Shown here: positions 1-45,917 of the stretch, one piece after another | How positions within the stretch are numbered: the stretch's first letter is position 1 | Layout: the number at the start of each line of letters is the position of its first letter | NCBI GenBank assembly: GCA_020628815.1 | Contig: JAHDEN010000011.1 | Span: forward strand, 14,281 to 60,197 | Direction: 5' to 3' | DNA: 45,917 nt | From: Chloroflexota bacterium | GTDB taxonomy: Bacteria; Chloroflexota; Anaerolineae; Promineifilales; Promineifilaceae | The notes under the pieces: generated by a model | Told to the model about the DNA's origin: nothing | Databases searched by the model: none | What the model saw: only the letters and a program-made list of their open reading frames with translations | Program-made: the position numbers and the translations under genes

Positions 1-9
1 AGACAAACA

Positions 10-48
10 AAAGGCCAGTTTGGATTTAGTTCTGAACTGGCCTTTTTT
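10..48 (+). terminator. Rho-independent terminator of an upstream gene
   Basis: An 11-bp perfect stem (10-20 with 35-45) is followed by a run of six T. It presumably ends a plus-strand gene lying left of the window. The arms AAAGGCCAGTT and AACTGGCCTTT are seen directly. Confidence 0.8.
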
Positions 49-150
49 GTTGATTTAGTTCTACGTTGGCGAATTTGGAAAGTAGTAAGTGTCTCTTCAG
101 AAAACTTAGCTTGCTTGAGTTTTGCATAAGAACCAAGACGCAAGGTGGCT

Positions 151-200
151 TCCAAAAGAACGATGTCATCGGGCCTTTGGGCCTTAGATGACACCGTTCT
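151..200 (-). terminator. Imperfect long hairpin, probable terminator of the IclR gene
   Basis: Arms 157-170 and 187-200 pair over 14 bp with one mismatch. The loop also contains two GGCC blocks that can pair. Read on the minus strand, the hairpin is followed by TTTT, which fits termination of the IclR gene ending at 283. The T-run is short, so this could instead be a dispersed palindrome. The rest of 49-282 shows nothing else recognisable. Confidence 0.5.
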
Positions 201-282
201 AGTTGTTTTCAAGTTAGATGTATGGGCTCGAATAATTTGTAAACACTATTTTCAGACGTTCCGAGCTTAAGCAAAATTCAGG

Positions 283-1032
283 TTAGCTTGCGTGTCCCAG
301 TCTTCTAGAAATTTGGTTAGCCGCCCGCACAACTTCACTTCGGTAGCTGTCTAACCTGCGTTCGAACTGCTGGATGGGTGCTGCAATCGTCAACGCAGCC
401 ACCTCGATTCCTAAATAATCAAAAATCGGGGCCGCGACGCTACCCACACCAACGATCGCTTCCTCGAAGTCATACGCATGCCCTTGGGCTTTAACCAGTT
501 CCAGCTCTTCGTGCAGTAAGTCGATGGTTTGGATCGATTTGGGGGTCATGGGTATGAGTCCGTGTTCGTCGATAACCGCCTGCCGTTCCTCGGCCGATAA
601 GTGGGACCTGATAACTTTGCCCGCGGCCGTGCAGTGGGCCTTAAACCGGCCGTCAGGGGTTGAAAACGTCCCGGGTGGAACTCGACGAGACATGATTTTA
701 TCGGCGAATAAGACTTTCCGGCCCGCTAAAACACCGAGAAGCATCGTATTGTCATACTTCGCAGCAAACTCCTCCATCTGCTTTCTAGCCTCCGTCTGCA
801 AAGAACTAGATCCCAACAAAACATGGCTCAGCTCCAAGACCCGCCATCCCACTTTGTAGCGACGCTTGCCGCTTTTACGCAACAAGCCAATGGCGACCAA
901 AGACGACGCAACATCAAATGTAGTTGACGTGCTCCAGCCTAACTCTTCAGCCAATTCAGTGATTCCCCAATCGGGTGTTTCGAGAGTAAATAGGGTTAGC
1001 ATCTTACTTGCGCGATCAAATGTACCTAACAT
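283..1032 (-). CDS. IclR-family transcriptional regulator
   Basis: This 249-residue protein has the usual IclR length and layout. An N-terminal winged helix-turn-helix covers about residues 5-65, with a helix pair around ITELAEELGWSTSTTFDVAS. A C-terminal ligand-binding domain covers about 75-248, with the family-typical VGVGSVAAPIFDYLG stretch near residue 200. It is divergent from the kynurenine genes. The 116-173 bp between them carries a pair of matching palindromic sites, so it is the obvious candidate regulator of that cluster, sensing a tryptophan or kynurenine-pathway compound. The family assignment is firm. The effector and the direction of control are inference. Confidence 0.93.
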   Translation of the reverse strand: MLGTFDRASKMLTLFTLETPDWGITELAEELGWSTSTTFDVASSLVAIGLLRKSGKRRYKVGWRVLELSHVLLGSSSLQTEARKQMEEFAAKYDNTMLLGVLAGRKVLFADKIMSRRVPPGTFSTPDGRFKAHCTAAGKVIRSHLSAEERQAVIDEHGLIPMTPKSIQTIDLLHEELELVKAQGHAYDFEEAIVGVGSVAAPIFDYLGIEVAALTIAAPIQQFERRLDSYRSEVVRAANQISRRLGHAS

Positions 1033-1041
1033 GTTTCTATT

Positions 1042-1109
1042 TTCCGGTTATGTCGGATTTTGGTCAAACTTGGTCAAAAATATTTTGTATTTATCCGATA
1101 TAGCCGGAA
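1042..1109. promoter_or_regulatory. Paired operator-like palindromes in the IclR/kynurenine divergent promoter
   Basis: Segments 1042-1058 and 1093-1109 are inverted copies of each other, matching at 15 of 17 positions. Each is itself a CCG-N7-CGG type dyad. Between them the octamer TGGTCAAA occurs twice in tandem (about 1061-1068 and 1071-1078), and the sequence is AT-rich. IclR proteins commonly bind short dyads as a pair of dimers between divergent promoters, which fits this layout. I cannot place convincing -35/-10 hexamers for either gene. Confidence 0.6.
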
Positions 1110-1205
1110 GAGTGCCTTTTCAGACTGTTTTGAAGTGGGATACTTGAAGTGAGTGGGGGCTTTGATTTACAAGTAAAAAAGATTGTTCATATCGAGAGGA
1201 AAAAG

Positions 1206-2039
1206 ATGTCAGCTCCTAAATTAATGTCGGCCGCAGAGTATGGCCAAGTCGAAGCACCCCAAGGGGATCATCGGATCACGTATGGAGATGATCCATCCCA
1301 ATTTGGTGATTTGTTTTTGCCAACAAGCAACACAAAAACCGCCAGACCTGTGGTTGTACTCATTCACGGCGGATGCTGGCGCGCGCAATACGGCCTTGAG
1401 CCGATGGGCAAGATGGCTAGAACCATTGCGGACCAAGGTGTGGCTGTGTGGAGCTTGGAATATCGCAGATTGGGGAACGGAGGCGGATGGCCGCATACCT
1501 TTTTAGATGCGGCCCATGGGGCGGACCTTTTGCGCGAATTGGCACCGAAATACAATCTTGATTTGGATCATGTAGTGGTGTCGGGTCATTCGGCCGGAGG
1601 TCATTTGGCTCTGTGGTCGGCCGCGCGGCCGCTGCTTTCTCCCGACTCACCCATCTACACGCCAGATCCGCTTAAATTTAAAAGCGTTGTCGCTATCGCC
1701 CCCGTTTGTGACTTGGAACGAGCGGTTGCTTGGGACATCTGTGTTGATGCGGCCGACGTTTTGGTCGGTGGCCATCCGCGCGAGGTGTGGAGCAATTACT
1801 ATCAAGGGTCACCTAGCGCACTGCTTCCGTTGGGCGTACGACACATCACCATTAACGGCAGCCATGACGACATCGTGCCGCTTGAATATGTGACCCCATT
1901 TGTTGAAACGGCGCAAAAGCTTGGGGATGATGCCTCGCTAATCCCCGTTCAAGATGTTGGCCATTTTGAGCTAGTTATGCCGAGCCACCCGGCCGGGAAA
2001 TCGGTGGTTGAAACGATTTTGGCAGAAATTAAGGCGTGA
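1206..2039 (+). CDS. Kynurenine formamidase (alpha/beta-hydrolase type)
   Basis: This is a 277-residue alpha/beta hydrolase. It would hydrolyse N-formylkynurenine to kynurenine and formate. The oxyanion-hole motif HGGCW (residue 54 onward) matches the HGGxW signature of the animal and yeast arylformamidase family. The nucleophile elbow is GHSAGG with Ser about 129, and a C-terminal GHFE supplies the likely catalytic His (about 253). There is no signal peptide, so it is cytosolic. I chose the ATG at 1206 because GAGAGGA lies just upstream. A GTG at 1149 in the same frame would add 19 unconserved residues. The specific function rests on HGGCW plus the IDO, kynureninase and HaaO neighbours. Outside that context, a generic carboxylesterase would be the alternative. 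Confidence 0.85.
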   Translation: MSAPKLMSAAEYGQVEAPQGDHRITYGDDPSQFGDLFLPTSNTKTARPVVVLIHGGCWRAQYGLEPMGKMARTIADQGVAVWSLEYRRLGNGGGWPHTFLDAAHGADLLRELAPKYNLDLDHVVVSGHSAGGHLALWSAARPLLSPDSPIYTPDPLKFKSVVAIAPVCDLERAVAWDICVDAADVLVGGHPREVWSNYYQGSPSALLPLGVRHITINGSHDDIVPLEYVTPFVETAQKLGDDASLIPVQDVGHFELVMPSHPAGKSVVETILAEIKA

Positions 2040-2081
2040 AACGTGTTGCGTGATGCGTAGATACACCCCGCGCAACACGTT
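2040..2081. repeat. Intergenic palindromic repeat, copy 1
   Basis: Arms AACGTGTTGCG (2040-2050) and CGCAACACGTT (2071-2081) pair perfectly over 11 bp. The unit contains GCGTGATGCGTA (2048-2059). That core recurs after the dioxygenase gene (5807-5818) and after the SDR gene (8191-8202). It looks like a short dispersed palindrome rather than a terminator, as no T-run follows. Confidence 0.6.
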
Positions 2082-2099
2082 CTACGGACTACGAAATAA

Positions 2100-3326
2100 A
2101 TGGAACAAACCGCAAAAGCTAACCAAACCGAACTCTCTTTCGTCGAATTTGTCGCCATGATGGCTTCAATGATCGCCCTCATGGCTCTTTCAACCGATGC
2201 GATGTTGCCCGCATTGCCCGAGATCGGGTCAGAACTTGGCATTCGACAGGCGAACGACAGCCAGCTCATCCTCTCGTACTTTTTCCTGGGTGCTGCGCTG
2301 GGGCAGCTGTTTTACGGACCAGTGGCAGACAGCCTCGGCCGTAAGCCGATGATTTACATCGGGCTAGTCGTTTTTATGGGGGGCTCTCTACTCTCGATGT
2401 TTACTACCAGCTTCCCGATGATGCTCGCATCCCGCTTGATTCAGGGATTGGGGGCCGCTGGGCCGCGCAGTGTGTCGTTGGCCATCGTGCGTGACCGCTT
2501 TTCCGGCCGGATGATGGCCCGAGTCATGTCGTTTATCATGACCGTGTTCATCATGGTCCCGGTCTTGGCACCGGCCATCGGGCAAGGCATTTTACTATTT
2601 GCCGGATGGCGGGCGATCTTTGGTCTGTTTCTGGCTTTGGCCCTGATCATTCTCGTCTGGTTTGGCCTGCGCCAGCCCGAGACATTAACGGCCGACAACA
2701 AAATTCCGTTTACTTTTAAACGGATCACCAATGCCTTTAAAGAGGTCTTTTCCAGCCGAATTGCGTTTGGATTCACCTTGGCAACCGGCATCTTTACCGG
2801 CGCATTTTTAGGCTATCTCAACTCGGCCCAGCCGGTGTTTCAAGAGCAATATGGGTTAGGCACATGGTTCCCGGTGATCTTTGCCCTGCTGTCCATTGCC
2901 AGTGGAGTCGCCTCGTTTACCAACGCCCAGCTTGTACTGCGCCTTGGCACCCGCCGTCTGACGTCTGTCTCAAATGGCTTCCTCACACTGTTATCGGCCG
3001 GATATTTTGTGTACGCCATGACGGCCCAAGGCAATCCCCCTTTCTGGACCGTGATGGTCTACTTTGCCCTGACCCTGTTTGTTGTTGGCATCATGTTTGG
3101 CAATTTAAACTCGATGGCGATGGAGCCGTTGGGCCATATTGCAGGGGTTGGCTCGGCCGTTGTCGGTTCAGTGTCCAGTCTCATTTCAATTCCAATCGGT
3201 GCAATCATCGGCCGGATGTTCGACGGCACCATTCTGCCCCTAGTTGGTGGCTTTGCGGTGATGTGCTTTATCGCCATTTTTGTCATGCGCTGGGCAGACG
3301 CTGGAGAGAAAGAACCACAGGCTTAG
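2100..3326 (+). CDS. MFS transporter, Bcr/CflA drug-resistance family
   Basis: This 408-residue membrane protein has about twelve hydrophobic segments. The MFS motif A variant GPVADSLGRKP lies after the second segment (about residues 79-89). The N-terminal signature STDAMLPALPEIG, close to the first helix, is typical of the Bcr/CflA (DHA1) group. It would exchange a small molecule for protons at the inner membrane. Its place between the formamidase and kynureninase suggests it moves tryptophan, kynurenine or an aromatic product, but substrate cannot be read from the sequence. The ATG at 2100 has only a weak purine-rich stretch upstream. Confidence 0.88.
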   Translation: MEQTAKANQTELSFVEFVAMMASMIALMALSTDAMLPALPEIGSELGIRQANDSQLILSYFFLGAALGQLFYGPVADSLGRKPMIYIGLVVFMGGSLLSMFTTSFPMMLASRLIQGLGAAGPRSVSLAIVRDRFSGRMMARVMSFIMTVFIMVPVLAPAIGQGILLFAGWRAIFGLFLALALIILVWFGLRQPETLTADNKIPFTFKRITNAFKEVFSSRIAFGFTLATGIFTGAFLGYLNSAQPVFQEQYGLGTWFPVIFALLSIASGVASFTNAQLVLRLGTRRLTSVSNGFLTLLSAGYFVYAMTAQGNPPFWTVMVYFALTLFVVGIMFGNLNSMAMEPLGHIAGVGSAVVGSVSSLISIPIGAIIGRMFDGTILPLVGGFAVMCFIAIFVMRWADAGEKEPQA

Positions 3327-3390
3327 ACGGCCCAGCGGGCCGTCTCTACAAAAGGTCCCATCCCGTAGAGACGTGCCGTCGGCGCGTCTC
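3325..3390. repeat. Chain of overlapping hairpins between transporter and kynureninase genes
   Basis: Three inverted repeats overlap here. 3325-3345 is a perfect 9-bp stem with loop AGC. 3341-3349 pairs with 3365-3373 (CGTCTCTAC with GTAGAGACG). 3368-3390 pairs GAGACG with CGTCTC around a GCC/GGC inner stem. The middle pairing excludes the outer two. The GTAGAGACG core resembles palindromic interspersed repeats common in cyanobacteria and other phyla. No T-run follows, so simple termination is unlikely. Confidence 0.55.
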
Positions 3391-3418
3391 AATCAAATAT
3401 TTTTTGGAGAATAACCTT

Positions 3419-4681
3419 ATGAAAACAACCGCTTCATACGCAAAAGAGCTAGATACTCAAGACCCGCTAGCTGAATTTAGAGAACGCTTTGTAATCACCG
3501 ATCCCGATCTAATTTATCTGGATGGGAATTCTCTCGGCCGCTTTCCCAAAGCGACAAAAACGCTCATCAATGACATCATGGATGAATGGTCCGACAGTCT
3601 GATCCGTTTTTGGGGAGATAACTTCAATATCCAAAAAGATGTTGGGAACAAAGTGGCTGAGCTGATCGGTGCCAGCCCCGACGAAGTCATCATCGGGGAA
3701 TCGACCTCGGTTAACATGTACAAGCTGTTTGTCGCATCGCTCATGGTGCAAGAAGGGCGGTCACGCATTGTGACAGACGATCTTAACTTCCCATCAGACA
3801 TCTACATTTTGGATGAGATCAATCGCACTCTGGGCAACAACCATACGGTTGAGATTGTTAAATCACCCGACAGCATGACGGGACCGGTTGAAGGGATCAA
3901 GGCGATGTTGGATGAAGACACAGCGCTTCTGACGCTTTCAGGCACCGTGTTTAAGAGCGCCTACAACTACGACATGGCTGACATAAATAAAGCGGCCAAA
4001 GATGCCGGTGCGCTGGTTGTTTGGGATTTGAGCCACTCGATCGGTTCTGTACCAATTGATCTTAACGGATCAGGAGCTGACATGGCGATCGGCTGTTCGT
4101 ACAAATATGTTAACGGTGGACCCGGCGCTCCCGCTTTCCTGTATGTGCGCAAAGATTTGCAGGAAAAATTGCGTAATCCGATTGCAGGCTGGCACGGCCG
4201 GAAAAATCAGTTTGACTTTGGGCTTGAGTACGAGCCTAAAGACGGCATCGGCCGGTTCCTAAGCGGCACGCCCGACGTGCTTTCGATTGCCCCCATCAGT
4301 GTGGGTATCGACCTGCTGCTTGAGGCCGGGATGGATCGAGTACGAGAAAAATCGGTAGCCCAAACCGAGTTTATGATCGCCCTTTGGGAAGAGCATTTAA
4401 AACCATACGGCTTCACCCTCAACTCTCCACGCGACGCCAAATGGCGCGGCTCGCACGTTGCCATTGGACACGCTGACGGCTGGCGCATTAACCAGAGCAT
4501 GATCAAAGATGTGAACGTGCTGCCCGACTTCCGTGCCCCTGACAACATTCGGTTGGGCATCACGCCGCTGAACACCACATTCAGCGAACTGCATACGGCC
4601 GTGATGCGGATCAAACAAATTATGGATGAGAAACTCTATGAGAATCATCAGCTCGAAATGACGGTGGGTGAGGGAACCTGA
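3419..4681 (+). CDS. kynU: Kynureninase
   Basis: This 420-residue PLP enzyme (aminotransferase class V fold) cleaves kynurenine or 3-hydroxykynurenine to (3-hydroxy)anthranilate and alanine. Family marks include YLDGNSLGRFP near the N-terminus, GESTSVNMYKL in the cofactor-binding region, DLSHSIGSVPIDL, and SYKYVNGGPGAPAF with Lys229 as the Schiff-base lysine. The C-terminal RLGITPLNTTFSEL is also typical. The frame is open further upstream, but the conserved protein begins at the ATG at 3419, preceded by GGAGA. Its stop overlaps the start of the dioxygenase by one base (TGATG), indicating translational coupling. Confidence 0.95.
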   Translation: MKTTASYAKELDTQDPLAEFRERFVITDPDLIYLDGNSLGRFPKATKTLINDIMDEWSDSLIRFWGDNFNIQKDVGNKVAELIGASPDEVIIGESTSVNMYKLFVASLMVQEGRSRIVTDDLNFPSDIYILDEINRTLGNNHTVEIVKSPDSMTGPVEGIKAMLDEDTALLTLSGTVFKSAYNYDMADINKAAKDAGALVVWDLSHSIGSVPIDLNGSGADMAIGCSYKYVNGGPGAPAFLYVRKDLQEKLRNPIAGWHGRKNQFDFGLEYEPKDGIGRFLSGTPDVLSIAPISVGIDLLLEAGMDRVREKSVAQTEFMIALWEEHLKPYGFTLNSPRDAKWRGSHVAIGHADGWRINQSMIKDVNVLPDFRAPDNIRLGITPLNTTFSELHTAVMRIKQIMDEKLYENHQLEMTVGEGT

Positions 4682-5805
4682 TGCTCAACTTTGCCGATTA
4701 TGACGTAAGCCCAGAGCGGGGGTTTTTACCGACCGAAGATCCGCTTTTAGCACTCCCAGAACCGTTTGCCGAGCTAGACAGACTCTCGGCCGAGCTGCCA
4801 TATCTGGTGCTCACCGGCCGGGTTCGCCGCACATTGGCTACCTTCGCGTGTCCCGATTTGACCCCGCTCACCACAAAGGGTGAGCTAGAACGGGCGAAGC
4901 TGATTATGAGCTCATTGTGCATGGCCTATATCTGGACCGAACAGCCAGAGATCGAGATGTTGCCCGCTAACTTGGCTATGCCGTGGGCCACATTGGCCGA
5001 AAAGCTCGGCCGGCCGCCGATGATTACCCACAGCTCGGTGGTGCTCAACAACTGGCGCAGGCTGGACCCCGATGATGGGATTCATGCGGACAACTTGGCC
5101 TGCACCCAGCACTTTATGGGGGGCATGGACGAGCAGTGGTTTTTTACCGCGACAACGGCGCTTGAAGCGATTGGTGCACCGGCTTTGATCCCTTTGAATG
5201 AGGCGAAAGATGCAGCAGCGGCCGGAGACAGTGTCAAAGTCACCGAGCTGTTGACCACAGTCCGAGACGTGTTTAAAGAGGTTAACGCCGCCCTTTTGCG
5301 CATTTACGAGCGGTGCGAGCCGTTCATCTTTTACAACCGCATCCGCATATTTTTGGCAGGATGGGATCAGACCGGCATTGTGTTTGAAGGGGTCAGCCGA
5401 ACGCCGTTCAAGATGCACGGAGGCAGCGCCGCCCAGAGCAGCCTCATCCAAGCATATGATGCGGCTCTTGGGATTGAGCATTTGCACGAAGAAACCCGGC
5501 CGTTTTTGATGCTGATGCGTGAATACATGCCACCGGGCCATCGCCGCTTTGTCGAAGATTTAGCCAAAGGGCTCTCCATCTATGATTTTGTTCAATCTAA
5601 AAAAGAAACTGACCCTAATCTGGTAGAGGTTTTTAATCAGTGCATCGATGAGCTTGACGAGTTCCGTAAAACCCACATGGAAATTGCGGTGCGTTATGTG
5701 CTAAAGCAGGGTAAAAATGGGGAAGACGGTTTAGGCACTGGTGGCACAAGTTTTGTCCCATTCTTGAGTGAATCCAGAAAAGAAACAAAAGCGAAGAGGA
5801 CGTAG
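4681..5805 (+). CDS. Indoleamine 2,3-dioxygenase family protein
   Basis: This 374-residue heme dioxygenase should open the indole ring of tryptophan to give N-formylkynurenine. It is of the IDO type, not the bacterial tryptophan 2,3-dioxygenase (KynA) type. Supporting segments parallel the animal enzyme: YDVSPERGFLP at the N-terminus, LSAELPYLVLTGRVR, FYNRIRIFLAGW, MHGGSAAQSS, REYMPPGHRRF, and HMEIAVRYVLK with His332 as the likely proximal heme ligand. About 35 residues after that helix are low-complexity and Lys/Arg-rich. It follows kynureninase with a one-base overlap. Bacterial IDO homologues are known but less common than TDO. Some IDO-family members turn over tryptophan poorly, so activity is inferred from context. 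Confidence 0.92.
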   Translation: MLNFADYDVSPERGFLPTEDPLLALPEPFAELDRLSAELPYLVLTGRVRRTLATFACPDLTPLTTKGELERAKLIMSSLCMAYIWTEQPEIEMLPANLAMPWATLAEKLGRPPMITHSSVVLNNWRRLDPDDGIHADNLACTQHFMGGMDEQWFFTATTALEAIGAPALIPLNEAKDAAAAGDSVKVTELLTTVRDVFKEVNAALLRIYERCEPFIFYNRIRIFLAGWDQTGIVFEGVSRTPFKMHGGSAAQSSLIQAYDAALGIEHLHEETRPFLMLMREYMPPGHRRFVEDLAKGLSIYDFVQSKKETDPNLVEVFNQCIDELDEFRKTHMEIAVRYVLKQGKNGEDGLGTGGTSFVPFLSESRKETKAKRT

Positions 5806-5806
5806 A

Positions 5807-5860
5807 ACGTGATGCGTATTACGTAAAATGGTTGCCTCGTCTGCCGCAATACGCTCCACG
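5807..5860. repeat. Intergenic palindromic repeat, copy 2
   Basis: ACGTGATGCGTA at 5807-5818 matches the core after the formamidase and SDR genes. It is followed about 25 bases later by CCGCAATACG, the degenerate counterpart of the CGCAACACG arm in the other copies. It lies in the leader of the hydroxyanthranilate dioxygenase gene. Confidence 0.45.
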
Positions 5861-5891
5861 AAAAACGACAAATTTAAAACAGACCTCAACT

Positions 5892-6404
5892 ATGAACAGA
5901 TACACTCCATTTAACTTCCAATCCTGGATCGATGAGAATCGCCATCTTTTAAAACCGCCGGTGGGTGCCAAAACTCTGTTTGATGAATCAGGCAGCTTTA
6001 TGATTTTTGTAGTCGGTGGCCCCAATAAACGGCGCGACTTCCACTACAACGAAACAGAAGAGTTTTTCTATCAGCTAGAAGGGAACATGATCCTTCAAAT
6101 TCGTGAGGATGATGGGACTTTGGTGGATGTGCCGATCAACGAAGGGGAGATATTTCTGCTTCCATCCAAAAAGCTCCATTCACCCCAGCGTAAAGCCAAT
6201 ACGGTCGGCTTGGTGGTTGAGGTTAAACGGCCGGGGACGAAAGATGCTGTTTTCTGGTTCTGCGACAGCTGTGGCGATGAGCTGTACACAACCACCTATC
6301 AGTTTGACCAAATCGGCACTGAGCTCAGTCCGGTTTTGGAAAAGGTCCACGCCAGCGAAGAGCTACGCACTTGCAAAAGCTGTGGAGATGTGTTGAATAT
6401 CTAG
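5892..6404 (+). CDS. 3-hydroxyanthranilate 3,4-dioxygenase
   Basis: This 170-residue cupin has the standard length for bacterial 3-hydroxyanthranilate dioxygenase (HaaO/NbaC). It converts 3-hydroxyanthranilate to 2-amino-3-carboxymuconate semialdehyde. Iron ligands are visible in RRDFHYNETEEFFYQLEG (His and Glu) and KKLHSPQR (second His). The C-terminal part carries two CxxC pairs (CDSCGDE and CKSCGD), the rubredoxin-like site of the bacterial and fungal enzymes. I chose the ATG at 5892 because MNRYTPFNF begins the conserved protein; the 20 upstream residues in frame are repeat-derived. A terminator follows directly. Its substrate needs kynurenine 3-monooxygenase, which is not in the window. 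Confidence 0.94.
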   Translation: MNRYTPFNFQSWIDENRHLLKPPVGAKTLFDESGSFMIFVVGGPNKRRDFHYNETEEFFYQLEGNMILQIREDDGTLVDVPINEGEIFLLPSKKLHSPQRKANTVGLVVEVKRPGTKDAVFWFCDSCGDELYTTTYQFDQIGTELSPVLEKVHASEELRTCKSCGDVLNI

Positions 6405-6405
6405 C

Positions 6406-6438
6406 AATTCGGCACATTCGCCGAAGTTCCTTTTTTTT
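6406..6438 (+). terminator. Rho-independent terminator after the kynurenine genes
   Basis: A short stem TTCGGC (6408-6413) with GCCGAA (6420-6425) is followed within six bases by eight T (6431-6438). It would separate the core kynurenine genes from the hydrolase, SDR and methyltransferase genes. Confidence 0.7.
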
Positions 6439-6501
6439 AGCCGCTGATGTGGCGGATGCGCGGATGGTTTTTATCCTTCATCCTTACCCCTTTATCCTTT
6501 T

Positions 6502-7338
6502 ATGAAACTCACCCTTCTCGGCACCGGCAGTCCCGGTTGCTTCCCAAACGTTTATCAATCTGCGGCCGCAGTTGTCGCGGGCGAAACCCCCATCATCATC
6601 GATTGTGGTGGTGGGGCAACCCAGCGCTTGTCGATGGCGAGTGCGGCCGGTCAACCTGCTCTAGATTTAAAAAACTTACAGACGCTTATTTTGACCCACC
6701 TGCATCCTGACCACTCGGCCGGATTGGCTGACTTTATCATTTCAACTTGGATCAGAGGGCGCAAAGAGCCACTGGTGATTTACGGCCCTAAAGGGACCAA
6801 AAAGATGACCGAATTGCTGATCGAAGCGTATGAGGTCGGCATCGCTGAACACTGGGAAACGGAGTCTCCCACCCCGCATCCGCTTAAATACGAAGTGATC
6901 GAATACACTGATGGGGAAATTTTCTCCAACTCCGATATTTCGGTCACCGCTTATCGGGTGTCACACGGCCGGATGGAAACCTACGCGCTGAAATTTGTAA
7001 CCGCTGACAAAACGCTCTTCTGGTCGGCCGACACCCAACCGCATCCAGCCGTCATTGAGCATGGTAAAGGGGTAGATGTCATGGTCCACGAAGTTTATAG
7101 CGAGAAAGGGCTCCATTTGCCTGGACCTATCCACACACCGGTCAACTACTTCCGCCGCATGCACACTTCCACACTAGAGCTGGGCGAAATCGCCAATCAA
7201 ACCCGGCCGGGCAGGCTTATTCTGCAACATCAGATGCATTTGGGGCCGGTTAGTGATGATGAGCTGGTTCAAGAAATCGCGGATATTTATGATGGGGAAA
7301 TTATTTTCGGCCGGGATTTGGATGTGTTCGAAATTTAA
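6502..7338 (+). CDS. MBL-fold metallo-hydrolase (RNase Z/arylsulfatase-like group)
   Basis: This 278-residue metallo-beta-lactamase-fold protein shows LGTGSPGCFP at the N-terminus and the metal motif THLHPDHSAG (HxHxDH, about residues 67-76). Later ligands are seen in SHG, SADTQPHP and LQHQMHLGP. The layout resembles the RNase Z / AtsA-like branch rather than beta-lactamases. The substrate is unknown. It sits between the HaaO terminator and an SDR only 3 bp downstream, so it probably forms an operon with the SDR. A role in kynurenine-derived metabolite hydrolysis is possible but unsupported by sequence alone. Confidence 0.85.
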   Translation: MKLTLLGTGSPGCFPNVYQSAAAVVAGETPIIIDCGGGATQRLSMASAAGQPALDLKNLQTLILTHLHPDHSAGLADFIISTWIRGRKEPLVIYGPKGTKKMTELLIEAYEVGIAEHWETESPTPHPLKYEVIEYTDGEIFSNSDISVTAYRVSHGRMETYALKFVTADKTLFWSADTQPHPAVIEHGKGVDVMVHEVYSEKGLHLPGPIHTPVNYFRRMHTSTLELGEIANQTRPGRLILQHQMHLGPVSDDELVQEIADIYDGEIIFGRDLDVFEI

Positions 7339-7341
7339 ACT

Positions 7342-8181
7342 ATGAGTCAATCACCAACCATTGATTTAAGCCTTGGGCTTAGCGGAAAAGCTGTCTTTTT
7401 AACCGGAGGACTAGGCGGTATCGGCCGGGCGTGTATCGATTCTTTTGTGGCACACGGCGCTCGTGTCGCCTTCTCGTATGCCGAAGGGCAAGAACCGGCC
7501 GAAACTGCGCAAGAGGTCGTCGCTCAGCATCCTGAGCAACTGTCAGCTCATCCGCTGGATCTGCGGTACCTCAACTCAATCGAAGCTTGTATGAGCGAGG
7601 CCATAGACAAATGGGGTCAGATCGACATTGTGATCAATAATGCGGCCGTTGGCTCTGCTACGGTGGCGGCTTATGCGGACAGTGCGGCCGAGCAAGATTC
7701 TGTGATGCTAACGATCAACGCAGATGGGACTCTAAAAGTGTGCCAAACTTTTCTTAGCCTGATGGCTGACGAGCTCAAAGCACGGCCGTTAAAAATCATC
7801 AACCTCAGTTCGGTTGGGGGCGGTGTGCAGGCGTTCCCCGGCTTTCGTTTGTCAGATGGGATGAGCAAAGCGGCCGTTGCTTTGTTAACCAAACAGTTGG
7901 CGGCCGAACTGACTGACACGCTGGTGGACGTGTTTGCCATTTGCCCCGGTGCTACCAACACCGGCATGTTTCAGGCGAGCACGCTCAACAAACTATCTGA
8001 TCAAGAACGTGCCGATTTTATTAACTCGTTACCCAAACAGCGGTTGATTGAGCCACATGAAATAGCGAGTATTATCACCTTTCTCGCCTCAAGCTACTCA
8101 ACACCCATGCACGGTGCTGTCATCGATGCTTCGATGGGGCTGGGCGTTCGGCCGGGATTGCAAACGGAACGGCCGCATTAA
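7342..8181 (+). CDS. SDR-family oxidoreductase with atypical active site
   Basis: This 279-residue Rossmann protein has TGGLGGIG (about residues 21-28) as cofactor loop and NNAAVG as the structural motif. NLSSVGG carries the Ser of the triad, and CPGATNTGMF follows the active-site helix. The expected YxxxK reads DGMSK, with Asp in place of the catalytic Tyr and the Lys retained. Classical SDR dehydrogenase chemistry needs that Tyr, so the protein may bind cofactor without normal turnover, or use another acid. It starts 3 bp after the hydrolase stop. Its substrate is unknown. Confidence 0.85.
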   Translation: MSQSPTIDLSLGLSGKAVFLTGGLGGIGRACIDSFVAHGARVAFSYAEGQEPAETAQEVVAQHPEQLSAHPLDLRYLNSIEACMSEAIDKWGQIDIVINNAAVGSATVAAYADSAAEQDSVMLTINADGTLKVCQTFLSLMADELKARPLKIINLSSVGGGVQAFPGFRLSDGMSKAAVALLTKQLAAELTDTLVDVFAICPGATNTGMFQASTLNKLSDQERADFINSLPKQRLIEPHEIASIITFLASSYSTPMHGAVIDASMGLGVRPGLQTERPH

Positions 8182-8182
8182 T

Positions 8183-8251
8183 AACGTGGTACGTGATGCG
8201 TAGAACGTTTTGGTTGTGAAATCTGTTGCGCAACACGTTTTACGCAACATA
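8183..8251. repeat. Intergenic palindromic repeat, copy 3
   Basis: AACGTGGTACGTGATGCGTAG (core 8191-8202) faces GCGCAACACGTTTTACGCAAC (from 8229). These match the two halves of the element after the formamidase gene, with a longer middle. Confidence 0.5.
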
Positions 8252-8295
8252 CTTTGTGGCTGAAATATCGGTTGCAAAATCATAAGGATGCATGA

Positions 8296-9033
8296 ATGAA
8301 AGATTTTGATCCGATTAAAAGTTGGGATGCGGAGCGAGCCAAACGCTATGCGACCCATCTACGGGGGGATGAGGCGGATGCGGCGGCGTTTTTGTCGAGC
8401 TACTCAGAAAACGGTAGCGCTCTGGAGTTTGCTATTGGCACCGGCCGGATCGGTATCCCTTTAAAAGAAAAAGGGATGGCGGTTGAGGGGATTGAGGGCT
8501 CGCCTGAGATGGTCGCTCAGCTACATGCCCACCCAACCGGAAAAGATATACCGGCCGTAGTTGGGGATATGAGCCAAGCAACTACGGGTAAAAAATACAA
8601 CGTGGTTTATCTGGTCTACAACACGATTTTTAATTTATTGACGGCCGATAATCAGATACGATGCTTTGAAAACGCGGCCAAGCATATGACTAAAGCCGGT
8701 GTTTTTATAGTCGAGACGGCCGTGCCACATGCATGGATTGAGCCGGGTAAATCGGACTACGTTAAAGCGGAACATGTCAGTGGGATGGAAATCACACTTG
8801 ATGTCGCTCGCTATGATCCTGTGACTCAGCTTTTTGAAGAAAATCATGTGACCCTCACCGAAAGCGGAATCAGGATGACCCCGATTGTGTGCCGCTTGAT
8901 TACCCCCGGGGAAATGGATCTGATGGCCCGGATCGCTGGCTTGCGGTTGGTTGATCGATTTGGGGATTGGAAACGATCGCCGTTTGATTCGAACAGTGTG
9001 ATGCATGTGTCGGTTTATGCAATTCAAAAATAA
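8296..9033 (+). CDS. Class I SAM-dependent methyltransferase
   Basis: The protein has 245 residues. The SAM motif I reads LEFAIGTGRIGIPL (about residues 47-60), the acidic motif II end is VEGIEGSPEM, and motif III/IV includes YNVVYLVYNTIFNL. The C-terminal half is the usual alternating strand/helix part of the Rossmann-like methyltransferase fold. The substrate cannot be predicted. It follows the SDR after a 114-bp gap holding a dispersed repeat, so it may be separately transcribed. Confidence 0.83.
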   Translation: MKDFDPIKSWDAERAKRYATHLRGDEADAAAFLSSYSENGSALEFAIGTGRIGIPLKEKGMAVEGIEGSPEMVAQLHAHPTGKDIPAVVGDMSQATTGKKYNVVYLVYNTIFNLLTADNQIRCFENAAKHMTKAGVFIVETAVPHAWIEPGKSDYVKAEHVSGMEITLDVARYDPVTQLFEENHVTLTESGIRMTPIVCRLITPGEMDLMARIAGLRLVDRFGDWKRSPFDSNSVMHVSVYAIQK

Positions 9034-9043
9034 TATTGTCATG

Positions 9044-9192
9044 CCGGGGCGAGACATTCGCTGCAGTTTGATTTCAAATACAAAATTTTTCCATGCGAAT
9101 GTCGTAGCCCTTACGTTCCTACGTAGGAGCTACGACAATTTGATGGCGAACTTTGCGGAAATAAACATGCATATCAAATTGTCTCGCTCCGG
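9044..9192. repeat. Nested palindromic element (MITE- or REP-like)
   Basis: Outer arms 9044-9056 and 9180-9192 are inverted copies with one mismatch in 13 (CCGGGGCGAGACA with TGTCTCGCTCCGG). Inside lies a second hairpin, TGTCGTAGC (9100-9108) with GCTACGACA (9129-9137), and inside that the palindrome CCTACGTAGG (9118-9127). Together they fill the gap between the methyltransferase and amidohydrolase genes. No coding sequence is seen in it. Confidence 0.6.
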
Positions 9193-9213
9193 TAACATAC
9201 CCAATAACAAATT

Positions 9214-10434
9214 ATGAACAATCTAAACCCAATCACCCCTGAAGAAATTATGGCCCGCGCAAAGGGCATCGAAAACCAAATTATTGGCTGGCGTCGCACC
9301 ATCCACAAACAGCCAGAACTGAGTTTTACGGAAGTCAAAACTGCTCGGCTGGTCCAATCTGTCTTAAATGATTTAGGCATTGAGGCGGAGACCGGCGTGG
9401 CAAAAACCGGCGTTGTCGGCCGGATTGAAGGTCAAACGGCCGGGCCCACCGTAGGGCTGCGGGCCGACATGGATGCGCTACCCATCCAAGAAGAAAACGG
9501 GACCGAATTTGATAGCGAAATCCCCGGCCTGATGCACGCCTGTGGCCACGACTGCCACACGGCGATGCTGATGGGGGCGGCAACCGTGCTCAAAAGCTTT
9601 GCAGATGAAGGTCGTTTGCCCGGCTCGATCCAACTGCTGTTCCAGCCCAGCGAAGAAAATCGAGACGATGAAAATTTGTCTGGTGGGGAGCGAATGGTAA
9701 ACGAAGGCGTGTTGGACGATGTCGATGCGGTGTTTGGGATGCATGTGAATCCTACTGCGTTGGCAGGTGAGATCACTACCCGGCCGGGGCCGATCATGGC
9801 GGCCGGTGACATGGTTGAGGTCACAATTCGCGGGAAGGGCGGTCATGGTGCGTCTCCCCACATGGCCAATGACCCGCTTGTGTTGCAGGCACACTTTATG
9901 CTTGCGGTGCAAAACATCGTCAGTCGCCGCCTTGATCCGCTTGAAGCAGGTGTGATCTCGCTGGCAACCATTCACGGTGGTGAAGCGATGAACGTCATCC
10001 CTGAATCGGTCACAATCACCGGCACAATGCGGAGCTTTACCCCCGAAACGCGTAAGCTATTGCAGGCGGAAGTGCGGCGTGCGGCTAAGGTTGTAGAGGC
10101 TTTAGGCGGTGAGGCGGATGTCCGAATCGTCGAATGGTATCCATCAACGATCAATGATGCGGCCGCCACCCAAGCCGTTTTTGACGCGACCAAAAAGATG
10201 TTGGGCGAGGACAAAGTCACCGAGACAAAACCGCGCATGGGTGGAGAAGATTTTAGCTACATGCTCCAGCAGGTTCCGGGTTGTTATTTGACCTTGGGTG
10301 TTAAAGGGGCAGATTGGGATCGGACCCACATGGTGCATACACCAACGTTTAGGGTGGATGAAGCTGCATTGCCGATTGGTACGGCCGCGATGGTTGCCTC
10401 GGCCGTGGAGTGGATGGTACAGAATGGAAAGTAG
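9214..10434 (+). CDS. M20-family amidohydrolase (N-acyl-L-amino-acid/hippurate hydrolase type)
   Basis: This 406-residue zinc amidohydrolase of the M20D group probably deacylates N-acyl amino acids. Motifs are [13 protein letters not shown] (about residues 85-97), [18 protein letters not shown], and [11 protein letters not shown] near the C-terminus, supplying the His, Asp and Glu ligands. [12 protein letters not shown] and [12 protein letters not shown] mark the dimerisation-domain junction. It has no signal peptide. The last 345 bp (10083-10427) recur at 11545-11889. The next gene starts 18 bp downstream, suggesting co-transcription. Confidence 0.92.
10083..10427 (+). repeat. Direct repeat copy 1 (3' end of the M20 gene)
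   Basis: This segment aligns with 11545-11889 at a constant offset of 1462 bases with no gaps. I count about 20 substitutions, roughly 94 percent identity, of which only about four change an amino acid. It flanks the PLP-enzyme gene on its left. Confidence 0.9.
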
Positions 10435-10452
10435 ACCCCAAGGCAACCTCAT

Positions 10453-11511
10453 ATGGTAGATACAGACATGACAAACGAACTGGTTTCTCAGCTTAATAAG
10501 AGAGCTCGGGTCCACTTGGCTCAATTGCCTACCCCGTTGCACCCACTAAAAAACTTTAGCCAGCAATTTAGTGGCCAAGAGATATGGATGAAGCGGGATG
10601 ATCTGACCGGGCTAGAAGGGGGAGGAAATAAGACGCGTAAGCTTGAATATCTGGTAGCAGATGCGATCGAAACCGGTGCAGATATGCTTGTTACGGTGGG
10701 AGCCATCCAATCGAACCATACGCGCCAAACCGCAGCTGCGGCCGCCAAGTATGGGCTGAAATGCGCTCTGCTACATTGTGCTTGGACTGAAGATGCAGGG
10801 CCTTCTTACCGCAATGTAGGCAACATTTTGCTCAGTCATATGATGGGCGCTGAACTCTATATCGATGAAACGCCCCGGCCGATTGATGATCAGGGGCCAC
10901 TTGAAGAATTTTGCAACCACCTGCGCAGTTTGGGCCACAAACCCTACTTGATCCCTGGGGGTGCATCTGAGCATAAGCTGGGTAGCTTTGGCTACATGAA
11001 TTGCGCGGCCGAGATCGTGCAACAGAGCCAAGAGCTTGGAGTTCAATTTGATACCGTTATTCACTGCACCGGCAGCAGTAGCACACAGGCCGGATTGCTG
11101 GCTGGCTTTGCCGCGTTGGGCCAAAAAATCAGGGTGATTGGTATTGCTGACGACGATGAGACCGTAGTAAAAACTGCTCGGGTTCACCAGCTGGCAAACG
11201 ATGCGTTGGCTGAACTTGGCTTGGCCGCTCGTATAAAGCTTTCGGATGTGGAAATCTTGGCGTTTGATCAAAATGTGTACGGCAAGGCGGATCCTGAAAC
11301 TCGAGATGCAATTCACTTGTTGGCACAAACGGAAGGTCTGATAGCTGATCCGGTTTATGAAGCGAAAGCGGTGCGTGGACTGTTGACACTGGCGAAAGAG
11401 GAGCGGTTTAAACCAGGGGAGAGGGTTTTGCTGATGCATCTTGGTGGCTCACCCGCCTTACATGCGTATGCGAATCAGTTTGAAGCACCCAATCTGATAC
11501 CATTTCCATAG
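10453..11511 (+). CDS. D-cysteine desulfhydrase / ACC deaminase-like PLP enzyme
   Basis: This 352-residue fold-type II PLP enzyme has the family signature REDDLTG-like (MKRDDLTGLEGGGNKTRK), with Lys60 as the cofactor lysine. TVGAIQSNHTRQTAAAAAK is the substrate-carboxylate loop, and CTGSSSTQAGLLAG the phosphate-binding loop. The C-terminal LMHLGGSPALHAY ends as in DcyD. It would release pyruvate, ammonia and sulfide from D-cysteine, or act on a related amino acid. ATG 10453 and ATG 10468 are both possible starts, neither with a strong ribosome site. It is flanked by direct repeats of the M20 gene end. RidA, 2.4 kb downstream, handles 2-aminoacrylate, a product of such enzymes. Confidence 0.9.
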   Translation: MVDTDMTNELVSQLNKRARVHLAQLPTPLHPLKNFSQQFSGQEIWMKRDDLTGLEGGGNKTRKLEYLVADAIETGADMLVTVGAIQSNHTRQTAAAAAKYGLKCALLHCAWTEDAGPSYRNVGNILLSHMMGAELYIDETPRPIDDQGPLEEFCNHLRSLGHKPYLIPGGASEHKLGSFGYMNCAAEIVQQSQELGVQFDTVIHCTGSSSTQAGLLAGFAALGQKIRVIGIADDDETVVKTARVHQLANDALAELGLAARIKLSDVEILAFDQNVYGKADPETRDAIHLLAQTEGLIADPVYEAKAVRGLLTLAKEERFKPGERVLLMHLGGSPALHAYANQFEAPNLIPFP

Positions 11512-11544
11512 CCACGGTTTCACCCTAACCTCGGCATGTTGGCA

Positions 11545-11905
11545 GGCTAAGGTTGTAGAAGCGTTAGGCGGTGAGGCGGATGTCCGAACCGTCGAATGGT
11601 ATCCATCAACGATTAATGATGCGGCCGCCACTCAAGTCGTTTTTGACGCGACCAAAAAGATGCTGGGTGAGGACAAAGTCACCGAGACAAAACCGCGCAT
11701 GGGTGGAGAAGATTTTAGCTACATGCTCCAGCAGGTTCCAGGCTGTTATTTGACCTTGGGTGTTAAAGGGGCAGATTGGGATCGCACGCACATGGTGCAT
11801 ACACCCACGTTTCGCGTTGATGAGTCTGCATTGCCGATTGGTGCGGCCGCGATGGTGGCCTCGGCCGTGGAGTGGATGGTACAGAATGGGGACGAAGCTG
11901 CATAG
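11545..11905 (+). pseudogene. Truncated M20 amidohydrolase paralogue (C-terminal 115 residues only)
   Basis: This is a 5'-truncated second copy of the amidohydrolase end, in frame from about AKVVEALGG through the Glu-bearing [11 protein letters not shown] to a stop at 11905. The zinc-binding N-terminal half is absent, so it cannot be active. An internal ATG at 11660 could only give 81 residues. Divergence from copy 1 is mostly synonymous, which suggests the copies diverged while both were functional and this one was truncated later. Its tail (GDEAA) differs from the intact gene's (GK). The preceding 33 bp after the PLP-enzyme stop show no promoter. Confidence 0.85.
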
Positions 11906-11932
11906 TCGCTTGATCTTCGCAATTGCAACAAT

Positions 11933-11961
11933 TTGTTTCTCCCACTTTTTTGCTCTAAGAT
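11933..11961 (+). promoter_or_regulatory. Putative promoter of the histidine kinase gene (near-leaderless)
   Basis: TTGTTT (11933-11938) is followed 17 bp later by TAAGAT (11956-11961). A start site seven bases after the -10 falls at about the ATG at 11969, so the transcript may be leaderless. There is no ribosome-binding site before that ATG. Confidence 0.5.
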
Positions 11962-11968
11962 TTAATGT

Positions 11969-13831
11969 ATGTGGAGCGATACCTGTAACCCGATTACATT
12001 AGCTAATTCTCTCAGCGAGATTCCGGCCGAAGCTGATATTAATGCGCTCCTGACATTGGCTCATTTTTATCAGCTTAATCCAAAGATTAATCAATATATT
12101 GGTGAGCTTGAACCCCTTCTTGTAAATAGGGTTGATTTGAAGCTGGAAAATGCCCATTTGTCGTTTTTGAAAGGGGCGCAATTGCAGTCTGTTGGGAAAT
12201 GGAATGACTCATGGGAGCTATTTGAATCTGCATTATCTGTTTACAAGAACCTAAATGAGGTTCGGGGTGTAATTGAAACGACGTTGCGTGTCGCAGCGCT
12301 TCATGCCTCATGTCGAAATCATGGGCAAGCACGAGAGATGCTTGAACAATGTCGGGCCATGGTAGAGATTCAGCCTGCCTCGCCCTATTGCCTCGCGGCT
12401 GTCCATGGCACATCAGCACTCATACATTTATTGCTAGGCTTGTATGATTTGTCCGAATCCTATGCTTTGGAAACGTATGAAATTGCTTCAAAGTTAGACG
12501 CGACAAATGAAGGGGTAGTTTCTAACAACGTACTCGGCCGACTTCAAGGCTCCAAATGGATTTTGGCCAAGGTTTATGCATTTCAAGATGATTTTGAAAA
12601 GTCTTTAACTTACGCCCAAGATGGCTTTAATCTGGTCAAAGACTCAAATATTCCACGTTGGAAATCTTCTCACTTGTCGAGTATTTCGGCCGCGTTAATT
12701 GGTTTGGGTAACCCGGAGACCGCGATTGAAACAATCCTGCCTGTCGTTGAACATCTACCCGGTGACCAGAAACGAATTTACGTTGACACCTATGCACAAC
12801 TGGGATTGGCTTACTACCAAGCCGATCTGTTTGATCAATCGGAACAAACATTATTGTTTACGTTAGGCATGCTAGATAAAGTCCATCAATTTGGCCCCAC
12901 CAACTCTAAATGCTTGGAAGTTCTAAGTTCGATAGCCAAACGGAATGGTGATTCAAAGAAGCAGGTTGAATATTTAAATCAGCACAAAAAGCTGCAAGAA
13001 TCCATTCAAGAGAGCCGACATAAAAACGAGATAAGCCGCTTAACCGCTTTGCAAGAGTACAAGCTTAAAAAACAAGAAACTGAGCTACTGCTAGAGGGTA
13101 ATCAAAAATTGACCGAGGCGTATGAACTGCTGCAAAGGTCCTACGATGAGCAGGCGGAGCTGCTAAAACTTGTACTGCATGACATTAACAATCCTTTGTC
13201 TGCGATCTTGCTTAATTCCAGCGTTGCTTCTAAGCATCTTGATACAGGGAATGCTGAGAAGGCGGAGAAGTCGATTGGCAATATTAATCGATCGGCCGAC
13301 TTTGCACTCCAAATAATTGAGCAGTTAAAAAAAGCACATGAAGTTGAAGACAAAAAAAAGAAAATTATTTTTCAAAAGCTGCATTTTGATGAATTATGCC
13401 GGATGGCAATTGAGCGCAACTTGCCAATGGCCGCTGCAAAGCAAATTGGCTTGATCAGTAAATTTGAGGCCCAAAATTCTATTTTTGCAGATGAGTTAGC
13501 CATGCAGCAGGTTTTAGACAACTTGATTTCTAATGCGATTAAATACTCATGGCCAAGCTCCAACGTGTATCTCAACACAAGAAGGCAGGATGATTACTTG
13601 GTGTTTGAATGTGTCGATCATGGTGTTGGAATATCCGAGGCAGATATTCCACGGCTGTTCTCAAAGTTTGGCAGGCTCGATACCTCCCGGCCGACAGGCG
13701 ACGAGCAATCAACCGGTTTAGGCCTTTACATTGCCAAACAACTCGTCACTCAAATGGCAGGCAAGATAACTGTGCATTCTGATGGGTTGAACAAAGGATG
13801 TTCGTTTACAGTGTTGATTCCACTAGGATAA
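11969..13831 (+). CDS. TPR-repeat sensor histidine kinase
   Basis: The protein has 620 residues. About 1-350 is alpha-helical with tetratricopeptide-like repeats (pairs such as SVGKWNDSWELFESALSVY and QADLFDQSEQTLLFTLGML). A predicted coiled coil follows at about 340-395. The HisKA phosphoacceptor is VLHDINNPLSAIL with His404. HATPase boxes are N (DNLISNAIKYS), G1 (DHGVGISEADIPRLF) and G2 (STGLGLYIAKQL). There are no membrane segments, so it is cytosolic and likely senses a protein or metabolite through its TPR array. No response regulator is adjacent. Few CGGCCG copies occur in this gene compared with its neighbours. Confidence 0.92.
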   Translation: MWSDTCNPITLANSLSEIPAEADINALLTLAHFYQLNPKINQYIGELEPLLVNRVDLKLENAHLSFLKGAQLQSVGKWNDSWELFESALSVYKNLNEVRGVIETTLRVAALHASCRNHGQAREMLEQCRAMVEIQPASPYCLAAVHGTSALIHLLLGLYDLSESYALETYEIASKLDATNEGVVSNNVLGRLQGSKWILAKVYAFQDDFEKSLTYAQDGFNLVKDSNIPRWKSSHLSSISAALIGLGNPETAIETILPVVEHLPGDQKRIYVDTYAQLGLAYYQADLFDQSEQTLLFTLGMLDKVHQFGPTNSKCLEVLSSIAKRNGDSKKQVEYLNQHKKLQESIQESRHKNEISRLTALQEYKLKKQETELLLEGNQKLTEAYELLQRSYDEQAELLKLVLHDINNPLSAILLNSSVASKHLDTGNAEKAEKSIGNINRSADFALQIIEQLKKAHEVEDKKKKIIFQKLHFDELCRMAIERNLPMAAAKQIGLISKFEAQNSIFADELAMQQVLDNLISNAIKYSWPSSNVYLNTRRQDDYLVFECVDHGVGISEADIPRLFSKFGRLDTSRPTGDEQSTGLGLYIAKQLVTQMAGKITVHSDGLNKGCSFTVLIPLG

Positions 13832-13938
13832 GTTGCTGGCACGTGCTCTTATCTAGTCTTGCGTCAAGTTTGGGAGTTTCATCTCTAAAGACTTAAACTA
13901 CGGATTAACTTATCCAATAATTCAAAAAGGAATTTTAA

Positions 13939-14388
13939 ATGTCAGCAGAAGCGAAATTAAAAGAACTAGGCATCGAACTGCCAGAAATCCCAACGGCCGG
14001 TGGCAACTACTTGCACGCCGTTTTATCCGGCAACCACCTGTATCTGTCAGGCAAAGTGGACCGGAACGTCGTTGGCAAAGTGGGGGCAGAAGTCTCGCTT
14101 GAAGAAGCGTATCAAGCAGCGCGGCAGATCGGGCTGTTTCAATTAGCCGTCATCAAACAAGAGCTCGGATCGTTAGATCGGGTAAAACGGGTGGTGAAGG
14201 CCTTGGGTATGGTGAATACCGCTCCTGACTTTGCCAAAACTCCGGCCGTGATCAACGGCTTCTCAGACCTCATGATCGAGGTGTTTGGAGATATGGGGCG
14301 TCACGCTCGATCGGCCGTTGGCATGGCAACATTGCCCAACCATGTAACGGTTGAAATCGAAGCGATTGTTGAAGTACATCCCGAGTAG
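13939..14388 (+). CDS. RidA/YjgF-family protein
   Basis: This 149-residue protein belongs to the RidA enamine/imine deaminase family, in the slightly longer YjgF-like subgroup that begins KELGIELPEIP. The conserved RSAVGMATLP near residue 121 carries the active-site Arg, and the C-terminal VEIEAIVEV completes the barrel strand. It would hydrolyse 2-aminoacrylate or similar imines released by PLP enzymes. The 2-aminomuconate deaminases belong to the same family, so a link to the kynurenine genes is also conceivable. A ribosome-binding site AAGGA lies 10 bp before the ATG. Confidence 0.92.
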   Translation: MSAEAKLKELGIELPEIPTAGGNYLHAVLSGNHLYLSGKVDRNVVGKVGAEVSLEEAYQAARQIGLFQLAVIKQELGSLDRVKRVVKALGMVNTAPDFAKTPAVINGFSDLMIEVFGDMGRHARSAVGMATLPNHVTVEIEAIVEVHPE

Positions 14389-14444
14389 GCCTAGCTAGCA
14401 ATGGGAAAGATGCATGGCTATCTTTTAAACTATTAACCCAGCAA

Positions 14445-15140
14445 TTAGCTGTGCAGCTTTCCATCCGCCAAATTCATCACTTCGTCTACATGCTCATCTA
14501 CCAGCCCGTCGTGTGTGGCTAACAAAATTGTCACGTTTTCTTCTTTGGTGATGGTTTGCAGCAGGTCCAAAAGCTCATGAGACGTTTGGGTATCAAGCTC
14601 CCCGGTCGCTTCATCGGCCAAAATCAAATTCGGCCGATGGGCTAGCGCCCGTGCAATTGCAACCCGCTGTTGCTGACCGCCCGACATTTCGAATGGGCGT
14701 TGGCCCGACCATTTTTCCAGCCCAACCAAAGCCAAAACCTCGTTGGCTCTTTGATTGCGCTCAGCACGGGGGACACCCGCAATCCGCAACATAAGCTCGA
14801 CATTTTCATGGGCAGACAAGGTGGGGAGCAGCCCAAACGCTTGGAAAATAAAGCCAACCTCTTTTTGTCGCCAGTTGGTTAATTCTGTGCCGCTCATCTT
14901 TTCAATCGGCCGCCCCTGAATCAAAATAGAGCCGCTGGTGGGGCTATCTAGCCCGCCTAAGCAGTTTAAAAGCGTTGTCTTGCCACTGCCCGATTTTCCT
15001 TTTACAGCGACAAATTTGCCCACCGGGATCTGTAAATTCAGGTCATCTAGCGCGACAACCTCACGCCCGGCCGAGGCATAGACCCGGCGTAGATTTTGAG
15101 CATCTATGGCTAAATGCAGGTCGGTTTTTGTTTGAGTCAT
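14445..15140 (-). CDS. ABC transporter ATP-binding protein (LolD/MacB type)
   Basis: This 231-residue ATPase has Walker A GKSGSGKTTLLNC (about residues 43-55), signature MSGGQQQRVAIARAL, Walker B LILADEATGELD and H-loop ATHD. The TGELD after Walker B is typical of the LolD/MacB/FtsE group that works with FtsX-like permeases. Its start overlaps the stop of the partner ATPase gene by 4 bp, indicating coupled translation. No permease gene is next to either ATPase in the window. It ends 56 bp from RidA, which is convergent. Confidence 0.93.
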   Translation of the reverse strand: MTQTKTDLHLAIDAQNLRRVYASAGREVVALDDLNLQIPVGKFVAVKGKSGSGKTTLLNCLGGLDSPTSGSILIQGRPIEKMSGTELTNWRQKEVGFIFQAFGLLPTLSAHENVELMLRIAGVPRAERNQRANEVLALVGLEKWSGQRPFEMSGGQQQRVAIARALAHRPNLILADEATGELDTQTSHELLDLLQTITKEENVTILLATHDGLVDEHVDEVMNLADGKLHS

Positions 15141-16051
15141 GAGCTTTCCCCATCTTGTTCTGTTTTTTCAGGTTGGACCGGTTTAATTAAAACCCCTTCA
15201 TCCGTTTGTTCTAGTTTCACCCGTCGCTTTAGACCCAGTTCATCACGCATTTCTTGCGGAATCTGCAACCGCCCGGCCGCATCGAGCACAATCAGCTCTT
15301 CAAATTCTTCTTCTGGTTGGTCTGCGCCGTTTTCTGTGGTGGATGGGTTGACGGCGATCCGACTGCGAACCGTTTCACCCGCTAACTTCCCATCCCTGAT
15401 AGAAACGACCCGACCGACTTGCCGCGCAATGCCGGGATCATGGCTAACAATAAGGGTGGTTAGCCCGAGCTCTTTGTTTAACGTTCGGAACAGCTCGTAC
15501 ACCATCTCGGCCGTTACGGTGTCAAGCTCACCCGTTGGTTCGTCCGCCAGCAGTAAGGATGGGTTGTTGGCCAGAGCGATGGCCAGCGCTATCCGTGCCT
15601 GTTCACCACCTGAGAGACGCTCGGCCGTATGGTCGGCCCGTTCAGCCAGCCCAACCATTTCGATTAGCTCAGCCGCCCGCTGGTTAGCTACCCGCTGCTT
15701 GGTGCCTGCCATGATCATCGGGTAGGCGACATTTTCGGCCGCATTTAGCCATGGGATTAGGTTGCGCGTGCTCTGCTGCCAAACAAATCCAACTTCGTCT
15801 CGACGATAGCCGTCAAGCTCCGCTTCGCTCATTTTTAGCAGATTGCGGCCGCCAACTTTGGCCGTACCAGCCGTCGGCCGGATAAGCCCACCGAGCACAT
15901 TCAGCAGGGTCGATTTGCCACTGCCACTCGCACCAACGATGCCGACCATTTCCCCTTGCTCAATCTCAAGGTCAAGCCCTTGCAGAGCCAAAAGCTCAAC
16001 TTCGTCGGCAAGCGTAAATATTTTGACTAAATTTTCGCAAGTAATAAACAT
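15137..16051 (-). CDS. ABC transporter ATP-binding protein with C-terminal AbrB-like domain
   Basis: This is a 304-residue protein. Residues 1-225 form an ABC ATPase of the MacB/LolD type: Walker A GASGSGKSTLLNV, signature LSGGEQARIALAIAL, Walker B LLLADEPTGELD, H-loop SHD. Residues about 226-250 are an acidic linker. Residues about 253-291 (VLDAAGRLQIPQEMRDELGL then VKLEQTDEGVLIKP) match the SpoVT/AbrB swapped-hairpin fold, normally a DNA-binding or dimerisation module. The fusion is seen directly; its role is unknown. It could dimerise the ATPases or bind DNA. The gene is first in a two-ATPase operon without a permease. Confidence 0.9.
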   Translation of the reverse strand: MFITCENLVKIFTLADEVELLALQGLDLEIEQGEMVGIVGASGSGKSTLLNVLGGLIRPTAGTAKVGGRNLLKMSEAELDGYRRDEVGFVWQQSTRNLIPWLNAAENVAYPMIMAGTKQRVANQRAAELIEMVGLAERADHTAERLSGGEQARIALAIALANNPSLLLADEPTGELDTVTAEMVYELFRTLNKELGLTTLIVSHDPGIARQVGRVVSIRDGKLAGETVRSRIAVNPSTTENGADQPEEEFEELIVLDAAGRLQIPQEMRDELGLKRRVKLEQTDEGVLIKPVQPEKTEQDGESS

Positions 16052-16060
16052 AAAAATTTG

Positions 16061-16232
16061 TTTAGCTAATCAGTATTTCAGCACACTCGCTGCGCTCGTT
16101 TTCAGCTAATCAGCTATTGCGACCAAGCTGAAGTTGTTGCAGTTTCAATCAACTAGCTGAGTTGCTGACAGTGAGCCTAGCGAACGTGCTGATTAACTGA
16201 AATACTGACTAACTGAAATCGTAGCGTGCTGA
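16061..16232. repeat. Repeat-rich gap between ATPase and acetyltransferase genes
   Basis: The block starting at 16061 (about 55 bp, containing TCAGTATTTCAGCACACTCG and CTGCGCTCG) recurs at 16836-16890 on the other side of the acetyltransferase gene, with one length difference and a few substitutions. Within 16180-16232 a partly inverted form of the same unit appears (CTGAAATACTGA, CTGATTAGC). No gene is seen here; it looks like a dispersed palindromic repeat cluster. Confidence 0.6.
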
Positions 16233-16829
16233 TTAGCCAATCAGCCGTTTACCCAGCGTATATCCCCACTGGTGTTCAGAAATAACATGATAGCCGATGT
16301 GTTTATAAAATCCGACGGCGTTTGCGTTGGCCTTACTAACGCCCAAATGCACGGCCGGAACCCCCATTGAACGAAGCTGGTTCCACAATGCTTCCATCAG
16401 TTTTAGCCCCCAGCCACCCCCTTGCCCTTCTGGCAAAATGTCGATGTGCAAATGGGCCGGATAGCCAGGTTCATTGTCCGGTTCGCACTCAGTTTTGTGG
16501 ATGGTGCGCAACAAATGTGATTGGTGATCGGTGCCATCGGCCGCCGGTTTGGGATACTTTTCGCGCAAAGGAGGAAACCATTCATCAAACATCCAACGTT
16601 CAAACGCAGGGGTGTCGCTGGCCGCTAAAACATAGCCAACCGGCCGGCCGTTATTTACTAGCACAAAGCAAAGCTCTGGCTCGTAAATCGCATACGGTGC
16701 TGCGTAAAAATCCCCTAGCAAATTGGGGAAATCGATAACGCCGCTGGCATCGTTGCCGTTTTCACCCGTTTTCAGGCAAATTTCGTACAGCTCCGGCATA
16801 TCAGATGGATGGAATGGTCGAATATACAT
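16233..16829 (-). CDS. GNAT acetyltransferase resembling the O-GlcNAcase C-terminal domain
   Basis: This 198-residue GNAT-fold protein has a recognisable acetyl-CoA loop, LPEGQGGGWGLKLMEAL (about residues 133-149). VHLGVSKANANAVGFYKHIGY is the usual end of the fold. The middle segment PELCFVLVNNGRPVGYVLA followed by WFPPLREKYPKP parallels the acetyltransferase-like domain of animal O-GlcNAcase, known to have stand-alone bacterial relatives. It lies 56 bp after the end of a GH20 hexosaminidase gene on the same strand, so an amino-sugar acceptor is plausible. Function is inferred from fold and context only. Both flanks carry copies of the same repeat. Confidence 0.85.
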   Translation of the reverse strand: MYIRPFHPSDMPELYEICLKTGENGNDASGVIDFPNLLGDFYAAPYAIYEPELCFVLVNNGRPVGYVLAASDTPAFERWMFDEWFPPLREKYPKPAADGTDHQSHLLRTIHKTECEPDNEPGYPAHLHIDILPEGQGGGWGLKLMEALWNQLRSMGVPAVHLGVSKANANAVGFYKHIGYHVISEHQWGYTLGKRLIG

Positions 16830-16835
16830 GAGGTT

Positions 16836-16890
16836 TTTAGTTGATCAGTATTTCAGCACACTCGCTGCGCTCGTTTGTCAGCCGATCAGC
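16836..16890. repeat. Second copy of the ATPase/GNAT intergenic repeat
   Basis: This is the direct copy of 16061-16115 and contains the same 33-base core with the CTCGCTGCGCTCG hairpin. It lies between the acetyltransferase and the end of the hexosaminidase gene. Confidence 0.65.
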
Positions 16891-18463
16891 TGAGATGTTC
16901 TTTTGGATGCCGATAATTAACCCCGAGCGCTTCTAATCTTTTTAGATGGTGGGCCAACCGGCCGACAAACGCATCAAAGTCACGGCCGCCCTTGGCTGGC
17001 ATGGGGGACCACAACGCCTCTGAAATAGCTGATCCGCGAGGGTAAGTCTGGTATTCCGCTTGTGAAGTTGTGGGGACATACTCGGTCCAAAGATTAGACT
17101 GGCCGCCCATCACCATATTTTGGAACCCTTCAGGGACACCATCATGCGGGTCAAACGTGTAAGTTCGTTCCAGTGGGATCAGTCCCCAAAATTCAGGGCC
17201 ACCTGGAACCCGCTGTTCTTCCGGAATTGGCCACCAAAACGCAGGTGGCTCGTTTTCACGATCTGGGCTTTGATAATAGTCAAAGTAGCAGTGGGTAACT
17301 GGAGACATGACCACTTTGTGACCCAAAGATGCGGCTTCGACTCCCCCTTCGATGCCACGCCACGAAGCCACGGCCGCACCCGCAGGTAATCCGCCTTCCA
17401 AAATCTCATCCCAGCCAATGATTTTGCGCCCTTTGCTGGCCAAATAATTGCCCACTTTGCTGATAAACCAGCTTTGTAATGCTTCTTCGTTTTCTAGCCC
17501 TTCAGCTTTAATGCGAGCCTGGCATTTGTCACACGATTCCCAGCGCACTTTGGGGCACTCATCCCCGCCAATGTGAATATATTCACTTGGGAAGAGGTCT
17601 AAAACTTCATCAAATACCTTTTCTAGAAATTCAAAAACTTGGTCGTTTCCGGCGCAGAACACATCATCTTCTATGCCCCATTCGGTACGAACCTTATACC
17701 CTTCACCCACACAGCCCAGCTCTGGATAAGCGGCTAAAACGGCGATTGTGTGGCCTGGTAGCTCGATTTCAGGCAGTACGGTTATGCCCAAGCTGTCAGC
17801 ATAAGCGACCACTTCACGAATCTCATCTTTGGTATAGATGCCACCATACGGTTTCCCATCTTGCTCATGTCGGTTTTCTGGCAAGGGGGTTGACTCACGC
17901 CACGCGCTGACTTCGGCCAGTTTAGGGTAAGCATCGATCGGCATACGCCAGCCTTGATCTTCGGTCAGATGCCAATGGAAGATGTTCATCTTGTGGAAAG
18001 CGAGCAGATCGATATATTTTTTGACGAAGGTGACATCGAAAAAGTGACGGCATACGTCGAGGTGCATGGCCCGCCACTTAAACTTCGGATAGTCATCAAT
18101 GGTGACGGCCGGAATTTTTGCATCGGCCGTGCGCTCGGCAACTTGTCCGGCCGGTAAAAGCTGCCGTAAGGTCTGGATGCCATGGAACAGGCCCCCTTCG
18201 TCGTTGGCTTCGACAGTCACACCATTCGGGGCAACCGTCAGCGTGTATCCTTCGGCCGGGATATCCCCATCAACTAAATTTAGCGCAATTGCTGGGTTAT
18301 CTGAAGCATCATCCTGTTTAAGATTAAGAACAGTGGCGGCAAATGCACCCGCTTTTTGACAATCATCCCCAAAAATAAGTGGGGTGGAATCTGTAATTTT
18401 GAAGCTGCCGGTTTGGGCTGTTACTGAAACCGGTTCGGGAATGAGGTTAAACGTATTTGTCAT
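16886..18463 (-). CDS. Beta-N-acetylhexosaminidase, glycoside hydrolase family 20
   Basis: This 525-residue enzyme removes terminal GlcNAc or GalNAc by substrate-assisted catalysis. Residues about 1-120 are the GH20b N-terminal domain. The TIM barrel starts at KWRAMHLDVCRHF, with FHWHLTEDQGWR, LPEIELPGH and the catalytic pair Asp301-Glu302 in YIHIGGDECPK. NLWTEYV near residue 465 is the other expected active-site segment. There is no signal peptide, so it probably acts in the cytosol on imported chito-oligosaccharides. The adjacent acetyltransferase and the downstream amino-sugar operon fit that. The ATG at 18463 has no clear ribosome-binding site. Confidence 0.95.
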   Translation of the reverse strand: MTNTFNLIPEPVSVTAQTGSFKITDSTPLIFGDDCQKAGAFAATVLNLKQDDASDNPAIALNLVDGDIPAEGYTLTVAPNGVTVEANDEGGLFHGIQTLRQLLPAGQVAERTADAKIPAVTIDDYPKFKWRAMHLDVCRHFFDVTFVKKYIDLLAFHKMNIFHWHLTEDQGWRMPIDAYPKLAEVSAWRESTPLPENRHEQDGKPYGGIYTKDEIREVVAYADSLGITVLPEIELPGHTIAVLAAYPELGCVGEGYKVRTEWGIEDDVFCAGNDQVFEFLEKVFDEVLDLFPSEYIHIGGDECPKVRWESCDKCQARIKAEGLENEEALQSWFISKVGNYLASKGRKIIGWDEILEGGLPAGAAVASWRGIEGGVEAASLGHKVVMSPVTHCYFDYYQSPDRENEPPAFWWPIPEEQRVPGGPEFWGLIPLERTYTFDPHDGVPEGFQNMVMGGQSNLWTEYVPTTSQAEYQTYPRGSAISEALWSPMPAKGGRDFDAFVGRLAHHLKRLEALGVNYRHPKEHLS

Positions 18464-18641
18464 GGGAAACTTTTTTTAATTAGTCTGGTTTTACGGCCAG
18501 AATAGTCAAGATTGTTTTGTACCAGTTCTGTACCCCTTAGAGGTACCCAGGATCGAGCTTGATCTGGTTTAATTCTGTCTGTTGGGGCTTGCACCACCTA
18601 ACTTGAACAACAATTTACATAACACCCAAACGGAGGGCATC

Positions 18642-18785
18642 ATGTTTTTCCATTCACTTGGTAATGAAAAAAAACTGGCCGAGTCGATTCAGACGGATTA
18701 CCGTCGTTCGGCCGCTGGATTTCGCCGAGCTAAAACGCTCAGAGCTCAATTCAAAAAGCTAGCGAAAAATAAATCAATTAAGTAA
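18642..18785 (+). CDS. Small basic protein of unknown function (47 residues)
   Basis: The short gene has a strong ribosome-binding site (CGGAGGG, 5 bp before the ATG) and is followed by a terminator. The product is Lys/Arg-rich and probably helical, containing FRRAKTLRAQFKKLAKNK, with no membrane segment or cysteine. I do not recognise a family. The same frame is open upstream to 18582, but the ribosome-binding site favours the ATG at 18642. The gap 18464-18641 to the divergent hexosaminidase shows only a GTACC-N7-GGTAC dyad near 18530. Confidence 0.6.
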   Translation: MFFHSLGNEKKLAESIQTDYRRSAAGFRRAKTLRAQFKKLAKNKSIK

Positions 18786-18792
18786 TCACAGA

Positions 18793-18829
18793 GGCTTCGG
18801 AGGTTTTAAAACTTCCGAAGCCTTTTTTT
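18793..18829 (+). terminator. Terminator of the small gene, overlapping the GH3 stop
   Basis: A perfect stem, GGCTTCGGAAG-type arms around TTTTAAAA (18793-18822), is followed by seven T. Read on the other strand it is flanked by A-rich sequence and overlaps the last codon of the GH3 gene. Confidence 0.85.
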
Positions 18830-21521
18830 ATGCCGCTTTGAGCAAATCCGCATTGATTTGTCCCAGCATTCGTTTGTGAATCAAATGAGGGTTTTCATTT
18901 GCAAACTGTTCCACCGTTTTCATCATGTTAAATGTCATGGTGGGGGCTTTTACAATGTCTGGCAGATGTTTACTTAAAACGGCGTTACTGGTTGGATTGC
19001 CCAACAGCATGGCGATGGGGAGCCCTACGTGCAAAGCGCCTTCTTTCACAATTTCCGGGTTGTCTAACGGATTGGTGAGCTCTAATTCGGCCATGAGAAC
19101 GATATTGGCCGACGAGCGTCCAATCCGAACTTCAAACGTGCCGCTTTCGGCAATCCAGCCGTTTTGGGCCGGATCATAATACGAGAAGGATGCCTCGTTT
19201 AGGGTCAGCTCAACCGTTTTGGTTTCACCGGCCGCCAGCATTACTTTCGCGAACGCCTTTAGCTCTTGGTGCGGCCGTACCAGCCGAGACTCCACATCCC
19301 GCAAATACAACTGCACCACTTCTTGTCCGGCCGATGCGCCGGTGTTGGTCACATCCACGCTAACCGTTACGGTGTCACCCGCTTGAACCGTGCTGTTGCT
19401 AATTTGCAGGTTGCTGTACTCAAACGTGCTGTATGACAGGCCGTGTCCAAAGGGGAACATCGGTTCGATCATCCGTTTTTCGTAAAAGCGATACCCGACA
19501 AAAATCCCTTCTCCGTAAATCACATCTCCGTTTTCACCCGGGTAATTTAGGTAGGATGGGTTGTCTTCAAACCGTTTGGGGAACGTTTGGGGCAACCGGC
19601 CGGACGGGTTAAATTTCCCGCTCAAAACGTCTGAGATGGCGTTGCCACCTTCTTGGCCAGGGAACCACATTTGGAGCACCGCAGGCACCTCATCGACCCA
19701 AGGCAATAGCTTGGGAGTGCCGGTGTTGAGTACTACGACGGTGTTGGGATTGGCGGCTACCACGGCCGAGACTAGGGCGTTTTGCTCGCCTGGCAACTCC
19801 ATGTCAACCTGATCCCCACCTTCGGTTTCCCACTCTTGCGAGGTGCCGACAAATACAACGGCGACGTCGGCCGCTTGGGCCGCTTTGACCGCTGCCGCAA
19901 TCGGGTCGGCCGGAACGGGGGGCATACAGCCCAGTCGTACCGCGTTCATCATCGTCACATTTTCTGAGCTAATCTCAACTTCTAGCGCGACCGTTTGCCC
20001 GGCCGCTAATGTGAGCGAACCACGTTTTTCACCTTTTTCAAGATCAAACAAACCGATATCGGCCGAATAGTTGTCCCAATTGTCGATGACTGTTTGCCCA
20101 TCAACTTTGAAGCGGCCCAGACCGGCCGAGACAAAGCTAAACTCATGCACACCGGCCGATTCGGCCGTGTAGGTGCCGGTTATTCGGGCTGAATAATTGT
20201 CTTGGCTTTTTAGATTTGGGTTGACGAGGCCAACAAAAGCCATGCTCATCCGATCCGATTCAATGGATGCGACCGGATCACCGGCAAATGTTTTGCCATC
20301 ATAAAATTTAATATCAACCCCGTTTGCACCATCGTTGGTTTTTAGCTGACGCGGGTCAATGAGGGGCAACAAGCGCAGGCTACTGGCACCCATTTCGTAC
20401 TGCAACTCATACTCGCCACCCAAGTTGGCCTGAATCCCTTCAAGCGGGGTCACGATGTAGTGGGCTGGCACAATGGCACTGCCGCCACCCATCACCCCGG
20501 GCCAGCGGGCGTTGCCGCCGATTACAGCTACGGTGCCGGTTTTGCTTGAATCGAGTGGTAGAAGATCCCCATCATTTTTAAGGAGCACAATCGATTCTGA
20601 CGCTGCTTGGCGCAAAATGGCTCGGTGTTCCGGCTTGTCTTCAGCCCGTTCGGGGGCCATCTCTGGATTTTCAAATTTGCCAGCACGCTCGAGTAGGTTG
20701 AGCAACCGGCTAACTTTGTCGTTGATTTCAGCCTCTTCCAAACGTCCTTCGGCCGCTTCGCCGTGTAGGGCGGCTGCCCAGCGGGCGGTTCCCGGCATTT
20801 CTAGGTCTAATCCACCGGTGCCGATTTGGGGAGAATAGGTGCCAAACCAGTCCGACATCACGATCCCGTCAAAGCCCCATTCATCTTTTAAGACCTCTTT
20901 TAGCAGCCAACTGTTTTCGCTGCACCAGACTCCGTTCAGCTTGTTGTAACCGGACATAATCGCCCAAGCGTCCGCTTCTTGTACGGCCGCTTTGAACGCG
21001 GGTAAGTAGATTTCACGCAGCGCCCGTTCATCGACGATGCTGTTCATCGTGTACCGTTCAAACTCTGAATCGTTGGCAACAAAATGTTTGGGGCAGGCAC
21101 CAATCCCACCAGCCTGCAACCCTTTGATGTAGCTAACAGTCATCCGGCTGGAGAGCCAGGGGTCTTCTGAATAACATTCAAAGTTCCGGCCGTTTAGGGT
21201 TGAACGGTGGGTGTTGATGGTGGGTGCGAGTAAAACGCTGGCCCCTTTGGTTTTGGCTTCATCGGCTAAAACGCCACCCAACTCTTCGACTAGCTCGGGG
21301 TTCCAGGTGGCACCGATGGCGATGCCCACGGGCAAACAGGCGGCCGAGGGACCCATGCCAAATTCGCCACCACGGGCGCCGTTCGGGCCGTCGGTAACTT
21401 TTAAGGCGGGTATATTGAGTCTTTCGTTGGGGACAGTGGTCCAGAAATCAGCTCCGGCCAGCATGTCGATTTTTTCTTTCAGGGTCATCTGCGACAGAAT
21501 CGCTTCCGTACGTTCACTCAT
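18828..21521 (-). CDS. Glycoside hydrolase family 3 beta-glycosidase with PA14 domain
   Basis: This is an 897-residue enzyme. The GH3 N-terminal barrel (about 1-300) contains KVTDGPNGARGG, PKHFVANDSE and GIVMSDWFGTY with the nucleophile Asp224. The GH3 C-terminal domain follows. A PA14 insertion lies at about 405-535 (FYDGKTF, YSARITGTYTAESAG, FKVDGQTVIDNWD), then ETEGGDQVDMELPG, which carries the acid/base region. A fibronectin-like C-terminal domain (VSVDVTNTGASAGQEVVQLY) is at about 700-800. PA14-bearing GH3 enzymes are usually beta-glucosidases. Having no signal peptide, it is probably cytosolic, acting on glucan or other beta-linked oligosaccharides taken up by the cell. Confidence 0.93.
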   Translation of the reverse strand: MSERTEAILSQMTLKEKIDMLAGADFWTTVPNERLNIPALKVTDGPNGARGGEFGMGPSAACLPVGIAIGATWNPELVEELGGVLADEAKTKGASVLLAPTINTHRSTLNGRNFECYSEDPWLSSRMTVSYIKGLQAGGIGACPKHFVANDSEFERYTMNSIVDERALREIYLPAFKAAVQEADAWAIMSGYNKLNGVWCSENSWLLKEVLKDEWGFDGIVMSDWFGTYSPQIGTGGLDLEMPGTARWAAALHGEAAEGRLEEAEINDKVSRLLNLLERAGKFENPEMAPERAEDKPEHRAILRQAASESIVLLKNDGDLLPLDSSKTGTVAVIGGNARWPGVMGGGSAIVPAHYIVTPLEGIQANLGGEYELQYEMGASSLRLLPLIDPRQLKTNDGANGVDIKFYDGKTFAGDPVASIESDRMSMAFVGLVNPNLKSQDNYSARITGTYTAESAGVHEFSFVSAGLGRFKVDGQTVIDNWDNYSADIGLFDLEKGEKRGSLTLAAGQTVALEVEISSENVTMMNAVRLGCMPPVPADPIAAAVKAAQAADVAVVFVGTSQEWETEGGDQVDMELPGEQNALVSAVVAANPNTVVVLNTGTPKLLPWVDEVPAVLQMWFPGQEGGNAISDVLSGKFNPSGRLPQTFPKRFEDNPSYLNYPGENGDVIYGEGIFVGYRFYEKRMIEPMFPFGHGLSYSTFEYSNLQISNSTVQAGDTVTVSVDVTNTGASAGQEVVQLYLRDVESRLVRPHQELKAFAKVMLAAGETKTVELTLNEASFSYYDPAQNGWIAESGTFEVRIGRSSANIVLMAELELTNPLDNPEIVKEGALHVGLPIAMLLGNPTSNAVLSKHLPDIVKAPTMTFNMMKTVEQFANENPHLIHKRMLGQINADLLKAA

Positions 21522-21572
21522 AAGGTGTGATCCTCGAAGTTTGGTATTTGGTTTTGTTTGTTGTTTTTACAA

Positions 21573-21603
21573 ACGAGAAAAAATCGGTCTGCCAACCGAT
21601 TTC
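21573..21603 (-). terminator. Terminator-like hairpin in the GH3 leader
   Basis: AAATCGGT and ACCGATTT (21581-21602) form an 8-bp stem. On the minus strand it is followed by a T-rich tract. It lies about 60 bases upstream of the GH3 start on the same strand. With no minus-strand gene to its right, it may act as a leader attenuator. The rest of 21522-21780 holds only a repeated 12-mer (TTGTTGCCCATT, twice between about 21679 and 21711). Confidence 0.4.
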
Positions 21604-21780
21604 GATTATAGAGAGTTCGGGGTTGGGAGACAAGGGGAGATGTTTTGAGAGTGCGGTCAAAAGTTGTGGGGAAGATTTGTTGCCCATTCCCCGTTGTTTG
21701 TTGCCCATTTTCGGCAGATAGTTACTTTTTCTAAAAACAAACCCGCCAAGCTAACTTGCTGCCATTAACTGCATGCTGTT

Positions 21781-21808
21781 TTGCAGGCCGAATCCATTGG
21801 ACTAGAAT
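21781..21808 (+). promoter_or_regulatory. Putative promoter of the GH18 lipoprotein gene (near-leaderless)
   Basis: TTGCAG (21781-21786) and TAGAAT (21803-21808) are 16 bp apart. The predicted start site, about seven bases on, coincides with the ATG at 21815, and no ribosome-binding site precedes it. Confidence 0.45.
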
Positions 21809-21814
21809 CGAGTG

Positions 21815-22813
21815 ATGTCATATCTGTCTAAGTCAATTTTATGCGTGCTCGTGATTGTTGGGATGGTTGGTTGCACCCAGGAAGCTACTAACCCTACTGC
21901 AAGCGAGAGCGCGGAGGAAACCATGCCGGAATCAACTGAAATCGAATCAACGGCCGAGCCCGCCCCTTCACCGTTCCGGGTGATCGCTTATGTCACACCC
22001 AATATCGTGCCAGAGACGATCCGGTATGATCGACTGACCCATATCAATTATTCGTTTTTGATCCCCAACAGTGATGGCACGTTTGCAAACCTCAAAAACG
22101 GTTGGAAGCTGAAACAAATTGTGACTGAGGCGCATGCGGCCGATGTGCAGGTTTTAATCTCTGTGGGTGGCTGGGGATGGGAAAAAGAGTTCGAGGCGAT
22201 GGCGGCCGACGACGTGTCACGCGCTTTGTTTGTCGCAAATCTAAAAGATATTGTGGCTGAATATCAGCTGGACGGGGCAGACGTCGATTGGGAGTATCCG
22301 CAGGCTGGTGAGTCGGCCGCCAATTACTTAAAACTGATGCAAGAGATTGACGCTGCGCTGCCAGACAAACTGATCACGACGGCCGTTGTCAGCCACGGCT
22401 CAAATGCAGAAGGGGTGCCGGACGAAACGTTTGAGATTTTCGATTTTGTAAATGTCATGACGTATGACGATTTTAATCATGGCTCGATGGAGCAGTTTGA
22501 AACAGGGCTGACTTATTGGCTTGAGCGCGGTTTGCCTCCCGAAAAACTGGTGATCGGTTTGCCATTTTACTCTCGGCCGAGCGGAACCCCGTTCAGCAAG
22601 ATTGTGGAGCGGGACCCAGCTGCCGCCCTGTTGGATCGCATTGACTCAAACGGCAGTGAAGAGATTTACAACGGGATTCCCACCATCCAGCAAAAAACGG
22701 AGCGTGCTTTGGCCGAAGTGGGCGGGGTGATGTTCTGGACGCTTGACTATGATGCAACGGGCGAGCTGTCGCTGCTCAATGCGATTGATGAAACGGTTAA
22801 TGGGGGCAATTAG
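21815..22813 (+). CDS. Glycoside hydrolase family 18 (chitinase-like) lipoprotein
   Basis: This 332-residue protein has a lipoprotein signal peptide ending IVGMVGC (Cys20), followed by an acidic Glu/Ser/Thr linker to about residue 52. The GH18 barrel shows LISVGGWGW and the catalytic DGADVDWEYP, with Glu160 as proton donor. The downstream YDDFNH and GLPFYSRP segments are also family-typical. It is probably a cell-surface endo-acting hydrolase of chitin or a similar GlcNAc polymer. A GTG at 21812 is an alternative start one codon earlier. The rhamnose mutarotase gene begins 15 bp after its stop, so the two are likely co-transcribed despite different sugars. Confidence 0.93.
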   Translation: MSYLSKSILCVLVIVGMVGCTQEATNPTASESAEETMPESTEIESTAEPAPSPFRVIAYVTPNIVPETIRYDRLTHINYSFLIPNSDGTFANLKNGWKLKQIVTEAHAADVQVLISVGGWGWEKEFEAMAADDVSRALFVANLKDIVAEYQLDGADVDWEYPQAGESAANYLKLMQEIDAALPDKLITTAVVSHGSNAEGVPDETFEIFDFVNVMTYDDFNHGSMEQFETGLTYWLERGLPPEKLVIGLPFYSRPSGTPFSKIVERDPAAALLDRIDSNGSEEIYNGIPTIQQKTERALAEVGGVMFWTLDYDATGELSLLNAIDETVNGGN

Positions 22814-22828
22814 AACGAGGCGAATTGG

Positions 22829-23152
22829 ATGAATCGATATGCGTTTCAGCTTAAGGTTAAAGCTGACAAAATTGAAGAGTACAAAAAACACCATGAAGCG
22901 GTTTGGCCCGAAATGTTGACCGCCTTAACCAAAACCGGCTGGCACAACTACTCCTTATTTATGCGGGATGATGGGCTGCTTTTTGGCTATTTTGAGACCC
23001 CGTATGACTTTGAAACAGTTTTAGCCGGGATGGCACAAGAAGAAATTAACACCAAGTGGCAAGATTTTATGTCCCCATTTTTTGAAGCCCCAGAAGGGGC
23101 GCATGCGGACCAGATGATGTTAGAACTTACCGAAGTTTTCCATTTAGATTGA
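22829..23152 (+). CDS. rhaM: L-rhamnose mutarotase
   Basis: This 107-residue member of the RhaM family interconverts alpha and beta L-rhamnopyranose. Conserved segments are FQLKVKADKIEEYKKHHEAVWPEM (with the active-site His), YSLFMRDDGLLFGYFE and TKWQDFM. Length matches the family. It sits directly upstream of the rhamnose isomerase, kinase and aldolase genes. Confidence 0.95.
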   Translation: MNRYAFQLKVKADKIEEYKKHHEAVWPEMLTALTKTGWHNYSLFMRDDGLLFGYFETPYDFETVLAGMAQEEINTKWQDFMSPFFEAPEGAHADQMMLELTEVFHLD

Positions 23153-23157
23153 GAAGA

Positions 23158-23192
23158 TAGACCAGTCTGGTTTTTAAAACCAGACTGGTCTA
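23158..23192. terminator. Strong symmetric hairpin between rhaM and the isomerase gene
   Basis: Two 17-base arms (23158-23174 and 23176-23192) are perfectly complementary around a TTTTT/AAAA centre. The following AAAAATC is not a T-run. It may act as an intercistronic stabiliser or a weak bidirectional terminator. Confidence 0.5.
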
Positions 23193-23219
23193 GAAAAATC
23201 ATGACCCTGAGGCAGATTT

Positions 23220-24485
23220 ATCCGGCAAGAACAAATTGAACAAAGTTATAAAATCGCCCAAGATCGGTACGCTGAGCTTGGCGTAGATACAGACAAAGCG
23301 ATTGAGCGGTTGCTCGATGTTCCGATCAGCCTGCACTGTTGGCAAGGGGATGATGTGGTTGGCTTTGAGGACCCTAGCCGAGGGCTAAGCGGCGGGATCA
23401 TGGCGACGGGAAATTATCCCGGTAAAGCTAGATCGGCCGCCGAGCTGCGCTCTGATCTAGATCAAGCCTATCGTTTGCTCCCCGGCAATCATCGCTTAAA
23501 TCTGCATGCGATTTACGGAGACAGTGACAAACTGCTGGATCGCAACGATTGGCAACCGCATCATTTTGACCATTGGATCGGATGGGCCAAAGAAAACGGC
23601 CGTGGGATCGATTTTAATCCCACTTTTTTCTCGCATCCGATGGCGGATAGCGGCTTTACGCTGGCTAGCTTAGATGGGACTGTGCGTGATTTTTGGATCG
23701 AGCATGGAATCAACAGCCGCAAGATCGGAGCACATATCGGCCATGAATTAGGGAATCCTTGTGTGACCAATTTTTGGATTCCGGACGGGTACAAAGACTC
23801 CCCGGCCGACCGCGCGCGCCATCGTCAACTCTTAATCGAGAGTTTGGACACCGTTTTTGGGGCTGAAATCCCCCATGCAGCATCTAATTTGGATGCCGTA
23901 GAGTGCAAGCTGTTCGGCCTTGGCTCTGAAAGCTATGTGGTGGGCTCGCACGAGTTTTATATGGGATACGCCACATCCCGCCAGAAAATTTTGTGTCTGG
24001 ATGCCGGACACTTCCATCCAACCGAGGTGATCTCGGACAAAATTTCGGCCGTTATGCCGTATGTGCCGGGGCTGTTGCTTCACGTCAGCCGTGGGGTTCG
24101 TTGGGACAGTGATCATGTGGTGACTTTTTCGGACGAACTGCAGGCGATCATGCAAGAGCTGGTGCGGGGCGACTATTTGAGCCAGACCCATATCGGGTTG
24201 GACTTTTTTGATGCCAGCATCAATCGGATTGCCGCGTGGGTGATTGGAACGCGCAATGCACTGAAGGCGTTGCTGATGGCGCTGCTCGAACCGGCTGATA
24301 AGCTGCGCCAAATGGAACAAGATGGGGACTTCACCGGCCGCTTGGCATTGCTAGAAGAATTAAAAATGATGCCGTTCCATGCGGTGTGGGACATGGTGTG
24401 TCACCAGCAAAATGTGCCGGTTGGGATCGATTTTATGGCTGAAATCAAGGCGTATGAGTCGGCCGTGTTAAGCAAACGGAACTAA
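23220..24485 (+). CDS. rhaA: L-rhamnose isomerase, with unusual 5' end
   Basis: The product interconverts L-rhamnose and L-rhamnulose. Metal and substrate segments are clear: [58 protein letters not shown] and [13 protein letters not shown]. Homology begins well before the first usual start codon in frame (TTG at 23310). Upstream codons read [19 protein letters not shown], as in known RhaA N-termini, and the frame is open from 23211 without ATG, GTG or TTG. I list the ATC at 23220, seven bases after GAGG, as a possible start. The alternative is the ATG at 23201 joined by a one-base frameshift. The coding function is not in doubt; the start is. Confidence 0.9.
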
Positions 24486-24496
24486 GGTCGAACAGT

Positions 24497-25927
24497 ATGG
24501 TGAAAAGAACGGTTTTGGCGGTTGATTTGGGCGCAGAGTCCGGCCGGGTGATGGCCGTCCACTTTGATGGGCAGCTACTTTCGCTCGAAGAAATTAGCCG
24601 TTTTGCCAACCCCACAATCACGGTTAGAGGGACGCTGCATTGGGATTTTTTAGGGCTGTGGCAAAACATCACACACGGCATAGAAAAAGGGGAAGCGTTT
24701 AGCCCGGCCAGTTTGGGCGTTGATACCTGGGGGGTCGATTTTGGGTTACTCGACAAACACGGTAGCTTAATCGGCAATCCGGTTAATTACCGTGATAAGC
24801 GCACCAACGGGATGATGGAGAGGGTCTTTGAGCGGGTGTCACGCGAGGAAGTGTTTGAGCAAACGGGTATCCAGTTTATGCAGCTTAACACCCTTTATCA
24901 AATGATGAGCCTTGTCTACTCACGGTCGCCTCAGCTCAACATTGCAGAGACGTTTTTGACCGCGCCCGACTTGCTCAACTATTGGCTGACCGGGGCCAAG
25001 GTTTGTGAATTTAGCAACGCTACAACGACCCAGCTGTTTAACCCACGCACCGGCATGTGGGCAACCGATATGCTGGCCGAGCTAAGAATACCGACTCATA
25101 TTTTTCCAGAAATTGTGCCACCCGGAACCCTCTTGGGGGCGTATGATGGCATCCCGGTAATTGCCCCAGCCTGCCATGACACAGGCAGTGCGGTGGCGGC
25201 CGTGCCATCCCAAAATAAAAACTTTGCTTATATCAGCAGCGGCACCTGGAGTTTGGTGGGATTGGAGCTGCCGGAACCGATTATTAGCCCGGCTGCATTA
25301 AGTGCGAACGTCACCAACGAAGGGGGCGTTTACGGGACCTATCGTTTCTTGAAAAATGTGATGGGGCTGTGGATTTTGCAGCAGTGCCGCAATCAGTGGG
25401 CCACAGAAGGGGAACAGCTCGATTACGCCACATTGGTGAGCATGGCTGAACAGGCTCCTGCTTTACGCTCGCTGATTCCGGTAAATGATGATCGACTGTT
25501 GCCACCGGGAAACCACCCCAAAATTATCCAAACCCTGTGTCGTGAATCGGGGCAGCCGGTGCCCGAAACAAAAGGGGAGATTGTGCGCTGTGTGCTTGAA
25601 AGTTTGGCATTGAAATATGCTAGTGTGCTTGAAAATCTGTTGGCTCTGTCAAATCGTTCGGCCGACGTGATTCACATTGTGGGTGGCGGCACGCAGAACA
25701 AATTGCTCAACCAATTTACGGCCGATGCGACCGGCATCCCGGTCCAAATCGGGCCGATTGAAGCCACAGTTTTGGGCAACGCGCTCGTTCAGCTTATCAC
25801 TCTGGGCGACATCAAAAACCTTGATGAAGGGCGGGCTCTAATAGCAGAATCATTTCCAACCCAAACCTATATTCCAAAAAACAGTTTAGCTTGGGCAGAT
25901 GCGCGTCGTCTGCATGAAACCAAATAA
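24497..25927 (+). CDS. rhaB: L-rhamnulokinase
   Basis: This 476-residue sugar kinase of the FGGY/ASKHA type phosphorylates L-rhamnulose to rhamnulose-1-phosphate. Marks are AVDLGAESGRVMAV at the N-terminus, GVDTWGVDFGLLD, NYRDKRTNGM, YISSGTWSLVGLELPEP and the nucleotide-site IHIVGGGTQNKLLNQFTAD. It begins 11 bp after the isomerase and precedes the aldolase by 21 bp, in one operon. Confidence 0.96.
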   Translation: MVKRTVLAVDLGAESGRVMAVHFDGQLLSLEEISRFANPTITVRGTLHWDFLGLWQNITHGIEKGEAFSPASLGVDTWGVDFGLLDKHGSLIGNPVNYRDKRTNGMMERVFERVSREEVFEQTGIQFMQLNTLYQMMSLVYSRSPQLNIAETFLTAPDLLNYWLTGAKVCEFSNATTTQLFNPRTGMWATDMLAELRIPTHIFPEIVPPGTLLGAYDGIPVIAPACHDTGSAVAAVPSQNKNFAYISSGTWSLVGLELPEPIISPAALSANVTNEGGVYGTYRFLKNVMGLWILQQCRNQWATEGEQLDYATLVSMAEQAPALRSLIPVNDDRLLPPGNHPKIIQTLCRESGQPVPETKGEIVRCVLESLALKYASVLENLLALSNRSADVIHIVGGGTQNKLLNQFTADATGIPVQIGPIEATVLGNALVQLITLGDIKNLDEGRALIAESFPTQTYIPKNSLAWADARRLHETK

Positions 25928-25948
25928 CGATTTAAGAAAGAGAGAAAC

Positions 25949-28135
25949 ATGGCAAAAAAAGAATACAAACATGTCAATTACTTGTGGGACGATGCAGAGG
26001 CAGACCAACTCGATCCTGTAGAACGGTTGCGTTACCGGTCAAATATCTTAGGCGGCGACCAGCGCATCACCAACACCGGAGGAGGAAACACATCATCTAA
26101 ATTGATGGTTACCGATCCGCTGACCGGCGAATCAGTTGATGTGATGTATGTCAAAGGGTCTGGTGGGGATTTGCGCACGTCTAAACGGGAAAACTTCGCA
26201 TCGCTTTACATGAGCAAGTTTTTGGCGCTCAGAACCCAATGGGATAGCTCGCCTGACAAAGGTTTAAAGACTGAGCTAGAAGACGCGATGGTCGCGATGT
26301 ATCCGCATTGCGTTTACAACCTCAATCCACGTGCGAGCAGTATTGACACGCCGCTGCACGGACTGATTACGGCCCGACACGTTGACCATACTCACCCCGT
26401 CTCAGCAATTGCGATTGCGGCCAGCAAAGACCAAGAGCGGTTGACCAAAGAAGTTTATGGGGATGAAGTTGGGTATGTCGGCTGGCAACGGCCGGGTTTT
26501 GATCTGGGTGTGGTGATGGGGGATGCAGCGGCCGCTAATCCTCACTTTAAAGGGCTGATTATGGGGCAGCACGGCCTCATCAACTGGGACGATAATGACA
26601 AGGCGTGTTATGAGTTAAGCCTAGATTTAATCGAAAAAGCGGCCGAATTTATCGAAGCTCGGGACAAAGGTGATGCTACGTTTGGTGGTGAAAAATATCA
26701 GTCTCTCCCTGAGTTGGATCGTGACCTTTTACTCGTCCAACTGCTGCCAACACTGCGCGGCCTAGTTAGCCAGCAAAACAGATTTATCGGTACGGTGCAC
26801 GTGACTGACAGCGTACTCGAATTTGTGAATAGCCATGATGCGGCTCGTTTGGCCGAAATTGGGACCAGCTGCCCCGATCATTTTTTGCGGACCAAAATCA
26901 AACCGCTTTTCATCGATTGGAACCCACAGGCTGAGGATTTAGCCGCTTTAACCGCAAAACTTGAGTCTGGTATTGCTCAGTATCGCTTAGACTACGCGGC
27001 TTACTACGAGGCGTGCAAACACCCTGATTCACCCGCCATGCGTGACCCTAATCCGCGTGTGATTTTGATTCCTGGCGTTGGGCTAATTGCGTGGGGTAAG
27101 AACAAGAGCGAGAGCCGCGTAACGGCCGAATTTTATGCGCTTGCCATCCAAGTTATGCGCGCGGCCGAAGCGATTAGTGAGTATCAGGGGCTACCGCGCC
27201 AAGAGGCGTTTGATATCGAATATTGGGCGCTTGAAGAAGCGAAACTCCAGCGGATGCCGCCTGAAAAAGAGTTCGCCCGAAATGTGGTGTTGGTTGTGGG
27301 GGCTGGCAGTGGTATTGGAAAAGCGACCGCCCATCGCGTGGCCCAAGAAGGGGCGCATGTGGTTTGTGTTGATTTGAACACGGAAGCGGCCGAAGCCACG
27401 GCCGATGAATTGACCACAACCTATGGGATGGGGATCGGCGTAGCCGGAACGGGGATTTCTGGCTGTGGCCCAGCCATCGGGATTGGCTGCGACATCACCG
27501 ATCGAGCCAGTGTTAAGCAGATGTTTGACCAGGTGATTTTGGCCTACGGTGGCATTGACAATGTGATTGTGACGGCCGGGGTGTTTGTGCCACCCAGCAA
27601 AGCCGGAAAAGTAACCGATGACCAATGGGATCTGACTTTCAACGTAAATGTTAAAGGGCTGTATATCATATCTGATGAAGCCCGCGCGATTTGGGAAGCA
27701 CAAGGGCTAACCGGCACCTTGGTTTTGACCACTAGCGTAAACGCGGCCGTGGCCAAAAAAGGGTCAATCGCGTATGACACGAGCAAAGCGGCCGCCAATC
27801 ATTTGGTGCGCGAGATGGCGATGACGTTAGCCCCACTTGTACGGGTCAACGGGCTGGCCCCTGCCACTGTGGTTGAAGGGAGCAGCATGTTTCCACGAGA
27901 TCGGGTCATTGCATCGCTAACAAAATACAGCATTGAGCATGATGAAAGCGAAGAAACAGAAGCGTTACGTGACAAGCTGGCCGCTTTTTATGCGCAACGA
28001 ACGTTGACACAGTCACCCATCACTTTGGCCGACCAAGCTGAGGCGGCCTATTTGCTGGCCAGCACCCGATTAGCAAAAACTACGGGGCAGATTATTAGTG
28101 TGGATGGCGGATTGCACGAAGCCTTTTTGCGGTAA
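25949..28135 (+). CDS. Bifunctional rhamnulose-1-phosphate aldolase / short-chain dehydrogenase
   Basis: This is a 728-residue fusion. Residues about 25-420 are a class II aldolase/adducin domain (TNTGGGNTSSKL, YVKGSGGDLRT, GLIMGQHGLINW) cleaving rhamnulose-1-phosphate to dihydroxyacetone phosphate and L-lactaldehyde. Residues about 440-728 are an SDR domain (VVGAGSGIGKATA, active-site YDTSKAA, ISVDGGLHEAF) that would oxidise lactaldehyde. The two-domain RhaDE arrangement is known in Bacillus, Chloroflexus and others. A ribosome-binding AAGAGAG lies before the ATG. It completes the rhamnose pathway. No rhamnose transporter or regulator gene is next to it. Confidence 0.95.
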   Translation: MAKKEYKHVNYLWDDAEADQLDPVERLRYRSNILGGDQRITNTGGGNTSSKLMVTDPLTGESVDVMYVKGSGGDLRTSKRENFASLYMSKFLALRTQWDSSPDKGLKTELEDAMVAMYPHCVYNLNPRASSIDTPLHGLITARHVDHTHPVSAIAIAASKDQERLTKEVYGDEVGYVGWQRPGFDLGVVMGDAAAANPHFKGLIMGQHGLINWDDNDKACYELSLDLIEKAAEFIEARDKGDATFGGEKYQSLPELDRDLLLVQLLPTLRGLVSQQNRFIGTVHVTDSVLEFVNSHDAARLAEIGTSCPDHFLRTKIKPLFIDWNPQAEDLAALTAKLESGIAQYRLDYAAYYEACKHPDSPAMRDPNPRVILIPGVGLIAWGKNKSESRVTAEFYALAIQVMRAAEAISEYQGLPRQEAFDIEYWALEEAKLQRMPPEKEFARNVVLVVGAGSGIGKATAHRVAQEGAHVVCVDLNTEAAEATADELTTTYGMGIGVAGTGISGCGPAIGIGCDITDRASVKQMFDQVILAYGGIDNVIVTAGVFVPPSKAGKVTDDQWDLTFNVNVKGLYIISDEARAIWEAQGLTGTLVLTTSVNAAVAKKGSIAYDTSKAAANHLVREMAMTLAPLVRVNGLAPATVVEGSSMFPRDRVIASLTKYSIEHDESEETEALRDKLAAFYAQRTLTQSPITLADQAEAAYLLASTRLAKTTGQIISVDGGLHEAFLR

Positions 28136-28212
28136 ACTATCGGGGTTGCTGGTTGAGTTGGTTAATTGGACGAGCGACCCTGATTTTGTTTTGCCTAGAC
28201 AAGAGGTGTTGA

Positions 28213-28845
28213 ATGTTAAACGTGTGTTATGGGTGTGGCATCTATCGCGCTGATAAAGAAATCGATCCTACGGGTCCAGATGCGATTTGCCCCGAATGCG
28301 GCCATCATCACCGGTTTAACCGACTGCCAATGATGTTTGTTTGCGGCCCTTCTTGTGCCGGCAAATCTACTGTGGCGCAAGCCCTAATGGGGAATTTTAC
28401 CGATGTGGTTGTGCTGGACGGTGATATTCTGTGGCGTAATGAGTTTATGAGCGAGGAAAGTGGGGACGTAAAAGAATTCTTTGATACGTGGCTGCGTGTG
28501 GCTAAAAATGTGGGGCAAGCGGGCAAGCCGGTCGTTGTGTTTAGTGCGGGGGCGATCCCAGACAATGTGGTTGAAAATGTAGAAGCTCGTTACTTTTCCG
28601 GTATCCATTTTTTGGCGCTGGTGTGTGACGATGATGAGCTTGAGCGCAGGCTAAAAGCCCGCCCGGAGTGGCGCGGGTCGCATAATCCCGCCTTTATTAA
28701 AGAACAGAAGCGGTTCAGCAATTGGCTTAAAGATAACGGACAAAATGACGGCCGGAAGATCGATTTGATCAATACGACTGAGATGGCGGAAGAAGAGACA
28801 GTAGAGCAAGTTGTATTCTGGATAAGCAGGATCATTAGGCCTTAA
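28213..28845 (+). CDS. Zinc-ribbon P-loop protein (nucleoside/AAA kinase-like)
   Basis: This is a 210-residue protein. An N-terminal four-cysteine ribbon (CYGCG and CPECGHHH, about residues 5-35) precedes a P-loop GPSCAGKSTVAQAL (about 45-58), a DGDILW segment and a kinase-like lid (LERRLKARPEWRG). The fold resembles small nucleoside or gluconate kinases. The substrate is unknown. It lies 77 bp after the rhamnose aldolase gene and just before a terminator, so it may be the last gene of that operon. The ribbon-kinase combination is uncommon. Confidence 0.8.
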   Translation: MLNVCYGCGIYRADKEIDPTGPDAICPECGHHHRFNRLPMMFVCGPSCAGKSTVAQALMGNFTDVVVLDGDILWRNEFMSEESGDVKEFFDTWLRVAKNVGQAGKPVVVFSAGAIPDNVVENVEARYFSGIHFLALVCDDDELERRLKARPEWRGSHNPAFIKEQKRFSNWLKDNGQNDGRKIDLINTTEMAEEETVEQVVFWISRIIRP

Positions 28846-28878
28846 TTGGTTTTGATTAAATTAAGTGATATTGCCAAG

Positions 28879-28918
28879 AAGCGGCCGGTAATCCAAAGTG
28901 ATTTCGGCCGCTTTTTTT
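28879..28918 (+). terminator. Rho-independent terminator of the rhamnose region
   Basis: AAGCGGCCG (28879-28887) pairs with CGGCCGCTT (28905-28913) and runs into seven T. The stem is built from the CGGCCG palindrome that is frequent in this genome. Confidence 0.85.
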
Positions 28919-28925
28919 ATATCGA

Positions 28926-28990
28926 TTGACAAATGAGTAAAAACAGATATTATTTTGTAAATCATATTTAGTAAACTTGATTTACAAAAT
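28926..28990 (+). promoter_or_regulatory. Promoter and palindromic operator of the ROK repressor operon
   Basis: A consensus -35 TTGACA (28926-28931) is 16 bp from TATTAT (28948-28953). A perfect 13-bp inverted repeat, ATTTTGTAAATCA (28952-28964) with TGATTTACAAAAT (28978-28990), begins at the -10 and covers the start site. The centre holds TTTAGTAAA. This is the expected place for autoregulation by the ROK repressor encoded next. Confidence 0.75.
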
Positions 28991-29018
28991 AGAAGTCCAA
29001 TGAATTACCCTTGTTGCA

Positions 29019-30206
29019 ATGAATTCGATCTTAACTAAAACAGTGAAAATCAAAAGCGAAACAGACCGTTTGATTTTGAAAACAATTTATGACGGAAACC
29101 CGTTGAGCCGAGCAGACATCGTCCGCCAAACGAGGCTAACCGCCCCAACTGTTTCTGCAACCGTATCAAGGCTAATTAAAGCCGGATTATTGAAAGAGTC
29201 TGACCCAGTTACCCAGGGTCGGGGTAAACCAGCTACTCAAATATGTCTCATTGATGAGGCTTTTTTGGTGATTGGCGTTGACATTAGCAATCGAGAGTTT
29301 CAAGGCTCTATTTTTGATATTCGTGGCCAATCTTTGCATATTGCAAAAATCATGGTTGATTACGATGATCCTGATTCAATATTTCCATCTTTGCTTCAAC
29401 TGATCGATGGACTGATTGCAAAAGTTGATGAGCTTGAAAGGCCTTTGTTGGGAATTGGAATCGGTACACCGGGTCTTCTGAATATTAACGATGGGTCAGT
29501 TCAAATCGCCATCAACTTAGGCTGGTTTGAATTTCCGTTGAAAGCGAAAATCGCATCCAAATATAATGTTCCGGTTTACGTTTTTAACGACAGCCAAGCT
29601 GCAGCACTGGGGCAATATACATTTGATAACAAGGATAAGCGCCAAAACATGGTTGTTATAAAAGTTGGTCGGGGTATTAGTGCAGGGATCATCTTGGACG
29701 GGGAGATTTATTCGGGTAGTCATTTTGGCGCCAGCGAAATTGGCCATTTGAAAATTGTTGAAGATAGTACGTTATGCCAATGTGGTCATTATGGATGCTT
29801 GGAAGCGGTAGCAAGTAGCACAGCCTTAGTTAAACAGACGAAAGCTCTGGGCATGATTTCTGAAAATCCGTTTAATTCAGAAGAGCAAATCACAACAGAA
29901 GATGTCATAACCGCGTTTCATGAGGGGCAAGAGGGAATTGTTGAAATAGTGGAAAATGCAGGTCGTTATATCGGCCGAGCAATTGCGAGCTTTGTTAGTA
30001 TCTTGAATATCCCTAATATTGTTATTGCGGGGAGCCTGTCGCGTCTAGGGCCGCAATTTCTTAATTCGATCCGTATTGAATTAGAGATGCGAGCCTTAGA
30101 GAATTTAGTTGTTAAAACCGACTTGAGCTTGTCTAGCCTCGGGCAAGAAATCGTAATGCAGGGAGCAGCTTCAATCATTCTGCATCAAGAGTTGGGGGTC
30201 ATATAA
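29019..30206 (+). CDS. ROK-family transcriptional repressor (NagC/XylR type)
   Basis: This 395-residue protein has an N-terminal winged helix (about 20-75, LSRADIVRQTRLTAPTVSATVSR-like HTH) fused to a ROK sugar-binding fold. The zinc motif CQCGHYGCLEAVAS (about 252-265) is intact. It probably represses this operon in the absence of an amino sugar or its phosphate. A perfect palindrome overlaps its own promoter. The kinase gene starts 1 bp after its stop. DNA here is AT-richer than the rhamnose and kynurenine regions and almost free of CGGCCG. Confidence 0.92.
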   Translation: MNSILTKTVKIKSETDRLILKTIYDGNPLSRADIVRQTRLTAPTVSATVSRLIKAGLLKESDPVTQGRGKPATQICLIDEAFLVIGVDISNREFQGSIFDIRGQSLHIAKIMVDYDDPDSIFPSLLQLIDGLIAKVDELERPLLGIGIGTPGLLNINDGSVQIAINLGWFEFPLKAKIASKYNVPVYVFNDSQAAALGQYTFDNKDKRQNMVVIKVGRGISAGIILDGEIYSGSHFGASEIGHLKIVEDSTLCQCGHYGCLEAVASSTALVKQTKALGMISENPFNSEEQITTEDVITAFHEGQEGIVEIVENAGRYIGRAIASFVSILNIPNIVIAGSLSRLGPQFLNSIRIELEMRALENLVVKTDLSLSSLGQEIVMQGAASIILHQELGVI

Positions 30207-30207
30207 C

Positions 30208-31119
30208 ATGTGCATCTGGATTGGATTTGACATTGGCGGCACAAAAATTGCGGCCCAAGCTGTGGACCATAACGGAAATGTGATTTGGTCGGATCAAAGG
30301 CCAACGGCCAAAGGGGACAAACTTGTACCAACCATTTGTGAGGTTGTTGAGCTCGCTCTCTTAAGCGTTCAAGAAACTGCGAATAACAGTTTGTCAGGGA
30401 TTGGGATTGCGATTCCAGGTCACGTTACGCCAGAAACTGGAGAAATTCACTTGGCTGTCAACCTAAATGTTGACGCTCCGCTACCCATTGGTCCGATGTT
30501 GAAAGATCGATTTGATGTCGCTGTCAAAATTGATAATGACGCGCGAGTAGCAGCTATCGGCGTTCAGCATCTGCTGGCTCTTGAAAATGTTGCATTTATC
30601 AATATTGGAACTGGAATGTCGGCCGGAATGATTCTTAACGGAGACCTTTATCGAGGCCGAAATGGACTCGCTGGTGAGATTGGCCACATTACCCTTGATC
30701 ATACTGATGGTAGAAATTTGATCTTAGAAAATATAGTTTCTGGTCCGGGGTTAGTAAGGGAAGCAGAGAGGGTAGGATATAAGGTCTCTAATCCTGCAGA
30801 GTTATTTGAAATAGCCAACACGGGTAGCCAAGTAGCCCAAAATGTCTTAAATACTTTTTTTTACTACCTATCAAGGGCCATCCAGTGGATTGCTCTTTCT
30901 ATGGATATTGACCAAATCGTTTTAGGCGGTGGGGTAACCCATGCTAGCGATTTGTTTGAAACTCAGCTGAGATCCAACATTGAGCAGCTACGGCAACGGT
31001 CTCAGGTCACTAATCTATTATTGACCAGTGAAAAAATAAGTTTGTTGCCAAAATCGTATAATGCTGGACTCTGGGGCGCAACCTATTTAATTAGGCAAAA
31101 CACCACATCTGAGTTATAG
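30208..31119 (+). CDS. ROK-family sugar kinase (probable GlcNAc or glucose kinase)
   Basis: This 303-residue kinase has the phosphate-1 loop GFDIGGTKIAAQ, the catalytic DNDARVAAIG (Asp near residue 110), and adenosine-site NIGTGMSAGMIL. GLAGEIGHITLD supplies the expected His. The CxCGxxGCxE zinc motif normal for ROK kinases is missing; the equivalent position reads DHTDGRNLILENIVSG. The operon context (NagA and NagB-II) suggests N-acetylglucosamine as substrate, but this is inference. It has no HTH, unlike the gene before it. Confidence 0.87.
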   Translation: MCIWIGFDIGGTKIAAQAVDHNGNVIWSDQRPTAKGDKLVPTICEVVELALLSVQETANNSLSGIGIAIPGHVTPETGEIHLAVNLNVDAPLPIGPMLKDRFDVAVKIDNDARVAAIGVQHLLALENVAFINIGTGMSAGMILNGDLYRGRNGLAGEIGHITLDHTDGRNLILENIVSGPGLVREAERVGYKVSNPAELFEIANTGSQVAQNVLNTFFYYLSRAIQWIALSMDIDQIVLGGGVTHASDLFETQLRSNIEQLRQRSQVTNLLLTSEKISLLPKSYNAGLWGATYLIRQNTTSEL

Positions 31120-31195
31120 GTTCAAGGGAGGTTGAGGAGGATCGATTTCGCAATTATTTGAAGAGTCAAAATTACTGGAAGATTAATTTTTTAGA

Positions 31196-31246
31196 TGCGT
31201 CCTTCAGCGCTAAAGCTGGCGAGCAAAAAGCAAACTGAAGAACGCA
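31196..31246 (+). other. Long stem-loop upstream of the binding-protein gene
   Basis: TGCGTCCTTCAG (31196-31207) pairs with CTGAAGAACGCA (31235-31246) over 12 bp with one G-U/mismatch position, closing a 27-base A/G-rich loop. No T-run follows. It lies in the 260-bp gap before the binding-protein gene. A weak LacI-like dyad, TGGTAAACGTTATACCA, lies at 31259-31275. No known riboswitch is recognised. Confidence 0.5.
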
Positions 31247-31379
31247 TAAGCCGAATAATGGTAAACGTTATACCAATATCCACTCCCAATTATAAGGATT
31301 GTTTTTGGAGAATGCAGGGAACTAACCCCAAAGTCCAATAAACCCTTTTGAATTGGTGGGTAAATGGAGAGAAGAAAGC

Positions 31380-34007
31380 ATGTTTCGCTTTAAAAATATA
31401 TTATTAAGCTTTTTAGGAACCCTACTTTTATTGTTTTTGGTGTCTTGTGGAGGAGATGCTTCTACTTCTGTGGATGAATTAGCTGATCAAACCGGTGATA
31501 CGGTCGTTGAAAGTGATGATTCAGCCGCAGATGAAGTTGAAATGGCAGATGAGAGTGAGCCTGAGGAATCGATAGAAGGTGTAACATTGACCATCGAAAG
31601 CTGGCGCAATGACGATTTGGCTATTTGGCAAGATCTTATCATCCCTGCATTTAACGAACAGCATCCTGAGATCGAAGTCATTTTTGCTCCTTCTGCCCCT
31701 ACTGAATACGATGGTGCTTTGAATACCAAGCTTGAAGGTGGTACGGCTGGTGATTTAATCACTTGTCGTCCATTTGATCGCTCATTGTCTCTGTTTGATG
31801 CTGGTCATTTAGCATCTCTAAATGATCTTGAAGGGATGGCAAACTTTGGGGGTGCTGCCCGCAGTGCTTGGATTACCGATGATGGTTCTGACGTGTTTTG
31901 TGTCCCTATGGCGTCGGTTATTCACGGGTTTATCTACAACGTAGATTTATTTGCCGAAGCTGGTGTCACTGCACCAGAAACTATAGATGACTTCTTTTCC
32001 GCTTTGGATTCTCTTCAAGCGGCTGGAATCACCCCGCTTGACATGGGGACAGCGGATCAATGGGAAGCGGCTACGATGGGATATCAAAATATCGGGCCAA
32101 ACTATTGGAAAGGTGAAGAGGGGCGTTTGGCCTTGTTAAGTGGCGAAGCACGATTGACTGATGCTGAGCATGTCGCCGTGTGGGAACAATTGGCCCGCTG
32201 GGGACAGTATTTGCCAAGCGGCTTTGAAGCCCAGACATACCCAGATTCACAAAATCTATTTACTTTGGGCCAGGCGGCCATATATCCTGCTGGTTCTTGG
32301 GATATTTCATTGTTCAACGAGCAAGCTGAATTTGAGATGGGTGCATTTAAGCCACCGGTTGTCAACGCAGGTGATACTTGTTACATCAGTGATCACACTG
32401 ATATTGCTATCGGGATGAATGCTAATACGCAAAATCCTGAAGCAGCCGAGACTTTCTTGAATTGGGTTGCATCGGCCGAGTTTGCCAATTTGTTTAGCAA
32501 CGCCCTGCCGGGCTTCTACTCTTTGGCGGATGTTGAATTAAATATTGATGACCCATTGGCGGCCGAGTTTGTCGGCTGGCGTAATGAGTGTGAATCGACA
32601 ATTCGTAACTCATACCAGATTTTGTCACGTGGTGAGCCAAACCTTGAAAATGAATTGTGGCGCGTAAGTTCTCAAGTCATCAACGGAGATATCACCCCGG
32701 AAGAAGCTGGTCAGCAGGCACAAGACGGTTTGGACCAATGGTATGGCCCGAGTATGGAAGCGGCCGAAATGGGTGAGGGGGCCATGGCAGAAGATGATGG
32801 CGACGGTGAAATGCTGATGGGGGGTGATATGGCTGGTGCGGTCACTATCGAAAGTTGGCGAAACGACGACCTTGCGATTTGGCAAGATCTTATTATTCCA
32901 GCGTTTAATGTCCATTTCCCAAACATCGAGGTGACTTTTGCGCCCTCTGCACCAACTGAATACGATGGGGCTCTCAACACTCGCCTCGAAGGCGGAACTG
33001 CCGGTGATCTAATCACTTGTCGTCCATTTGACCGCTCTTTAGCCTTGTATGATGCTGGGCATCTGGCAGCGCTCAATGACCTTGAAGGGATGGCTAATTT
33101 TGGTTCAGCTGCAACTAGTGCGTGGATTACCGATGATGGTTCAGACGTTTTCTGTGTTCCGATGGCATCTGTGATTCATGGCTTTATTTACAACGCAGAT
33201 TTGTTTGCTGAGGCTGGTGTTGAAGCACCAGAGACGGTGGATGAATTCTTTGCGACACTAGATGCCCTGCAATCGGCTGGGATCACTCCGCTTGATATGG
33301 GGACGGCCGACCAATGGGAAGCCGCCACGATGGGTTTCCAAAATGTTGGGCCAAACTACTGGAAGGGTGAAGAAGGGCGTCAAGCTCTTTTGAATGGCAC
33401 GGGTAAGCTGACGGATCAGGTGTATGTTGACACTTTGACCCAACTGTCTCGTTGGGGCGACTATATGCCCAGCGGTTTTCAAGCACAGACCTACCCAGAC
33501 TCACAGAACCTGTTCACTTTGGGTCAGGCAGCTATCTATCCGGCCGGTTCTTGGGACATCTCTCTCTTTAACAGTCAAGCTGAATTTGAGATGGGTGCAT
33601 TTAAACCTCCAGTTGTAAATGCTGGTGATGAATGTTATATCAGCGACCATACAGACATCGCTATCGGGTTAAATGCCAATGCGGCCGATCCTGAAGCATC
33701 GAAAGTCTTCTTGAACTGGGTTGCTTCGGCCGAATTTGCCAACCTGTTCAGTAACGCATTGCCAGGATTTTATTCATTAGCCAATGTCGATCTTGATATC
33801 GAAGACCCATTGGCGGCCGAATTTGTTAGCTGGCGAGGTGAATGTAACTCAACCATCCGGAATTCATATCAGATTTTGTCTCGCGGAGAGCCCAATCTTG
33901 AGAATGAATTGTGGAGAGTGAGCGCACAAGTCATCAATGGGGATATCACTCCAGAAGATGGTGCAGTACAGCTACAAAACGGGCTGGATGCTTGGTATAC
34001 CCCTTAG
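31380..34007 (+). CDS. Double-domain ABC sugar-binding lipoprotein (two tandem binding domains)
   Basis: The protein has 875 residues, about twice the usual 420-450. It has a lipoprotein signal ending LFLVSC (Cys23) and an acidic linker to about residue 68. Binding domain 1 spans about 71-457, an acidic Met/Gly linker follows, and binding domain 2 spans about 489-875. The domains align at a constant offset of 418 residues with no gaps and about 84 percent identity by eye. Each keeps the same four cysteines and segments such as APSAPTEYDGALNT and TCRPFDRS. Both look like intact family-1 solute-binding proteins. I chose the ATG at 31380; a TTG at 31353 would put residues before the signal peptide. 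It delivers a sugar, probably GlcNAc-type, to the permeases that follow. Confidence 0.93.
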   Translation: MFRFKNILLSFLGTLLLLFLVSCGGDASTSVDELADQTGDTVVESDDSAADEVEMADESEPEESIEGVTLTIESWRNDDLAIWQDLIIPAFNEQHPEIEVIFAPSAPTEYDGALNTKLEGGTAGDLITCRPFDRSLSLFDAGHLASLNDLEGMANFGGAARSAWITDDGSDVFCVPMASVIHGFIYNVDLFAEAGVTAPETIDDFFSALDSLQAAGITPLDMGTADQWEAATMGYQNIGPNYWKGEEGRLALLSGEARLTDAEHVAVWEQLARWGQYLPSGFEAQTYPDSQNLFTLGQAAIYPAGSWDISLFNEQAEFEMGAFKPPVVNAGDTCYISDHTDIAIGMNANTQNPEAAETFLNWVASAEFANLFSNALPGFYSLADVELNIDDPLAAEFVGWRNECESTIRNSYQILSRGEPNLENELWRVSSQVINGDITPEEAGQQAQDGLDQWYGPSMEAAEMGEGAMAEDDGDGEMLMGGDMAGAVTIESWRNDDLAIWQDLIIPAFNVHFPNIEVTFAPSAPTEYDGALNTRLEGGTAGDLITCRPFDRSLALYDAGHLAALNDLEGMANFGSAATSAWITDDGSDVFCVPMASVIHGFIYNADLFAEAGVEAPETVDEFFATLDALQSAGITPLDMGTADQWEAATMGFQNVGPNYWKGEEGRQALLNGTGKLTDQVYVDTLTQLSRWGDYMPSGFQAQTYPDSQNLFTLGQAAIYPAGSWDISLFNSQAEFEMGAFKPPVVNAGDECYISDHTDIAIGLNANAADPEASKVFLNWVASAEFANLFSNALPGFYSLANVDLDIEDPLAAEFVSWRGECNSTIRNSYQILSRGEPNLENELWRVSAQVINGDITPEDGAVQLQNGLDAWYTP
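31590..32750 (+). repeat. Internal tandem repeat, unit 1 of the binding-protein gene
   Basis: This segment codes for binding domain 1 and aligns with 32844-34004 at an offset of exactly 1254 bases. DNA similarity is clearly lower than protein similarity because many third positions differ. Confidence 0.9.
32844..34004 (+). repeat. Internal tandem repeat, unit 2 of the binding-protein gene
   Basis: This segment codes for binding domain 2, runs to the stop codon, and is the ungapped partner of 31590-32750. Confidence 0.9.
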
Positions 34008-34034
34008 TTATCACAAAGGAACAATAGCAAATAG

Positions 34035-34063
34035 ACCAAACTGGCTTCCAAAGCCAGTTTGGT
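34035..34063 (+). other. Intercistronic hairpin between binding-protein and permease genes
   Basis: ACCAAACTGGCT (34035-34046) pairs perfectly with AGCCAGTTTGGT (34052-34063) over 12 bp, with TTAAAAA after it rather than a T-run. Such hairpins often protect the upstream binding-protein message and reduce permease expression. The permease ATG at 34075 has no ribosome-binding site. Confidence 0.65.
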
Positions 34064-34074
34064 TTAAAAAACAA

Positions 34075-34983
34075 ATGGTTCACAAACGTATACCAACTCA
34101 CATTATCGTTTTTTTATTACCTGCATTTGTCATTTACACTTTGTTTATGATCATCCCGCTAGCAGACAGCTTGCGGTTGAGTTTCTTTTCAAATGAAACT
34201 GGCGACTTTATTTTGTTCGAAAACTACAGGACATTGCTTACTGATGATCTGTGGTCTGTGCGCTTTTGGGGGGCTCTGAAAAATAATCTGATCTTTTTCG
34301 CCATAAACATGGCAGTTCAAAATCCAATTGGTCTTTTGTTGGCAGCCATGCTGAGCCGCAGAAATTTAAGAGGAAGCGGTCTCTATCGCACGCTTCTATT
34401 CATGCCCACAATGTTGTCTGTTGTCATAATCGGATTTATTTGGCAGCTTATTCTCAGCCCTCTTTGGGGGATTGCAGAATCTTTTATGGATGCGGTTTTC
34501 TTGGGGCAGTTTTTTCAACCGTGGCTAGGGCTCGAAGGGTCAGCCCTCAACGTTCTTGCACTGATTTCAGTCTGGCAGTTCATTGGGATACCGATGATGC
34601 TATTTTATGCTGCTCTTCTAGGAATTCCTGAGGAACTTATTGAGGCAGCCCATGTTGATGGGGCTACCCGCTGGCGGGTTTTTTGGTCAATTAAATTTCC
34701 CTTGATATTACCAACGGTCGGTATTGTCAGTATCTTGACCTTTGTTGGTAACTTTAATGCCTTTGACTTAATTTACACTGTAAAAGGAGCCTTGGCAGGG
34801 CCCAACTTCTCAACTGATATTATGGGAACCTTATTTTTCCGCACCTTTTTTGGTCAGCAGCTACAGCTTGGAAACCCTGAAATGGGGGCAACTGTTGCAG
34901 CCATGATGCTGATTATTATATTGGCCGGTGTCATTCTCTACTTGGTTGGATGGCAGCGTCAAATTACAACTTACGAGATTTAA
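34075..34983 (+). CDS. ABC sugar transporter permease (MalF/UgpA type)
   Basis: This 302-residue inner-membrane protein has six hydrophobic segments, beginning HIIVFLLPAFVIYTLFMIIPL. The EAA loop reads EELIEAAHVDGATRWRVFWSIKFPLILP (about residues 195-222 in two parts), which contacts the ATPase. The frame is open further upstream into the binding-protein gene, but the membrane protein starts at this ATG. No ATPase gene is in the operon, so a shared MsmX-like ATPase elsewhere is expected. Confidence 0.92.
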   Translation: MVHKRIPTHIIVFLLPAFVIYTLFMIIPLADSLRLSFFSNETGDFILFENYRTLLTDDLWSVRFWGALKNNLIFFAINMAVQNPIGLLLAAMLSRRNLRGSGLYRTLLFMPTMLSVVIIGFIWQLILSPLWGIAESFMDAVFLGQFFQPWLGLEGSALNVLALISVWQFIGIPMMLFYAALLGIPEELIEAAHVDGATRWRVFWSIKFPLILPTVGIVSILTFVGNFNAFDLIYTVKGALAGPNFSTDIMGTLFFRTFFGQQLQLGNPEMGATVAAMMLIIILAGVILYLVGWQRQITTYEI

Positions 34984-35002
34984 ACGTCTTTGGATAGTGA
35001 TT

Positions 35003-35842
35003 ATGTTGACAAGAACAAAACAACAGCTTAAAGATCATTGGGCCGCTCATATCGTTCTTTTGGTGTATGGGGCCATTGCCCTTTTTCCAATCATCTTGGT
35101 CGTTCTTAACTCATTTAAAGGTCGGAAAGCGATTTTCAACTCCCCTTTATCGATTCCTAATCGAGAAACTTTTAGTTTGATTGGGTATACCACAGTTTGG
35201 GAGCGGGCTAATTTTGATCTTTATTTTGGTAACAGTCTTTTGATAACCATCGTTTCTATCGCTCTGATTTTGCTTACTGGGGCGATGGCGGCTTTTGCTC
35301 TTTCTGAATATGATTTTCGCGGAAACACCTTTTTGGGGCTGTATATGGCATTGGGGATTATGATCCCTATCAGACTAGGTACGGTGGGAATATTGCGCTT
35401 AGTTGTGGCCCTAGGATTAACAAATACCCTGACTGCGTTGATTTTAGTCTATACAGCTCAGGGGTTACCTTTGGCGATTTTTGTTTTGCAGAATTTTATG
35501 AGCCAAATTCCCCGAGAACTTAAAGAGGCTGCCCGGGTAGATGGTGCGAGTGAATATCGAATATTCGCTTTGATTTTGCCTATTGTTCGGCCGGCCGTAG
35601 CTACAGTAGCTGTTTTTGTCATGATTCCTATTTGGAATGATTTATGGTTTCCGCTGATTTTGGCTCCCGGAGAACAAACTAAGACTGTGACGCTGGGTGC
35701 ACAGCAGTTTTTGGGGCAGTTTGTAAGCGACTGGAACGCCGTATTGTCATCCTTGACCTTGGCAATGATTCCAGTTCTGATCTTGTACCTAATTTTTTCT
35801 AGACAGCTGATTAGAGGGATAACGGCTGGGGCGGTGAAATAG
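35003..35842 (+). CDS. ABC sugar transporter permease (MalG/UgpE type)
   Basis: This 279-residue partner permease has six hydrophobic segments, starting after a short cytosolic stretch with IVLLVYGAIALFPIILVVLNSFK. The EAA loop is PRELKEAARVDGASEYRIF. The ATG at 35003 is preferred to an earlier in-frame start inside the previous gene. It pairs with the MalF-type protein to form the channel. A Gfo/Idh/MocA gene starts 1 bp after its stop. Confidence 0.92.
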   Translation: MLTRTKQQLKDHWAAHIVLLVYGAIALFPIILVVLNSFKGRKAIFNSPLSIPNRETFSLIGYTTVWERANFDLYFGNSLLITIVSIALILLTGAMAAFALSEYDFRGNTFLGLYMALGIMIPIRLGTVGILRLVVALGLTNTLTALILVYTAQGLPLAIFVLQNFMSQIPRELKEAARVDGASEYRIFALILPIVRPAVATVAVFVMIPIWNDLWFPLILAPGEQTKTVTLGAQQFLGQFVSDWNAVLSSLTLAMIPVLILYLIFSRQLIRGITAGAVK

Positions 35843-35843
35843 A

Positions 35844-36860
35844 ATGAGTAAACAGTTACGTATTGGTATCATTGGGTCTGGAGCGATGGGGCAAACTCAT
35901 GTGAAGGCTTGGCAAAACACCTCAGCAAAAATTTGTGGGATTGTCTCTAAATCGGAGGAGACGGCCGTTCCCCTAGCTAAAAGCTGTGGGGCAAAGGTGT
36001 TCGACTCCCTTGACCAGCTATTGCCTGTGATTGATGTGGTTGATATTTGTGTGCCAACCCATCTGCATTGTGAGATAACATTAATTGCTGCTGCGGCCGG
36101 TGTACATGTTGTTTGTGAAAAGCCACTAGCACGAAATGTTTCCCAAGCCGTTGAAATGATACAGGCGTGCGAGTCAGCCGGGGTCAAACTTCTTGCAGCC
36201 CACGTGGTACGATTCTTTCCAGAATATGCACAAGCAAAAGCCAAAGTTGTGGCCGGTGAGATTGGTTTACCCGCGATTATCAGGCTCAAGCGCGGCGCCT
36301 CCCAACCGGAAAAATCAAGCGACAACTGGTTTGTAGATTTGGAAAAATCAGGTGGCGTAATCTTAGACTTAATGATTCATGATTTTGACTTTGCCCGCTG
36401 GATTGCAGGAGAGGTTAAAACTGTCTATGCAAAAAATATTGGAACAGAGCATCCCGGTACGAGCGTGGACCACGCTTTAGCGATCCTAACACACGAAAAC
36501 GGTGTTCTTTCTCACATTGAAGGCTCTTGGGCGTACCCTGCTCCGCTTTTTAGAACCCAATTGGAAATTGCGGGTAGCAATGGATTGATTCAGCATAACT
36601 CAGATAAAACAGCTTCGATAGGTAGCTTTTTTTATCAAAGGGAGCAGGCTGATGTTGATGTTCCGTTGCCGGCGAGCCCGATGCATGAGGACCCGTATGC
36701 AACACAGATTAAAGCTTTTTATGCGCATCTGACTGAGGATGCGCCCATCCCAATTTCCGCTAGAGATGGATTGGCAGCTTTAAAAATCGCATTAGCAGCT
36801 TTGAAATCAGCCCAGACAGGAGCGCCTGTAGATATTCAAGAAATGGAGGTAGTCTCGTGA
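35844..36860 (+). CDS. Gfo/Idh/MocA-family oxidoreductase (first of two)
   Basis: This is a 338-residue protein. The NAD(P)-binding Rossmann loop is RIGIIGSGAMGQTH. The family mark CEKPLARN follows VHVVCEKPL (about residue 95), and the C-terminal alpha/beta domain contains GGVILDLMIHDFDFARW. Members oxidise sugars or amino sugars, or act as NAD-dependent glycosidases such as GH109. Its place in an amino-sugar operon makes either plausible. It overlaps the next gene by 4 bp. Confidence 0.9.
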   Translation: MSKQLRIGIIGSGAMGQTHVKAWQNTSAKICGIVSKSEETAVPLAKSCGAKVFDSLDQLLPVIDVVDICVPTHLHCEITLIAAAAGVHVVCEKPLARNVSQAVEMIQACESAGVKLLAAHVVRFFPEYAQAKAKVVAGEIGLPAIIRLKRGASQPEKSSDNWFVDLEKSGGVILDLMIHDFDFARWIAGEVKTVYAKNIGTEHPGTSVDHALAILTHENGVLSHIEGSWAYPAPLFRTQLEIAGSNGLIQHNSDKTASIGSFFYQREQADVDVPLPASPMHEDPYATQIKAFYAHLTEDAPIPISARDGLAALKIALAALKSAQTGAPVDIQEMEVVS

Positions 36861-37888
36861 AAATTGGAATTATGAGTTTTGCACATTTGCATGCTGAAGC
36901 GTACATTGGCAATCTGCGCGCCATTCCAGGTGTTGAGATGATTGGAATTGCTGATGAGCAACTGAAAAGAGGTAAGCAATTTTCTAAACAATTTGACGCT
37001 CGTCTTTACTCCAGTTATGAAGAATTGCTATTAGAGGCTGATGCTGTTTTAGTTTGCTCCGAAAACAGCCGACACCGGCCGCTGGTGGAAATGGCCGCAG
37101 CTGCGGGGGTGCATGTGCTATGTGAGAAACCCTTGGCAACTACGGCTGAAGACGCAGAGGCGATGCTAGCCGCTTGTAAAGCGGCCGGTGTTGTTTTGAT
37201 GACCGCATTTCCGATGCGATTTAGTGCACCGCTACAGCAATTAAAATCGGAGCTAGATTCAGGATCGTTTGGCAAACCTTACTGTGTTAGCTCAGTTAAT
37301 CAGGGGCGTATCCCGGTCGATTATCGTTCATGGTTTGTTGATCCCGAGCTCGCTGGTGGTGGCGCATTGATTGATCACGTCGTGCATTTAGCGGATGTGA
37401 TGCGTTGGTATTTTGAGTGTGAAGTCACTTCGGTATATGCCCAAGCAAACAACCTAATGTACCCAGATGGTGTGGCAAATGATTCAAGAGGAATTGAAAT
37501 TGTTTACGCGGATGAAGTTGCAGTTGAAACGGTTGGGCTAGTGATGCTTACCTTTGAAAATGGGGTGTTTGCTACCATTGACTGTAGTTGGAGCAAGCCC
37601 TTAAACTACCACACTTGGGGAGGCTTGTCGTTTGAAATGATTACAGAGAAAGGGTTAATTACAGCCGATGCCTTTAGTCAGAATCTGAGTGTTCACACTG
37701 AAAAACCGATGGGGCACAATTTGGCGTTTTGGGGATCTGATGCAAATCAGGCGATGATCGAAGAATTTGTTGATTCTATTAGAATGAATCGGGAACCAGC
37801 CGTTACTGCGCTTGATGGCAAGATCGGTTTGGACATTACGTTGGCGGCCTATGAGTCGGTACGAACCGGCATGCCCGTACAACTTTAA
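36857..37888 (+). CDS. Gfo/Idh/MocA-family oxidoreductase (second of two)
   Basis: This 343-residue protein starts with GTG, overlapping the previous stop (GTGA), with GGAGG 9 bp upstream. The Rossmann start KIGIMSFAHLHAEAY lacks the usual GxGxxG, having SFAHLH instead; HVLCEKPLATT is present. The later segment GGGALIDHVVHLADVMRW carries the catalytic-region His. It is clearly diverged from the first copy and probably has a different substrate. Both lie between transporter and NagA genes, so they likely process the imported sugar. Confidence 0.88.
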   Translation: MKIGIMSFAHLHAEAYIGNLRAIPGVEMIGIADEQLKRGKQFSKQFDARLYSSYEELLLEADAVLVCSENSRHRPLVEMAAAAGVHVLCEKPLATTAEDAEAMLAACKAAGVVLMTAFPMRFSAPLQQLKSELDSGSFGKPYCVSSVNQGRIPVDYRSWFVDPELAGGGALIDHVVHLADVMRWYFECEVTSVYAQANNLMYPDGVANDSRGIEIVYADEVAVETVGLVMLTFENGVFATIDCSWSKPLNYHTWGGLSFEMITEKGLITADAFSQNLSVHTEKPMGHNLAFWGSDANQAMIEEFVDSIRMNREPAVTALDGKIGLDITLAAYESVRTGMPVQL

Positions 37889-39046
37889 ATGATCTCAATT
37901 TTAATCCAGAACGCTCAACTCATCCTGCCGGACCAAGTTTCGCTGGGGGCATGTTTGGTCAAAGATGGCCAGATTGCTACCATCTTTGCGGAGCCCTTTC
38001 CCGCATTGGTGCATGCCGACAGGGTTATCGATGCGGCCGGGAGTTTTCTTGCCCCCGGCTTGATCGATTTGCAACTCAACGGGGCGTTTGGGGATGATTT
38101 CACCCAATCCCCAGAAACGATTTGGCCGGTAGCGGCCCGTTTGCCCGAGCTGGGGCTAACCGGTTTTTTACCCACAATCATTACGTCACCGCTGGCCCAA
38201 TCACGATTGGCCCGTGATGTGCTAAAAAAACGGCCGAAGAATTTTAACGGCACCGTTCCATTGGGATTACATCTTGAAGGCCCTTTCTTGAATCGAGAAA
38301 AGAAAGGGGCGCATAACCCCGATCATATTTTGTCGGCGCAGCAGGCTCCGGCCGCTGAAATGGCTGAATGGACGGCTGAAAACGGGGTTCGTTTGGTGAC
38401 CCTTGCCCCAGAAACCGATGGGGCAATTCGGTTGATTCGCCAGTTATCAGACCAAGGCGTGGTTGTGAGTGCGGGCCATTCGATGGCAACGTTTGCGCAG
38501 GCACAAGCCGGGTTTGCGGCCGGAATTACCGCTGTCACCCATCTGTTTAATGCCATGCCGCCGCTGCACCATCGTGAACCGGGGCTGGCCGCGGCCGCTT
38601 TGGCAGATGGGTCGATCACGCTCGGGCTGATTCCCGATGGGGTTCACGTTCATCCTGAGCTGGTTCAGCTGGTATGGCGACTCGCATCCGGCCGGATCAA
38701 CGGTGTGACCGACGCGATGGCTGCGATGGGATCTGATCCTGGCGAGTACAAATTGGGGGACTACACCGTGACGGTGTCAGAGACTGACGCACGATTGCCG
38801 TCAGGCACCTTGGCTGGCAGCATTGTGCGGCCGATGCAGGTGATCCAAAACTTGGTGGCTTACACATTTTGTTCAGTGGCTGATGCGGTCCGCTCTATGA
38901 CCGCTGTCCCGGCCGATTTGCTGGGAATTGGCGCACAAAAAGGGTATCTTGTAACCGGGCAAGACGCTGACCTGATTTTATTTGATAGGGCATTTAATTT
39001 AGAAAAAACAATTATTCAAGGGAGCATCGTTTATGATCGAAACTAG
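37889..39046 (+). CDS. nagA: N-acetylglucosamine-6-phosphate deacetylase
   Basis: This 385-residue amidohydrolase-fold enzyme removes acetate from GlcNAc-6-phosphate. Motifs are GLIDLQLNGAFGDDF (about 53-67), HLEGPFLNREKKGAHNP with the metal Glu, and the His pair in SAGHSMATFAQA and VTHLFNAMPPLHHREPG. The catalytic Asp lies in VTDAMAAMGS. Its end overlaps the next gene by 14 bp. It is the best pointer to an amino-sugar role for the operon. Confidence 0.96.
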   Translation: MISILIQNAQLILPDQVSLGACLVKDGQIATIFAEPFPALVHADRVIDAAGSFLAPGLIDLQLNGAFGDDFTQSPETIWPVAARLPELGLTGFLPTIITSPLAQSRLARDVLKKRPKNFNGTVPLGLHLEGPFLNREKKGAHNPDHILSAQQAPAAEMAEWTAENGVRLVTLAPETDGAIRLIRQLSDQGVVVSAGHSMATFAQAQAGFAAGITAVTHLFNAMPPLHHREPGLAAAALADGSITLGLIPDGVHVHPELVQLVWRLASGRINGVTDAMAAMGSDPGEYKLGDYTVTVSETDARLPSGTLAGSIVRPMQVIQNLVAYTFCSVADAVRSMTAVPADLLGIGAQKGYLVTGQDADLILFDRAFNLEKTIIQGSIVYDRN

Positions 39047-40079
39047 TTATTTATACACAGAAATTTTTGAACAACCGGCTGTGCTCGCCGACCTGCTTAG
39101 CAACGAGTGGGCGGCCGTTTCAAATCTGGCACAAGCCATCCAAGCAAAAAATATAAAGCACATTGTGATTGCGGCCCGTGGCACCAGCGACAACGCTGGC
39201 CGGTATGCTCAGTATCTGCTTGGGGCTAAAAACGGCATGGTTGTCACCTTGTCAGCTCCCAGCTTATTTTCAATTTATGATGCGCCTCCCAGCTTTGACA
39301 ACTGCTTGGTTTTAGGGATTAGTCAGAGCGGGCAAAGTCCTGACATTGTGGGGGTACTTGAAGAAGCGCAAAAGCAGGGGCAGCTCACAGCCGCTATTAC
39401 CAATAGCACCAGCTCGCCGCTGGCACAGGCGGCCGATTTTGTGATCGATATTCATGCAGGGCCGGAAAAAGCGGTTGCGGCTACAAAATCATATACCAAC
39501 TCGCTGGTGTCTATCGCCATGCTTAGCGAAGCTTTGGCGGGATTAGATGAGCCATCGGCCGAGTTGATGCGCTTGCCGGATGCGGTTTCAAAGACGCTTG
39601 AGCTATCTTCTCCCATTTCTGAGATAGCGCATCGGTATCGATTTATGAAGCACTGTGTGGTTATCGGCCGAGGCTTTAACTACGCCACGGCGTTTGAGAT
39701 GGCGCTGAAAATGAAAGAGTTAACCTACACGATTGTTGAGCCATACAGTTCGGCCGACTTTTTGCACGGCCCGTTTGCGGTTGTTGAACAGGGGTTTCCG
39801 ATGATCTTGTTGGCCCCCAATGGCAAAATGAACCAAAGCATGTTGGAGCTGGCCCAGCGGCTGAAGGAAAATCAGGCGGACACCCTGATTTTAAGCGATG
39901 TGGCTGAGCTGCTTGAGCTGGCCACGATACCGGTTCAATTGCCGGCCGAATTGCCCGAATGGCTGTCTCCCATCACCACAATTTTGGCTGGGCAAATGTT
40001 GGGCATGTATTTGGCCCACATCAAGGGGTTTGATGTAGATGAGCCGCGCGGGTTGAACAAGGTTACAAAAACGGAGTAG
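39033..40079 (+). CDS. SIS-domain glucosamine-6-phosphate deaminase (NagB-II type) or GlmS-like isomerase
   Basis: This 348-residue protein has two SIS sugar-phosphate isomerase domains and no glutaminase domain, so it is not full GlmS. Marks are ARGTSDNAGRYAQYLL, LGISQSGQSPDIVGV, the EKAVAATKSYTNSL segment, and the C-terminal DEPRGLNKVTKTE. The last of these matches the E-x-RGL-x-KVTKTE tail of GlmS and NagB-II. Paired with NagA by a 14-bp overlap, it should convert glucosamine-6-phosphate to fructose-6-phosphate and ammonia. Confidence 0.9.
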   Translation: MIETSYLYTEIFEQPAVLADLLSNEWAAVSNLAQAIQAKNIKHIVIAARGTSDNAGRYAQYLLGAKNGMVVTLSAPSLFSIYDAPPSFDNCLVLGISQSGQSPDIVGVLEEAQKQGQLTAAITNSTSSPLAQAADFVIDIHAGPEKAVAATKSYTNSLVSIAMLSEALAGLDEPSAELMRLPDAVSKTLELSSPISEIAHRYRFMKHCVVIGRGFNYATAFEMALKMKELTYTIVEPYSSADFLHGPFAVVEQGFPMILLAPNGKMNQSMLELAQRLKENQADTLILSDVAELLELATIPVQLPAELPEWLSPITTILAGQMLGMYLAHIKGFDVDEPRGLNKVTKTE

Positions 40080-40118
40080 ATTAGACGGCCGTACTTCATC
40101 AATGTAAAAAAAATACGT

Positions 40119-40595
40119 ATGGGAACTGATAAAAAGCTAAAGCGAGAAAAGAATTGGAAATTGATTTACCTTCGTTCCGAAAAATTAGCGAGAGCCAAGC
40201 AACTGGGCTTCGAATACCCCCGGCGAGATATGCTGAAATTGGCAAAAGAAGAGCAAGAGATGAAGCTGGATAGAATGAATTTACTTTTTATTTGCAGCCG
40301 AAATCAATGGAGAAGCCCAACAGCCGAACGGATTTGGCATCGTTCTGATGAGTATAATGTGCGTTCGGCTGGGACGAGTCCCAAAGCAAAAAAAACGGTT
40401 AGCTCTAAAGATATTTCTTGGGCAGATATTATTTTTGTTATGGAAGTGAAGCATAAAGATAGACTAGTTGCAGAATTTACCCGAATGGTAACGCATAAGC
40501 CTATTCATGTTTTAGACATTCCAGATGAGTATCGGTTTATGGATCCTGAGCTTGTTTCTGAGCTTAAAATGAAAGTTGATTATTTTTTGCCCTAG
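40119..40595 (+). CDS. Low-molecular-weight phosphatase-like protein
   Basis: This is a 158-residue protein. The phosphatase-like part begins at MNLLFICSRNQWRSP (internal ATG at 40275), with the CxxxxxR loop CSRNQWR. It continues with AGTSPKAKKTVS and ends in the DIPDEYRFMDPEL segment typical of short bacterial relatives, which are about 105 residues long. The preceding 52 residues are basic and helical with no recognised match, so the internal ATG may be the true start. Neither start has a ribosome-binding site. The DIPDEYRFMDP loop replaces the classical DPY acid loop, so activity is uncertain. Confidence 0.7.
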   Translation: MGTDKKLKREKNWKLIYLRSEKLARAKQLGFEYPRRDMLKLAKEEQEMKLDRMNLLFICSRNQWRSPTAERIWHRSDEYNVRSAGTSPKAKKTVSSKDISWADIIFVMEVKHKDRLVAEFTRMVTHKPIHVLDIPDEYRFMDPELVSELKMKVDYFLP

Positions 40596-40621
40596 TTGGG
40601 GAATGGAGCCTGTTTTTTGCG

Positions 40622-41956
40622 TCATCCGACCCAAAAGTTGTAGGTAAACAGCATTGCCAGTAGCCCCATCAGCAACACACTGAGCACCGTCCAGGCCCGG
40701 TCAAACCACTCACGCTGCCCCAATTGGCTCAAGAAAATAAAGACAGATGGTGCGGCCAAAATATAGCGGTGCATCCCTTGTGGTGGTCCGCTGGTTAGGG
40801 CGAGTAGGATCGCTACCAGCCCGTACCAACTCACGGCCGGATATCGTTTGCGAGTCGCAAGACAGGCCCAAATGCCCAGCACAATCGCCCCAAATTCGAT
40901 AGCGTAGTAGGTGCTGCGCTGGCCGTTTGTCCCTTCAAGCATCGCCTGAAACGCATTAAGCCAGCCGAAAAATGAGGTGCCAAATTGAAAAGCACCCCGG
41001 CCGAAATATAGATCTTCCACCACGTTAAACGCCAATCCAAAAAAAGAAAAACGCCACAACAAAAACGCAATTACAGGCGAGATGTGAACCAGCCCTTTGG
41101 CAAACGCCCGCCAAGGGATTCCTTTAAAATAAAGTTCACGCCACTCTAAATCCAAATCCATCCAGTCGCCGCTTTGCAGCCAAGGCCAAATCATGGGGAT
41201 GATGAGCGCCACGCCAACCGCCCGGGTCCAGGTGGCAAGCACGGCGAGCAGGGCGGCCCACCCCCAATGTCCCCGGCGCATGAGGGCCAAGGCACCAAAT
41301 GCCAGCCCGACAAAAAGCCCTTCTGTATAAACTTGTGCCAAGAACATGCCGGTCGGGAATGCGACCAGATAAAAGGCGGATCGATATCCACCGGCCGAGC
41401 CTAACTCGTCTTTGGTTAGATCATACAGGCTGAACATGGCGGCCAGAGCGCCCAGCAAGGAGATGATGACACCGGCTAAGCTGGCGGTGGCGATGGTGGG
41501 CAAACCGATCACGCTCAGCGGCACAGACATGAGCCGAATCATCACCGGATAAAATGGCAAAAAGGCGAAGTTGAGCGACAGTTCGTCCCCTACGTCTGAG
41601 ACAAGCGGAATGCTGACTCCCGGCCGGATTTCTACCGCTTGTGCCGCGCTCATTTGTACGCTACGCACGGCCGGGTCTTGGTAGCCGACGGTCGCAATTG
41701 ACAGGTAAAACTCAGAGTCCCAAGCCACATGGTTGTTCATGAACGGCTCGTTTAAATAGATTTTATCGTCTTGGGAACCGGCCGTGGTTTCTGTAGCGGT
41801 CCAGAACAGTGCATCGTCCGGCCGTTCTGGCTGAAGGCGTGCGCTGGCAAACGACTGAAAGCTGATCAAAATGACAGCCCAGCATAGCCATATAAGCAGG
41901 ATGCCAGCTGCAGGGTGCATTCGCTGAGCGTTGGTAGTTGGTGCTGAATCTGCCAT
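40622..41956 (-). CDS. PIG-V-like membrane mannosyltransferase
   Basis: This 444-residue integral membrane protein has about 8-10 hydrophobic segments. Family marks are the first-loop WDSEFYLSIATVGY, then NFAFLPFYPVMIRLM, and FPTGMFLAQVYTEGLFVGLAFGAL followed by ATWTRAVGV. These parallel the eukaryotic GPI mannosyltransferase II (PIG-V) group and its bacterial homologues. It probably transfers a sugar from a polyprenyl carrier at the membrane. Its ATG directly abuts the permease stop codon. Whether it shares a role with the transporter is unclear. Confidence 0.75.
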   Translation of the reverse strand: MADSAPTTNAQRMHPAAGILLIWLCWAVILISFQSFASARLQPERPDDALFWTATETTAGSQDDKIYLNEPFMNNHVAWDSEFYLSIATVGYQDPAVRSVQMSAAQAVEIRPGVSIPLVSDVGDELSLNFAFLPFYPVMIRLMSVPLSVIGLPTIATASLAGVIISLLGALAAMFSLYDLTKDELGSAGGYRSAFYLVAFPTGMFLAQVYTEGLFVGLAFGALALMRRGHWGWAALLAVLATWTRAVGVALIIPMIWPWLQSGDWMDLDLEWRELYFKGIPWRAFAKGLVHISPVIAFLLWRFSFFGLAFNVVEDLYFGRGAFQFGTSFFGWLNAFQAMLEGTNGQRSTYYAIEFGAIVLGIWACLATRKRYPAVSWYGLVAILLALTSGPPQGMHRYILAAPSVFIFLSQLGQREWFDRAWTVLSVLLMGLLAMLFTYNFWVG

Positions 41957-42988
41957 TTATTTCTCGAGTCCGGTAATTTGCACACCGCGCATAAAAAACT
42001 TTTGCGATAAAAACAGCACCGTCATCGGTACAACCATGGTGATTAGAGCCCGTGCCTGCAAATTGTTGGCTCCTGAAATAAACCCACCACGGGCCAACAT
42101 GCTTGATACCAACGGGTGTTTATCGGGAGCCGAAAGCAGATAGAGCGATGCAAGACGGGTTTCGTTCCAAATAAAGAAGAAGTGGAGCAATGCAACTGTG
42201 ACAACCGTCGGCCAAGCCATCGGTAAAATGACTGAAAACAAAATGCGCATCGGCCCAGCCCCGTCGATTAAGGCCGCTTCCTCAAGCTCTTTGGGGATGG
42301 TGCGAAAGTTTTGGCGCAATAAAAAGATGAGCACCGCGCTCCCAAAAAAGTGAGGGGCGATGAGGGGCCACCAGGTTCCCTGCCAGTCAAACAGATTGAT
42401 AAATGCAAAATAGGTGGGGATCAGCGTGATTTTCTCTGGCAAAATGATGGTGCCGATCAGAATGAAAAACAGGATATTGCCATATGGAATCGGGAAGCGA
42501 GCAAATCCGTAGGCGACCAAAACGGAGACGACAACCACACCGATTTCTGTTAAGCCAACGACGACCAGTGTGTTGTAGCCAACTTGTCGAAAATCTAAAA
42601 TCTCAAACCAGTCGGTAAAGGCCTGAAACGTAAAATAATTTTCGTACACCGGTTCTAGGGTGCGCCAGCTTCCTTCCCATTCGATCAGACCTGATTCGGG
42701 CGATTTTGGATCAATGAACTGGCTCTCGTTTCGGCGGGGTTGAACCAGCAATAACTCACGATCTCCATCTTCAAATGGGACAATGTGCAGGGGATATTGT
42801 TCCCCTTCATATTCCAACTCTATTTTGCGGCTGGGCCAAACGGGGGCATTGGGGTCGCCAAACTGTGCTTCATCTTTAACGGCCGTGAGCGCCATGTAGC
42901 TAATCGGAAACAGGTAGATCACGACAACCAGCATCACGATGAGGTTGATTAAGATTTTTCCGAAATTGTCCCAAATTCTTAATGACAC
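41957..42988 (-). CDS. ABC sugar transporter permease (MalG type) with extracytoplasmic insertion
   Basis: This is a 343-residue permease. The first membrane segment (about 10-33) is separated from the second by an approximately 100-residue soluble insertion (about 38-138), which accounts for the extra length over the normal 275-280. The rest is standard, with EAA loop PKELEEAALIDGAGPMRILFS near residue 235. It pairs with the permease gene 8 bp upstream. No ATPase and no binding protein are encoded in this run. Confidence 0.92.
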   Translation of the reverse strand: MSLRIWDNFGKILINLIVMLVVVIYLFPISYMALTAVKDEAQFGDPNAPVWPSRKIELEYEGEQYPLHIVPFEDGDRELLLVQPRRNESQFIDPKSPESGLIEWEGSWRTLEPVYENYFTFQAFTDWFEILDFRQVGYNTLVVVGLTEIGVVVVSVLVAYGFARFPIPYGNILFFILIGTIILPEKITLIPTYFAFINLFDWQGTWWPLIAPHFFGSAVLIFLLRQNFRTIPKELEEAALIDGAGPMRILFSVILPMAWPTVVTVALLHFFFIWNETRLASLYLLSAPDKHPLVSSMLARGGFISGANNLQARALITMVVPMTVLFLSQKFFMRGVQITGLEK

Positions 42989-42996
42989 ATTTGCCT

Positions 42997-43893
42997 CTAA
43001 TCGACAGGGTAAAAGACCCAGCGGTCGGCCGTTTTAAATAAATAGATGGCGATAACTATGACCAAAATAAACATGATCCACGCGATTCCGGCCGCGTAGC
43101 CAAGCGATTGTTTGCCAAACATAATCTCAGCGATGTACCAATCAACAGGGGATTGGAATCCGCTTGAAAAAGAGATATTCCGATCGAGCAAAACTGATCC
43201 ACCGAAGACTGTAATCAATGAGATGAGCAGGCTGAAAAAGATAGCGGGTGAAATGACCGGCAGTGTAATGTTGATCAACCGATAAACCGGCCCTGCGCCG
43301 TCAACCCGGGCCGCTTCATACAATTCTTTGGGTACCCCCATCATCGCTCCTGACAAGATGAGGAACGCTGGGCCGATGTTCCACAGCGAAAGTAGGATGA
43401 GCAATAAATTCCGGCCGGATTCTGAATTGGGTCCCGGGTATGGTGGCAACCCTAACGGTTCCATGATGAGCTGGTTCAGCCAGCCGTTGGTCGGGTCAAC
43501 AAACCCAAACCAGACTGAAAACACGGCGATCCCCGGAATAATGCTGGGTAAAAAGATCAGCGTCCGGTAAAAGTTCCGGCCGATGATCGATTCGTTGCTC
43601 AGCAATGCGGCCAGCAAGAGCGCAAACAATAGCTGCAGGGGAACGGTTATCACGGCAAGACCAATCGTACCGACCAAAACGCTCCACATGGTTTCATCCC
43701 GAACCAAAACCGCATAGTTCTGAAGCCCGATAAAGCTGATATCTTGCGGCTTTAGCATGTTGAAATCGGTCAACGAAAAGATGAACGATGCGATTATCGG
43801 AGCCAGCTTCAGCAGCAAAAATCCAATCAGCCATGGGGTGATAAGCAGGAGCCCGATGCGCCCCCGTTTTGCTTGATAACTTGAATTGAACAT
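42997..43893 (-). CDS. ABC sugar transporter permease (MalF type)
   Basis: This 298-residue protein has six hydrophobic segments, beginning IGLLLITPWLIGFLLLKLAPII. The EAA loop reads PKELYEAARVDGAGPVYRLI (about 195-214). Together with the MalG-type protein it forms an importer. The upstream GH16 gene, 44 bp away, suggests uptake of beta-glucan oligosaccharides. Confidence 0.92.
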   Translation of the reverse strand: MFNSSYQAKRGRIGLLLITPWLIGFLLLKLAPIIASFIFSLTDFNMLKPQDISFIGLQNYAVLVRDETMWSVLVGTIGLAVITVPLQLLFALLLAALLSNESIIGRNFYRTLIFLPSIIPGIAVFSVWFGFVDPTNGWLNQLIMEPLGLPPYPGPNSESGRNLLLILLSLWNIGPAFLILSGAMMGVPKELYEAARVDGAGPVYRLINITLPVISPAIFFSLLISLITVFGGSVLLDRNISFSSGFQSPVDWYIAEIMFGKQSLGYAAGIAWIMFILVIVIAIYLFKTADRWVFYPVD

Positions 43894-43937
43894 GACAAAA
43901 ACTTAGGTCTTGATTTAACTGATCTACAAAAGTTTAT

Positions 43938-44819
43938 TTACGGCTGTTGATAAACCCGAACATAATCGACTTCCATTCTTTGTGGAAACTCTGTTGCTGG
44001 GCCAGGATCGCCAGGCCAATTTCCACCGACGGCTAGGTTAAGGATGATGTGGAATTCCTGATCAAATGGGGCCGGGAATGGGTGGTTTTTCGTTTCCCAT
44101 TTATTTTGGGTTTGATAGAGTTCCCCGTCGATGTACCAGCGCATCTCTTCTTCTTCCCATTCAACCGCAAAGATGTGAAAGTCGTCGATAAATTTCTCAC
44201 CGGCCGGTAAATCAAACTCAGTTCCGGTGTAGATGTGGTTGCCCAGTGACCCGTAGTGGAGCGTTCCATGTACCGTTCCTGGGGTGTGACCCACCATTTC
44301 CATGATGTCGATTTCACCGCTGGTTGGCCAGCCTCCGTAGCGCCAAGCTGTGGGCAGCATCCAAAAAGCGGGCCAGATCCCTTGTCCTTCAGGCAGGCGG
44401 ATACGGGCTTCAAACCGGCCATACTTCCAATCCCCTTTCCCTAGGGTGCGCATACGGGCTGAGGTGTAATCCCGGCCGAGATATCTTTCTTCGCGCGCCA
44501 CTATCACTAAGTTACCGTCTTCTACAAAAGAATTTTCGGCAAAGTCAGTGTAATACTGGAGCTCTCTATTGCCTCCTCCTTTCCCATTTACTTCGTGCGA
44601 CCATTTATCGAGATCGATTTCAGTTCCATCGAACTCATCTTGCCAGACAAGCTCCCATCCATCGATATAGCCAACGGGGGTGGCGGTTGGAATCGGGGTT
44701 GGAGTTGGTTCTGGGGTAGCGGTCGGTTCAGGTTGAAACAGGGTTGAGTTGCAAGCTACTGAGAATATAGCTGCAGCAAGGAATAATAAGAAGCTAATTT
44801 TTGTTCGGTTTTTGTTCAT
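43938..44819 (-). CDS. Glycoside hydrolase family 16 lipoprotein (endo-beta-glucanase, laminarinase-like)
   Basis: This 293-residue protein has a lipoprotein signal ending FSVAC (Cys23) and a Pro/Thr linker (PEPTATPEPTPTPIPTATP). The GH16 jelly-roll contains GEIDIMEMVGH with catalytic Glu169, Asp171 and Glu174. WQDEFDG near the start and YVRVYQQ at the end are typical, and GIWPAFWMLP precedes the active site as in laminarinases. It is anchored at the cell surface. I chose the ATG at 44819; an upstream in-frame ATG (44843) adds eight residues before the signal. Confidence 0.94.
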   Translation of the reverse strand: MNKNRTKISFLLFLAAAIFSVACNSTLFQPEPTATPEPTPTPIPTATPVGYIDGWELVWQDEFDGTEIDLDKWSHEVNGKGGGNRELQYYTDFAENSFVEDGNLVIVAREERYLGRDYTSARMRTLGKGDWKYGRFEARIRLPEGQGIWPAFWMLPTAWRYGGWPTSGEIDIMEMVGHTPGTVHGTLHYGSLGNHIYTGTEFDLPAGEKFIDDFHIFAVEWEEEEMRWYIDGELYQTQNKWETKNHPFPAPFDQEFHIILNLAVGGNWPGDPGPATEFPQRMEVDYVRVYQQP

Positions 44820-44909
44820 TATCATTTCATCCGAAAATAACATGGTTTGGTTCGTTTGGGCAAAAGTTATGGGGTATTAGGGAGTATATATCATTCTTGG
44901 CCGATCTTG

Positions 44910-44923
44910 TGAAAACGTTTTCA
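44910..44923. promoter_or_regulatory. LacI-type operator 1
   Basis: The perfect 14-bp palindrome TGAAAACGTTTTCA lies about 90 bp upstream of the GH16 start. On the minus strand a -10-like TATACT (44883-44888) follows it. It resembles catabolite or LacI-family sites with a CG centre. Confidence 0.7.
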
Positions 44924-44986
44924 TTAAGGTTTTGCACCCCTTTTGTATACATAATGCCCAAATAATTCCGTAAGGTTTTGTGTAAG

Positions 44987-45014
44987 TTGACAATCAAACA
45001 AAATCTAGTACATT
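44987..45014 (+). promoter_or_regulatory. Promoter of the secreted carbohydrate-binding gene
   Basis: TTGACA (44987-44992) and TACATT (45009-45014) are 16 bp apart. The second operator palindrome begins 6 bp after the -10, over the start site. The leader to the ATG at 45209 is about 190 bases. Confidence 0.65.
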
Positions 45015-45020
45015 AGTACG

Positions 45021-45034
45021 TGAAAACGTTTTCA
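45021..45034. promoter_or_regulatory. LacI-type operator 2
   Basis: This is an identical copy of TGAAAACGTTTTCA, extended by one more matching pair (GTGAAAACGTTTTCAC). Its right half also pairs with CTTTGTGAAAA at 45054-45064, giving an 11-bp stem in the leader. No LacI gene is in the window. The remainder of the 389-bp gap (44820-45208) shows a short hairpin near 45120-45136 and nothing else. Confidence 0.75.
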
Positions 45035-45208
45035 CAAAGCCGGTCGCAACCTCCTTTGTGAAAATCAGGCCACACGGGGAAGGGGAAAGCTCACAAAAGA
45101 TAAAAAGTTAATTACCAAAGCTTGGATGTTCCAAGTTAGTTTTGGTTACAAAATAACGAGGGGAATCGTTAATGTCGCCGTTGGCTGACGTTTAATTTGA
45201 GGTATTTC

Positions 45209-45917
45209 ATGAAAACTAAGAACGTATTACTCAATTTTAGGAATGGTTATGTTGCCTTGCTTTTGCTAGGTGCATTTCTGTTTTCTCTTGGTTCTGGAGC
45301 GGCCGATTTGCATGCTCAAGAGACCGTAACAGTCATTGATGACTTTAACGACGGAGATTCAGGTGACTGGAACTTCTTTGGCGGAAACGCAGCCGGTGGT
45401 GGCGGTGGAGCCACGGCCGACCGTCCACAAGAAGGTAGCCATTATTGGAGCACTGGCTGGGGAGGTGCAGGCACAGCCAGCAGCTTCTACGGTGGTGCAT
45501 TCAAAAACTTTGACAATGCGGCACAGGTAGCAATCCCGGCCGACGCTTGGTTGAACTTCTATGTTTACAACCAAAGTGACGCGACCGTAGATTCTTATAA
45601 CTTAGAAATCACATTGCGCGAAGACAACAACGGAGACGGCTGGGTCGATGGAACGGAAGACTCCATCCAGTTAGTTACTCCGTATACCAGCGCAGACTTT
45701 AACGACGAGTGGACCCTGGTCAGCGCACCGATCTCCAGCTTTAATAACCTCAACACCGGCCCAGACGGTGCCATTTCTGACTTCTTGGATGAAGTTGTGG
45801 TTGTGATTGGTAGTGTTGAAGGTGCTGATCCGTCAGCCGTTGAGTTAGATATCGACCACATTACCTTTACCTCAGGCGGACCTATTGAAGCCCCTGAGCC
45901 TCCTGCAGATCCAGTAA
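45209..45917 (+). CDS. Secreted carbohydrate-binding protein, partial (runs off window)
   Basis: The frame is open for 236 codons to the window end with no stop. The N-terminal signal peptide (VALLLLGAFLFSLGSGAAD, cleavage near AQE at about residue 36) precedes a beta-rich module starting VIDDFNDGDSGDWNFF. The module ends near DIDHITFTSGG, and a Pro/Glu linker (PIEAPEPPADP) follows. The layout resembles family-11-like carbohydrate-binding modules at the front of secreted glycosidases. GAGG lies 7 bp before the ATG. It is divergent from GH16 and shares its operator region, so a beta-glucan-active enzyme is likely, but the catalytic part is not visible. Confidence 0.8.
   Translation, partial: MKTKNVLLNFRNGYVALLLLGAFLFSLGSGAADLHAQETVTVIDDFNDGDSGDWNFFGGNAAGGGGGATADRPQEGSHYWSTGWGGAGTASSFYGGAFKNFDNAAQVAIPADAWLNFYVYNQSDATVDSYNLEITLREDNNGDGWVDGTEDSIQLVTPYTSADFNDEWTLVSAPISSFNNLNTGPDGAISDFLDEVVVVIGSVEGADPSAVELDIDHITFTSGGPIEAPEPPADPV

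Follow-up and report, generated by a model that had tools for sequence, protein, structure and literature searches.

Receptors of CUT1-type importers (solute-binding proteins, SBPs, of the SBP_bac_1 family) usually, though not by strict definition, carry one binding domain per chain, and work on importers with multiple receptor domains has centered mainly on GlnPQ and similar systems in which the domains are fused to the permease. In GlnPQ-type importers, two complete substrate-binding domains of the amino-acid type stand in tandem on one polypeptide with a flexible linker, bind independently, have different specificities, and are fused to the transmembrane subunit (PMC8025302). Here we describe a Chloroflexota protein, encoded within a 45,917-nt stretch of genomic DNA that we call the window, which shares this tandem arrangement and flexible linker but is a free lipoprotein whose near-identical units are of the SBP_bac_1 sugar type. 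Its nearest solved relatives in fold and sequence, NagB1/NagB2 of Paenibacillus FPU-7 (7eho), have the same aromatic ligand platform of Trp/Tyr/Trp residues and a pocket that holds up to three sugars (PMC8233162); however, they are single-domain proteins of about 20% identity, and most of their polar ligand contacts appear not to be conserved in the window protein. Alphaproteobacterial orthologues (e.g., Sinorhizobium meliloti LZK74_17070) are 62–68% identical and lie in the same type of operon (nagA, SIS, kinase, two permeases), but contain one domain, as opposed to two or three in Chloroflexota. Permease-fused GlnPQ is the nearest known case to a free tandem SBP. We found no description of free tandem SBPs in the open-access papers searched, and the habit of placing several nutrient-catching domains on one lipid anchor in this Chloroflexota branch is apparently undescribed.

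Results

A tandem receptor in a probable amino-sugar operon

The tandem SBP gene (Table 1) is read without internal stops from the ATG at 31380 to the stop at 34005–34007, and a purine-rich, ribosome-site-like stretch lies upstream. Pfam SBP_bac_1 matches the protein in two stretches (200.5 bits, gathering cut-off 26; whole-protein E = 8.4e-59), and in place of the usual single binding domain the chain holds two complete units. Almost all intact tandem relatives have the lipobox, and relatives carry an equivalent low-complexity tether. The gene adjoins two BPD_transp_1 permeases, as CUT1 SBP genes do, with the permease starting as a separate, unfused ORF after the SBP stop. The window has 27 frames that run 300 aa or more from stop to stop, and an internal repeat occurs only in that of the tandem SBP.

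Table 1 Positions of the tandem SBP gene, its parts and neighboring genes in the window.
Feature	Position	Strand	Basis or remark
ROK-family regulator with winged helix, NagC-like	29019..30206	+	Pfam
ROK sugar kinase	30208..31119	+	Pfam
Tandem SBP lipoprotein gene, 875 aa	31380..34007	+	One continuous ORF; two PF01547 stretches
Signal peptide, lipobox LVSC, predicted lipidated Cys at residue 23	31380..31448	+	Sequence read
N-terminal tether, acidic, Ser/Glu/Asp-rich	31449..31586	+	Sequence read
Binding unit N, 388 aa	31587..32750	+	Gapless alignment to unit C, 83.8% aa identity
Inter-unit linker, 30 aa, without second signal peptide or lipobox	32751..32840	+	Sequence read
Binding unit C, 388 aa, nearest solved fold NagB2 7eho	32841..34004	+	Alignment to unit N; model pLDDT 94.4
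Permease 1 (BPD_transp_1)	34075..34983	+	Pfam; operon comparison
Permease 2 (BPD_transp_1)	35003..35842	+	Pfam; operon comparison
Gfo/Idh/MocA oxidoreductase A	35844..36860	+	Pfam; operon comparison
Gfo/Idh/MocA oxidoreductase B	36857..37888	+	Pfam; operon comparison
Amidohydrolase, NagA-like (GlcNAc-6-P deacetylase)	37889..39046	+	Pfam; operon comparison
SIS-domain sugar isomerase/deaminase-like	39033..40079	+	Pfam; operon comparison

The operon is kept in Chloroflexota and partly in Alphaproteobacteria; it accompanies single or double SBPs alike, and permease 1 is also found near a triple SBP. In S. meliloti Ak57, the single-domain orthologue (64% identity) stands beside nagA, SIS, a GlcNAc kinase, murQ, two permeases and an ATPase. 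Literature searches turned up no decisive publication on this S. meliloti gene cluster. Judging from the S. meliloti neighborhood and the operon content, the window SBP is likely the receptor of an amino-sugar importer. We saw no ATPase gene in the window operon, and the window genome has 2 OB_MalK ATPase matches against 19 SBP_bac_1 matches, so an ATPase is likely shared between importers. At a related locus with a triple SBP, a 991-aa secreted protein that appears GH9-like by eye, a putative glycoside hydrolase, is encoded between the triple and its permease (L087:8681-11656).

Age and constraint of the two units

The gene contains two direct-repeat families, both at an exact spacing of 1254 nt, and units N and C align without a gap over 388 residues (83.8% amino acid and 75.1% nucleotide identity), just as an earlier note on this DNA had claimed in describing an in-frame duplication at this offset with about 84% protein identity. 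Between the units, pS is 0.742, at which the Jukes-Cantor correction diverges, and dN is 0.116. Saturated synonymous sites together with low dN indicate two old units, each under purifying selection, and these values fit neither an assembly echo nor neutral decay, which upholds the earlier view that both copies have been kept by selection. The dN/dS comparison proposed along with it gave low values for the N and C units of three related genomes (0.069 in G004, 0.117 in G013 and 0.073 in G032); rather than a ratio near 1 with a broken binding site in one domain, we found both units constrained. The window protein is, on this sequence evidence, a real and selected tandem duplication on one predicted lipid anchor.

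The predicted ligand site is the same in both units

The best PDB match to the unit C model is the chitooligosaccharide SBP NagB2 (TM 0.83, 21% identity); a full-length AlphaFold model, computed with five double sequences, reached a pLDDT of 42, too low to use for domain arrangement. The counterparts of the NagB platform (W159, Y218 and W238) are present in both units and invariant across 46 homologues, and all other mappable NagB2 contact positions are likewise identical in N and C. Beyond this platform, most NagB2 contact residues differ in the window SBP: among the polar GlcNAc contacts Q222 and S241 are kept and the others differ, with several contacts falling beyond the aligned part. With no difference between the units at the predicted ligand-site residues, two specificities, one of the functions suggested earlier, are unsupported for the window protein. 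That suggestion had drawn on a clustering of differences at unit residues 180–215, and the count itself is right (16 of 63 differences, a 3.3-fold enrichment). As a sign of specificity it fails; the enrichment is also 3.3-fold between the orthologous C-units of the window and G004, and the segment is modeled as two helices holding none of the mapped contacts. On these grounds we rejected a specificity split based on this cluster and regard 180–215 as a fast-evolving segment.

Copy number varies within Chloroflexota

We compared 79 orthologous loci in genome contigs, the window's own record not among them, and counted their units by HMM. Every proteobacterial locus has one unit. Two-unit orthologues occur at six Chloroflexota loci (L074, L075, L076, L077, L078 and L079), of which L076 is frame-shifted in unit 2 and L079 is cut by the contig start; three-unit orthologues occur in Anaerolineales HSG24 (L086, 1284-aa frame) and HSG25 (L087, 1313-aa frame), and at two loci (L073 and L080) one unit is fused to a different SBP. 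The remaining loci, several from Anaerolineales among them, have a single unit. Variation between one, two and three copies is thus confined to Chloroflexota among these loci, and the search for single- and double-domain homologues that had been suggested yields single forms in Proteobacteria and single, double, triple or mixed-fusion forms in Chloroflexota. In an orthologous double at L058:4231-6821 (genome G031), a frameshift close to where unit 2 begins breaks the reading frame, either a sequencing error or real.

In a tree of the units, L077, L078 and L079 each have their own two units as a pair, the four window and G004 units form one clade, and the HSG24 and HSG25 units sort by position. 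Placing all N-units in a single clade is rejected (p-AU = 3.8e-38), which rules out that all doubles stem from one ancestral duplication with no homogenization since. Between the window and G004, 11 sites group the units by position and 12 by protein, with 0 crossed, indicating a duplication older than their split followed by homogenization or parallel change; in distant pairs, position-sorted sites are not clearly above crossed sites. Since units group within lineages, several independent or homogenized duplications are implied, and the sequences fit both at least four independent duplications and strong concerted evolution. Unequal crossing-over probably produced the tandems, duplicating units in frame on repeated occasions, with partial homogenization afterwards.

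Tandem receptors recur across unrelated folds

We located internal repeats by windowed comparison, as protein self-BLAST hides off-diagonal repeats, and quote tandem lengths as open frames between stops; the census is a sample of genomes, not an enrichment test. Besides the window double, the window genome encodes a second PF01547 double (C301, 884 aa; 28–30% identical to the window double), a PF01547 triple (C251, 1303-aa frame) and one Peripla_BP_4 double. G004 has six clear tandem ORFs, including the orthologue and one triple; G013 has two, G015 three, and G027 and G010 one each, while G007 has none. HSG24 and HSG25 contain several triples, and a 1502-aa HSG24 frame running from the contig edge (L168:3-4508) shows repeat offsets of ~430 aa, which imply that it has four or more SBP units. 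At least two doubles were among the matches listed for Anaerolineales BS750m-G45. Other folds are represented by Peripla_BP_4 triples in G013 (875 aa), G004 (1094 aa) and G070 (1107 aa), Peripla_BP_4 doubles in G000 (672 aa) and G027 (748 aa), and a Peripla_BP_6 triple in G004 (1191 aa). Identity between the units of a tandem ranges from 98–100% down to about 30%. G027, a genome of three contigs, has its tandems inside the 3.99-Mb and the 1.0-Mb one, so draft assembly does not account for the pattern.

By comparison, none of the 84 PF01547 matches in Mesorhizobium, Ruegeria, Marinomonas and Thermanaerothrix genomes has two complete domains per frame, and no tandem was among the matches listed for Spirochaetales, SAR324, Granulosicoccaceae, Terrabacteria ANGP1 and Leptolinea. 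The 54 Gfo/Idh enzyme matches in five tandem-bearing genomes include no doubles, which argues for selection on receptors rather than for a general duplication bias. Poly-SBP lipoproteins are, as far as sequence comparison can tell, a recurrent architecture in this Chloroflexota lineage. A lipid-anchored double without a fused permease, called unusual in the earlier note, is so relative to Proteobacteria but not within this lineage.

Unlike receptors are also joined. The lipoprotein at L080:2701-5403 consists of a window-type unit and a second SBP and lies between two different permease pairs, each matching one of the two SBP types; the upstream permeases are 66–67% like those of L073 and 52–61% like those beside a homotypic G027 tandem, and the downstream permeases are 71–77% like the window permeases. 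From this gene order, one L080 anchor may serve two importers. Pfam hmmscan finds no match in the G027 tandem, yet a profile search with the same model scored both units, which are 63–64% like the second half of L080, where Pfam sees two SBP_bac_1 stretches. Other mixed fusions combine BP_6 with BP_4 (L178), two BP_4 with SBP_bac_1 (L167), and one or two Peripla_BP_6 with SBP_bac_5 in single chains of 957–1337 aa (L180:903-3773 and L180:4266-8276 in HSG25, L181:881-3802 in HSG24). A 1207-aa protein of G006 (L063:283-3903) joins Peripla_BP_6, a pentameric channel-like Neur_chan_memb stretch and a C-terminal SBP_bac_1 domain that is 36% like the window SBP.

Discussion

We propose, with a probability of about 0.6, that the poly-SBP lipoprotein gives one importer more identical binding domains on each lipid anchor, which retains the earlier suggestion of raised local capture as the best functional reading. 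In this view, an ABC importer of the CUT1 type would use the window lipoprotein as its receptor, with GlcNAc, chitobiose or a sugar derived from peptidoglycan as the imported amino sugar. On flexible tethers, the two domains of the lipoprotein would bind the same sugar independently, as expected by analogy with GlnPQ (PMC8025302), and dock in turn on the same permease pair. If both domains bind the same sugar and take turns on the same permeases, the duplication would act as an antenna, offering more loaded receptors per anchor and per transporter.

Simple gene dosage, or a stabilizing role, would likewise be compatible with identical predicted sites in N and C. Tandem duplications might be frequent, tolerated by-products of mutation that bring no transport advantage, in keeping with the many duplication events of all ages seen here; still, we think this unlikely, as old units are kept with very low dN, neither Gfo/Idh enzymes nor the other 26 long window frames are doubled, and the doubling recurs over unrelated SBP folds. 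We consider it distinctly improbable that the units have diverged to different sugars and give one importer two specificities: the 63 differences and their cluster might hint at this, but every mapped contact position is the same, the cluster is just as strong between orthologous C-units, and its helices hold no mapped contact. Even so, two related genomes have fusions with a second, different SBP, so other proteins of the lineage may well have dual specificity.

The earlier note had also suggested that the two pockets hold one long oligosaccharide or polymer. The 30-aa linker makes simultaneous binding sterically possible, but this reading is unsupported and strikes us as very improbable, given that the NagB2-type pocket takes up to three sugars (PMC8233162), that permeases are of the same type beside single-domain and multiple-domain orthologues, and that the same tandems exist in the unrelated folds Peripla_BP_4 and Peripla_BP_6. 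These two folds are usually receptors for small solutes. An assembly artefact might be suspected from units that are 98–100% identical in draft assemblies of some relatives (L018, L169), but its likelihood is negligible for window units that differ by 25% of nucleotides, with tandem orthologues in independent assemblies and tandems within the megabase contigs of G027.

Beyond the increase in receptors per anchor that we favor for the window protein, we give even odds to the broader proposal that this Chloroflexota lineage uses poly-SBP lipoproteins as a general uptake strategy, with two to at least four domains of unrelated folds per anchor, including mixed arrays serving two importers. Where a mixed array lies between two permease pairs, a single anchored receptor would be common to two importers. 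One orthologous receptor exists in nature with one, two or three domains beside the same permease type, a series in which the effect of receptor number on uptake is directly testable.
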